Positions 1 through 64,000 of a DNA stretch of 64,000 nucleotides are shown here, piece after piece. Below the pieces are notes generated by a model, which ran no database searches, was not told the DNA's origin, and saw only the letters and a program-made list of their open reading frames with translations. Origin of the DNA: Odiellus spinosus (Eukaryota; Arthropoda; Arachnida; Opiliones; Phalangiidae); the NCBI GenBank assembly GCA_963920705.1, contig OY987226.1, positions 7,690,501 through 7,754,500 on the forward strand, read 5' to 3'. The position numbers and the translations under genes are program-made. Numbering within the stretch: the stretch's first letter is position 1; the number at the start of each line of letters is the position of its first letter.

Positions 1-211
1 TTTGAGTTCAGCTTTATATTCTTTTTTATCGCTATACGGGTTAAAGGTTTTTGAACTTTCATATATATAAAAATGATTAATACATAATTATATTCAGTAT
101 TTAAAATTTAGTATAGCTATTTTTGGCTCCTGTCCTAAAAATGGGGAAAATAATTAATTTTTAAAGGGATGGTAAAGAGGAAATTCGAGTGTTTTTATTT
201 ATCGATACTGT

Positions 212-548
212 CAGAAGCCGATGAAACCATCCTTTGAAGTCTACTACTCCAATGTTCCATATAGCGCTCCTCTCTGTATGGGTAAAATTCCCAATTTTAC
301 GAGTTAGAAGGGGTCCTACTTCATCCCCCCTGTCTACGGAAAATTGGAAATTCTCTCTCTCCACAAACGACGACGTTTTTTGGACGAACTCCAAGGCTGC
401 TAGAGATATTCGCTCGACGAGCTCCCGCTCCGAAAACATCTACCGTTTGGAGGCGTACGAATCGCGCCTTTTGAGAATAACCCATACAGAGAGGGATAGA
501 CAAGACCCGGGAGTAATAGACTTCAAAGGAGGGTTTCATCGGCTTCTG
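212..548 (+). mobile_element. MITE family A, copy A1
   Basis: This is a non-autonomous palindromic DNA element of 337 bp. Its terminal inverted repeats begin CAGAAGCCGATGAAAC and run for about 38 bp at each end. The flanking 7-mers are ATACTGT on the left and ATGCTGT on the right, a 7-bp target duplication with one mismatch. It has no transposase coding capacity. Short open frames inside it are by-products of the inverted repeat. It has the same orientation as the copy at 14.4 kb and is opposite to those at 1.25 and 43.7 kb. Confidence 0.9.
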
Positions 549-885
549 ATGCTGTATTATTAAAATAAGACTCTTTCCCCTTATTAAAACATTCGGAAAA
601 TGACTCTGAATTGTAAGAAAACAATGCAAACATTGTGGTTTTGGCATATAACTAACTGACTAATCAAAAGACACCCCACCTTTGGCATCATGAAATCTCT
701 GCGAGACACGCAAATATCACCCTTTTAAAATAAGTTAGGTGAATTCTTTAGTAATGATAAATGTCCAAAATTTACGTGAAAATAGGAAAACAGTATCAAA
801 ATACTAAGATGAGAACAAAAATTTAATAAAAACCAATAAACACAGCGCAAACTTAGAATATATGTGAATAAGTACCCCACAATTA
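549..885. other. Non-genic spacer
   Basis: AT-rich sequence between two MITEs. I see no credible open frame, splice pair, RNA gene or repeat unit here. Confidence 0.5.
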
Positions 886-1653
886 CTAAGAGAATGCAAC
901 CTCATAATAAGTAATTTCAAATCGATACTATGCTAGGTAAATGTACCGGCAGATTCTGATTCGAGACACTCTAGCGGCGGCAGACAGTCTAAATAGTGAA
1001 ATCGGAAACGCGACTCTTGGGGAGATGGGATGAAGACAATATAGCCAAGCGCGGCCCGCCTTAATTCCGTCCCTCTCTCCTAACTCAAAATATCGAGGAA
1101 GAGTCCAAATCACTCGAGGTATAGGAGGTACAGGAGTGATGACTTTTTGGCTAGTTTTAAGGGATGGACTGGCCCTTATCTGATAGTGTTAAGCTATATT
1201 GGTCGTTGTTTACTTTATAGGAATAAAGTGGTCGACTTTTGATTATATTTAAACAGAAGCCGATGAAACCCTCCTTTGAAGTCTATTACTCCCTGGTCTT
1301 GTCTACCCCTCTCTGTATGGGTTAGTTTCAAAAAGCGCGATTCGTACGCCTCCTAACGGTAGATATTTTCGAAGCGGGAGTTCGTCGAGCGAATATCTCT
1401 AGCAGCCTTGGAGTTCGTCAAAAAAACGTCGTCGTTTGTGGAGAGAGAGAATTTCCAATTTTGCGTAGACAGGGGGGTATGAAGTAGGACCCCTCCGATC
1501 TCGTAAAATTGGGGATTTTACCCATACAGAGAGTAGCGCTATATGGAACATTAGAGTAGTAGACTTCAAAGGAGGATTTCATCGGCTTCTGATTTAAACG
1601 ACAAGGAATCGATAAAAAAATCACATATTGTTTGGTTGCATTCTCCCTTTAAG
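886..1653. mobile_element. MITE family E, copy E1, interrupted by MITE A2
   Basis: The left end reads AAGAGAATGCAACC and the right end GGTTGCATTCTCCCTTTAAG, forming inverted termini that continue inward through a diverged run containing ATCGAT. The same termini bound the element at 41.7 kb. A family A MITE (1254-1591) sits inside the right half. Without it and one target duplication the element is about 420 bp. The interior (about 925-1240) is homologous, in opposite orientation, to 23.77-24.09 kb. The TTTAA-rich borders hint at a TTAA-type target, but the exact duplication is not clear. Confidence 0.7.
1254..1591 (-). mobile_element. MITE family A, copy A2, nested in E1
   Basis: This 338-bp copy has CAGAAGCCGATGAAAC termini and a perfect 7-bp target duplication, ATTTAAA, at 1247-1253 and 1592-1598. 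It is inverted relative to copies A1 and A3. It lies inside the family E element, so it inserted later. Confidence 0.95.
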
Positions 1654-2397
1654 GACCTGCTCTCTGTATATTTTGAGAGACTGGTATATTTCAATACTTT
1701 TGTTTAATTTTGCTAATCGTATTCTGTGAGGGGCCGACATTTTTGAAATAATATCCATAAGCCAATAAAAACAATGATTGCAAAGTGGCCACGCAGCCAA
1801 CCAGCCAGACAGGAGACTGCTTTATATCTTGAAAAATATAACTCAGCCCCGAGAAATGACGAAAAAATAAATAAATAAGAAGTATAAGGCCTGTATTCAT
1901 TCTTTCGCAAGAACGTTGGAAGCGACCACCAAGAGTAGAATTGGCTTTTCAAGAAGAATTCGAAAATCTATGTTATTTCCTATGGGATTAAACATTGCGT
2001 GTTTATCCGCCAAAGCTTCTGTTACATTAAGAAACCACTATTTTGGAACAAAAGCGTAGCTCGGTTCACCCTGAAGCAAATTTTTGAACAGCAAAAAAAA
2101 AAACGTTTTTTAAAAAATAAAGAGTTCAAAAACTTAAAGCGCTTAAGAAGTCATCGTGGCGTGAAAACGCTCCCCAATCTGTCCTCAGAGTGCAAAAATA
2201 AGAAGGTAACAAGGTGGACAACGTCACCAATAATAGTCATCCTCGCCACAAGGGATGGAGAAAATTTATATTGAGAAGCAAATAGCCAAGAAGTTAGAAA
2301 GAACACCTGATGTTATCTGTACCCATTACTGGAGGAGTTTTTGTAACTATAGGGAATGGCATTGAGGTGAGACTTAGTCCTCTAACGTTGTAAGTTC
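1654..2397. other. Non-genic spacer
   Basis: A frame open for 91 codons lies at 1999-2274 (plus). It is lysine-rich and matches no family I know, so I do not call it a gene. The stretch just before the satellite (about 2350-2397) carries a weak match to the satellite unit and may be its eroded edge. Confidence 0.4.
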
Positions 2398-3543
2398 AGA
2401 ATGCCTGATCTTCCAGAATTTATCTCAAGGAATGCCTAATCTTCCAGAATTTATCTCAAGGAATGCCTAATCTTCCAGAATTTATCTCAAGGAATGCCTA
2501 ATCTTCCAGAATTTATCTCAAGGAATGCCTAATCTTCGAGAATTTATCTCAAGGAATGCCTGATCTTCGAGAATTTATCTCAAGGAATGCATAATCTTCG
2601 ATAATTTATCTTAAGGAATGCCTAATCTTCGAGAATTTACCTCAAGGAATGCCTAATCTTCGAGAATTTACCTCAAGGAATGCCTAATCTTCGATAATTT
2701 ACCTCAAGGAATGCCTAGTCTTCGAGAATTTATCTCAAGGAATGCCTAGTCTTCGAGAATTTATCTCAAGGAATGCCTAGTCTTCGAGAATTTATCTCAA
2801 GGAATGCCTAGTCTTCGAGAATTTATCTCAAGGAATGCCTAGTCTTCAAGAATGTATCTCAAGGAATGCCTAGTCTTCGAGAATTTATCTCAAGGAATGC
2901 CTAGTCTTCGAGAATTTATCTCAAGGAATGCCTAGTCTTCGAGAATTTATCTCAAGGAATGTCTAGTCTTCGAGAATTTATCTCAAGGAATGTCTAGTCT
3001 TCGAGAATTTATCTCAAGGAATGCCTAGTCTTCGAGAATTTATCTCAAGGAATGCCTAGTCTTCGAGAATTTATCTCAAGGAATGCCTAGTCTTCGAGAA
3101 TTTATCTCAAGGAATGCCTAATCTTCTAGAATTTACCTCAAGGAATGCCTAATCTTCTAGAATTTACCTCAAGGAATGCCTAATCTTCGAGAATTTATGT
3201 CAAGGAATGCCTAGTCTTCGAGAATTTACCTCAAGGAATGCCTAATCTTCGAGAATTTACCTCAAGGAATGCCTAATCTTCGAGAATTTACCTCAAGGAA
3301 TGCCTAATCTTCGTGAATTTATGTCAAGAAATGCCTGATCGTCGAGAATTTATGTCAAGAAATGCCTGATCGTTGAGAATTTATCTCAAGGAATGTCTGA
3401 TCTTCGAGAATTTTTCTTTAGGAATGCCTAATCTTAGAAAATGTATCTCAATGAATGCCTAATCTTAGAAAATGTATCTCAAGGAATGCCTAATCTTCGA
3501 GAATTTATCTGAGAAATGTCTAATCTTGGAGCATTTATCTCAA
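2398..3543 (+). repeat. 31-bp satellite array, about 37 copies
   Basis: A head-to-tail tandem array with a 31-bp period: AGGAATGCCTAGTCTTCGAG followed by AATTTATCTCA. The central copies (about 2700-3120) are nearly identical. The edges carry more substitutions (TTCCAG on the left, TTTACC and TTATGTC on the right), as expected when unequal exchange homogenises the middle. Most units contain the dyad TTCGAGAA, which has the TTCnnGAA form of a minimal heat-shock element, plus an AGGAATG block. No coding frame runs through it. Confidence 0.97.
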
Positions 3544-3906
3544 ATAATAATTGGACATAAGATATATTCGTTATATTTGACATCGTAATACTATATAATA
3601 ATAGCAACGAACCTTACAATTTTCAGGGCGTGCCTTAAAATAAACTCTCGTGTGTGTAAAGAGTAAAACTCCACGGCCTATCCCTACTTTACCCCTGCCT
3701 TCCCTCATCCATAACAGGCTCAAGACTGAAGACTCCTTATTTGAATTCCGCGACCGAGAACCGAGCCAGGGCAAACCCCATATTCCTAGTCGATACACGT
3801 TTTATGTTCTCGTCCGAACGAACGTTTGCTTTACTCTAAAAAAAAACCATAGGAAACAATCTGGCGACCCAACTCGAGAACTTTGAGTTTTAGCCCCCCA
3901 ATAAAT

Positions 3907-3944
<38 letters not shown>

Positions 3945-4837
3945 CAACACACACAAAAAGGCTCTCCTAAAGACGCCTTTAGGATCCCGGAATCTTTGGG
4001 GCGTAAAACTCGTACCGCCTTTGGTGTATTTAACGTTTGTTTCGCCTGAACGCCAAAACCCACTCTCTCTCTCTCTCTCTCTCTCTTTTTTCCCCGAGTC
4101 TTTCTACACTTAGTGAAATACGAACTAGGCTTATGATCGATGTAGTGACGTCACTGATGAGCGCGTTATAGGTAAGGGTCAAAGCCCCCTGGTGTGGGAT
4201 AAGGTGAAGTTTCGACTCGCGAAGCTCTCTCGAAGATACCCAAGAACATCCGTGTGGGGTTCGTCCTTATACCTTCTGTCAGATAACTTTGGCGCTAATC
4301 CTAGCCGCGCTTTTCTTCTATTTTCCTGAGAATATGCGTATACATCACTATCGAAGTGTAAAAACGTGGTAACTCGCTTTATTTCGAAATTACACGGCGC
4401 TGTTCTTTGTAGACATTTTTCAAATCTTATTGACTTACTATAAAATATCCACCATTATTGTTTCGTTTAGTATTTTGGCGAAGGTCCAAAGGACGATCGA
4501 AAATTTTCTGAAACATTCTCTTCTCTTACTGATAGCGCAATTACTAATTAATGGGTGACAGTCGCAATTAAGATAACTCACTTTTGCGCAGTAGAAAAAC
4601 ATTCATAATCTAGAAATAAATTTTTTTTTTCGTTTTTAATCTCTTTAATATAAATCAACTTTGATAGTTCATATGTTTTAGATGGAAATTTAATTTGTAC
4701 GTCATATTCTTAAACGAATTATAACCCTTCATTTAATGTCTGGACCCCACTTCTTTGGGTCTGGTAGTTTTAGCGTTGATTAGTGGGTCTTTATGGATGA
4801 TATGCTTATATGGGAATCTATCATAATTTAAGCTTTA
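3544..4837. other. Non-genic region with possible LTR remnant, poly-A and (CT)n tracts
   Basis: Segment 3625-3880 has an AATAAA-containing stretch followed by AACAATCTGGCGACCC, which resembles the 3' end of an LTR plus a TGGCGACC-type primer-binding site. No gag or pol follows. An AATAAA at 3900 leads into an uninterrupted A33 tract (3910-3942). A perfect 8-bp stem with an ACGC loop lies at 3965-3984. A (CT)n microsatellite spans 4063-4086. I see nothing genic in 4087-4837. Confidence 0.4.
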
Positions 4838-5178
4838 TAGTGAAAACGAAAACGGACATGTTATTTTCTATCCAATCCATATAATATGGGAATTATTCAC
4901 TTTAAAAAAATTACTAACCAATATTTAGGAAAGTAGGCCTAATAAAGCTCTATGGAGAGTTTCACATCTCGCCGTTTAAGCCTATTGCAATATACAACCT
5001 TTCGGTCAAGTTTTCGGCGATTTTTGAAACTGTCCATGGATCCTTTTTAAACCTACTTTCTGAGCTTTAGCTTAATATTTGTTTGTAAATTGTTTTGCTA
5101 CTGACAATGTGAGTTAGGTATATATTTAAAAGAAATCGATTGAAAAAATAACTTATTAGTCTTCATTCTCCATTTAAG
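4838..5178. mobile_element. MITE family E, copy E2 (diverged)
   Basis: The right end CTTCATTCTCCATTTAAG and the inward ATCGATTGAAAAAATAACTT match the family E terminus. The left end (AGTGAAAACGAAAACGGACA) is a diverged counterpart. An internal foldback pairs GAAAGTAGGCCTAATAAAGC (from about 4930) with its partner ending at about 5080. Related GTAGGCTTAA modules recur near 6.0, 24.9 and 30.5 kb. The boundaries are approximate. Confidence 0.5.
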
Positions 5179-6838
5179 TAGCTCTTGATTGATATATATT
5201 AATCAATTGAAAGAATTTTAATTGCAATGAAAATCATATTCTCATTTACTTTTAATATAGTTACCCTATTTTTGCCCTAAGTTGTACATAGTTGCGCGTA
5301 ATGTATGTAGCTGGGTGGTAGCGTGCGGTGATTCCAATATGGAACTACCGATATGGCCGCCGAGGAAATCAATCAAGTCTTCTTCGGGAATTCCTTTACC
5401 GTGCGCTGGGGTTGCCTCTCTCTCTCTCTCACTCTCTCTCGCTCCGCGCAAGCCTTATAAGCAATAAATCAGTTCTATTTCGAGGAAGAACTATGAGGGT
5501 ACAAGGAGGGGTAAGGGTCTTTTATATGAAAGAAAGAACGCGGAAAATTAGTGGAGAAGTACCTATATGAAGTTCTACATCTAAAGATTTTCTTGGAATT
5601 GTAGCTTTATTGTCCCTTAGCTCGGAATAGTTTTGAGGATTATCTGAGCTAGGATTATTGGATTCCAAGACCCGTAGTTCGGTTAACGTTCTTTTTATTA
5701 ATTTCTGCGTACGCCTTAGGGTCAAAGGGTCATGCTTTTAGACAGGTTGTATATATATATATATAGAAAGGTATATTAAAGTCCAATATTCTCCAAAAAT
5801 GGTTGTTTTTAAGTTGGAAGTAGAAGGTTTTGTGTTTTTTGAAACAAAATACTAGATGGAGATCATGGAGTTAAAACTTGTCTTTTAAAATAAATTTTCA
5901 TTTCATTTAAAATATTGGAAGTAAAAAAAACTGGAAATGACGTCAATTAGCCTAGATTATTTTTTACAATTGCTATAGAAATCAATTTTTAAAATACTTG
6001 GAAAGTAGACTTGAGGATCCACGAAGAGTTTGATATCGCGCATTTAAACAGCCTCTGGCCAACCAGGAAAAGAGCGAGGCTCTCAAGCCTCACTTTTTAT
6101 CCTAATTGGCTGGGAACTGTTTAACGGATATTAATCTCTCCATTATCTTAATTTCTAGCTTAATTTAAGTTTTTAATTTTTTTTTTTTTCGTAAAATTGA
6201 TAGAAAATCATTTTTTTCTTGAGGCTTCATTCTCGTTTTAAATTCTCTTTATTGTATTTCCCTCATAAATTGAAGATATACGTACTACTTCAAAGTCAAA
6301 TAACAACCACATTTTCGGGGTATTATTGATTCAGATAAGGGGCGTTTTTCTCGGTAGAACCGCGTACAGTTCGAGTTGGGGAGAGAAAAGAAAAAAAAAA
6401 AAAAGTAAGAGAAATGGTAACTATTATTATTATTCTCATCTCGGAAAATGGGAATGGCGAAAAGAGGGAAAGTGATCTTAATTATCGAATGAGATTCCAC
6501 TATATACATTCAAGCTAGCCGAGGCTTAGTCGTTCCTCGTGTATGCCACGTTGCCAAATTCCGCGGGAAATCCCCCAAAGACTATCTCCCCCGCACACGC
6601 GAGCGTGCCGAGCACGAGGAGTCCGCAGAGCGCGCAATTTCCCCCTCTTATCCCAAGCCGCGCAACCGTTATTAATCACACCCCATGTATACGTTTTTTG
6701 GCTGGAAAGGGGATACGTTTTACCCTTTTACCCGCGCGCCCGCGTCGTCTTCTTCTTAAAGATATAGTCTCCTTTTGGCATCCTCTCCCTCTTTTCCCGC
6801 CATTATTAATGCACCCTTTGCTCACTTTTCTAGATAGC
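5179..6838. other. Non-genic region with an E-type remnant and a CpG-rich patch
   Basis: Around 5990-6246 there is another family E-like remnant ending in TTCATTCTCGTTTTAA. A (TA)n run lies at about 5750-5763 and a poly-A-rich run near 6390. Segment 6530-6760 is much richer in CpG than its surroundings and could be a promoter or an old repeat. I see no splice pair or coding frame that would decide it. Confidence 0.35.
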
Positions 6839-7376
6839 TGTACATACAGGGTGACAATAAGATGATTATTTTTCGAATTCAAAATATTAAGGGACGTTTA
6901 AAGTATAGACAGGCAACCTGACTTTAGAAATTGAACAAATCCTTCAACTTTATAAGACGACATACTGCAGGTGACGATGAAGTGATTAGTATTCCGAAAT
7001 TGGTACAGAAAGATGGCCCAGTATATTACTTCTAGAGTAAATCAGACTCGAAATCGCGACGACCGGGCGAGACTCGCTCCTTCGTTTCGCGAAGGAGAGT
7101 GGAGAGCTGTTTTCCGTCGATATAGTTTCACACCGTAAACGTCTAGACAGTTCGGCGCCATATTAGCACAGCCTACTTAGTACCAATCTCAACCGCTAGA
7201 GAGGGCAATTTCGAATTCCGTATCTTGACCGTTTAGAGTGTTTTGAATTTTTTCCCTCTCTTCTCGGGCGAAAGCTCTGACGACAAAACTTTCAGCACCA
7301 CAAACCAATCATAATATGCCTTGTTGTAAACTTGAAGCCTGATTTACCTCTGATATAATTAACACCCTGTACAAAC
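6839..7376. repeat. Repeat bounded by inverted ACAGGGTG termini
   Basis: The left border reads TGTACATACAGGGTG and the right border CACCCTGTACA, an inverted pair about 540 bp apart. Such ends are common on small insect transposons. The interior is CpG-rich and contains a perfect 8-bp stem with a 5-nt loop (CTCCTTCG/CGAAGGAG, about 7077-7097). I cannot assign a superfamily, and the target duplication is not evident. Confidence 0.45.
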
Positions 7377-8433
7377 ACTGTTTAGCTATAAACCGATCAA
7401 GCCAATGAAATAGGTGGGGTGTAAGTCCTGGTAAAGACGGGAGGCTACAAGGGCGCCGAAAAGATCGGAAAACGCGGTGCATGAACAGGGTACGAAAATA
7501 TCTATGTATGGAAAGTGTTTCTTAAAAAGCAATACCGTCGAATTAAATCGGGCGAACGAGGTATAGATGGCGGGCAAAACTGGGTAAAGGAGTATCTCTT
7601 AAGCGTGTTATTAACTAATACGTTTACTCATGACCCGCCTAGGAGTATATACACCGTGAGTATATATAGAAAGCGTCCCTTTTACAGCTATGTAGAACAG
7701 CATCATGGACTGGTTCTATATGGAAGAAGACGGGGCTGGGAAAAATGGGAGCTCGAGGAAAAAAGATTAAGCTAAATCTCTTTGGTAGGCCCTTAATATA
7801 CGGGGTCTACTATCGTTGCCGGCAACCTAATTAGCTACGCTGTAAGAATTCTGAAGGGCAGCTTGTATATGCAGATACACTTTCCTTTCTATCTCTTGTC
7901 TTTCTTTACATATAGGGTGGTTGGAATTTTCATCTCGTACAAACATAGGCTGGCCTAAATTAGACACGCGACCTGACTCGATTCGGCCCTTGTCAAATTG
8001 ATCTCGCTTCAAATTCGCGAATTTAATCTTTAGAATTTGAAACGGTAAAATCAAACCGATATACAAATCGCCAGGAATCGTTTTATGCGTCACGTCTACA
8101 ATTAAATATAAAGACGTTTATTTTAATATCGGCGGCTGAAGTAAATTAAGTGTTATACTATCTGTATATTTTAGAAAATTACATCAAATTAAAGGCAACC
8201 AAATGTAATTCCTATACGCTGTCCATCGACATTGTGGTTTTCTTCCTCCCTATCTTAAGGGAAAGATCTTTGCCGCCCGCTCAAGCACGACTACACGCGC
8301 GCCTATTTAGATAAGCAGGGAAAATTATACGAGGTCCCGACGTCCCTCGCGTCGCGTAGAGTTCTTCGTTTTCACTCCAATTTTCTTAACAACGAAGCTC
8401 AAAGACGAAGCCTCAGAAGTTATCCTACAACTT
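7377..8433. other. Non-genic spacer
   Basis: Short frames at 7386-7577, 7515-7775 and 7827-8093 have no recognisable domains. The segment about 7920-8050 resembles other interspersed stretches near 6.9 and 47.96 kb, where similar words about GTTTAAAGTA and CAACCTGACT recur, so it is probably an old repeat. Confidence 0.35.
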
Positions 8434-8566
8434 AAATGGAAACTTGGAGCTAAAAATGTAAAAGCTTTTTAATTTATTTTCGGAATCACCATTCCAGAAA
8501 ACGTATTTGAGAATTTTCGATCAATTTTTGACTGCTGTTCCATTTTAAGCTCCAAGTTTCCCTTTA
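8434..8566. mobile_element. MITE family D, copy D1 (short)
   Basis: The left end AAATGGAAACTTGGAGC and the right end GCTCCAAGTTTCCCTTT are inverted. The interior carries TTTTCGGAATCACCATTCC, as does the longer copy at 57.07-57.45 kb. At 133 bp it is a truncated foldback. Confidence 0.7.
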
Positions 8567-11522
8567 ATAAAGCAAAGAAACAGGAGAGATACAGGAAGTA
8601 GAAATAGCCTAGTTTGAGCTCAACGAAACCGTTCTCTGAAAATTTTAGATAGAAAGCTAAAGCTGCCTTTTACTAATTGTCTATGAAAAGATATTCCCAA
8701 TTCAATTCATGGTATATACAGACAGTCCATGAGTAACATAGAACTCATGTCGTCATTTCTCCATGTAATTGCCTAATTTTTCGCCCAGTTTCAAACTGTC
8801 AAACGCTATTACAATTGCGTCATTGAAACGCTTGACGTCAGCATTGCATATATATAACTTTCTGTTCATTTTAAAATAATAAAATTTAATTTTTTCCTTA
8901 CAAAAAATCATCTTCTGTAAAATGAAACTGGTTAAATTGTTCTGAGTAAACTTCAATAGAATCCGTAGCTATCTAAAAAAAATAAACTAAAGCCGTTTTG
9001 CTTCGGGGAAGATATATTTTGCAACCATGGAGTAATAAGATCGGGAGATCGAAGTGTATGAATATAATATTTAATAAAATAGTAACTTTCGTCTCCAATT
9101 TTTATTTCTCCATGGTTGTAATAAAAAAAAACTCCAATGTAAACTGGCATAAGCCTCATCAGACTTTTCCTTTAAGGAATGAACGAAGATGTTTCGCGTT
9201 CAAGATACCAGAGGCTCAGAAGGGGGAGGGGTTTCTAGCGAGTAAATTAAGTTTCACCAATCTCGAAGAATAACAGAGTTAAAATTCATAAGACGAAAAA
9301 AAAAAAAAAAAAAGGGGGTAACCCGGAGGTGGGTAGAGTGGGAGTGGATCTATCAGGGAATTTGGGAATAAAATATATTCGCTTGGAAAATTCGAGCTTC
9401 GTTTTATCTTATCGACACCTATATAAAAAAGTATATATAACAATGTAATGTTACATATATGTATACCCAGACCAAAAAATCGAATTTTCAACGATTCGTT
9501 TGTGGAATTATTTCAAGCGTTGTAAAAAAACGAAGCGGGCACGCGATTCCTTCTCTTTCTTGTTCTTTGACTTGATAATTGCGCTACTAGTATGCTAACC
9601 GACAAACTATATTTTAATTTAAAGGGATAGTGAAAAGCTTAAATTCTACAAAACTAGATTTTCTTTTTTAACGATATACTAACCCGCATGATTGTTCTAA
9701 GTAATATCAATGTAACAAGTAATGAAAATGCAAACTTTAATTGACCGATAATCAGTATTAAGTACTTTAAATATATAATACGAATTTAATTGTTATGGAA
9801 ATAAAATTTCATGGTAAAACTTGTTTTTAAGAGAAGTAGAAAAATTTAGAAATTTAGTGTTGATTGTTTTAAAATTTTATTATCATTACTAAAAGTTGAA
9901 CACATTAAAAATATTAGTGTTAACCACCGCACTTTTTAGCGTAATAGTATTTTAATTCGAAATTAAAACTCAAATTATCGTTTTATTAACTTTAAAATTT
10001 ATTTATTTATACATGATTCATATATAGAAACCTTACCCATTTAACATAGATTCATGAAAGCCCAAGGGCAAAAAAAAGACACCCTCCTTTTAGTTTACAG
10101 GATCAATTAATTAGATTGTACAAAAATATCATGTTACCATCACTTTAGTAAAAGTCTCTTCGCGACAGCGTGGCCGCGCTGGTTTTCTCCTCCCCATTTT
10201 CCGTGTTTATTGGGCAGGGAAACGACTCTATTCATACATATTTAATGGTCTACTTATTCTATACACCAACTTAATAATTCCCACAACTGCCTTTTCATAT
10301 ATATTTCTTCGTGAAGAACCAGTTGATAACGAGTAACAAAAACGAATGAAGCGACGCTTACGATAAACGGAAACAGAGTAAGAGAAATTAATCTCTTCTC
10401 TAGCTTTTAACTGTATTCAAATTTGGTTTATGTACGGACATTTGAGTTTGTAGAAATGAACGAAACCCAATTGTGTCCAAAATATAACTTCTTCTTTCTA
10501 ATTCGATTGGACATTACGTATCAATCCGCCTCAGTATCATCTCTTATCTAATATTAACTTGATTGGATAATATATTCCACCTTTCTTTGTCAGTACGCGC
10601 GATGTTTGGTTCCTCTTACCTCCAAGTAAACAAACCGTAAAGATAACAGGTAGTCTAACGTTACACGCGCTGACAAATCAAGATAAACATATACTAAAGA
10701 GATACTTAATATAAAATGGTTTACAATATCAGTTTGAGTTCAAAGCACGTTCAAATTTAGGAAAGCTTCTATCTCTATGATTTGTTACTTTGAGATAAAA
10801 AGGGGTCGGAACTTTCTATTCGCTTTAAAACACGAACTGATTAGCCTTCTACTTCGTTCGGTTTTCTCTCCTGGATATTTAGACATGTTATAGTAGAAAC
10901 GGTATAGTTTATTCTCGAACTATATATGGATGGAAAAGAGGAGTTAGGCCTAGAATAAAGGGGGTAGAGGACTAAGTTGGTAGAGAAAGTGTCTTCCTCC
11001 CGTATTTCGGAACGTCTCTTTACTTGTCCAACCTTTCGATTTCTGTGTGTCTCTGCGTGTGAAAAAACACGCCTGTTTTTCCTCTTTTCCCTCTTGCTTA
11101 CTCGCCTGCCTGCCTGCTCGGTCTATACTAATATCGATCGACTTTGCACCGTCAGGAGCACCCCTCCTACTGCCCGTTTTTGCCTATACCGTATATTCCA
11201 GATCCTTTTTTAGGGTATAAAGGTGACATTACAAGTGCTCTAGAATGATCATATCCTAATACCCTCCTATGTATTATCGTAAATATCTCGCCGTCGCGTG
11301 ACGTGGCTGTCGAACTTGATTGGCTTGAACATAGAACTGTTTCTCTTAAGAATTTTACCGTCTTTGTTTCGAATATGTATTTCTTATCCCGTAACGTTGA
11401 TAACTTCCCAAGGATATGGATCAAATTAGCGGTCAAACTTGTTTTTTTGAATATTTTTTTTGGAGAACTTTATAACTAATTTTAAGCATCATGTTTATTT
11501 TTGATTTGTTCTTTCATTTTAG
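8567..11522. other. Non-genic region
   Basis: AT-rich sequence. An imperfect inverted pair about CAACCATGGAG/CTCCATGGTTG lies at 9020-9120, and an A-run followed by G-run at 9296-9318. Segment 10960-11215 is pyrimidine-rich and less AT-rich. It shares the word TTTTGCCTATACCGTATA with 29.84 kb, suggesting a dispersed repeat or a shared regulatory element. I found no coding frame that I trust. Confidence 0.35.
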
Positions 11523-11668
11523 CTTTCTTGGAGTCATCCTGTTTTCTTACCTATGCGTCGAATCTTGGTGTTGATGGGGCCGTTGGAAGGCGAGTGTTAA
11601 TGTGCTAGCTTCTAAGAAGCGATGCAGGTGTCGTTCCAGAAGTCGTGCGGAAGATGAGGACATTACAG
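11523..11668 (+). other. Candidate 5' (mostly untranslated) exon
   Basis: A pyrimidine-rich acceptor (TTCTTTCATTTTAG) precedes a 146-bp stretch of balanced composition that ends in ACAG followed by the donor GTAGGA. All three plus frames contain stops, so it is not an internal coding exon. The last ATG (reading MRTLQ) stays open to the donor, so it could be an exon carrying a start codon. No partner exon is identified. It could be a chance splice pair. Confidence 0.3.
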
Positions 11669-12447
11669 GTAGGATTGGGCATTTTCATAATTTCGGGCGA
11701 TAAAATGGGCGGTACTTTTGCATACAACCAATTTCTTACAATGAGAGATAAATATATGTGTATTAGTTAGTCCAACTGTAATCTTATGTTTAATTGGGTC
11801 TTTTGGCCTAATTTGAAAACTTATATTATATAATAATACATATTGGAGTATTGTAAATCAAAAAGACGAATAATGTCTTTAACAAATGTTTGTAAAGGCA
11901 CCTTTGACTTTCTCTACCTCAAACCCTTCTCCTTCAATGCAGCGTATAACTATAGCGTGCATTAGAAAATAAAAGGAATTGTCTTTAAATTGGTAGAGAC
12001 ATTGTGTTTTCCCCTTATATATGTTGGTACAGCGCGTGGGTGGGTTTGGCGGATTGGTTTAGAGTGGGCAATTGTTGGGCAAGCTCTCTTTTAATTCAAA
12101 ATGGAGGGGGATTAATACGAAGGGATGGCTTGTTAATATTAAAGGAGAGAAACAGGCCCTTTTTGTGGCAAAATGTGGGCGCATCCATTAGAGATGGAGA
12201 AATGGTAAGAACTCTGGCTTTTCTTTATATAGTGGTGCGCCTCTTTAAATGCTTTCATTGGCAAGGTGCCCCTTAATGTCGGTACTTTCTTAACAATAGT
12301 AAGAAAAGTTGATTCTTACTTAATTAGCGCCGTGGTCTAAGAAGTTGGTCTTTCGAAGGCTGACAGTTTGAAAATGAATATGTATAAAATAAAGCATATA
12401 TCATAGTTTTCCTATAATATAATAAATGATCATCTATCAGTTCCATT
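11669..12447. other. Non-genic spacer
   Basis: A frame open for 90 codons at 12004-12276 (plus) has no recognisable domain. I see nothing else of note. Confidence 0.35.
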
Positions 12448-12957
12448 TATGTAGATTAATATAGCTGTTAATTTATATAAATTAATATAGTTATTAATGT
12501 AGATTAATATAGTTATTAATGTAGATTAATATAGTTATTAATGTAGATTAATATAGTTATTTATATAGATTAATATAGCTATTAATTTATATAGATTAAT
12601 ATAGCTATTAATTTATGTAGATTAATATAGCTATTAATTAATATAGATTAATTTAGCTATAATTTATGTAGATTAATATAGCTATTAATTTATGTAGATT
12701 AATATAGCTATTAATTTATGTAGATTAATATAGCTGTTAATTTTTGTAGATTAATATAGCTATTAATTTATGTAGATTAATATAGCTATTAATTTACGTA
12801 GATTAATATAGCTATTAATTTATGTAGATTAATAAAGCTATTAATTTATGTAGATTAATTTAGCTATTAATTTATGTAGATTAATGTAGCTCTTAATTTA
12901 TGTAGATTAATATAGCTCTTAATTTATGTAAATTAATCTAGCTATTAATTTATCTTT
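12448..12957 (+). repeat. 22/26-bp AT-rich tandem array, about 20 copies
   Basis: The tandem unit is built around GTAGATTAATATAGCTATTA. In the left part (about 12480-12560) the period is 22 bp. Further right an extra TTTA block gives a 26-bp period. The array ends abruptly at about 12957, next to an imperfect inverted repeat (12983-13084). Confidence 0.9.
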
Positions 12958-12982
12958 TATTATTCCCGTAACTCATCTTTAC

Positions 12983-13084
12983 CGTAAACAGCAATGTGCG
13001 AAGGATAAAACACATTTACAGGGGCTATAAGAATTAGCATTATGATTTTGCGCCTGTAAAAATGTGTTTGCTGCCGCACGTTTA
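12983..13084. repeat. Imperfect inverted repeat beside the tandem array
   Basis: The arms are centred on AAAACACATTTACAGG (12983-13022) and CCTGTAAAAATGTGTTT (13052-13084), with a loop of about 29 bp. Outer pairing continues through GTGCG/CGCAC. It could be a MITE remnant or a hairpin transcript source. Nothing decides between them. Confidence 0.5.
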
Positions 13085-14419
13085 TGTCCCAGTAATAATG
13101 AAATCCCTAGAATATTTAAATTTGAAACATTTATTTCGTGATTGAAGTCCTAAAGACATTTTCAAACTATGTCAGGTTATACCTATAGTCAAATGCGAAC
13201 TAGACTCACCCTTAGGTGCGTAACATATACACAGTCTATATGCGCTATATAAAATTTCCGTATAAACTCGTAGAACTACTTTAGAGAGATATCTAGGACC
13301 CCCTATTTGAATAAAGAGCCTAACTTGAATGTTTTACGGCTGACGGAGCAAAAGTCAATATCAGGAGACACCCCTGAATACAAAATTGACTTTCCACTAG
13401 GTTGGCTTGAAATTGAAGCTATAGATGCGCGCGCCTCCAATAAATCTAAAGTAAATTCCCTTCTTATACTTGTATAGACATCGGAAAAATTAAAATCATG
13501 CGGGTTGCGTGACTAATTTAGAGTAAATAATTGTATTTGTGAGTTAAAATCAGAGTTTGAGACACAATTAGCATGATCTATGGGTTAATTACAATGTAGA
13601 TCTAGACGTATAATATAATAAAAAATCTACTACCCAGTCCAAGGTTCTGAAAAACGTAATAGAAACGTTCTCGTACAAACTTATTTACTCACCAAGGCTT
13701 TTGTAGAGATATTACTTGTCTTAGTAAATTTTATATTTATAATCTGATCTGATTAATCAGGTAGAAATGATTCGATAACTAAAGAAAACAGGTTAAATAT
13801 AAATACACTTCACCAATGACATGATTAAAAAAAATAGAAAATACATTAAATTGTTCATATGTGACGTAAGAACATACGCTGTTTAATAAAACGTATATAG
13901 CGACAATTTTGAAGGCTCTAATTGGTGGGGTAACTATAATTAAGGGAGTATTCGCAGCGATTAATTCAAATACTGCTGTTTCGATTACTATCGTTTCAAA
14001 TTTGATTAAACGTAAATTAAAACACTAATTACTAAATATAAGATTTTGTAATTCTTATTCGAATATGAGTGCAGGTCGTATTACTATATTTTACATTTTA
14101 AATATGAGGTACTTAATAATTTTTATAAAAGTTGACATCCTAGGTGAACTAATTTATAATCAGAATAATGCGAATTTTCTGTAGTTTACGTTGAAAGATC
14201 ATAGATGTCGACACTGTTAAAAAAATCGCGGTTTGGGAAACCAGCAACGATAAAAGAAATAATTAGGCCCTTTTTTAAGTTTATTGAAGTAAACTCGCCT
14301 GTTTTTTTTTTTAATCTCAGTCACTTTCTGTTCGTTTAGAGATTAAAAATAAATCTTAATCTATAATTAAGAAACGAAACAAAACTTTTCATTTCCGCTT
14401 TAGCTGCTAAGGATAGTAC
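13085..14419. other. Non-genic spacer
   Basis: AT-rich sequence with no supported gene, repeat array or RNA. Confidence 0.4.
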
Positions 14420-14755
14420 CAGAAGTAGATGAAACCCTCCTTTGAAGTCTACTACTCTAATGTTCGATATAGCCCTACTCTCTGTATGGGTAAAATTTCC
14501 AATTTTACGAGATCAGAGGGGTCCTACTTCATACCCCCTGTCTACGGAAAATTGGAAATTCTCTCTCTCCACAAACGACGACGTTTTTTGACGAACTCCA
14601 AGGCTGCTAGATATATTCGCTCGACGAACTCCCGCTTCGAAAATATCTACCGTTAGGAGGCGTTCGAATCGCGCTTTTTGAAACTAACCCATACAGAGAG
14701 GGGTAGACAAGACCAGGGAGTAATAGACTTCAAAGGAGAGTTTCATCGGCTTCTG
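14420..14755 (+). mobile_element. MITE family A, copy A3
   Basis: This 336-bp copy has the orientation of A1. Its left terminus is slightly degraded (CAGAAGTAGATGAAACC) and its right end is ATCGGCTTCTG. The flanking 7-mers, ATAGTAC and AGTGTAG, no longer match well, so this insertion looks older than A2 and A4. Open frames inside it are fortuitous. Confidence 0.9.
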
Positions 14756-16618
14756 AGTGTAGTAAAAATAGGAGTAAATAAATTTCAAGCAAAAGTTTTC
14801 GTGTACACTCGTTTATATAAAACCATTCGACTTTTTTCCAGCCTTTTGTTAATTTTTGTATTTTTTTACACATTCTATATATATATATATCATTTTGTAT
14901 TACAGAACGCGTAATCGTGTGTTTAATATATTCATATATCGCGGGGTTTTTTTCTTATTTTTTTTTTAATATATATTTAATTTTTTTTTTTATGAATACG
15001 GCAACTATATATACGAACAACTTAAAAAATACAGCAAATATTTATAGTATTTTTCAACGTTAAAGTATACTAAAGATAAAGGCGGGGAAAATTCATCTTT
15101 TAACGTCATTAGAATCAATGTTTTCCCGTATTTGACTTCGATATATTATTAACGTGAAATTAAATACTATTCTTTAGGTGTTCCTTTAGTTTTTTTTTCA
15201 CTGACCACATAAAACACACAACACGATTGTTTTTATTATTTTTTTTTTTCGTTAAAAAATAAGGTAAAAAATAAGTATTTTTATCGTATTATTAATTTCT
15301 TTGGTTTCATACTTCTTTATGAATATTTTATTTAATTAAATATTCAACGCCAGTATTCTTTACGATGACTCATAGCCTTTTGAGGATTGTATTGTAAGGA
15401 TAGGGCTAATTTTTAAACATTATAAAGCATTGCATTTCTTATTCATTTATTACGGTGAAGTTTGATTTTCATAATTGTATTTAAATTTAAAAATGATTTA
15501 AAGGTAGCCTGAAGGAAAATTCAAAAGACGAGATTTGATTGGCTCGTATCTCCTCTCCGTGTATTATGCAAAAATGATGGGGGATCTGCAAGTTTTAAAT
15601 TAATTTTCGTAATTTAACTCACTTTCTGATACATTATTTTTGTTCTAATTAAAATATTTTAAGGTCTAAGAAATCTAAATATTAAGTTCCTTCAGGCTCC
15701 CTTAAACGTTAGCCTAGAAAACAAAAAGGAAAAAAAAAAAAAAAAAAAAAAAAAATATTAGGTTCAATATCTTTTTCATTACTAATAATTTACGCTAAAA
15801 ACACCAAAATTTAAATCAAATCTACTCCGTAATTATTTATCGAGAAACATCAATGCAATTTATTAATCCTATTAAGGCAAATAAATGATTTAGGATAAAT
15901 TTTCTTTTATAATCTTTGCCTAATCATTAACCTTAGATATTAATACACTTACGTAAATCTTCCCCCATTTGCTTAAAAAATTAATTAAAAAAATTAAAGG
16001 CAGGCTCATTGCTTTATAGTTAGTTATACATAGGTTAATATTATTTTTGCAAAATATAATCAGTAAAATATTTAAATTATTCAAAAATATGGGTATAAAA
16101 TTATTAAAATATTATGCTAAATATAAGTAATTTTAAAACCGCGTTACATAAAATATTTATTTATTTACATATTTATTTGTCAATTTTTTTTTTCAATATA
16201 TAATTTCACACGATTGAGAAATTTATTTCGGCTTTGGTTTAGTTAGGTTTTCTTTTTAATTGTGACCAATATTATAATTATTACGCAAAACATATATTTT
16301 AAACTAAATTCCCAATAATATACGCTTCATAAAAATATATATTAAAATAATAATAATAACCCAAAAGGCTATGGTTCAACCTTTTGAACTGGATAAAAGC
16401 ATTTAATTTTTATTTATTTAATCACTGGAATTTGACGTTACCGGTAACTATTTTACTAATACGATTTTATAAAACCTAAAGTTTTTTTTGTTTTTTATTA
16501 TTTTAAGATAGGGTCGAATAATTTGCGCGTTTTCATTTAGGAATTTAGGGATATTCTAATGTAATTTTAAGTTTAAATAGACATGAAAATCGTGAAAAAT
16601 AAAATTGGAAATACCAGA

Positions 16619-16738
16619 TTTAAAATGAAACCGATCTCGTCAAAATCGGATAACAAATAACTAAGTTGGAAAAATTTCGAATATTTTCCAACTTCTTTAT
16701 TAATTATCCGATTTTCAAACTGTTTATTTCATTTTAAA
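16619..16738. repeat. 120-bp foldback (near-complete hairpin)
   Basis: The left arm starts TTTAAAATGAAACCGATC and the right arm ends GTTTATTTCATTTTAAA. They pair through AAATCGGATAA/TTATCCGATTTT to an apex at TTGGAAAA/TTTTCCAA, leaving about 10 unpaired bases. This is one of the most complete inverted repeats in the window and either a small foldback MITE or a hairpin-RNA source. Confidence 0.8.
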
Positions 16739-17784
16739 GCTATTTTAAACCCCACGAAATTTTTTAACCAAAAACCGAACCATTTTCCACGACATTCGTC
16801 CTTATTTAAACCAAAATAATAATGACGATACTATTCATTTTTTTTTATTTTGTACCTCATCATTTTGAAGCTTTTAATCTTAATATTGTTTGTTTTTTCC
16901 TCAACCATTAATATTGTTTCATATTTATTAGGCAAATCTCACTAACGCGACTTTTACGAAAAATAATTTTTTGGCTCTTATTTTATTTTTATGTCCCATC
17001 GATATATTTTTCTCATTTTTTCTCTCTTTTACAAAGTTAATTTCTCTTTCATATTTTTTTATTATTATTTTATTTAACCAACCCTCTTCGCGAAACTTTT
17101 CTTCCTGATAGCGTGCCACGAGATCGTTGCTACGCTCGCAATCTCTCTATAATATTACCCTAGTTACGATATAACCATATTTTTTTTTTCCAGTAGCGTA
17201 TACGTCATTAAACACAGTGCCCATTTTACATAGATGCGTGTATGTGTGTCCCTTAGTCTTCGTTATAGTTCACATGGAATAAAAAATAGGAATTTGGCGG
17301 CAGCGGCGATAACTATTAAAGCGGTAGATATATACTTAACACATTAACGCGGGGCGAAGGGTAGGAAAGGCTAGGGGCCGGTCGTAGTAATAGAATAATA
17401 CTGTAAAATTGTGGCTAAATATTAGCCGAGTTATAATTATTATACGAATTATATAAGAAAAAATTTCGTTTTGTATAAATAGAAAGTTAGCGCCTAGTTC
17501 GACACTTGTGGGACTGTCGATGAAAACGTTCGATTTTTTAAGGAGGTTTTTTTTTACTTAATTAAAAAGAATAACAACATTTTAAATCTTTTTGAGGGAA
17601 AGCGTCTAAGCGGAATTTCTAACACCTGATCATCAGTTTTAGTTAGGGTTTATAATGGTTGGAAAGGAACTATAAGTTTGTTGTTTTTATTTGATGTTTT
17701 GGTTTTAAGCTCTACCCTTCGAGCGGCTTTAGACCCGAGCTTATTTCAATTTTATCGACGTGTCTTGGAATTTGGTTTCAATTT

Positions 17785-18032
17785 CTAGATAGAGTTCAAC
17801 GAGAGCTTTTTAAAGATATGAATTTCGTCGAAATCAGGAATTTTAACCGTATCACGCCAATATTATTTTTTTGTTAAATTGGTGACGTCAAATTTGCGAC
17901 AACATTGTTAGTTTCATGGATCAGTCTTGTAGTTTTTCTTACGTCATGACTTTTTAATTCCAAAAAATTAAGAATTCCCGATTTGGACGAATTTGATTTT
18001 GTTTTGGAGATCTAATTGAGATCGGTCTAGAA
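17785..18032. repeat. Inverted repeat in the kekkon-like 3' flank
   Basis: The arms are centred on AATTTCGTCGAAATCAGG (about 17820) and CCCGATTTGGACGAATTT (about 17977). Weaker outer pairing runs between TCTAGATAGAG and CGGTCTAGA. It shares the CCGATCTC and CGTC-AAATC words with the foldback at 16.6 kb, so the two may belong to one MITE family. It lies about 165 bp downstream of the stop codon of the minus-strand receptor gene, so it is probably transcribed in its 3' UTR. It contains TGACGTCA at 17883. Confidence 0.55.
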
Positions 18033-18195
18033 TTTTAGAGCAATGTAATATACCTTGTCGACTAGTCATTGAAATTCAAGCTCCAGCCTGATGGGGGCAT
18101 ACGCGAACTTATGGTTAAACGTTTTACCGAAGCTATACGCATTGTTTGTTTATATTCACTAAAAAGGTCAATATTTCGGGGGAGTTTAAATTGGG

Positions 18196-20220
18196 CTAAA
18201 CTTCCGTTCCTTCTAGAGCCTCTTCGGCGTACCCTTCGTCGGGAGAGTACCGTCGATCGGGTGGTAGTTCGAAATGGGCGCTGTTGGGTACAACTAAAGG
18301 AGTTCTTTTCCACGTGACGGGGGGCCCTCCGTTGGGAACTTGGGACACCACGACGGCCGGGTGTGCCGGGCTGTTGAAACTGTGGTAGCTTTCGTCCTTG
18401 ACCGAAGAGGCGCACTCTGAGCAGGAATCGGACGTCCGGCAACGTTCCGTATCACAATGAAATCCATTAGTTCCCCGGGGATTGTCCGAACCCGAGGGAT
18501 TCGTCGACGAGTGGTTGGGACCACCGTTCGACAGCGAGACCGTCGTCGTCGACAACGCGTCGTACGGTTGTTGGTAACCCGCGTTGGGAAACTCGTTGGA
18601 GTAACCGTGGTAGTTTTCTTGCGGGGCGGCCCGTCGTAGGGTGGCGGCGAAAACGGGACCCTGATAGCATTGTTCTTGCAAGTGTAGCGTTTCGCGCGTG
18701 AGGGAATCGTGGACAGGGTGGCTGTAGAGGAACGCCTTGGTCGAATAAGTCGGGCCGTTGGCGTTGTTGGCTTCGTTCGCTTTGTTCGTCAAGTCCGGCG
18801 TATGTTGATCCGAGCCGTACCCGCTGCTACCCGTTTCTTGACGCGGCGTTTTGTCCGTCGTCGTTAAGTCGTTTTGCTTTTCGGCCGTGATCTCTACACC
18901 CGTTTCTTGGCGCTTGGAAGCCAGTTGTTTCAGGATACCGACTCCGTTGAATTTGCTCTCTGTCGCGTGAATGGTTCGGTAACGTAGGAGAACTATACAC
19001 GCGACTACTACTACGATCACGATAGCCAGGAACAAACCTAAGGCGATCCCTATGATCTGAGCGTTACCCCAAGCCACCGGGACGGGCGGGGCGTAAATCA
19101 CGGCTAAGGTAAAATTGGATTCCACCACCCCGGCCGGATTCTCGGCCACGCAGACGAAGGTTCCGGCGTCTTCCAAGTCGACTTCCGTCACGGTCAAGTG
19201 ACTAACGTCGCCTTCGTTAGCCGTGACGTACTTTTCGCCAATTATATTGCCTTCTTCGTCCGTGATAGTGGAAATGTTTTGCACCGGAACGCCGTCGACT
19301 TGCCAGGAAAGGGTGGCGTCCGGAACGGCCTTGACGATACACTCGAAGGTGGCGTTTTCGCCGCGCAACGCGTTCACGATCGTGACCGACGATTCGACAA
19401 CTGGCATGCAAGCGAACTCTTGAATAGCCAGCGAAATCCACGATACGTCCCTGAGCCGACGCGGCGTTTGACACCGGGGAGGTATATTGGTCGGGATATT
19501 ATTGTTCGAGATCCATACCCGCAAATCTTTCAAGTTACAGTCGCAATGCCACGGATTGTTGCTCAAAATGAACGAGTACAGAATGGGAAGATTCGAGAGT
19601 ACGTTGCTGTTCAGAACCGTTAACTTATTGCCGTTAAGCAACAAGGTGTCCATATTGCGCAAACCTCGAAAGGCTCCCGGGTTTATTTGGTCGATTTGAC
19701 AATTGCTCAAGTCCAGGAAGGTCAAAAACGTTAAATTTCCGAACGTGTTGGGAGACAGACGGCGTATGGGATTTTTTCCCATCAGCAATCTTCTGAGTAA
19801 AAATGTGTCGTTGAAAATCGATGTTGGAACGTCGACCAAGTGATTGCCCGTCAGGTCCAGCTCTACCAAGTTGCTTAATTGGTAGAAGGCGTCGGAAGCG
19901 ATCCATCGAATAGCGCAATTTACTAAGTAGATTTTCTGCAAGTTTACTAGTTTGCGATTTTGAAAGATTAGCGACGGTAACTCGCCGATGTTGTTTTCGC
20001 TCAAATCGAGTACTTGAACGTCCGGATTGATTCCGGTCGGTACGGAAGTGATGTTTTGGTTTCCACACTCGGCCGTTTGCTTCCCGCTCTTCCATTTGCA
20101 GGAACAGGGAAAGGGACAGCCCGGCGAAGAACGGACGCAAGGAGGAACCAGGCACAGCAGCAACAGTAGCAGCAAGACCACTAGCGTAGAAGCGCTACCC
20201 GGTGGAGGAACTGGTTGCAT
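18196..20220 (-). CDS. Kekkon-family LRR/Ig single-pass membrane protein
   Basis: Seen: a 674-residue intact frame. A signal peptide with a leucine run occupies residues about 12-31. An LRRNT cysteine cap follows (CPFPCSC at 35-41, C52), then about six or seven leucine-rich repeats (about 68-220) and an LRRCT cap (NNPWHCDCNLKDLRVW, with C226, C228, C250 and C271). One Ig domain (about 274-376) has C294, W306 and C357 in DAGTFVC. The transmembrane helix is at about 388-412, followed by a cytoplasmic tail of about 260 residues containing GSSGYGSDQHTPD and ending in GTEV, a class I PDZ-ligand motif. Known: this architecture is the insect Kekkon family; fly Kek1 binds and inhibits EGFR and others modulate BMP or neurotrophin-like signalling. 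Inferred: a cell-surface receptor or adhesion protein. I cannot decide which kekkon paralog it is. The whole frame is in one exon, and it is clearly richer in GC and CpG than its flanks. The start has A at -3 and opens directly into the signal peptide. Confidence 0.96.
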   Translation of the reverse strand: MQPVPPPGSASTLVVLLLLLLLCLVPPCVRSSPGCPFPCSCKWKSGKQTAECGNQNITSVPTGINPDVQVLDLSENNIGELPSLIFQNRKLVNLQKIYLVNCAIRWIASDAFYQLSNLVELDLTGNHLVDVPTSIFNDTFLLRRLLMGKNPIRRLSPNTFGNLTFLTFLDLSNCQIDQINPGAFRGLRNMDTLLLNGNKLTVLNSNVLSNLPILYSFILSNNPWHCDCNLKDLRVWISNNNIPTNIPPRCQTPRRLRDVSWISLAIQEFACMPVVESSVTIVNALRGENATFECIVKAVPDATLSWQVDGVPVQNISTITDEEGNIIGEKYVTANEGDVSHLTVTEVDLEDAGTFVCVAENPAGVVESNFTLAVIYAPPVPVAWGNAQIIGIALGLFLAIVIVVVVACIVLLRYRTIHATESKFNGVGILKQLASKRQETGVEITAEKQNDLTTTDKTPRQETGSSGYGSDQHTPDLTNKANEANNANGPTYSTKAFLYSHPVHDSLTRETLHLQEQCYQGPVFAATLRRAAPQENYHGYSNEFPNAGYQQPYDALSTTTVSLSNGGPNHSSTNPSGSDNPRGTNGFHCDTERCRTSDSCSECASSVKDESYHSFNSPAHPAVVVSQVPNGGPPVTWKRTPLVVPNSAHFELPPDRRYSPDEGYAEEALEGTEV

Positions 20221-21804
20221 TTTGGAGTATTGGCTACGTAAACAAGTACAAAAGAAATTAAATTACTACTGGTTCCTAACCGTTTGTAGTGATCAAATGA
20301 TATTTAAAACCGAAAGTGTGACTAAGTAAATAAAAGGCTATCCATAAAAAGTCCATAACATACTCCATAAAGTAATTAACGACTTATAGTAGCGTTACTA
20401 GCGTAACCCTATTCTCAAACCGAAGTGTTGACGTCATAGTTAATCTAACTTGATGGGGCCCGAGTTGAATTCAGGGGCCAGGGTCACGCATACTTGATTT
20501 CCCTCCCACTACAGAAATTCTTCGATAGAGGCCCTTCCCAATTCAATACTTACGCTAACGCCAGCCACTTTGGTGTCTGAAATCAATCGCACCCCTACGC
20601 GGATAAGATTACTCTGCTGGATATTAATTACAAAACTTTTTACAGCAGACACTAAATTTAGACTATAAACAAAAATTTTACAGAAGTTAATTTAATAATT
20701 ATAGTTTTTTACTTCATCACGTGACTTAATGAATCACGAAACCCCATATACCAAAACATTTAAACTTGAGTAACCGAAAACCTACTGCATATGAACGTGA
20801 CTTAGATACTAGCTCGGAAAATATATAGCTAAAGTTAGTTTGGTTTTTGTCATACTCACGATTTAATAGTACATTAACAAAGATAAAACGTATATTCACC
20901 CTTTTTGTCTTTTGTGAGCAAGGGCTACCCGTTTGTGGTTTGAGGAAGGTTTAAATCCCGGTTGAGCAGCATACCTCGGGTTGATATCTGTCTGTGAGAG
21001 AGAAAAGAATTCCAACCATTAACCAAAAAGGTATTTTTCGCTTCAACCCCTAACGAAACAAACTCCAACACTTCCAAAAATAAAAAGTTAGCTAATTAGG
21101 TTTTGATAAGATTAGCGCGTGATATTTCCTTCTCATGGTCAAATAGGAGGTAAGAACGGGATCTCAATTTCGTTTCGCCAAAGAAATATCTCCCAATGGT
21201 TTGTTTATAGCTTCTGTTTCCCCCTCTCTCGGGATATCTAGAAAATACGTTCGACTTTTGATTCAACTCGAACTAAACATTGTAGGGGATAGATTTATTA
21301 ACCATTCACCCTACCAAGTTTTCTCCTTCCCCTATCATTATAACATTGACACAAATACGTTAAACATAGTGTTTGCTTAAAGATGATAATGAAAATAACC
21401 CCATGGCTTGTTGTATAAACACTTATATTTAACCCAAAACAAAGATTTCTCGGCGTTAACCCAGAGTTCGCGGACATTCATTATTTCGAGTTTAGTTAGT
21501 AAGGCTTAACGAAGAGAAAAGGAATGGGATTGGTAGAATCATTTGGTAAATGACCCAGCTTCTTCACGAGGGAAAGTTTATTTCGTATTAACGGGCTGTT
21601 CGCGGACACCGTTACGACTTTGACCACGTTACCGTCGCGACAAATCCCTAGTACGCGATGGAGCCATTCTAGATCGTCTTTCCAACTGGCTGCTCTCTGA
21701 CATTCGTCCTCGTTAACGGACAGTCCCGCGAGGGCCTTTGTGCGCTGGCCGCCTATAGTAGGATCTAGGACCCAAAAGATCTAAGAATTGGACGGTGAGG
21801 GTTG

Positions 21805-21836
<32 letters not shown>

Positions 21837-23740
21837 CCCCGACTTCTTTCTTGGGAAATATATATTGTAGATACTATATATAAAATAACTCCAATGGCCG
21901 ATAGGAAACGTGTTTTCATTCCCCTAAGGCTTCTTTTTTTGTTGGAAAAGACCCGAAGATGGAACGCAACTAAAAAGAGGGGCTTTCATTCGATGTTATA
22001 ATGTTGTTCGATAGTAAGGAGGTACTTAGACACTATATTATTCGAAAAAAAGGTTTTTTTGGGTTGTCCAAATTGGTTGAAATATTTTCTACACCAATTT
22101 TTATAAGCTCAATTTTAAAGCACAAAGTTAAAATAATTGTTATACGTATTGTATTGCTCTTGGTTAAAGATTGGTAAAGAAAAAAGTGAGTAATATACTA
22201 CATTTTCATCCAAATATAATTATACACAAAGTTCAGGTGAATCATATTAAAAAAATGTCGTTAAAAATATCATCAAAACTTAAATTATATTCTCTAGTTC
22301 AAACTAACATGAAACTTTGAATATATCTTGAATACATTTCGAGAAAAATATATTTTCCATATGAGGTTGTCTATCAATCGGTCTCAGCTTCTGACCCTTG
22401 TAGTTATCAAATTATTCTTGTAGAAATTACAAAAAATACTTTAATAGACCTTAAAAAAAACTCCCTCTTCAAAGTCTCAACAATGGTAGTGCTGGGTGAA
22501 TTCGATAAGTGATTATTATTAATATTAATCTTCAGAATTAGGTAATCAGCTCCGGGAAGTCTTTTGACGATTAGCTATTTTCAACGATTACTCGCGCGTG
22601 GTATTACTCTACTAAAGTGGCATTTTTAACCCCATGTTTTTTATTTAATTTCATCTCCACGCATTTTTTCCTTTTATCAAAGTTTTCAAATTAACCGTTG
22701 AAAATAACCGAATACTTCTGCACACAGTAATTGTAATCGGTAATTGAATCTTTCCAAGTAATCCGATCCACCCAGCACTACAAGAAGGAGAAATATAGGA
22801 TGAATGGTTAAAGTTTCTTTTGGGTAACACTTCATTAGCGGGTATACTAACTCCAGATGAACAAAAAGTTTTAATTTAAAGATATATATTGGAATTTTTT
22901 AATTAAAACAAGACCTTTAAAATTTCTTTGCCCGTCTGGTAAAACTTTAAACAATTATTTTATTTTCCTATACTAGAAAAGAATTTCTCATTGTAGCTTT
23001 GAAGCGTGGCGTATTTTTTTTTTTTTTTTTTTTTTTTTTCTATCGGTGGTCGAGGGTCCGAACGTCGTATCAATTACTAAGGAGGATCAAATTCCCCGGG
23101 ACAGCATTACCGATCCCAACTCACCCTAAGAGGGCCGTTTCTTTCCTTCACGCGAGTCATGGTATTGGATCTCCCATTAAAAAAAAACGAACGGTGCAAG
23201 GGGGATTTTATTTTACAACTGGCACTGATGGGATTAGATTCCCTACAAGTTCGAGATTGGGATTGTACGTATACGTATACAACGTATTTGAGTCGATGAA
23301 ATGGTGTTAGACGAAGCGGATAAAGGTGGTAGATGGGGCTGTTTGGAAAACCATCCTTTTCTGTATCGCGTTCATTGACTCTGGTAAGTCAAATGGATGG
23401 AATATTGTGAAATACGATGGGATATATACATTCAATACGGCACACCTGAATGAACACCAAACCCGGTTGGAGATACATAAAGCCGGACATGACAAAACAT
23501 AATATATAGGTGTCTGATAAATGTGTCTGTGGTTTAAAGTTATATTTTATTTTGAAATAGGGTGTTCGATACCAAAAATGATACCACCCTTGTTTTATTC
23601 CTTTATAATGGGGAGCGTTACGTGAGCGATGCAATTGTTTTCAAAGTTATTTTTTCGTGGTATGATATTACCAGAAGGAGAAAATAAAGAGAAGGGAGAC
23701 ACTAATATCGTAGTAAGCTAATTGTAAGAGTCTGAAGGTA
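20221..23740. other. Upstream flank of the kekkon-like gene
   Basis: It should hold the promoter and 5' UTR of the minus-strand receptor, but I could not fix either. It contains an A31 tract (21805-21835) and a T26 tract (23014-23039). The piece at 20.92-21.0 kb has a B-box-like word (GGTTTAAATCC) without a convincing tRNA fold. Short frames here carry no recognisable domain. Confidence 0.35.
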
Positions 23741-24095
23741 CGTTCAGACTACGCGATTTTTTTCGCTTTGATCGTTCTTAATACTATCAGCTAATGATCA
23801 AGGTAGACGTACTAGCCCATCACTTAAAACTAGCCTAAAAAAGTCGTCACCCATGTCTGTCTCGTGTGGTTTGAACTCTTCCTCGATATTTTGAGTCAGG
23901 AGAGAGGGACGGAATTTAAGCGGGCCGCGCTTGGCTATATTGTCTTCGCCCAATTCCCCAAGTGTGGCGCTCCGATTTCATTATTTACACCGACTGCGGC
24001 CGCTAGAGTGTCTCGTGCCGGTACCTGTACCTTTGCTGATAGTATTAAGCTACGGGGCGTTGTTTACTTTTATGGAATAAAGTGATAGACTTTTG
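23741..24095. mobile_element. Diverged MITE related to the interior of E1
   Basis: It starts CGTTCAGACTACGCGATTTT. CTTAATACTATCAG near 23.785 kb is inverted against CTGATAGTATTAAG near 24.04 kb. The intervening GC-rich part (CTAGAGTGTCTCG, GCGGGCCGCGCTTGGC) is homologous to the reverse complement of about 960-1110. Both loci continue with GTTGTTTACTTT and GGAATAAAGTG. The outer ends are uncertain. Confidence 0.55.
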
Positions 24096-26266
24096 GTAAT
24101 AAATATAAATAGTTTTCTAAAGGATCTTTTCGAAAATTCGACTCAAATTACATAAGATTTTCACGAGGAATTATTAACAGAATTGATTTAACTAAAACTA
24201 ATCGAAGTATTCGAAGAATCTTAATTTAATTTCGATCATATTCCAGTAGGCGTATATAATGAATATATTAGAAAAGACGTCGTTTTAATCCACTTCCTGC
24301 TAAATTTCGACACTAACATCAATAGGAACTACGCGCGTGTGTTCGATATTTTAAGTCAATAAAATAGATTGCTTGTGGAATTTAAATCAAATAATACCAC
24401 TAGCTTTATGCTCACTGAAAAATTAGCCGGATCTGAGAGAATATGAACCTCTCATATCTAGAGGGCGAAACTTTAAATCACATCTAAGGGATTAACGTGA
24501 GGTGGGTTGATAGCGCATGGACTTCTACCCACCCTTATTCTCTATCCTTTTCCTCTTTTAAAGTCTCTCTTTACCAATACCTTTATATAGTTAACCCCTT
24601 TTCAAAGAGCTGAAGCGATGCATTTCATTTCAAGTCTAGTTTTCACTTGGTATTAAAGGAAGAATGAATCCGAACCAGTTATTTTCTATCGATTCGTTAA
24701 AAGCCTAAGATTTCTTCTGGCTGTCACCTGCCTTTTTCACTGGAAGTGGGCTCACCTTCTGAGTTTCCTATTGGGTAGCAAGGCAAGAGAAAGCATGGAG
24801 GGCGAGTTTGTGTCTAGGGTGACAGACAGAAGTAATCCTAGGCCTTTAACCTTGAAATACGCGTAGTTTATTAATTTAAAAATACAAACAAATAATGTTT
24901 GAAACACTTATTTACTCGGAAAGTAGGCTTAACACGATTGGTTCGAGAATTTAAAATCTAGCCGAATCAGATCCTATACGAAGCAACCAAAATGTATTCA
25001 CAATTATAAGGGCTCTCTCAAATTAGAGAATGACCTTCTGAAGGGGCCTCAAAACGTTTACTACAGCGTCGGGGTCCCGAGATAAAGTAAATAGCCCTGA
25101 GCCTTCTGTACTTAATCCGTGTCTCCTTCTCATCACATGATTGGCCGGATTAGGGCACGGATTCAGACAGATTTCAAACTTACAATAAGTCTGTGTTAAA
25201 GAGAGGGTGAAGATTATAAAGGGAAACTTGGAGCTAAAAATATAACAGCTTTTCAATTTATTTAAGAATGCCTTTCGAGTATATTAAAAACTAATTGGTA
25301 ACTTGATATTCGTTTCTAAATTTAATTACAATTGATCTAATTAAGCAATTAGAAAAATAACTTGTTGTCCGGTTTCATTCTCTCTTTAAGACCGATTTCT
25401 AAGCTTTCAAATCTTAATTTATAAATGATTAGAAGCGCTAACTTACGGACGTGGTGATAATTTGGGTTGAATCTCTATTTTAAGCCTTAGCTAGTCTCTC
25501 ACGAATTCATTCTAAACTATTCGAGCCAATATAATCTCTATAGGATAGAATTATTATTATTAATACAGCCTCTTTTCCGCGTATGACATCGTGGTCCTAT
25601 TGTGTAAATTAAGGTTTCTGAGGTAAATTTTGGAACGATAAAATAGTATATTGAGAGCTCGGTGAACTCGTCCGCGTAGATAAGGGCTATCTTAGGTTAG
25701 TATAGCGTTCACCGTCTCTCGACAGGTGATACGGTCGCCGAATGAAAGACGTCAACTTACCAGAGGCGGAGTATTCATTCGAAACCTTAATATTACGCAC
25801 TCAAAAGTGATAATCTGCAAAGCGAAATTCCCTATGGATTTATTGGTAATTTTAACAAAAGTCCCCGGTCCTTCAGTATAGATTCTCTCCCGCAAGTCTC
25901 TTCTCTCGGACGCGCGTGGTTGAATATTTCGCGAATTAACTGCTTGGAATGAATTGGATACTGCAGTGGGGATTTTAGTCTCTCGTTTAAGTAGATATAA
26001 ATTCGTTTATTTCCTCGTAAAACTGCTGCTGAATGTTAATTCATAACGCGAAGATTTCTCGGATTTCAATATATCTTTTTTGCGTTTTTTTTTTTATTTT
26101 AGTAATATTTATTTAATTTAGGCCAATTAATCGGATGACACGTGAACTCTAAACCTATTTGACTAAGATATAATTTTATTATCAGATATAAAAAACAGTA
26201 CATGGCAATACGTTAAGTTTTTTTTTAATAAATATGTATTTTATCAGAATTAATGTGGGGGAAATA
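24096..26266. other. Non-genic region with MITE fragments
   Basis: A GTAGGCTTAACACG module of the family E interior lies at about 24.92 kb. A family D left arm (AAAGGGAAACTTGGAGC) is at 25218-25262. A family E-like right end (TTTCATTCTCTCTTTAAG) is at about 25373-25390. I see no coding frame or RNA gene. Confidence 0.4.
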
Positions 26267-26282
26267 ACCACTTGATGTAGTC
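26267..26282 (+). repeat. Target-site duplication, left copy
   Basis: ACCACTTGATGTAGTC. It matches 26511-26526 at 15 of 16 positions and flanks the 7SL-like retroposon. Confidence 0.9.
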
Positions 26283-26510
26283 GGGAGTGGTGGCGCACTC
26301 CTGTAAACTGGCGTTTCAGTGGCAAGGTCTGGGTGTTGTCCTGCTCGGATCGCAGGTCCCTTGCCCATAGGGAGTGTTGCGAATGGTCCGCGACGGAATG
26401 GTCCTTCATCTTCCCCATTCCCATCTCCTTCCGTCGCGTGGGCAATTCCCAGTCCTCATCCCTGCGTAGTTACGTACCATACCTGGGCGCCGCTGTAGCT
26501 AATAAAAAAA
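26283..26510 (+). mobile_element. 7SL/SRP-RNA-derived retroposon (SINE or SRP RNA retrocopy)
   Basis: Seen: a GC-rich 228-bp insert ends in an A-rich tail (AATAAAAAAA) and is flanked by a 16-bp direct repeat with one mismatch, the signature of target-primed retroposition. The 5' part reads GGTGGCGCACTCCTGTAA, closely parallel to the Alu-domain start of SRP RNA (GGTGGCGC...CCTGTA). GGATCGCAGGTCC follows at 26347-26359, where SRP RNA has a GGATCGC...GTCC box. The 3' part has CCTGGGC and TGTAGC before the tail, as expected for the 3' strand of the SRP Alu-domain stem. Internal stems CGCGACGGA/TCCGTCGCG and TTGCCCA/TGGGCAA are perfect. The TGGCGCACTCC word can serve as a pol III A box. Missing: the S-domain helix 8 core, and the total is shorter than a usual SRP RNA of about 300 nt. 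Inferred: a retroposed, internally deleted SRP RNA or a 7SL-type SINE rather than the working SRP RNA gene. Confidence 0.75.
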
Positions 26511-26526
26511 ACCACTTGATCTAGTC
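26511..26526 (+). repeat. Target-site duplication, right copy
   Basis: ACCACTTGATCTAGTC, directly after the A-rich tail of the retroposon. Confidence 0.9.
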
Positions 26527-29500
26527 ACGTGTACCTGTTTTAGTTCTACAATTTACCACCAGGTAGATTAAATTTTATGCCATGTTAAGCCCCATAGAAA
26601 CAGGAGTTTAATCTCTTTGATTTTAGTTAGTGTGACGTCAAGGCATGTGATTTCTCTTGGAACCCACTCGAGCGCAAACTAGGTGACTGACTAGGTTTCA
26701 AAGAAACTTTACATTTGCTCCCTAGCTATAATTTCTTAAATTGACCCAATAACGAGTTGAAATATTTTCTTGACATAAATACGTATAAAATATATTACCA
26801 TAAGATCAATTTAACTCTCCCGTTTAAATTGTTGAGAAATTAATTATTTGCGCGTACGTATCATACGTGTAACATTAATAACGGCCCAATTTAACAATTA
26901 CTAATAGTAGAACGATATTCTCTCCCTCCAAACTATTTCGCACATCAGCAATTACTGGGGTTGAAGCGTTTAATTTGGGAATTTTATTGAAACCTTAATT
27001 TAATATTCTTCAAAAAGAACGAGTAATCGAATCAATTCGAAAACTCAGTACGTATAAAAAAAGGAATCCCTTTATCCTTACTAAGAGATAAAATATGGGT
27101 AGGTTTGCGAACTATGAAATCTTGTATTGATTCCGTGGTGGAGAGTGAGTGCAGCCCTGGAGTTACTTTTAATTATATTTGGGTTATAAATCCGTCCAGA
27201 CCGAATTTTGCACGCGCCATGATCGATAAGATATATATTCACTTCAAGCTCTGTACTGGCCCGTAAACGGAGAGCCCATGATGCATATACTTCTTTGCTA
27301 TAGGCTTTATGGGAACATGAAAAGGAAAATTACGTCATTTTAACAGTTTCAAAATCAGGATTAATTTACTCGAGTTGGGACACGAATAGCTTCGAAATTA
27401 CCCCTGTTACTTCATTGCCAAAAAGGCGTAGCTTAGGACCGCCATAATACCAAGAAGAGAAGCTAAGGTCAACAGGTGATGACCTTATATAGTCACACCG
27501 TGGCCCTGTTGAACCCGAAATGTGGTATTATGGGTATAATTAATCGTTTTCGTCTGAAGTTGGAGAACTATTTTCCAAGCTCCATCTCGTGTCCTTAAAT
27601 GAAGATCTAAATTCTGTTTTATTTCACTGCAACTCTGTGAGTGTCTATCTCAAGTGAGGAATTATCTATTTGGGATACCTATTGACTTATCCAATCTTCC
27701 TGGTGAAACATATCTTCGGTATATCTCAATTCAAAGTGTTTTAGAAATAATAAAAAAGTAACTGTTTTCTATGAACGAATTTAAATTTTGTTTAGATAAA
27801 AAGACGTGGTATATTTAGAGAAAAAAAACTTAAACATGGAGATAACAAGTTTTCTATAAACTTTTTTATTGGATATTTTATTTGAGATATTTTAAATCAG
27901 TTTCTTGAAGGATAGGCTTAGTGAAGTTTAAATTAAATATAAGCGACTTTGCTCGCGGATTGTATCACCTAAAACCGGATAGGTTTTAAACCGCAAGTTA
28001 ATTTAAATTAAGCTCTGGAATCATTGGATGGGTTTCTAACTTAGATCAAAAGTTATGAATTTGAATTTTAATGAGCAGATAAACCGACCAATCGGAATAT
28101 CTCTTATAAAGTATAGATTTTCGTACGATAATAATATAGCTGAGCTATACTGATTATCCAGGTTGAACCCTCATTAAAATTCAAAAACCAAACAAAATGA
28201 AGAAAAAATAAATAAAATTAAATTCATCTCTAAAATCTCGATTATAAAAACTCTCATTAAAAGTTGGCATTCATTTTTATTAATACTTTTCAAATTATTG
28301 AAACATATTTCAATTAAATTTGACTTAATTTCCTTTTCACGTAGCCTTTAAACCCTAGAAATCTACGCTTATAATTCAGAGAGGAAAGATTGGGAGAATA
28401 TACACATATACCTGCTCTGTGTGGCATATAGCGCATTCCGCTACACTCAATTCATCCCTGGCACGTTCATTCTGATTCCTTCACTCTTTTCGCCCTTTTA
28501 ATTTCATTTAAGTTCCCCCAGTATAAAATTAAACCAAGTAGAAAGGACCTAGAAGGGCAGGGCACTCTTATATAAGGTTATTTTCACGCTTAACCGAATT
28601 TGCGATTGGTAAATCTACCAATCTGGCTAGACGCACCCCTCAGGGTTTTTCTTTTTCTTTTTTATTCTACTTTTATTTTAAACCCATTCAAGGTATACAC
28701 TTTTCGGGGGTTTTAATATTGAAATTGTTGGCAGGAATATTGGCAAAAATAAATTGTACTAATAATGTCTACATATTTTTATAATAATTGAATTTTTTTT
28801 TTTTTTATTTCTTTATCGTAAATTTATTCATCAAATATTCCTTCTGAATCTCTTTAACTTTTCAAATATAAATGGATATTATACAAAAATGGATAGGTTT
28901 TCTCAAAATCTAGATACTTTATTCCAAATATTGTACACAAGAGCCCATTCTTTAAATTATTGCAAGCTCATTCAGTCCAACTATTTTAATATACGACAAT
29001 TATTTAAAGAAAAAAAATCAAAATGATTTGAATAATGTCAAAATAGACCAAATATTTTTAAAAATAACCATAATATTATAAAATAGGCCTAATAATGTAG
29101 AATAAAAAGCTAATGTTTTGAAAATAACACCAATTTTATGAAAGGAGAAGAAATATCTTGAAAAATAACCCTAATAAAGTAAAATTAGATTTTTTTAAAA
29201 TTATGATTAATTATCCAAATATTTTTAATAAATTATTCAAATTTCTATTCAGTTGGACGAATATTTTGAAAAATGACCCAAATAATGTAAAGATAAAACG
29301 CATTGTAAAATACTTATACAATTATACATGAAAGAAAATATAGTTATATTATATTTCGGATAAAATATCATGGTATTTCGATTTCTGAAGTGAAATTTCA
29401 AAATATAATCTTTCTATTTAAAAAAGCGAGATATTTTTATCCCTTTCACGTCTAGCTAACTGTCTCGCTTACCTTGTTTAAGAGAAGGATTCAAATCGGA

Positions 29501-32500
29501 GAAATCACTAGGAATTTGATTTTTTTCCGCTATTTTCTCCTCTCCCTCACATTTTTCTCTTCCGATCTCTGGCCATGCAAGTTCACCTCCAATCCTAACC
29601 CCCCTTCCATGGATTCTCGCTCTATACTCTTCTGGAAAACGCCCGAAGGTTGAGTTTAACTGATAGAGATTCCTGGGAGGAGAACTTATAGTAGAGATCG
29701 AGTAGGAGAAATGGGGCGAAGAGGAAGGTCGAATAACGTGATTAAGGTCTGGCAGATGTTACCACCGCCAAGATATCGGAGAAGTTTTGCTGTACCCAAC
29801 CCAACCCCCATCCTATAGCTCGACTATCTTCTCTTTTGCTTTTGCCTATACCGTATACTTCTTCGGAGAATCTTTTTTTTTTTTTTTTTTCTAGTCGATT
29901 TTTGGTCGAAAAATCAATGAAATAGACACCCCCCTCTTCCCGATCTGCATGCTTGATTGAGGGTTATGAGCTAACGAAAAAAGTTTTGCCAAGAGTCTTT
30001 TTCCCTCTTGGTGTACGTGTACACCAAGTGTATGGCACTGAAAAATCTGGGGGACGTTAAAAGTTGAAAAGTTGAAGAACATTTCCGAAATTTCAGATTC
30101 TGATCAGCCTTATTCGGTTCTAGGGTTGCGAGCGTACATTTTCGAGGATTTTGGTTTCGAAACAGATTTGCGAAATTGCCCAATTTCGCGTTATCTCTGT
30201 AAATCATTTTAATTCGAATCGGACGCTTTGGATATTGGGATTTTCTTTTTTATTTTATCAAACAGTTTGCAATTTATCAGAAGTTGAGGCTGATTAATAT
30301 ATGATGCTAATTGTTAAATATAACAGTTGTTGCAAACAGATTCGAATATAAATCTGCATTTTCATGTATATTATACAATTAATTCTAGATACTGAATAAT
30401 TTATTTAAATTATTTTAGAATGTGTGGTTTTATTTTCAATTTTTGTTTCTACTATGTTATAATATATCTTTCATAATGCGCGGCTTAACACGGATCTATG
30501 GATAGTTTCATATCTCCCTTTAATTATTCTCGACCTATCACGCGGAAGCTTTATTCCCACGAGCCGCGTTCACACTAGAGGCTTTGAAACGCCTTTTAAC
30601 CGTTTTGGAAAGGTCAAATTAGATATTTTGGAGTCACACATGTAGATCTTTGATCAGAAAACCAAATTAATATATTTTTTTAATTGAAAAACAGGTTTCA
30701 AAGCGGCAAGTGTTTAACGTTTCAAATTAGGCTTAAGAGGCGCTCGCTTTTGCTCATTGTCCGCAGACTTGTTTACTGCGAGATTTCAAATCCCTTATGG
30801 ATCCCTGTTAAGCCTTCGTTCCGTGTAGATTAAAAATTGATTACTACCTAAATATTTGTATATATTTAGTGTATTATTAAACTAACTACCCAAATTAATA
30901 CAATATAACTCGACCTTTAACAAAAAATCACCTTAAGACCTCCTTGGAAAAATATCGAGCTATTAACTTTCTAACTTTGCATTCTTTGAAGAATCTCTCA
31001 AGTTTTTAACTTTCTTCAAAAATCTCGAAAGAAAAAGAGTACCCAGCAATTTTCATTTCAAATTAAACGCCTTAGCTCAACTCTCCACTCTCCTTCCTCC
31101 CCTTTTCCGATTTCGAGGGAATGATGTTTAAGACCAAGGGTAAAAGGTTTTAATAAAAAAATAAAAAATAAAATTGGAAAAAGAAAAAAAAAAAAAATCC
31201 TAGGGAATTACAAGAGAGGTGTCGGGTGTTAACCCCTACGCCACGTGCCCTTGCCTATACTCGTACGATATAAGGGGCTAAAGCTCGGGCTAAAGGATCC
31301 AAAACCCTTTTTGGTATGGGGGCCGCTGTAAGAACTTTGAAAACCGATACAACCCCAAGTTTTGCGCGCTATATGTAAGTCATATTCGGGTTACACGAGC
31401 CAATGAAGTGAAATTAACGGAAAGAGAGGGATTCAGTTCGAAAATTCACGCTTAAACACGTTTGAACGTGTTCGTTGAAATCGGTCGAACGTACTAACCC
31501 TTTCATCTCGCCACCCTGGCACTTTTCTTTTCGATGGTATTTTCTTTCTTTTAGGAAAAATATCGATTTATTTCACTGTTCCACGCGTGGTGAACTCTTC
31601 TCGACCCCTTTTTATACGCGATTCGTTTGACTTATCCGTGGTAACACCTACAAAACAATAAAACTGGATAGTTTTTGCTTAAAACGTCCTCCTTTCGTGT
31701 TTTTCTCTTTCCCCCAATATCGCTGTATTAACTCTTTAATGGCAAACAGATTTCGTAAGTGTAAGCCTCGGTTTCATCCGTACAATCACGTAGTTCGTTT
31801 GAATTAACAGAACCAATGCGCGTAATTTCAGCATACGTTAGACTTAACCCATCTTTTCTCTTTTTACCATAACAACATTTCATTGATGCTAGAATCTTGA
31901 ACAGACTGTAGATTTACTATTCTTCTATTCAAGGATTATTGGAATAATGGGAATAGTTTAGGCGGATTGATAAACAATGTTTGAACTCATAGAGAAGAAA
32001 GTAGTCTGCGCCAAAAACTCCTCAACAAAAGTATACCACTTGGCGCGTGCGCATATTGATAGAATGGTTTGAAATTTCTAGAAGACACAAAGGCTTAGCA
32101 TAAATAATATGGTTTCTTAGTAATAGTGGAAACGTAGCTTGCTACGCGATGCAAATTCAAATTGATTCACTCTGAAGCTAAGTAAAGCAAATCTCGTATG
32201 TCAATCAATAAGTTTAGCTTCAACCCCCGAGTTTTGGTCCATCCTTGCAAAACTGTAACCCATTCTAGCACCATTTCAATTTGAAAAGGGTCTTTAATAT
32301 TTTGAATCGCGTTGCAAATTAGGGTTGAAAACTGGTCGTAAAGGGCAAGATAGATTCGCCCTCGAAAATTGTTATCTTTCTCACTTTTCGTCTGCCCCCT
32401 GTTTTTCTATTTCATCATAATTACCGTAATTTTCCAGCTTTTTGGGCGAGGCGTCGAGAAAGCCCGAGGTTGAATAGATAATACTGTTAATATAATTGAC

Positions 32501-32764
32501 TTTTGCAAGGGTTCTTCTATAATAGAGCGTAGATTTTTTGTGTGTTTTGTTAAAGACGTGGACGGAATCTAAATATTGTTATCTCTTGAATAAATTTAGT
32601 TTTTATAAGTCTGGTTAGGAAAGATGAGACATAGTTTTAATAATCTTTGAAAAGTTTTGTCTGGGATCCTTCTGTGGGATAATATGTTTTTTTTTGGACT
32701 TCAAAACTATTTTGCTAGCGGATAAAGGGAATGTATTGATTTTAGCGTTAGGTTAGGCTTATTT
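26527..32764. other. Large non-genic region
   Basis: AT-rich sequence with no supported gene. Contents seen: a 92-nt inverted repeat at 27442-27533 (listed separately); a T18 run at 29873-29890; a repeat end with CGTTCACACTAG at 30567; a GGCTTAACACGGATC module of the family E interior at about 30.48 kb; and pyrimidine-rich patches at 29.5-29.9 kb. The frames at 29.89-30.2 kb are not convincing. Confidence 0.4.
27442..27533. repeat. 92-nt imperfect hairpin
   Basis: The ends CCATAATACCA and TGGTATTATGG pair perfectly over 11 bp. An inner GGTCAACAGG/CCTGTTGAACC pair brackets a loop of about 28 nt. The size and arm layout would suit a pre-miRNA-like or small foldback element. Nothing shows that it is processed. 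Confidence 0.5.
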
Positions 32765-33240
32765 TATATTAGAATGTAATAAATGTGCAATCGGTTTATG
32801 CTTAGAAGGTTGCAGAGAAAAGTTATGGCCATTTGCATTTTAATATATGGCTCGTTTTTGGACTTTTGCTTGATTTCTGTCGAGAGGCGAAACACCTTTT
32901 TCGAGTGGCGAAACATTATTTTATGATCTTAAAATAATCTAGGGAATGTCTTCTTTCTAATGATGCAATTGGTTTATGCCTAGGAGGCTGCGGAGAAAAG
33001 TTATGGCTATTTCTATTTTAATATTTAGGGCTCATTTTTTTACTTTTGCTCGATTTCTATCGAGTGGCGAAACACAATTTTATGATCTTAAAATAATCTA
33101 GGTAATGTCTTCTTTCTAATGGTGCAATTGGTTTATGCCTAGGAGGCTGCGGAGAAAAGTTATGGCCATTTGCATTTTAATATATGGCTTATTTTTGGAC
33201 TTTTGCTCGATTTCTCTCGAGTGGCCAAACACCTTTTTTT
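32765..33240 (+). repeat. Long-period tandem repeat, about 2.7 copies
   Basis: The anchor GGTTTATGCxTAGxAGGxTG recurs at about 32.79, 32.97 and 33.13 kb, spaced about 178 and 159 bp. Each unit carries AGAAAAGTTATGG, TTTTTGxACTTTTGCT and TCGAGTGGCGAAACA. The second and third units are closer to each other than to the first. Confidence 0.9.
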
Positions 33241-36200
33241 ATAATTTATTTAAAAACTATAGCGAATTAATGCGGTGTCTATTAATATCACGGATTATAA
33301 TTAGTTTGGTTTGAGAATAAATGTATACACATTAATCCTCGCATATATTTATGGGTTCCAAAAATTCAAATATGAACCTAAAATTTTGAAATTGGTTTTT
33401 CAGTTATTTTATTTCTTCTCCATTTATGCAGCGAGACCATTTTTATCATCCTTTTATCCCCTTTCTACAAATAGGCGAACACATCTATTTCCCACCACGG
33501 ATATAAGCCTATTTGAAATATACTATTTTTTCCGCTCCAATTCTTCGCAGTATTTTTTTCTTTTACACATAAAAAAGTGAAGAATCAACAGAAATACCCC
33601 GTTTTTTCTCGAAATTCTTTACAAGCCCACTAACGAAAAAAGAAAAATATAAATATGACGAAACGTTTGGCCGGCGCCACAGACTACATCATTTTCGAGT
33701 TATCGAGGAAATAAAGTTTTTTTTTTGTAGGTTTTTTTTCTTCTTATGTTCGCTTGAGAATTTTTACAGATTGGACAAGAAAAAAAATGAAATTCTTTTA
33801 TTGATGCGAACTAAACTATTATAGTTGGAACTTGGACAGAGGCGAAGGGGGGAGGGGGTTAAACTTATTATTCAGTTAAAAAGTAAATTTCTATGGGAAT
33901 ATGAAATTACGCTTCCTTTTTAAGTCCTGCAAATTGTGTATTTACAATTCGCGAATAGAGATATATTTTTATACGCTGACTGATATGGCAAAATTGCTGA
34001 AAAAATTTAATATTTTTCTGTCCCTTTCTTGAGGTAATTTATCATTTTTTGCGGGGTTCGGACGTAATACGTGTCGATGAGTTTTTTGTAACAGACTCCA
34101 CCCCTGCTAAAGTTTTGGCCTAGTTACCAATTGATTACTATCGACTTTTAGGCTTTTAGCGTTTGCTGCAGAGCTAAAAAATATAGTTTTCAGAAATTTT
34201 GATTGTCGCTCATTGAACCGAATTTCATTCGTTCGAAAAACCCTTCAATTTGGCCCATTTATATCTCCGGTATAAATTAAACATTTAAAATCCCTGGAAC
34301 GCAAAGTTAATATATTTCTAGCGTAAGATCGCTGATTGAATTAATATAATTTAAAGGTTTGGTAAAAAGAGTGGTAGACCCAAATATATTGTAAAATAAT
34401 ATTCAAAAATTATAGTTTGGGAAAACTAATCATTTTTAAATACCAAAATTTATACTTTATAAAGCGAAATGCTGATTTTTCTTTAACCTAACCTAGTTGT
34501 GAGGCCACAGTATTTAGAATCAACATAAAGAGACAAAAATTGATTGTACTTAATTTCTAAAAATATGTCTAAAACCCTCAGTACTTGGACATACATGTGT
34601 TCGTGGCGAATTCAAATTAACAACTTATAGAAATTAATTAACTTATGTTTAACTCAAAATTATGAAGATATTCATTAACGTTTTGCAAACTCGGAGTGAA
34701 ATATTTGTTTAGTACATTTAGATAGATTTATTTGAATGAATGAAGTGATTTTGTAGGAGGAGAAATATTCCTGTAGTTGCTCTTCGGACATGTTTACTCC
34801 GTCCACATCATTACCTATTAACTCAAATAGCTTGAACGAACCGCGTATTAATTTACATCCTTAATAGTAGCCTCGTTTTCCCTTAATAAATCAGTTTTTC
34901 GGCGTGGAATTTGCTTCGTTTTAAGACTGATAAAGGCCTTTACACTGTTATTTTTAGTTCGCCTGGCTTTTCCGCCCGAGAGTCTGTATACTTATCGAGT
35001 GTTTCGAGTGCAAATTTTCTTGTTTGCATGGCTTCCAATGGAATTTCTTGAGGGGCTTCGCGAGAAAAACCGATAAATTAGAGGGATATAAGGTTGTCTC
35101 GCTTCTTTCGCGATTGAAAACCGTACTACGGCGCAGTGGGCGTCTAAAGTAAACCTTTTTCCGAGTTTTGGGGCAATTAAAACGGCGTAGCTAAATTAAA
35201 GGCTACTTTATTCGTCCTAAGCGCGCTTAAGGGCGCCAACATCGATTTTGAAGTCTCGGAAGAGTTAAAAAGTTCTTTCTATGTTTCGTTTCATAATGCT
35301 TGATCAAGGAATTTTATCTCAACTTATTAGATTAATATTATTCTTATATTGTGTGCGTGGTTTTATAAAATTAATTTCGTTTTTAAATGTTTATTTTGCA
35401 TAAATTGGGAAATGTAGTGAAATTTTATAAAGTTGCCGATGCTTATTAGTTTCAGAGATTAAAAACGAGACCAGTGATTACATTTTAAACTTTTTCTGGC
35501 ACTATTTACAGTGCTAATTGCAATTAGGAATATTAAAAATATACATCCTTAATAGATAAAATAAATTACGTTCATATAAGCACTGCAAACAGTGGCACAA
35601 TTAGCAACAAAACCTCGTGCGTGACTGCTATGTGTGATAGAGAATAGGCTCACTTGGTTTGCGAGTTCCTACTTTTGACAATGTATGCCTTTAGAGGATG
35701 GTAATTAATGCCAGGTTTTTTTATTCATCTATATCTATTAAGATAGTAAGTTCAATCCAATAATCGGTATCTTTTCAGTGTAGAAATAATTCTGTTGCGC
35801 AAGATAGATAGACGTGCAATTGTTAGTTACTACTTTAGGCGCTGTTTGCCACTAGACGACGATTAAGATCGTTAGTTTTGAAGATCTCTTCCTAAATATT
35901 GAGATTATTCATTGTTAATAGTCCTAGGTGCAGACCTTTTTTTGCTGATGTGATTTAGTCCTAGATAAAGATGAGGAACATTCTTAATATTTGATAATAT
36001 TTTTTGTTATAGAACTTTCTATTCCATTAAATTTTGAAGTCCTTAGTGAATTCTACTTCAATATTTGATTATGTGAAACCTTAAAGTTTCGTTATCAATC
36101 CCAGTTAGAGGTAATATCACAACCCTCTTGGAAGAAGCTGATATTCCCATAGGAAATCCAGCGTTTGCGTTTTTTGAAAAAAATGATATTCTAGTTAAAT

Positions 36201-38100
36201 TTTAAAACGGCCCCTTTTTGGTTAAACTGTTTGAGGTTTGAGATAGAAAAGCATGAGGCCAAAAAAAAAAAAAATGAAAAAAAAAAAAAAAAAAAAATTG
36301 AAATGGCGAAGTGGGCATAAAAATCGATAAATTTGAAAGTGATCGGTGCTACATTAGCGAGTCGTCAGATTCTGACGCCCCAAAAAAGCGGCTCAGAAAA
36401 ATCACGGGCCCAGTTTTACGAGTGGCAGCTAGCTCTCTAAACCCTTGGCAGAAAATTTTTAGGTCAAAAGCATCTGCCCGCCACTGCCGTCCTAGCTGGA
36501 TTCTAGATGAGAAATTTTCTCTAACGTCAAAGGGCAAGTGCCTTTGAAAAAAATCAATTTTCGACAACTCAATAGCTTTGAAATGTTACTTTTGCAACAA
36601 AATTGTATAACAAATACAGAAAAGTTCTGGGATTTGTTAGAGTGGTGGCGTTTACCAGCTGTCTAGACGTCACCAATCGCTAAGGGGAGTCTGTTAAAAA
36701 CGCTCCCACACTCATATAAGGTAAAAACTAATATAGTAAACAAGAAATCAGGACAGGTATACCTCAAAAAGTAATTAATTGAAGTTAAACTTCAGTTAAT
36801 TTAGTTTTTGACGATACAATATTTATAATCATATAAATTGGAAGTTGTATTATAAATTAAAACAATTTTCTAAAGCGGTTGTTAGAATAGATCCCATTAA
36901 ACTCAACTCTCTTTGAACAAGGATATCTTGACTGCCCTCCCTTGGGCCAAACGCGAATCTGACTGATCATCGTTTTCAAAATAAATTGAAATCTCTTTGT
37001 CACAAAAAAATTAAACGTTCAGAAAAACCACCTTGCAATAGTTATGAAGTACACTCCTGTTGTTCCTGGTCATGGCTTTCTTTAAAAAATATATTATTTC
37101 TTTGCTGCGTTTGAAATAATTGGTGTTTTGGACATCTTGTTCACTCAAGTTTAGTTTAAAGTTATATTTATTATTCGTGTCATATTGCGCTCTATGATAT
37201 ACCGAATTCACAAGCTGTGACGTTGAAAGCAACTTCGTCATCTCACTAAGCTCCACACCTTTTATAAAACCATTTCTAATTTGAAACTTTTGCAATTATT
37301 TTTTATTTCATTTTATTTTTGAGACTTTTTCTTTAAGAGCAAAATCTGGGATGGGATGGGAAAGAGAGATTCTGGGATGAAGATGAGTATTTGATACGTT
37401 TTTGGGAGGCGAAGCAGGTGGCATCAAAAACCTTGCCATCTTAAAGAGGGGGAAGTGTGGAGCGTGATGCTTGGGAAAAATTCCCTATCCCTTACCACGT
37501 ACCATCAGAAGTAAAGCTCGATTTTTAGATAGCGAAAAAGCTTATGACTGAATGTTATCCCCTTAATCTATGGATTCTGTCAAGTTTTCGATTTTATCTT
37601 ATATATATGGTACATGCTCGGCATATAATACCATCTTCAGACCTTCAGATTTAATGTAACGTGTTGAGAGTGATGTTAAGAGTCGTTGAATAACCAAACC
37701 ATATCCTTCTCCTCTCCATTAAATTGTTTATGTGTTTATCTCACTGGCTTCTCTAATTTTCAATTTAAACACTTAAAATTTGAAATTAAATATACAGTTT
37801 TCAGGCTACTTCAAAAAAGGGATTTATTAAAAACTGTCTTCAGTGACATAATAAAATTTCAGTTTTTATTGCTCCATGGTTGAAAAACAATTTTAAAATG
37901 GGAAAGATCATCAGCCTAATAAGCACGAAATCCTACGAGCCTGACTTAAAGGGGGCGGGAAATATGGCTAATTCTTCTTAGCTAAATCAGGTCGTTTGAA
38001 ACAAATCTCCAAATATATCTTAGTTCGATATATCAATAAAAAACAAATCTAAAAATTAATTAAACATAAAAGCAATTCAATATCCAATCACCGTTAGAAT
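33241..38100. other. Non-genic region
   Basis: No supported gene. An interrupted A-tract (A14-TG-A21) lies at 36261-36297. It is followed by a 78-codon frame (36311-36547) with an acidic-then-basic segment (ESSDSDAPKKRLRK) that looks protein-like but has no identifiable domain or splice context. The frames at 33311-33580 and 37011-37295 are AT-composition frames. Confidence 0.35.
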
Positions 38101-38305
38101 TAAGTTTGCAGATTCTCGCGCGCTAGAGACGCCCGCTAGAGTGTAACCATGGCAACGCTCCCGCCAAAAACAACGCGAATTTACTATCAAACGGTTGTAG
38201 TCCGAATAGGCTTAACGTAAAATCAACCACAAAAAGCTCTTCCGATTGTATATAAGTGAATAATTTTATATGTAATAATTAGCAGAATTAATCGTTTTTG
38301 CTTCG
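38100..38305 (+). promoter_or_regulatory. Candidate promoter and 5' exon with RFX X-box
   Basis: The segment is CpG-richer than its flanks (TCTCGCGCGCTAGAGACGCC). It contains GTAACCATGGCAAC (38143-38156) and, 150 bp downstream, a strong plus-strand splice donor (CTTCG followed by GTAAGT at 38306). Together these suggest a transcription start with an untranslated first exon ending at 38305. The downstream coding exons were not identified. Confidence 0.4.
38143..38156 (+). promoter_or_regulatory. Perfect RFX-type X-box
   Basis: GTAACCATGGCAAC fits the RFX half-site consensus GTNRCC-N(0-3)-RGYAAC at every position. In animals, including insects, RFX factors acting through such sites switch on ciliary genes in sensory neurons. 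Binding here is inferred. Confidence 0.6.
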
Positions 38306-38742
38306 GTAAGTAATTTTATTATAGTTATTGTTAAGTTATAATTAAATATCTTGAAATTAACTGGTGTAAGTGGCATTTTTGAAAACTCTTTATGTTCACG
38401 TGACTAACCCTTCTCAGTGATAGGATATTTAATTGCTTTTCAAAATGATAAAAACTACCTTTGTAATTTTATTTATGACCAAAATTAAAGTTTCATAAAT
38501 TTTCACGGTATTTTCTACCCTAAAATCAGTTTCACTGGAAATTCTTGAACAAAGGTTTCCTCTAAATTGCGTCACTCATTTGTAAACATTATATTTTCCA
38601 AGCGAATTTCGATAAAATTTCCGAAATCTTACATTAATCACTGGTCAAATATTTATTACTATCATACTATTTATTATACATTAAATCTAAGAAAAAAAAA
38701 TATTTAACTAAAAAAATGGGTTTTATCTCTTTTACGTGATAT

Positions 38743-38752
38743 AGGTGGCGCT
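38743..38752 (+). promoter_or_regulatory. CTCF-like core motif
   Basis: AGGTGGCGCT matches the central CTCF core conserved between flies and vertebrates. It lies about 450 bp downstream of the putative first exon. A single 10-bp match is weak by itself. Confidence 0.35.
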
Positions 38753-38901
38753 CTCCAACTAATTTTTGGAGGTCAAACTTGTCTGCTATTCCGTGTGAGT
38801 TTGCGAGAGTCGACCCAGTGTGGAATCTAGGGACTGCTAATCGCTTTCATAGGCACGCGGGCATCACCGAAAATCGAAGGGATATCCGTATTAAAAGCTA
38901 G
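38745..38901 (+). other. Candidate second or alternative exon
   Basis: It runs from an AG (ATATAG) to a near-ideal donor (GCTAG followed by GTAAGT). One frame is open for 51 codons and closes with TAG exactly at the donor. There is no in-frame ATG, so a noncoding 5' exon is likelier than a coding one. The acceptor lacks a strong pyrimidine tract. Confidence 0.3.
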
Positions 38902-41703
38902 GTAAGTAAAGTCCCATCATTTCAAAACATTAATTATGCTATAATTAACGATATTAATCCATAAATAGAAGCCAACTTGAAAAAATTGAGTAATTTCGTG
39001 GAACATTCTGTTAAGCCTCGGCGTGGATCAAGTCTTGCCTCGCCGTGTGATTTGATGCCTAAGTCGCCCAGTGGTCTCCTTCAGTAAAGGTACGATCTAA
39101 ATTAGCATTAATGTTAACGTCGATCTTGAGTTCTCGTTTTTAATCACGGGTATTAAGAGTTGACTATTTCGAATATCGGTTTAATTAGAAGTTCAATCAT
39201 TTTCACGGGGGTTGACGTGTCTAATTTTCGGAGAAAATTAGGTTTCAATGCGAGTGAAGGGCTTCAAAGGAATAGAATTGTCATCGATTAACGCGTTAAG
39301 CTTTCGTGCACCAGCTTTTAGCATCAATTGCATAACAATTATTGCCTTTTCGTAATGGCTGGCACGTTGTTAACCCTTAACGAATTTAATGTTGAGAACC
39401 AGGGGCACGAACAGGGGATGAGCGGGAGACCGAGAAAAGGGTTTAGGGGGAACGGGAGAGATCTCGTCGAGTGAAGCTTATTGATTGAATTCGAAACGGT
39501 TTCTCATCGAGCAACAGATTCACGATTAATACTATTACCTTTAGAAATTAGTGATAATGTTGCGTCGTAATTTGCGACTGGTTTTAATGTCTTTATAATA
39601 TTGGACGAAACGTCTCGGAATTCCAATGAGATCCTTCGCAATTTGATTGAAATTATTTCTCCGAAATGAGCCAACTGACATAATTAATTATGTCCCCCCA
39701 TCCATTTTATCTAATTAACTCTAAGTATGAAATATTCCCTTCGTCCGGAATTTTCAACCAATGGGGAGATAATTTACCATTAATTTTATAACACTAGTTT
39801 TTGACCAGTATTGAATACTAGAAATGGTTATTTTTGGCTCGTCAATGCTGGTTTTGATTGTGATTAATTAATAACTGATAGTTTACTAATTAGTCCATGA
39901 TATGACTTTGGTTTTGTTTGGTATTTTCGTTAATTAACCTATGGCTTAATAATATGGGTTTTTGAGTGTAATTGACACTGGTTTAGAATGTGACTAAATA
40001 TTTAATTCGTTGACATTTTTTTGTGATAATGGGCGAGTTGTTTCGTTTGACTGGTCCAGTTTAATTTTAGGGCTGATTATTTACTTTGTTGGCACTATTC
40101 TGGTTTCTCAACCCTGGTTTCAAATAGATAAATCATGAACCTTATTATTTTTATTGGCAATTGTTTTAATCCTAGGTTAAATGTTTTGTTTTGTTGACTC
40201 TTATCTGAGTAAATAGCTTGGTTGGTCAACTCTATTTGATATAATAGTAGACAATCTCCTCGTTTGATCTTCATAGTTGAATAGTTTTGATATGTCAACT
40301 CTGGTTAATAAGTCCTTTTTTTTCTGATTATTGTTGATATGATTTCTTTGTATGAAATGGGTGTTTAGTCAACAATGGTTTATACAGAGCATTTTTAGTG
40401 TCTATGCCTTTGTGTTGATACCTTATCTGTGGTTGAAAGCTTGGTATTTATCAATGAATTGAAGATGTTTCAAAAAGTAACCAATAATTTTGTTGGGAAA
40501 ATATGTCATGCCCAACGTGAGGCAGGGTGACGTTTACACTTGTGAGGCTGTTACTTTATTTTGTAGGATTATTATTTTGTTAACTGATACTTAGGCGACT
40601 GTTTGCCCTAAGAGGAAGCTTTAATTTAGGAACGCCTTATTTTGTTATTCATCTTTATGTATTAAGATTATTGTTAATATCTCTCGCATATTTTTAGGAA
40701 GGTTTTGCTTTTATATTCTCTTGTTATGTCCTAAAAGCGATTCATTCATTGTATAATTAAATTTACAAAATATTGTAAAGTTTAGATTAAGAGTACTTCT
40801 CTAGAAACCGAAAACCTTTTACTCTTTTTTAACTTGAGGGCCTTAGATAACAAATTCCCCCGCACAAATGAGTTAAAAAAAAAAAGAATTTAAACAGACA
40901 AACTGAGCTATAAATCTCTTCAGTGGATAAAAAATAAGTTCAAGTTGAATTAGGCTGGCAAGAAAAGCAGTCGAAGACTCCAGAGTTAAAGATATATAGG
41001 GAGATACGCTAGAGAGAGGTAATCAAGGGGGTGGGGATGAGATAGAAGAGTATTTTCTGGATCCTTAAATGAGAGTTCGTCTCCTTTGGGTGCCCTTTCC
41101 ATTGCCCCCGGCATTTTCCAAACCTTTTCACGGAGTTCCAATGAGGCCAAAGACTCTATAAGTGAAGCCTTAGTGGGTTTTCAGCGTGCTCCAAGCGAGT
41201 AAAAAGCTATTTCATTCTGTTCCTTTAGTTCGTATGTGCTGAAAATCGAACTGATTTCAACTTTAGATAGTCCACGAACTTTCAGCAAATAGAGTTAATG
41301 GCATGGGGATAACCTGATATTTGCGCCTTGGTTCTCTTTTCGGTCATGCTCTTCGCTATATTGCATCAGAATCACTGAATGACCTGACTTAATAATAAGA
41401 ACTAAGCTTTCCTACTCATTGCCAACTAAAATTGACCACACAGACGCAATCTATTTTATTGAAAAGTGCTCTAAAGTAAGAATGAAGTTCATACCAAGAA
41501 AAATATCTTTATATCGACTTCTTTATTAGGAACGAAATTGGATTTAAATTAAATTAGACCTAGTAGGATAAATTGTAATATCTACACCTCTACCTAATGT
41601 ATTTTTTAGTAAATTCTTTAAAAGTGAGGTTGTCATGAATTTTCCATCAGTTGGAAGTGGAATTTGACTAGCATTTTTGCTTAGGATAAGTCTGTATAGG
41701 CTT
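38902..41703. other. Non-genic (possibly intronic or regulatory) region
   Basis: Relatively free of MITE termini compared with the rest of the window. It contains an 18-bp perfect palindrome (listed separately). It could be the intron of a transcript starting near 38.3 kb, which I cannot prove. The 39.1-39.7 kb part has several TAAT-type motifs. Confidence 0.35.
39677..39694. promoter_or_regulatory. 18-bp perfect palindrome with a homeodomain dimer site
   Basis: GACATAATTAATTATGTC is self-complementary over 18 bp. Its core TAATTAATTA is a TAAT-NN-ATTA (P2-type) paired-class homeodomain dimer site. Regulatory use is inferred. Confidence 0.4.
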
Positions 41704-42104
41704 TAAAAGGGAGAATGCAACCTACAACAAGTCATTTTTTTATCGATTCTTTATCGTTTAAATAGACCTAATCCCCCAGTGAAAAAAATTACACACAAAT
41801 AATTAACTAAATAAAATTAAAACTTACTGGGAAAACTGGATTCAAGGAGATCCTGAATTCCTTTGCATTAGTGGGTCAGCGACCAATCTCATGGAGATTT
41901 CGCCTCAACAATGGGTCTTTGCTGACCCATCAATGCGAAGAAATTCAGGATCGAACCCGTCTTCCTTTTTTCCTAGTATATGTATTTTAAATTTATTTCT
42001 AGTTAAATATTTCTTTTTAAATTTTTTACTGGTGTTTTAGGCATATTTAAACGATAATGAATAGATAAAAAATTATTTGTTGTTGGATTGCATTCTCCCT
42101 TTAA
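41704..42104. mobile_element. MITE family E, copy E5 (best preserved)
   Basis: The left end AAAAGGGAGAATGCAACC and the right end GGATTGCATTCTCCCTTTAA are inverted, with the inner arms CAACAAGTCATTTTTTTATC and AAAAAATTATTTGTTGTTGG. A second, central inverted repeat (41849-41952) pairs GATCCTGAATTCCTTTGCAT with its mirror and GTGGGTCAGC with GCTGACCCAT. The flanks are TTTAA-rich, compatible with a TTAA-type target. It is about 400 bp and noncoding. Confidence 0.8.
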
Positions 42105-43690
42105 GTCGAGAAAGTAGTTCGTGTTATGTACATTAAATTCAACCCAAATTTGTCAGCACGAGCAAATCTCTTCTATTTGTTGACTAAGAAATAATGGGCG
42201 TGAGTGCAACCAGCTTGAGGTGGAAATGACGTTAGTTTTCAAACTTTTCTTAATCTTCAAGACTAAAAACAAAGAAAAATAACCTTAATTTAGGTCTGTG
42301 TCTATCCTCGAATCAAGTTCTAGTCAGAACCAAAATGTTAGTTTTCTGGTCGCGAAAAGCGAAAATTTGCCTTTATCTCTCGGACACTAAAGTAGGCTCG
42401 GTTACAAATTTGGAAGAGATTTAATCAAAATAGCAAAAGCGGTTTTCCAAAGGAAATGAAGGTCCCTTCTAAGTATCTAACTATCTATTGAGATAATGTG
42501 TAGAAACTGGCGTCAATTGCACCCCGAGTTGACATCAGGCTCAAAGCTAGGATACCTATTATCCCTATTCTCTTTAATTCTTGTCTTAAGCCTCGTTCAC
42601 ACAAACTCGCTTCCGAAATCGCTTTTCCCATTTTCCGTCGTTTACACGAGTTTAGAAATTGGTTTGCGAAGCTTTTTCCATGGATAACAACAGCAAATGC
42701 CCAGAAATTAAAAGTTAATTTGAAATTAAGTCGCATTAGATTAATTTGAAAGCAGTTTATTTCTCCCCCTGGTTCTTTTCAAAGCGGTTCGAAGCAAGGA
42801 TATTAAAAGTCAGACTTGCATGGCCATGGGATATGCTTGAAGACGATGACGTCAACCTGAGCACGCATTGACTTAGAAAAGTCATTGTTTTCAAGTTCAT
42901 GTATTATGGCGCGAAGTTTAAAACTCGTAGAATTAATTTCGCGCCATCTGAACATCCGCATTTCCTGTTTAGAGTATACGACAAATTTTCACAGGAACTA
43001 GAAAACAGTGACATTTTCCAACCAATTCACGCGCATATTCACCCTTTCCCACTGCAAATCTTCAACAAATATATGGTTCGAAGCTAAGTAAATGTCCAAA
43101 TTGCTTCCGGGTGTAAGAAGTTTGATTTCATCTAAACCAATGTATGTATGAACGATGCTTTAGAAATAGAGGGAGCCTAAGTTTGTCCGTGTTGCCAACT
43201 CGATGTAGAATAATCCATAGCCTTTTGTATTCTGTAAACTCAAGCGGAATACCGCAGTCAACTCTGGGTATACAATAATTTAACTCTAATTTAGCCTATT
43301 AAGATGTAAAAGGGAGAAACGTTTCGCCTAGAATGCTTAGAATGCCTCGGGTGTTTGAGGCAATAATACTTTGTCAGGTGTTTCGAAGCTTCGTTGTACG
43401 CGACACTACCTTCATTTTTAATTAAGACCAGTTTCCATTAGCCTGTGTGCATCATTCCTCCCCAAACTTAACAGCAGTCTTTGATACCTATAGTAAAAAT
43501 CATTTTATCTTTATAGTACGTACAAAGGAAGATACCTTCCTATCTCAATGATTATTTTATTATGCTAGGATATGAGGATGGCTAGCTTTGTCCTTTATAC
43601 ATGGACGAGAGAACTTTTTATTCTGGATTAGAAAATTCCGAATCCTTAACGTTTAAAGTTTTCCCATGAAACTGCGGTTCTAGTTCAGAC
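42105..43690. other. Non-genic spacer
   Basis: CGTTCACACAAACTCGC at 42594 resembles the ends of the palindromic element at 60.6 kb and probably marks another decayed copy (about 42.59-42.80 kb). I see no gene. Confidence 0.4.
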
Positions 43691-43836
43691 CAGAAGCCGA
43701 TGAAGCCCTCCTTTGAAGTTTATTACTCCCGGGTCTTGTCTACCAATCTCTGTATGGGTTAGTTTCAAAAAGCGCGATTCGTACGCTTTCGAACATTAGA
43801 GTAGTAGACTTCAAAGGAGGGTTTCATCGGCTTCTG
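43691..43836 (-). mobile_element. MITE family A, copy A4 (internally deleted)
   Basis: This 146-bp copy keeps both termini (CAGAAGCCGATGAAGCC and ATCGGCTTCTG) and a perfect 7-bp target duplication, TTCAGAC, at 43684-43690 and 43837-43843. About 190 bp of the interior is missing. At the junction GTACGC and GAACATTAG are separated by TTTC, which is not found at either breakpoint in A2. Confidence 0.95.
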
Positions 43837-43843
43837 TTCAGAC

Positions 43844-45142
43844 CAAGAGCGGCATGACGGAAATATTATTCAACCAGAAATGTACCCTAACTCTTCCACT
43901 CCAGAATACTATGTTCTCTGCTTCAATCTTTCTACACGTAGTAGTCGCTTGCCGATTTCTTGACGGTACTATACCTATCAAAAACTCCTTTAAAACTCAT
44001 ACTCGATCTAAGAAAAACATACAAATTTCTAGATTTGTCGCGCACTTTCAAAAAAATTAAAACAAATATATAGGCTTATATTTAGGCGCGTGGCTTAGAG
44101 CGTTTTCCATTTGACTGATCTCTGAACGCTCGAGATTTTCCCCCTGACGTCATAAAATCACCAAGCTGACAGAAAAATTTCGGGGCAGAGCATACAGAAT
44201 TAAATAAAACACAGTAGTCAAATAATTTTGAATATTTAAATCATCATTTTGATAAAATATCTATATTTTACATCTTTTCTGTTACCATAAACAGTTTCTG
44301 AATATATTTAGATTTTGGTTTTAAAATAGGATGAAATAAATTTTAAATTTAAAAAGTATTCCCAATTAAATAAGATAAATTATTAAATATTAATTTAAAA
44401 GTCAATTTTTAATTTATTGAAAAATAGGCTTAGCAGCTGTGACCCCCCTCTTTCAAGGATGTTTTACCACCTTCTTGTATACTCTGCTACTTAACGAACA
44501 ACATCGTGTATCCTAATTAATTCTACATCTTTCAAAATACCTATAAAAAAAGCATATTTATTCGGATAATTTATCATACGAAACATAAAGTTTCCCACAT
44601 TTTGGGTTGTAAAAGACCCTCGTAAACTATTTTCTTCGAAGCTTCCCATAAAACTGTCCCCTACAACGCGTTCTCTACGTATATATAGGCGCGCTATTTA
44701 ACATTCAAGTTACGGAACACGATACCCGCAAGAAAACAAGCATCTCATTTGCATTAAGCGCGTGATCATGCAAACCGGCGCGCGTGGGATTGACCGTTGC
44801 CGCATTAATATTAACGAAGGCTATAGGTCCAACTAAGAGCTAGAGCATGCTACGAAGAGTGATACCTCTTAATAAGGGGTCGTAATAAGATCTATTCCCT
44901 AGCATGTACTAAACTCTTAAGCTTTCAGCCGACAATGCTCCAAGAGGAGTTGACGCGCGTGCATGCCTTCATTAACGCTTCTAGCTTTGCCCCTTCTCTT
45001 TCCCCCTTTGTCGTTAAAAGTCACATTTCCATGCCCAAGATTCAACTCTTAAATTATATGGAAACTTACTGATCGCCTAAAAAAAAGGAATTTTCTTATA
45101 GGAATAATTGCCATTGGTGATTGAATAAACCTCTTACGTGGA
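43844..45142. other. Non-genic spacer
   Basis: AT-rich, no supported feature apart from TGACGTCA at 44145. Confidence 0.4.
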
Positions 45143-45255
45143 AATTTCAGGGAATTAGAAAATTGAACGAATAAGTTGGGGAAAAATCAGGGAATTCGAA
45201 AATTGAACGAATAGGTTAGGAAAAAATCAGGGAATTTAAAAAATGCGCCAATAAT
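45143..45255 (+). repeat. 40-bp direct repeat, 2.5 copies, in a larger inverted repeat
   Basis: TCAGGGAATT recurs at 45147, 45187 and 45227, an exact 40-bp period. The reverse-complement theme (AAATTCCCTTACTTTTCCTT, AAATTCTCTGACTTT) appears at 45545-45603. The unit is probably one arm of a foldback element spanning about 45.1-45.7 kb. A perfect 20-bp palindrome lies at 45687-45706. Confidence 0.7.
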
Positions 45256-46831
45256 TTAAGTCTGGGAAATGTGTTAATAAACTTGGTATCCCTAACTGTA
45301 TTGATGGCTAGTGACATCAGGATTCCTTGACCATTTCTAAATAATTTTCCTGACCCCTTGTTAATAAGTTACACAACTCTACTCATATTTGCGAGCTGTT
45401 GGTTATGTACACTTTTGCAATGCTTGATTTTTTACAATACAGGTCGATATTTCAAGTTTAAAACAATTGTTACAATTAAGTGTTCAACCAATCATTAACA
45501 TTCCTTTGATTCCTTCGATTTTCTTTGACCTTTTGGGTTCTTTTTTTCAAATTCCCTTACTTTTCCTTGATATTTTGAGCTCATTTCAAATTCTCTGACT
45601 TTACCACATTTTACAAATCGTGTACGAACTCTGTCCAGATGATGTGATGGAAGAAATAATAATATAAGTGGTCATTCATGGTCAGGAAAATTGAAATTTC
45701 AATTTTATGACAACCCTGTAAGAACAAGAACCGTTAGGGCTTTCAATATAGTTTCCCAAACTTCGAAACGTCCGCGTTTTTGTAAAAACTCTTTAAAGTG
45801 GGTTGGATATGGAAACTCCGCTTAACTTTTAGTTTTTATTCAGTTATAAGGGGATACACAATATCTATAAAGGTGATTTTTCTCATTGTGTGTGCGAGAA
45901 AAGTTTCAGGAAGAGCCTTATTCTCTAGCCACAAGTTTCGCACGCGTTTCGCTCGTCAAAAGTTCATCAAGCGTCCAGCCTCGTTTGAGTCTTTCTACGC
46001 TGACTAGTCTGACCAATTTTTTGCGACGTTAAAGTTTACTATAACCAACGCTTGGACTTTGTTTAAAACAGAATTGTTCCCGGTTTCAATTATAGTATAC
46101 TCTATGGTTGAAAAAATGTCAAGCAATTTAACGAACATTTTCCCCGCAATTTTTATGGGACTCGCTGCTATAGGGGAAAGTGCGTGTTCGTTATAGCTGA
46201 TCTTTCTCGAAAAATAGTACATGTCGTGATATATGTTCCTATGAAGCTAGATCTATTTCATACACACACACTGATATCTGGGATTGGAATTAATTGTAGC
46301 TACTGTAGTTCCTAGTTGATTTTTTTTTTTTTTTACAGTGTGTCTAGCTGAGTCGGTGTGTCATCTGCACATTTTGATTCGGTGTGCAAGGCTAATATCC
46401 GTCCAACCTTACCTAACTTAAACAAACAAAGCCGGTACTTAGTTGTAACAAGAACTCATTTAGGAACCTAAGAACATAAGCGTAAGAGTAAAAAGGCTCT
46501 GGTACCATCCTCGCGTATGAAAAAAATGAGCATGATCTGAAGCCTACAAATACTATAATTCGCTTTCTGTTAGCTCAAACTTATGTAGTATTATTTCTCG
46601 GGACTAAGGTAAGCCTTTGTTTATTTCATTACAAAAATATAGCCTTGCTCTCTAAAATTATCTCGAGCCCGAGGTGAGCTGTAGTAAAATAATTAAAAAA
46701 ATTGAGCCTGAGCTGAACAATAGCTATTTTGAAAATGATGAGCCTAAGGTGAGGTTATTCATTTAAATTCAACGAAATAAACAGGAGCTCTAAGTAAAGC
46801 CTGCAAACTTTGAGCCCGAAACAAACTATAT

Positions 46832-47124
46832 CAAGAAGGATCAGATAAGGAGAGGAAAAGTGGGGCTGCGTTGAGTTAGAGAGAGAAGAGCCAACCTCCC
46901 ACTCGGGTGGAAAGGGGGGGATAGGAAATTCTCGAGGTAAGCTGTTTTCACGTGGTCGCTAGCTAGCGCGTCTCATAAAGGATTCGTTTTACCCACGTGA
47001 CAACAATTTACCACGAAGCATCTCTACCCCCGTCTGTCCCCCGTTCTCCCAGAGTGGGAGTTTAGGCCGACGCAGTAGGAGCCGCGCCGTTCCCACTTTT
47101 CCTCTCCTTATCTGATCCTTCTTG
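46832..47124 (+). mobile_element. MITE family B, copy B1
   Basis: A GC-rich foldback element of 293 bp with terminal inverted repeats of about 30 bp starting CAAGAAGGATCAGATAAGG. A perfect 7-bp target duplication, ACTATAT, is at 46825-46831 and 47125-47131. The interior continues the inverted repeat imperfectly (GTCACGTGG/CCACGTGAC around a GCTAGCTAGC centre). It has no coding capacity. It landed in a degenerate repeat with GAGCC..GAGGTGAGCTG words (46.66-47.17 kb). Confidence 0.97.
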
Positions 47125-48593
47125 ACTATATACCCATGTTTATAAAATGAGACGAGGTGAGCTGTGAGGTGGTTTTTAGGGCTAGGTTTAGAATCATCAC
47201 TATTTCCTAAGGAAATATTGGACAGGTTTTTTTTTATTCGTTACTTTGGTGGTTGATGTATAGGGAACTCAATTGGGTGAGATCTCGGAATAAAGCCAGG
47301 TGTTTCTAAAAGCTCGAGTATGTAGCAACGAACAGCCTTAACGGTGAAATGATTGTTTTATTGTGGGTGAAAAAAAAAGGGGGGGGGGGGGACTTCATGG
47401 GGTACCGTTGGTTGGTTGAAGATATTTTTATTGGATATCGATACTATAAGTATATGGGATACGCGATTTTAACACGCTACAAACCTTTTCATGAACTTCG
47501 AAAAAAAGGTGCATGATAATCCATTATATTTTGTGAAACAACAAAGAAACCTGATGATTTTATGGGAGAGGATGTTTAATATGAATTAAGTGTTTTTTTG
47601 GGTAGATTTTTGTTTTGCAAGTTCCTTCTTAGATGTGGTTGGGGGTTTTTTGTGTTGATCAGAGCGTTTATAGACCGAGTTGGAAAATATCACTTGATAT
47701 GATGTAATCACTTGCTAGATGTGTCTGCAATCTAAATCCAAAAGACGGGTTAAACGACTGGGATTAGTAATTAATCCAATGGCAATTCGATCTATAACAG
47801 CTCTGCTGTTAATTCCTTTTTATTATTGTGAATCTGTTGGTTGAATTTTATAATATCTAAACTTATAAATCTATTATTGACTTTTATATCTATATTACCT
47901 CAAAATTTTGTATATTACTCGTGTGGTTTCGGCATCTTATTTGTGCACATGCACGTTTAAAGTAGACATTCAACCTGACTCATTTCTGGCCTCGTCAGAT
48001 TGGTCCTAGATTGTTCACTGTCGCCATATTTTAATGTTATAAGTAACCGGCCTTAGAACATACCACCCTCTTAAACTTAAGTACACATTTTGTGCAAATC
48101 ACTTAATAAATTCATATTAACATCTGGCTACATTTTCTACAGGCCTAATTGTAAATATTTGATCTGGGGAACACCCCGTTTTGCAAAATTTCATCAAAGA
48201 AACGAATTTCTTGCATTTTTATGCTAAAACCACTTCTTATCATCAATCCACTTAATTCCGATGACTTCCTGGCTATCCAATTTCAACTTTCTTTTTTAAG
48301 ATGACTTTAACTAACCAAATTTGGGACTGGTTAGTATTCTTTAGATGAAGCTGAAGATTGTGGGTTCAAATGACGCGTGTGACCCAACATCTTTTGGTGC
48401 ATTTGTCCTCCATCCTAATTGTGTTTGGTTCATCCTCCTGTTTGTGGTGAAACTTCATTGTCTCTTTATTCTTTTATGTAAAGTATTCCACCTACTCTCG
48501 TTGAAACCTCTTCACTTAATCGTTGGTAAAAACCTCAAAACCTTCCTCGCAAATAATTAGGATTGTTAAATTTGTCCACAGATTTCTTAAGTC
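47125..48593. other. Upstream flank of serpin 1
   Basis: It holds a G12 run at about 47.38 kb and AT-rich sequence. A possible splice acceptor (TTTGTCCACAG, ending at 48581) lies 12 bp upstream of the first serpin start. The gene may therefore have an untranslated upstream exon that I cannot locate. Confidence 0.4.
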
Positions 48594-49784
48594 ATGGCTC
48601 ACAACAAAATTGGGTTGAAATTACTTGCAAAATGCAGGGAGATGGAGATTGATCTCGAGAAAAATATTTTCATATCACCATTGAGCGTATTAGTTTCCTT
48701 ATTGTCTATGGTGCACGGAACAAGGGGTAGCAGCAGGGAAGAAATCTTGAAGTTTCTGTTCGATGGCAATATCGACGTGAAAGATGAAGAGCTAATGAGA
48801 TTTACTCGAAAACTTATCGATCTGGATCACGAGTTGACCATCGCCAACGGTCTATTTCCTGACCTACGTTTCGAACACGCGTGCATTGTGGATAACGTTG
48901 AATTCTGGGAGAAATTTAAGAGGCATCAAATACCCCTGCGAATGAAATGCCTCCCTTTCGCGACCAAATTAGATGGAGCCATCAATCATATCAACGACTG
49001 GGTCGAAAGCGTCACGAATAAAATGATCAAAAATGTAATTAGTCCTGAAACTCTTAACGAATTAACGACAGTGGTACTGGTCAGCGCCTTAAATTTTGAA
49101 GGAGAATGGAGGTCAAAATTTAAGAAAGAATTTACGGTCGTTAGGCCCTTCTACGTATCGAGCACTCTAACCCAAATGGTTGAAACCATGTACCAGAACT
49201 TAAACTTCAAGCTCGTCTACTGCGAAGAGCTTGACTGTCGAGTTTTGGAAATTCCGTACAAGTGCGTTGATTCTAACGGAAAGTGGCATATCGGACACGT
49301 TATAATGTCTTGCCTGATTTTTCTACCCAATAAAATGGATGCCTTACACTACCTTGAGAAGAAGTTGACCACGGGGCTATTCTTAGACGCCGTCGAAAGG
49401 TTGAAATCGAGTCGTGCGCACTATCAGGTTCATTTATACCTGCCCAAATTTAAGATTGAGTACGAATGCAACCAGTTTAGCCATGTTTTGCAAAGTTTAG
49501 GCATTAGGGACATCTTTCAAACGGATAGAGCAGATTTTAGTGGATTTAGCTCCGAAATCCCGCGAGATTTTCACATCACCAATGCGATTCACAAAAGTAT
49601 TTTTGAATTCAAAGAGGAATACACCGAAACCCCGGCTGGATATGCGGTGCAATATTGCGGAGGCTCAGGCAGCCCTGTTGAAAAAGAATTTAAAGTTGAT
49701 CATCCTTTCATGCTTGCTCTTTACCATCACGTGAAGAAGACCATTCTTTTCATTGGTTCGGTTAAAAAAATCCGCACAATGTAG
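48594..49784 (+). CDS. Intracellular serpin 1 (atypical hinge and shutter)
   Basis: Seen: a 396-residue intact frame in one exon, full serpin length. NIFISPLSV (24-32) is strand 6B and helix B. INDWVESVT (133-141) is the helix F motif. LVSALNFEGEW (162-172) is strand 3A. DIFQTDRADFSG (306-317), IHK (332-334) and VDHPFMLALYH with ILFIGSV (368-390) complete the C-terminal core. The start is secure: an in-frame TAA at 48588-48590 lies between the putative acceptor and the ATG, and G is at +4. There is no signal peptide, so it is expected in the cytosol. Odd: hinge residues 341-351 (EEYTETPAGYA) have Tyr in place of P15 Gly and Pro at about P11. The shutter Asn is Ser164. The scissile region is YCGGSGSP. 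Known: inhibitory serpins need a small-residue hinge, so inhibition is doubtful. AATAAA at 49969. A tandem paralog follows 764 bp downstream. Confidence 0.96.
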   Translation: MAHNKIGLKLLAKCREMEIDLEKNIFISPLSVLVSLLSMVHGTRGSSREEILKFLFDGNIDVKDEELMRFTRKLIDLDHELTIANGLFPDLRFEHACIVDNVEFWEKFKRHQIPLRMKCLPFATKLDGAINHINDWVESVTNKMIKNVISPETLNELTTVVLVSALNFEGEWRSKFKKEFTVVRPFYVSSTLTQMVETMYQNLNFKLVYCEELDCRVLEIPYKCVDSNGKWHIGHVIMSCLIFLPNKMDALHYLEKKLTTGLFLDAVERLKSSRAHYQVHLYLPKFKIEYECNQFSHVLQSLGIRDIFQTDRADFSGFSSEIPRDFHITNAIHKSIFEFKEEYTETPAGYAVQYCGGSGSPVEKEFKVDHPFMLALYHHVKKTILFIGSVKKIRTM

Positions 49785-49968
49785 AATTCTGAAAAAAGAT
49801 TTTTTTGTCAAAGTAGCCAACCTTCTTGTTCAACTGCTTCCATTATATTTAAAATTGTTTTAATTTTTACTTGGTAATTTTATTTTTTTTACTAACTTTG
49901 CAATGTGTAGTCGAATATATTTTGATATTTGCATTTCCTAATTCAAAGTTGGATTTTGAGTAATTTAT

Positions 49969-49974
49969 AATAAA
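49969..49974 (+). terminator. Polyadenylation signal of serpin 1
   Basis: AATAAA, 185 bp after the stop codon. It is the first canonical hexamer I see downstream of the gene. Confidence 0.6.
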
Positions 49975-50459
49975 GTATTTTTGCTTTGATTCGTTTATTA
50001 TTTGAAACCCCAGTTGACCACCTCTTTTACTCGTTGTTGGATTCATTTAAGTTAGGTATTTTACAAAAAACAAATCGCAATCTTGAACCCCCTAAAATAG
50101 AATCCAACTGCTCAACTGGCAAGCCCGAATATTTCAGAATCTGGTCTGACACCCTGTACTGGCATCTATGTTCCAGAGATGTCATTGGTCTACTCCCTCT
50201 ATAGTTCCTCAAAGCTGTAGTAGCGCGCAGATATACGTCTAATTTTTAATATCATTGACACGCTTTAAGAGGTCATAAAAAACCTTAAAAAAGGTTTTTG
50301 AAACCATATAGCTTAGAGATAAGAGCTAACCAAGCTTTGTACGTGTTGCAATATAAAAATTTTGTGTTAGCTTTTTTATCAGTTTTGAAATAAAAATTGG
50401 CGAGTCATTACGTCATTCTTATTTTTGACTGTTTTACTTTAAAGCTTAGATTTTAGATT

Positions 50460-50507
50460 TTATCGCGATAAGAAAAGCGGTAGTTGTTGAGGTCAACAAA
50501 TTCAGTT
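50460..50507 (+). promoter_or_regulatory. Candidate core promoter of serpin 2
   Basis: A 12-bp perfect palindrome, TTATCGCGATAA (50460-50471), carries two inverted GATA-factor half-sites. It lies about 30 bp upstream of TCAGTT (50502-50507), an insect initiator. That would give a 5' leader of about 45 nt. GATA factors drive fat-body and blood-cell genes in flies; use here is inferred. Confidence 0.4.
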
Positions 50508-50548
50508 GAACCTCATTCAATCGTGAATAGCTTCATTGCGAACCGAAT

Positions 50549-51697
50549 ATGTCTCACAACAGCGTAGCTATCAAATTATTTTCTAAAATGCTAGAACGTG
50601 ATCCGGAAGGCAACGTGTGTGTGTCTCCTTTGAGTGTCACAATCGCGTTGATTTCATTATCTTTTGGCGCTCGTGGAAAGACCAGACAGGAGATCACTCA
50701 ATTATTAATGAATTCGGTATCCGAAGATGAAATTGAGAACGGTGAAATAGTTCGACTCGCTACGAATTTCAAGGACTTTCGAATGGCCATTCGCGTTTCA
50801 AACTTGATTTTAACTGACCAGATCGATGTCATCAGCGAAACCTTCCACTCCAATTTCGGAGAGACTGGTTTGCCCCTGGAGTTCAAACTCGTGGATTTCC
50901 ATAATTCCAAAGACGCGCTGAGACAAATCAACGAATGGGTCGATTTTTCAACCGCGTTTAATATACCCGATTTTCTGCCTTCCAATCGTTTGGCGGATGG
51001 AACGAAGCTACTGTTGGTCAATTCTGTTCATTTTGGTGCTAAATGGAGCGTACCGTTCGACGAAGATACAGCCAAGAAGGTGTCTTACAGCGTCTCCCCG
51101 ACTAAACACCGAGTGGTCGACCTCGCTGTTCTTTCACACGCGGTTCGTACAGTATTGTGCCACCATTTACTTTGTCGCGTCTATGATATGTCTTTCGAAG
51201 TGTGCGGAGTCTCTTGTCTGTTTTTCTTACCCAACGAAGTCGACGGATTGCCATATGTAGAGAGTAACTTTACTTTGGAAGTATTTTTCGAGGTTGTGGA
51301 ACACCTCCAAGCCAGCGAGCCGAGGGAAGTCGAATTTGGCTTAGCCGAACTCAAATTCGAGTATTCGACGAGTCTAAAGGACATATTGAAAGATTTGGGA
51401 GTCCAACAAATTTTCCAGGCCGGTCAAGCGGATTTTGGCGGGTTAAGCTCGGGTCTACCAGCGGATTTTCACGTATCCGATATTGTTCACAAGGTGCTTA
51501 TTGACATGAAATTTAGAGAAGTCGAAGCGAGCGCCGCTTCCGGGATTGCGAAAGAGATTACCAACACGCCACCGTACTTGACTTTCAAACTTAATCGTCC
51601 TCATGTCTTCGTGATATATCACTGGGACAAACGAACCATTTTGTTTATAGGGTCCTTCAAACGTTATCCCAATTATTTATTAGGTAAGGTAAAATGA
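50549..51697 (+). CDS. Intracellular serpin 2 (tandem paralog)
   Basis: Seen: a 382-residue intact frame in one exon. It opens MSHNSVAIKL, parallel to MAHNKIGLKL in the neighbour, and has NVCVSPLSV (22-30), INEWVDFST (127-135), LVNSVHFGAKW (156-166), GVQQIFQAGQADFGG (284-298), VHK (313-315) and LNRPHVF with ILFIGSF (348-370). An in-frame TAG at 50528 fixes the start. No signal peptide, so cytosolic like its neighbour. The hinge KFREVEASAASG (321-332) keeps the small P12-P9 residues and the strand 3A Asn158, but has Glu where P15 Gly is usual. The loop then runs through IAKEITNTPPY and appears about two residues longer than in alpha1-antitrypsin. This copy looks more capable of loop insertion than serpin 1, but the P1 residue is uncertain. 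The C terminus has an extra tail (KRYPNYLLGKVK). AATAAA at 51903. The pair arose by local duplication and is well diverged. Confidence 0.96.
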   Translation: MSHNSVAIKLFSKMLERDPEGNVCVSPLSVTIALISLSFGARGKTRQEITQLLMNSVSEDEIENGEIVRLATNFKDFRMAIRVSNLILTDQIDVISETFHSNFGETGLPLEFKLVDFHNSKDALRQINEWVDFSTAFNIPDFLPSNRLADGTKLLLVNSVHFGAKWSVPFDEDTAKKVSYSVSPTKHRVVDLAVLSHAVRTVLCHHLLCRVYDMSFEVCGVSCLFFLPNEVDGLPYVESNFTLEVFFEVVEHLQASEPREVEFGLAELKFEYSTSLKDILKDLGVQQIFQAGQADFGGLSSGLPADFHVSDIVHKVLIDMKFREVEASAASGIAKEITNTPPYLTFKLNRPHVFVIYHWDKRTILFIGSFKRYPNYLLGKVK

Positions 51698-51902
51698 AGT
51701 TAACTTATTTGACTCGGCAATATTTATCTTGTAATAGAGTCGAGATTTTTATTTTTTAATTTTACATATAATCTGACTACAAACCTTTAACGCGCTTAAC
51801 TTGAGAGATAAAACCAAAATAAGGTCCATTTTTTTTATCATTTTTATCAACGTATATACTTGTGAATCCGTAAACCCCAATTTAACTAAGTGTAGTAGCA
51901 CC

Positions 51903-51908
51903 AATAAA
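51903..51908 (+). terminator. Polyadenylation signal of serpin 2
   Basis: AATAAA about 205 bp after the stop codon. Confidence 0.55.
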
Positions 51909-54900
51909 ATGCTTTTAATGTAATATTTGTACTGTTTTTAAATCTCTTAGGCCTACATCGAGCTGCATAGGCTTGAATATCTTTGGTCTTTCCCGCGTCA
52001 TCCGTCAGTGTTTCAGTATAGGTCTTGCTCTATATAAAGCCTTTCTGACGATGACGTATTTTTCAAGTGTTTTTGGCTACAGACCCAATGTCGTTTGCAG
52101 ACAGACCTTTTATCTCGACACACTATCTTTCATGAACGGGCTCTCAGCCTTCTGACTAATGTAAAATACATTCAAATATTATAATATATTATCGAAATGC
52201 CTTCTGTTTTATAAATCGAATTTTTGTGATTTATAAAGAGTAAAGTAGGACACAAAATTTTAGTCTTTGTTTCAGAGCAGTTTGCAATGTAGCTAAAGTT
52301 GGGATATAAGCAAAATAAAGTCTTGGACAGGGTCATAGAGGAGAAATGACACTGAGGGGAAAAAAACGTTTCGTAAACTTCCTTTCCTTGCCTATTTACT
52401 TACTTTAGCCGAGCTACAAAACATATTGTATCTGCGGGTGCGGAGAGAAGAGAGATAATGTTTCTTCGCTCTGCCTAAGATGCTAGACCGTGAGTGTTTA
52501 TGCTTGAGGTATTCCCGGGGAAGATTACCTCATCGATATGTATTTTTATTGTCTGTCTTTAAGAACAGGCAGGAAGTCCGCTCTTGTTTTTTATACAAGT
52601 AGCTCTTTAAAAACCATAGTTTTAGACACAAATTTTTATTATACTAAAATATATAAAAATCTTACAGCTATTTAGTGATGAAAATGTTCTTGGTATTAAC
52701 ACTTTATCATTAACTGTAGATATACGAAGTGACGCTGTTAAATGACCGTTTTATACATTAATACTATTTACATTTACAATGCCCCTTATATGTCTCCAAA
52801 ATGTATCCTCTCTATAACGCGTACAACGTAAAGAAAGCCCGCTTGGATATTTACTCCTTAATATTTAAGCAGCGCAAAGTTAGCCACCCATCTCCGACAA
52901 TGAATTTTTTATTAGAATTAATGGCAAGTTTATCTGTCCGCACGTTGTAACCTAACTCTGACTATGACTGCAAAAGTGAAACCCACCAGGAAATAAAAAA
53001 GTCTAAGAGTTTTCTGGAGTAATGGCGACAAAGACTTCCCCTTACGGAGTTTCTAAGTATAGGACCGACTTCCAAAATCACGCGTCTTTAGATTGATTTA
53101 CTATTGAAGATACTATGTTTTTGTAAGAAAAGATGGTTAAGGTACGGGGTGGGGAATGGGCAAGGGATCGAGTTTCTAGTCAGGCACGTACGGGCTAAAA
53201 AGAGCTTCACAGTTTTCCACTTGGTCGGTCCAGTTGGTTCGCCTCTTTCTGTAGGTCTCTCTAGATATATCTGTTATATACAGGGGTGCAGAGTTTCGCA
53301 TCGTCAGAGCCTAACTAGTTCTAAGGGATAGCTCAATTGATGAGCCGCTGAAACAAAGCGTAGTATACCTTCACGCTTATACCATCGCGCACCCTTCCAT
53401 CTCTCTATTTTACTCCTTTTGATAAAGAACTGAAGACGATGGAACTGTTAGAAATAGAGAAAGAAAAGGAAGAAAACAGTTCCGAACAAGATGGATTAGG
53501 ATGCTATATGAAGAGTTTTGAGCTAAAATAGTGCCTCCACTTTTAAACATAAATCTCCTAAGCTCGTAAGAAAACACGCCAGTATATGGGAGGCCCACTT
53601 ATTCTGTGTTTCTCCATAAATATGGTCTTAATCCCACCCTGGAATTAAACAACCACTTGGTCATAGAAAGTAAATATACTAACCACCTAACTTACATTGG
53701 GGATGTACTAAAAAGAGAGACAGAGAGAGAGAAAAAGTAAAATAGAGACGTTGAAACCGGAATATACACATCATTGTCTTAAGTCCCTTTCCTTTCTCTC
53801 TCTCACAGTCTCCCAAGTCTTTTCCATTTGGCCTTAATACGATTAATTACTAATTCTCAGACAGCGTGAAAAGATGGGAGAGGGTGTAGAAATAGAAAAA
53901 AAAAAAGAAAAAAGTTCTGCCCTTAACTCTAAATCATTCTGAGATATCTGAACGAGCTTATACTCTTCTAAAAAGAATTTCAATCAATATATAGATGAAA
54001 TCTCGCCTATCTTACTGCGTTCTGCAATGGCCCTCTGAAACTGATTGTGAGATTTGTGGCTGTATTTCGGTTCAGGAACTGTAACTGTTTTCATCAAATA
54101 CTTCTATTTCGTTTGAGGTTTAGAGATAGTATAAAGTAAGCGAGTAGAAGTTGCTTTTTACTTAAAATCACCAATATATAATCAGCCAAGCACGTGTATG
54201 ATTGGTGCTTTTTTGCTTTACTAATATTTTCATCTTTGTGTAAAGATTTTACGCGCGTAATTAAAATCATGTCGCTCAGGCAAGTGGGAATAAAGCTCTA
54301 GTGACGTGACATTTAGCAAAATAACATTTTAACAAGATGTCCAAAATTCATCTTGAACTTTGAGATTGATCGGTTAGGGCCGATAAAAGACTTTTAATTC
54401 GGTCAGTGCGCTGCATCGAGTAGATCGATTCAAATACCCAATATTGTACTGAACGTCTGGTAGCCTACTATATGAAGTGACCCCGGGTTCTAATTTAGCG
54501 CGGAAATCTACTAAACAGCTCTAACGCTCTGTGTGATCTGTGACAAATAAGTATTTTACCTATCAGAAATAAAATTGCCTATCAATCCGTCTCAACATTT
54601 TAATTTTTACTAGTTCGTCTTAAATAATAAGATTATAATTATTTCATTCTCCCTTTTCTTTGACCCATGATGATATATTTTTAAAATCATCCCAAGATTT
54701 CAACACACAAGAATTATACTCTAAATTTCCCGAAGAAACAAATTAGATTGAAGGTTGACCTTATCTTTGCCCGTACTGATTTCTCAAACTGAATTTCAAC
54801 TATATCTCTGAATTCCCTTCTGCTTTTGCTTGTGTGGTTGTAGCTCTGACAATTTGACTATCTGATGTGCATCGTCGTTTTCTCAGACTTGTTTTTTTCT

Positions 54901-57069
54901 TCCTTTTTCGGAGAGAGAGAGAGAGAGGGAGGGGGAGAAGGAATATTTCCTTAATGAGCTTTCTGAGATGGTTAAATTCGATAAGAAAAACGTCCACCTT
55001 TTTGAAGTTGAACATGTTTCTATCGGAATTCTTACGTCTTTTAGGGTTCAACGAACTAATTAATTTTGAACTAATTATGATGACCATTTTTACTGTTTTT
55101 TTTTTTCGGTTCTAAGGAAATTGTTTCATTTGGAATGGCTATATTGTTTTAGGATGTTTGTGTTCATTACGGTTGGTTTTATTTTAATCTAAATTAACTT
55201 TATTATTTGAACTATTTATTGAAGAATTGAAGTTAATTTAATGCACTCATCGATGCTCTTGAAAACTAAACTGAATTTGAGTAGTATTTTCGGAGAGATC
55301 GTTAAAACATAATTCAAAATATATGTACATACATATGACTACTACCACAACTCTAAAAATGTTTTAGAAATCTTTGGAAACAATAACCTGGCGAAATATT
55401 ACGCGTGAAATGGTTGATTTCGTGCGTTGTACTTAGTGAAAGTACTTAATCCAGAAATCCTCTGCTATACTATTAATTTTAATCACGTTTTTCCCACAGT
55501 CTACGTCATCAAACGTAAAAAAACTTGTGTTTTTGCCATTTTGATTTAGACGTTTTAAAGAAACTTTAAAAGTAACTGGTTGATTTAATTGTATGAAAAA
55601 TTTAAGCCATAGTGCTTCGAAATAATAATAACAGTTCATTTTGATTTTAAAGTAATGGGTCAAAATTAAATCAAGTTTTTAAACTGATAAGCCGCTTTAG
55701 AAAACGAGCCATTTCGTGGAGGATATTAGCCTTACTTTTGTTTACAAATACTCGTCATTTCACATCTCTTTTTCAACATTTCGAGAATAGAGCGTTAAGA
55801 ACTTCCCCTAGATGTATTTTTTATATTCTTCTGGGATAGCTAAACATATTTCACTTGATAAATTTACAAACATATCTTTCCTCATTAAATAAAGACGTCG
55901 ACTCTCGAGTTTATCCTTGAGATATGATTTCCTAGATTTATATATACAGTTAATGTTGTGGAAGATTTATCGAAGAAATTTCTTAAAATAGCAAAAGCCC
56001 ATTATCTCGCGTAATAGTTGCATGGCGGTCAAGTCACTAGCGCCGGTGAATGCGTACGATCGCATTAATATAAATACACCAAGTTTCTTCGATTTAGCGT
56101 TGACCCAAAAAAAATCCCGCGAGGAACCAGGTGCAACTCTTTCCTGATGGACAAAACCGTTTAGGTTCTTATACGAGATGTAGGAAACCCCCAGAGAATG
56201 CTTTAGTCTCGAAGTGATCATTCCTTTTCGGGTCTATAAGGGTGTTTAAACCTTATAAAGGCTTACGGTTCGTCTACTCTTTTGGAAGTAATTGGGTTAA
56301 AGGCGGGAAGAAAGTTAAAGCGTATTTATGTATTTATTTTTGGTTTACCATGGACTCTATTGCCTCAGCCAAAGAACTTAAGTCGTAGTTAATTCCATGT
56401 CGAGCTGGCAGTAAGGGTGAAGATACGCTTCCTCTTTCTCTAAGTAAACAAATAACAGTGTAACCGGAACCGTATCGTTACACGTGCTGCCAACTCTAAA
56501 TGGAATTGACTATAGTGAAAGTTCTTATCCCTATTTCCGAAACTGGGTTTGTAGTATCATTTTCATTTGGATTTCGCAACAATGCTATGGGAGGGATAAT
56601 ACCTAACCTTTACGATTTGTTTATTTGGAATTAAAGAGGTTTATCTTTGAGCTTACTGCCAAGTCAAACTGAATTTCGTTTTATTGTCAACTATACTACC
56701 TAAGTACCACTAGAGTTTAGCTTGCAAAAAAATGCTTCACTATATAGAGGTTATTCTTTCTTAAGATGGATTGTGATGTACGTCACGTGGTGGTACGTCT
56801 CTGATAGTCATTAATAATTCTTATCACAAAATATCCTTTAGATTGAGTGAGTGTTGAGAAAGTCCAAAGCTAAATGACCCACTATACTCTAATCTTTGAT
56901 GTCTTTGAGAGGTAGACTAGTACCAGAAGATGATAAAACGAGAAGTAAGGCACTGTATATGCCCTTAATCCTCAAGTTGTTTAACGAGAACATGAACAAA
57001 GGGAGCAGACTATCTTGAATTCGCAGAGTTAGCGGAGCATTGAATTCGAAACTCAAAAACTTTGTACTC
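51909..57069. other. Non-genic region
   Basis: No supported gene. A (GA)n run lies at about 54911-54930, and purine-rich and pyrimidine-rich patches face each other at 53.71-53.81 kb. Short frames such as 53104-53331, 55433-55663 and 55967-56221 have no recognisable domain. Confidence 0.4.
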
Positions 57070-57450
57070 AAAGGCAAACATGTAGCTAAATATGGAACAG
57101 CTTTTGAATTAATTTTCGGAATCACCCGAGGGGGCAGACACTCGTGAACTCAGGTGTACAAAATTTTTGAACTCTTTGCACTATCAAAGTTGAACTCAGT
57201 GAACTCAGGTGTACAGCGAATTCAAGAGTGTCTGACCCCTCGGAATCACCATGCCAATTTTTCACAATTTTTAGACGCGTTTTTAGTGTTTAAATTAATT
57301 TCTAAAGTTTGGTAATTGCTTTAGCAAACTTAAGAAATTGAACACCAAAAAAGTGTCTAAATATTCCGAAAAAATCTCGTTTACTTTTTTTGGCATGGTG
57401 ATTCCGAAAATAAATTTAAAAGATCCATTTTTAGCTCCAAGTTTACCTTT
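57070..57450. mobile_element. MITE family D, copy D3, carrying a nested MITE
   Basis: The left arm AAAGGCAAACATGTAGCTAA runs through TTTTCGGAATCACC. The right arm runs from GGTGATTCCGAAAA to TTTAGCTCCAAGTTTACCTTT, an inverted repeat of about 60 bp. A second element is inserted at the end of the left arm (57127-57242). Without it the copy is about 257 bp. Related copies lie at 8.43 kb and, partially, 25.22 kb. Confidence 0.8.
57127..57242. mobile_element. 116-bp MITE nested in D3
   Basis: The termini CGAGGGGGCAGACACTC and GAGTGTCTGACCCCTCG are inverted. The host word GAATCACC is present at 57119-57126 and 57243-57250, an 8-bp target duplication that would suit the hAT superfamily. The exact border is ambiguous by one or two bases because CGG abuts both sides. 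Inside, GTGAACTCAGGTGTACA occurs twice. Confidence 0.8.
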
Positions 57451-57830
57451 AAGTAAAAGTAAAAGTGTATGGTCTACGTCATCTCAAATACCATTAAAAT
57501 GTTTTTCCTTAAAATCTCTAAAAATTGACTCGCACCCGATACGAAAAATACTGTTATCTTGGTAAATTGTTTGTTTTTAGGAGACCTCATTGTTATGCTA
57601 ATGATCACGCGATAATATATTATTTTGGATTATATAATAGTTACAATATTGTGTCTGCCATCGAGTCTCTACAAAGGTTCATTGAAAAATATGAAATATA
57701 TCCAATTTACTCAAACATTCGCGATGAAATCGATAAAAATCATTTCCACAAAATAACAAGAATATAGATAAATTTTGTCTTCCTACTACAGTAAAAGTAA
57801 ATGAAATTTTTTGATCACGGACAGTCTCGG

Positions 57831-58111
57831 CAAGGAGGATTAGACAAGGAGAGGAAATGTGGGGCTGCGTTGAGTTAGAGAGAGAAGAGCCAACCTCCCA
57901 CTCGGGTGGAAAGGGGGGATAGGAAATTCTCGAGGTAAACTGTTGTCACGTGGTCGCTAGCTAGCGCGTCTCATAAAGGATTCGTTTTACCCACGCGACA
58001 ACATTTTACCACGAAACGTCTCTACCCCCGTTCTCCCAGAGTGGGAGTTTAGGCCGACGCAGTAGGAACCGCGCCGTCCCCACATTTCTTCTCCTTGTCT
58101 AATCCTCCTTG
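57831..58111 (+). mobile_element. MITE family B, copy B2
   Basis: This 281-bp copy has the orientation of B1. Its termini are CAAGGAGGATTAGACAAGG and the complement, and a perfect 7-bp target duplication, GTCTCGG, is at 57824-57830 and 58112-58118. Both termini carry the same substitutions relative to B1 and B3, so they may represent a subfamily. Confidence 0.96.
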
Positions 58112-58499
58112 GTCTCGGTTTGTGTTTGTAAAATATGCAGAAACGCACCCAAATACGACCCGGAAGTTTAAAATATTGGAAATTGGATTTGAAATCTTTA
58201 ATTTAAAAGGATATGCCTGAACACAAAGGCCAAGGTCTTAGTCATCAATTTTCCCTTTAATATCAATGAGAATTTTTCGTTCCATTTTTATGGTGAGGTC
58301 GAGGTTCAAGCTTCGTGAAAGAGTAAATAAGGTCAAAAATAATTTTACAGCAAAACCTAGGACACCCAAAAACCGCCGCTTTCATATCTAATTTTTAGTA
58401 CAATTTCATTTACCGCTCTTGATGAATAACCTCGTTCTAATATATTTGGGTAAAATGAGTATAAATATGTAGGTTTTATTAACCTAACATAATGAATTA

Positions 58500-58711
58500 T
58501 GTTTATCGCCGCGAGATGGCAACGGACACGTTCTGTAGCGTAAGCGTGCTTCTCTAGAAAATTCGAATAGCTAGAAAAATGGCGCGAAAAGAACTAGACG
58601 GTAAATTCCCGTTAAGCACTTTCTTCCCCCCTTCCCCATTGTCTGGCGTAATAACGGCCAGTCGCGTTTCTTTGTCACGGCGCGCTCGGAAGCGCCGTGT
58701 ATTTATGAATG
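58500..58711 (+). promoter_or_regulatory. Candidate promoter and 5' exon of the spliced gene at 58.8 kb
   Basis: CpG-rich sequence (GCCGCGAGATGGCAACGG, CACGGCGCGCTCGGAAGCGC) ends at a plausible donor (GAATG followed by GTAAAT at 58712). The next acceptor is 91 bp downstream and leads straight to a start codon. Promoter identity is inferred from composition and position. Confidence 0.4.
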
Positions 58712-58802
58712 GTAAATTTAAGTTTAAAAACTAATATATTGTGTTATAATTGAGAATTAATATTTATTCTTTTAATATAAATCATTATTTATTTATTTTC
58801 AG

Positions 58803-58846
58803 ATTCGTTAACTCGAAAATGAGCTTGAAATCATTCCAAATCAAGC
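58803..58846 (+). CDS. Start-codon exon of an unidentified spliced gene
   Basis: Seen: the acceptor TTATTTATTTTCAG, then 16 nt of leader, then an ATG reading MSLKSFQIK plus one base (phase 1), then the strong donor GTAAGT at 58847. The next good acceptor in the window (GTTTATTTTCAG, ending at 63992) restores an open frame (LWT). The gene continues beyond the window. I do not recognise the protein from 12 residues. The small first coding exon and long first intron suit a developmentally regulated insect gene, but no function can be given. Confidence 0.5.
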
Positions 58847-60556
58847 GTAAGTTGAGTCGTTAATAAGCCTCGCTTTCTCGACCCGGGGCTTCCTCGGTTT
58901 TCACGGGCATCGCCCGCTCGTTAAGAAATTAAATATGGCGGATCAGCGGCGAGTAGACGAGTCGACGTTTCTTCAAGTTGCCGAATTTTAAGCCTTAAAT
59001 TATCAAAAACATTGATTCTCAAGCTCAGATGTATCGCGATGAACGACGAAACGATTTTCAGCGTGGGAATATGTTTTTATGTATTTTCGCCGTCTTTCAA
59101 AGGAAGCTTTAGCCCCAGTTCGTAAGTGTTCATTTTTATTTTATCGAGCCTCTTTTGTTAGATGACGTTGGTAAGAGGGGGAGGGAGAATATTCGGGTCT
59201 GTGTACCTTTACGTTTTTTTCTGCCAAATAGGGTTATGTTTCGCCTCAAAATTGATTCGTTTTGTTTCTGGTTTTTATGTCTTTACATTTAGTAGTCGTT
59301 GAATAAATTTTGGGAATTGAAAGTAGGGCATAGAGAAAATCACATCTTATTGTCATTGATGTCACTCCGACGACGAGTTTGACGTCAAAGTCGGCGTCAT
59401 ACTATGATTTTTGCTATCTTACATTTGCTTTCCCAGTAGGAGGGTACTATGACGTCATAACAAGTGTGCTTTTTTGATGTACCATTTATTTAGGAATTAG
59501 TGCTTTTAAATAATGGGTTTGGAAGTGGGATCATTGAATTAATTAAGAGTTAAGAAGTACGGATTTTGTTGCAAAAAATTTGCCTTAAGACCTTACTATT
59601 TGATCAGGTGTCTTTGATTTGATTACCGGAAGTCGGTAACATGTTTCGCCATAATTAAGTTAAATGTCAATAGATAGGTTGTAAGAGAGGAATTTTAGGC
59701 CTTCAGTTGCTTTCCCCCAAGGCCGTAGGGGATGCGAGTGGCTGCGGGGGGCAAGAAACCGGTACATTTTTAGACGTGTATAGTAACGGTGGTGGCCGCT
59801 ATTACTGTTTTTTGGGGGAGTGCCAAGCTTCGGCCGGCAGGTTAGATGTTTTTTTTTTTATTTATTTCGCGGTGTCTTTGAATCAAAGCTTACGAAAAAT
59901 TCAAAGCTTCGTACGTTTTAACCCGAAGTTATTCGAATTATATTGGATTATGATTTTTATATAAACATTATTCCTAATTAAATCAAACCTACTATTTGTT
60001 TAATATGAAGCGTTATAGCGGAAGTTAGCCAAACTACATCATCAGTCATATTTACATAAACGAAACGAAATCGTAGTATATTTATTTTACTCAAACTAGC
60101 ACGTAAAAATCAAATTAAATTAAAATTCAATAATCAAAGGTAAACTAGATTTATTTAGCTAGACTTTCTTTTGGATAGCATGCCACCTCATTTTTAAACA
60201 TATTACACCTTATTCCAATTTATTATATTTGACATTCAGTTGAAATTATTCAATTTCAATTAAACTAATTATTAGGATTTCAATCAAATCTAATTTATTA
60301 TTTACGTAATATAATTTAATCAGTGTAATCTGATTTAATATAATCCAAAAACCAAATTGTACTCTGAAAAGTACGTTTAATATTTTTAATCCGATTTAAA
60401 CAAATATTTATATATCAAGGGTGTACACTGTTAGGAAATAAGCAGCGATGACGTCAACATACGACGTCACTGAAATCGTCGCTGTCTTCGTATTATCGTG
60501 AAAACTCGATATGAAATGTTAATTTTCAAATTTCCCTTAATTGTTTCACGAAAGAT

Positions 60557-60873
60557 GCGTTCATACTAGGCCTTGGAATCGATTTAAACAGTTTCCAAAC
60601 GATTCGCTTAAGTCGTGTGAACGGGGAAACCGGCTTTTCTCGACTCGATGTCTCGAAACTGCTTCGGGAACCAGTTTCATACCGATTCAGTTTCAACAAC
60701 CGGTAGATGAAGCTACACAAAATCGATTTATAAAGATAGTGCGTGAACACGTGGCGGAAGCTACACAAAATCGATTTATAAAGATAGTGCGTGAACACGT
60801 GGCGCTTAAAACGATTCCAATATCGGTTTAATTTTATCGTTTCAAATCGATTAAGAAATGCTAGTGTGACCGT
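60557..60873. mobile_element. Palindromic MITE with GCGTTCATACTAG ends
   Basis: The left end GCGTTCATACTAGGCC with ATCGATTTAAAC is inverted against CAAATCGATT and GCTAGTGTGACCG on the right, over about 317 bp. An exact 48-bp tandem duplication (60709-60756 and 60757-60804) lies inside. Similar CGTTCACACTAG-type ends occur at 23741, 30567 and 42594. The two overlapping open frames on opposite strands here come from the duplication and palindrome, not from genes. Confidence 0.65.
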
Positions 60874-61715
60874 AGCTAAAATGTCGTTGTGAAAAACAAA
60901 CTATTTAATACCTAATGCTTCGAACAAAATTTAAATTCTATCAATCAGATCTGTTTCGCTAGGTGGGCATCATATTTCGAATTACAAAGCATCAATAAGA
61001 ATACATATATAAGATATATTATTTGGATATGTACTTTCTAGTGGTTGGCGACCACTACCGTAAAACTGGTCTGCAGGTTCCATACACCATGTTTAGAATC
61101 GGTACGTTACACGATATCCCTATATAGTTATTACTATAGAATATATAATATACCCAAGATAAAGTGTCCCGAAAGTAGTCTCGAGTTCCACCATGATTCT
61201 TATTATTAAGTATATGAGAAAAGAAAGGGGACCAAAACTCTGAAAACTGGCGAAAAGCATTAAAGCAGATAAGACAGTATTAAACACGTTCCAATTTCCA
61301 CCGAAGACGAAATTAGGCGGATGAATATAAAATGACACTTCGTCGTAAGAAATAAAGTAGTTTGGGTCAAGTTACGTAGTGATTTGGCGAGAGAAAACTT
61401 TTCCAATAGCGAGGCGTGGCAGTGTTTGCAGAAACGAGACCGTTTGCTAGATTACCCGTCATGAATACCTTTCTGGACTATCAATACCGCGTCTCCCGCG
61501 CTAAACCTCCCTCCTCGTATATCCTAAGCCCTTAAAGGCTCTGGTACAATATAGACGCGTATATGTAAGCGTAATACGTACTTTTCGACTTTTCCCTAAA
61601 TAATGGGTCAGCCCTTCGGTAATAGACCGACGTTCTCGGCTCTCGTTTACATAATTCTAACACCGGTAGTAAGACTTTTAGCTTAGATAAGAAAATATAT
61701 CTCTTCTTTCCCCAC

Positions 61716-61738
61716 AATAAAGGCGAAAAACAGTTTGT

Positions 61739-61783
<45 letters not shown>
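61716..61783 (+). repeat. AATAAA followed by an A41 tract
   Basis: An AATAAA at 61716 is followed 21 nt later by 41 uninterrupted A residues (61743-61783). That is the spacing of a polyadenylated mRNA end, so this may be the 3' end of a retrocopy. No upstream coding similarity or target duplication was recognised. Confidence 0.45.
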
Positions 61784-61785
<2 letters not shown>

Positions 61786-63520
61786 ATGATTTATGGGGAT
61801 GATGTAATTTTAGGTGTTATGAGGTCGGACTTCCCAATTTTGGGACTTGATGAATTCTGGAAGCCGATAGAGTAATTTTGGAATTTCAATGATAATTGTT
61901 CTATCAAGGGCTAAATTATCTATCAGCTGCAATCTCAATGATCTAAGGTCAAGGCCTCGAGCACTTTCCAAAAGCCCAATGACTATAGCCGACGCCACTG
62001 TCACCTAAGCTTCGTTTCGTTTTGAGTATTCATATTAACTTTTTAAGATAATAATAATTTCATTTTTGAGTAAATCTCTTTAGAATTTACACCAAAATTT
62101 TACGATCTATAACCTTTCCATAGAGGCTACAAAAGGTTTCTAGTGTGATTTTGAAATTTTCTCTGAGGTAAATCTCATAAATTATACCCAAGATCTTAGA
62201 TCTATGAACCCCTAACTACACCAACGAAAAACTGATACAATTCCTTGACACACAAGTTAACACCATTATTAACTGAACACAAACTCAGGAGATTATAAGA
62301 AACCACCTTTTGGGAGCAAGTATGAAACGTCAAAAATGATTATTAAAAAAACTCGGCGGATTGTAAACCGATTTACTCACGTGAATATAGTTCCATTTTT
62401 ACGAGGTCAAACATTACACTCTCTTCCGGAACTGTTTTATTGGTGTTGTTATTCGGAAACTGAGGCCCCAACGTAAGAGGGAGGCCTTTTTAACTACCGA
62501 TTCGAAGTTGTTACCGAGTTTTAACGTTGCTATACTATGGGTTCATCCATACTTTCCCCAGAGGAGGTTTCGTATAAAATCCTGATACATATTTGATATC
62601 AATTTTTATTTTAATATTAGAAAATTTAGAGTATTTACCTCAATCCTTCCTTCTGTCTCGTCGATTATTTTGAAAGGATATTTTCTCTTAGGAATATTTT
62701 CTGAAAAGAGATTAAAAATATTCAAATGATTAATTTGTTCGTGTGAAAATTTTGAAAAAGTACGGAGGAAAAGGCGTAGGAGAAAGTGGGATGTAGAAAT
62801 CTCGTTAGGATTTTTCCCCTAAACTGAAAATTAAAAATAAAATCGATATGGTCGTCAGCCTGCTACTCGGAAACCGTTTAAAGATTACAGTGTGGACAAA
62901 CTTAGGCCCGCTTTCATCTTTAAGTTATTTAATTATAGACAAGGAGGCGAATATTATCTTTAAAAGCGATGAAATTTCAGTCTGATTCTGACAGTATCCA
63001 CGCAGTTTACTCGCTTTCCGCGGTTCGTAATCTTTTGAAAGCCGTGGAAATTAATTTTGAAACGGCCGGGTGTATAGGAGAAAGAGAGTCCTAATTAATA
63101 ATTTGTCAAAACTCAATTCGTCGTCGTTTCAACAGTTTTCCGTTACAAAATTTCTCATTTTTAGAGTTTCTTCTCTCCCCCTTTCTCAACACGCTTCGAA
63201 TTCTTAACTGTATCGCGCTGATTGGATAAATTAGTCGTGACATTTTTTTGGTTATTATATGGGTTAAAAATTAGGTTTTCGAGACTTGACAATTTTATAT
63301 TTTGTTCTCGATTACGTGCGTCATGTATGTCGAGGGATTCATTACATCCATATCCGACTACGTTATTACGTATTGGCAATGATAATACAGCCTTTGGCAA
63401 TGCTAAATACTTAGATAGGTAATCATTTTATGATTTAGTACACCTAGGACCATGTAACGAGGCGCCATTGCGTGAACGAATTGAGTTCTATGATTGGTCA
63501 ATTTAAAATGGTACTATCAT

Positions 63521-63812
63521 CAAGAAGGATCAGATAAGGAGAGGAAAAGTGGGAACGGCGCGGTTCCTACTGCGTCGGCCTAATCTCCCACTCTGGGAGA
63601 ACGGGGAACAGACGGGGGTAGAGATGCTTCGTGGTAAATTGTTGTCACGTGGGTAAAACGAATCCTTTATGAGACGCGCTAGCTAGCGACCACGTGACAA
63701 CAGTTTACCTCGAGAATTTCCTATCCCCCCTTTCCACCCGAGTGGGAGGTTGGCTCTTCTCTCTCTAACTCAACGCAGCCCCACTTTTCCTCTCCTTATC
63801 TGATCCTTCTTG
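63521..63812 (-). mobile_element. MITE family B, copy B3
   Basis: This 292-bp copy is inverted relative to B1 and B2. Its termini are CAAGAAGGATCAGATAAGG and it has a perfect 7-bp target duplication, CTATCAT, at 63514-63520 and 63813-63819. It is close in sequence to B1. It lies within the presumed intron. Confidence 0.97.
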
Positions 63813-63992
63813 CTATCATAGAAAGACAACCTTTTTAAGTTGTCCATATCCATTCTCTGTCACAGTGAAACTCACTTTGACCACGAAATTAAGCATTGAA
63901 ACAATGAAAAGTGGCAAACTTATTTACCTATATATATTATGTTATGGTATTACACGTGTAAATTAAGTTTAATCTGTTTTGTTTATTTTCAG

Positions 63993-64000
63993 TTTGGACC
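63993..64000 (+). CDS. Beginning of the next coding exon (partial, runs off the window)
   Basis: Only TTTGGACC is visible after a textbook acceptor. Joined in phase to the exon at 58803-58846 it reads L-W-T without a stop. Confidence 0.4.

Follow-up and report, generated by a model that had tools for sequence, protein, structure and literature searches.

The insert and its surroundings

The window analyzed here is a stretch of 64,000 nucleotides of DNA, drawn from a genome of 443,074,358 bases (~443-Mb) in 286 contigs. On the forward strand it contains two adjoining serpin genes (48591-49781 and 50531-51694), each consisting of one open frame (PF00079, with E-values of 7.5e-75 and 1.5e-69, respectively). 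The reverse strand carries a long open frame at 18199-20262 with leucine-rich repeats and an Ig domain, which we take to be of the kekkon type. Tandem arrays are found at 2399-3543 (37 copies of a 31-bp unit) and at 12445-12953 (20 copies of a 26-bp unit). A repeat family of ~340 bp is represented at 204-570, 1254-1591, 14412-14773, and 43691-43836, on both strands and with 90-96% identity, and its ends match each other inverted, in a MITE-like manner.

The subject of this report is a GC-rich insert that spans 26280-26511, A-rich tail included, and is flanked by a direct repeat, as the initial annotation of the window had described. It belongs to a multicopy SINE, as an older copy of the short form, and no second copy of that SINE is present in the 64-kb window. 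Most sampled copies of this SINE have GCCGGGAG as their first letters, and the start of the window element was therefore set at 26280. The target duplication is then 14 bp long with one mismatch. Its left arm, AACCACTTGATGTA (26266-26279), is contained within a 21-nt direct repeat, and its right arm, AACCACTTGATCTA (26510-26523), has its first two A letters in common with the tail. The duplication of 16 bp (15 of 16 matching) proposed initially is hence real but shorter, with GTC representing the first letters of the element, although a duplication of 16-17 bp is possible if the window copy lost its first 2-3 bases.

On the forward strand, the insert begins with a head at 26280-26326 that corresponds to the 5' Alu domain (H2-H3-H4) of 7SL RNA with its TGTAA turn, as delimited by comparison with the SRP model and with the 7SL genes of this genome. 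The two strands of an H5-like stem are found at 26325-26341 (5' strand, from the SRP model and fold) and 26440-26456 (3' strand, from the model, the fold, and a duplex test). Between them lies a central body (26342-26439) that is not recognizable as 7SL, harboring a 10-bp hairpin (CGCGACGGAA/TTCCGTCGCG) and a B-box-like word at 26343-26351, which reads GCTCGGATC in this copy. The short-form 3' end occupies 26457-26502, carries a small deletion in comparison with other short-form copies, and terminates in GGGCGCCGCTGTAGCTAA; the A-rich tail, evident from the sequence, follows at 26503-26511. A CCTGGGC word at 26482-26488 had been read as an SRP-like strand, but this word spans the small deletion, and both the model and the fold pair GGGCAATTCCCAGTCC at 26440-26455 instead.

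In an Rfam covariance-model scan, Metazoa_SRP (RF00017) matches 26280-26458 on the forward strand at 36.3 bits, with an E-value of 5.6e-8 in 401 bases and of 8.9e-6 across the whole 64-kb window, where it is the sole match with E < 0.02 among 12. At the standard cut-off the scan is empty, the score being lower than the gathering score of 70, such that the search suggested by the initial annotation gave a match that is significant within the window and yet falls short of the family threshold. Elsewhere in the genome, five intact copies reach 42.9-43.4 bits, and the window copy is therefore a decayed form of an element with a closer likeness to SRP RNA.

A family of dispersed copies

A DNA search of the genome returned 416 first-look candidates; the 40 that were scored all have 97-100% identity. 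Exact matches to a 25-mer of the head number 208 across the genome, and matches to a 34-mer of the head, with up to 3 mismatches allowed, number 336; the reversed control of each word occurs nowhere. The copy number of the family is probably in the hundreds. The 25-mer had no matches in the genome_contigs and viral_contigs collections.

Among the 40 loci, 37 have a form of 293 bp followed by an A run, one of them with a 12-base deletion, and the remaining three (the window copy, L002, and L016) have a shorter form. The A runs in the first 30 loci are 8-43 letters long. Target duplications of 12-16 bp, counted without a shuffle control and with leading A letters that are indistinguishable from the tail, flank 37 of the 40 loci; 29 of these 37 are 13 or 14 bp in length, and 10 contain one mismatch. 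The rule used left L015, L017, and L039 without a duplication, and another rule, applied to the first 30 loci, missed L015 only. The insertion sites are all different except for one that L007 and L008 have in common, as if a single segment had been duplicated there. The family thus presents the general features of a SINE, namely many dispersed copies, A-rich tails, and different target duplications. This is the outcome that the initial annotation had said a search of the source genome would give for a SINE, and its proposal of retroposition is upheld by the tails and the duplications.

On contig C1 (G000:C1:17770761-17832487), six exact head 25-mers lie on one strand at a spacing of ~12-14 kb, as if one SINE sat inside a large tandem duplication.

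Two forms and their 3' ends

The SINE is found with two kinds of 3' end, ...ACGCCG(A)n and ...CTGTAGCTAA(A)n. The head consensuses of the long and short forms differ at 1 of about 206 positions, beyond which the 3' ends differ. This is most simply read as a swap of the 3' end on an otherwise preserved head and body. Copies of the short form (n=9) have a mean divergence of 2.67% from their own consensus, as compared with 0.62% for the long form (n=50), although 37 of these 50 were best-scoring hits, which biases their apparent youth upward; the 5'-truncated L078 and L083 were dropped from this set, and L080 and L081 were not entered. The family is young.

Sites carrying one of the tails were also fetched. 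Seven of 17 further short-tail places were collected, and all seven are copies of the short form, one of them 5'-truncated. Another 16 tail places, picked by eye among the first 100 of 181 because they lacked an exact head 25-mer at the expected distance, comprise 13 full-length SINEs, one that is 5'-truncated, one with nt 165-293 only, and one chance word. No LINE with either 3' end was found among these 16 and seven places or the other collected loci. At L081 (G000:C1:20510963-20512200), SINE nt 165-293 are present and an exact head word lies ~2 kb from them in the same orientation; this is perhaps a SINE split by a later insertion.

Relationship of the head to the genome's own 7SL genes

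Of 2761 first-look candidates for 7SL genes in this genome, 26 were scored with RF00017, and these reach 202-228 bits. Twenty-four belong to a tandem array on C4, one is at C4:17139609, and one is at C6:18170368. The array itself (G000:C4:16573823-16627229, with L065 as one unit) runs on one strand with a mostly ~457-bp spacing and contains 46 places with the 7SL 5' word.

When the long-form consensus is compared with three of these genes (both single genes and one array unit), nt 1-47 of the SINE match each of them at 35 of 47 positions, ungapped and in register from nt 1. The agreement is higher in nt 1-27 (23-24 of 27) than in nt 28-47 (11-12 of 20). In helix 3, the words GGGAGT...ACTCC are common to the SINE and the genome's own 7SL RNA, and the metazoan consensus differs there. 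The best non-SINE 47-mer in 659,168 letters (both strands) reaches 26-27 matches, as opposed to 35 for 7SL, and none of 100,000 letter shuffles reaches 35, the best having 27. The filter that defined non-SINE 47-mers dropped sequences with the SINE word or with GGGAGT at positions 4-9; the histogram is empty between 28 and 32, and the filter therefore leaves the gap unchanged. A chance match to the SRP model is rejected on the whole-window E-values together with the 47-mer and shuffle comparisons. The Alu-domain-like start that had been suggested for the insert is thus confirmed, by the model match at 36.3 bits as well as by the agreement with the genome's own 7SL genes.

Beyond the head this relationship is lost. 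BLAST similarity to the genome's own 7SL genes stops at nt 27-37, and neither nt 48-179 of the SINE nor the 3' strand of the H5-like stem has a BLAST match in the three genes. The segment from nt 50 to 304, searched alone, matches no Rfam family up to an E-value of 10. Five sequences that have little beyond 44-57 nt of 7SL head reach 37.9-42.4 bits in the SRP model, and most of the 43 bits of the SINE therefore come from the 5' domain. Comparison with the species' own SRP RNA, which had been advised, accordingly bears out a relationship for nt 1-47 and not for the rest. The internal deletion of the S domain that had been postulated is not shown, as the sequence after ~nt 47 is unlike that of the genome's own 7SL genes, and a chimera fits better.

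Pairing and predicted fold

In a six-row alignment with five distinct rows, which are few and related, each of the 12 pairs that make up H2, H3, and H4 is a standard one in every row, and 3 of the 12 are changed on both sides. The window copy, too, keeps all 12. If the partners are slid by 1-3 columns, pairing falls to 33-52%. In 500 shuffles, the percentage paired was reached once and the covariation score once; the two-sided pair count of 3 was reached by 69 and the pair-type count by 399. The conservation of Alu 5' pairing between the SINE and 7SL is support, not proof. The TGTAA turn and the 5'-domain pairs are kept in the SINE.

The H5-like stem is formed in the long-form consensus between nt 45-62 and nt 158-179, with 15 pairs and an energy of -23.9 kcal/mol, compared with -10.2 (sd 2.9) for shuffles, none of which was as good in 2000. 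Taken alone, nt 1-179 of one copy (L010) are predicted to fold as H2/H3/H4 plus H5 (z of -2.9, 0 of 200 shuffles). In the predicted fold of the full-length sequence, H2 is lost in favor of pairing with the 3' end, which speaks to some extent against its being stable in the long RNA.

Other isolated 7SL heads

At 54 places in the genome, the 7SL 5' word can be found with 3 mismatches or fewer. The C4 array accounts for 46 of them and the single genes for two; of the remaining 6, five were fetched. In three of these (L089, L090, and L093), 44 nt of 7SL head lie within a larger segment that has been duplicated as a whole; the resemblance extends into the 5' flanks, and retroposition therefore does not explain these copies. 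The other two, on C17 and C2 (L091 and L092), share ~48 nt with 7SL and 57 nt with each other, after which unrelated sequence follows. The C17 head also matches C2:3884214, C2:9622642, C9:877809, and C2:7148710/7150329 over 44-59 nt, and the C17 body has no other match among 40 scored. These isolated 5' domains may be pseudogenes, small RNAs, or other chimeric elements. As they place 44-57 nt of 7SL head before unrelated sequence, capture of the domain may recur in this genome.

Origin of the family and alternative explanations

The family is, in our judgment, very probably a non-autonomous SINE with a head from the 5' Alu domain of the host's 7SL RNA, a foreign body, and exchangeable 3' ends that terminate in poly(A). 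The body that follows the head, with its H5-like stem, is not recognizably 7SL, and the element is therefore called a chimera with a 7SL 5' domain. We give roughly even odds to the fuller proposition that this is the first 7SL-headed SINE outside the vertebrates, one that arose independently in a chelicerate or myriapod through capture of H2-H4 (nt 1-47) alone, with the missing H5 strand rebuilt from unrelated sequence. If this is true, it would point to the SRP9/14-binding 5' fold, rather than the whole 7SL sequence, as the feature that lets such RNAs retropose well.

The boundary of the 7SL-derived part could be drawn differently. The whole of nt 1-179, the 3' strand of H5 included, may come from a diverged 7SL RNA with its S domain deleted, like Alu, B1, and the hagfish SINE1, a reading that is compatible with a chimera and that we regard as rather unlikely. 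The 15-pair H5-like stem is rightly placed for such an origin and has a GGGCAA word on its 3' strand, and in the hagfish family described in PMC7245038 the 3' part is likewise the weaker in sequence similarity. Set against this are the dissimilarity of nt 48-179 to the three own 7SL genes, the lack of an Rfam match for nt 50-304, and the other sequences of this genome that have only the first 44-57 nt of 7SL and then unrelated DNA.

Far less plausible is an origin from tRNA (SINE2) or from another RNA polymerase III transcript, with the likeness to 7SL due to chance or convergence. The B-box consensus is GWTCRANNC, and the word GCTCGAATC at nt 64 of the SINE consensus is one mismatch away from it, which favors such an origin, as does the limitation of the BLAST likeness to 7SL to nt 1-37. 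However, ARAGORN found no tRNA in the window or in seven loci, under bacterial settings that a diverged tRNA could escape, and the 35 of 47 matches in register from nt 1 stand well above the chance maximum of 26-27. A tRNA-derived head was judged improbable on the match to the genome's own 7SL together with the ARAGORN result, which is not conclusive alone. The A-box motif, with two mismatches allowed, fits at eight places in the first 60 nt and therefore says little, even though the initial annotation had pointed to an A-box-like word. The long-form consensus contains no TTTT.

Retroposition of 7SL itself, as a 7SL retropseudogene or as several independent retrocopies with an internal deletion, can hardly account for the family: it would explain a head that starts at 7SL nt 1, the A tail, the target duplication, and an end-to-end alignment to the SRP model, but all sampled copies have a body in common that is not 7SL, joined to one or the other of two 3' ends, the three own 7SL genes match the head only, with no continuity over the length of the element, and a one-off copy would not yield 208-336 head matches.

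For the chimeric SINE, a route of amplification can be proposed. Its RNA would be transcribed by RNA polymerase III from internal A and B boxes and would fold as an Alu domain. By analogy with Alu, as summarized in PMC7245038, this fold might be bound by SRP9/14 and so be carried to ribosomes, where a LINE tolerant of A tails could copy the RNA into staggered nicks by target-primed reverse transcription. Profile searches of the genome for SRP14 and SRP9 gave no match, and the control also matched nowhere.

Relation to known 7SL-headed SINEs

SINEs with a 7SL-derived head are defined as SINE1 in PMC7245038. That account, from 2020, places them in Euarchontoglires and hagfish, the former being the one mammal group from which they were known before the hagfish family, and it leaves open the status of families of full-length 7SL retrocopies in marsupials and guinea pig. 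A later description (PMC10886601, 2024) gives primates, rodents, and hagfishes as the only known sources. An arthropod SINE1 was not found in listings of open-licence papers; repeat databases lie outside that scope and may hold an unpublished entry. The present family has a 7SL-derived head and no central S domain of 7SL. The SINE1 elements of Euarchontoglires also have in common the 3' strand (267-299) of the Alu domain of 7SL; here its place is taken only by the H5-like stem of other sequence.

The closest parallels are with the hagfish SINE1-1_EBu (PMC7245038), which also combines a 7SL head, an Alu-domain fold with compensatory changes, a 3' part that is not 7SL, and a young age, and whose target duplications (~17 bp) are similar in size. 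In the same description, however, the 3' part of the hagfish element comes from RTE elements and ends in an AAC repeat, whereas the family described here ends in poly(A) and has no LINE source that was found; the hagfish element also keeps a piece like the 3' terminus of 7SL, and here there is no recognizable 7SL 3' sequence. Alu, B1, and FLAM, the SINE1 families of Euarchontoglires, share the 7SL head and poly(A) tail. According to PMC7245038 they consist solely of 7SL sequence (1-63, 76-83, and 267-299) and are moved by L1, in contrast to the foreign body and 3' ends of the arthropod element. Ruka of ticks is a chelicerate SINE, but is described in PMC3160391 as having a predicted tRNA-like structure and is not derived from 7SL.

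An independent arthropod family of very recent age, differing in body and tail, offers another way to examine why the SRP Alu fold rides LINE machinery so well, and allows one to ask which part of the Alu domain suffices. The near identity of the copies also makes insertion polymorphisms likely, and these could serve as markers within the species.

The host genome

The initial annotation assumed an insect host, which is probably wrong. In the mitochondrial genome, COX1 and COX2 abut without an intervening tRNA-Leu(UUR), as in chelicerates and myriapods; PMC2194727 presents the location of this tRNA (L2) between cox1 and cox2 as a mark of Pancrustacea and gives the other arrangement for chelicerates and myriapods. 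The mitochondrial genome corresponds to contig C286 (L052 and L062), which is 16,074 bases long and in which COX1 and COX2 adjoin with no tRNA between them. The tRNA-Leu(UUR) lies beside ND1, and tRNA-Ile and tRNA-Gln are displaced, being called in the stretch that separates tRNA-Leu from what is presumably the large rRNA region. ARAGORN reports 27 tRNAs on this contig (the usual number is 22), of which two extras are again Leu(taa) and none lies between COX1 and COX2. Finally, TTAGG repeats are present at three of the nine large-contig ends examined, namely both ends of C2 and one of C1.
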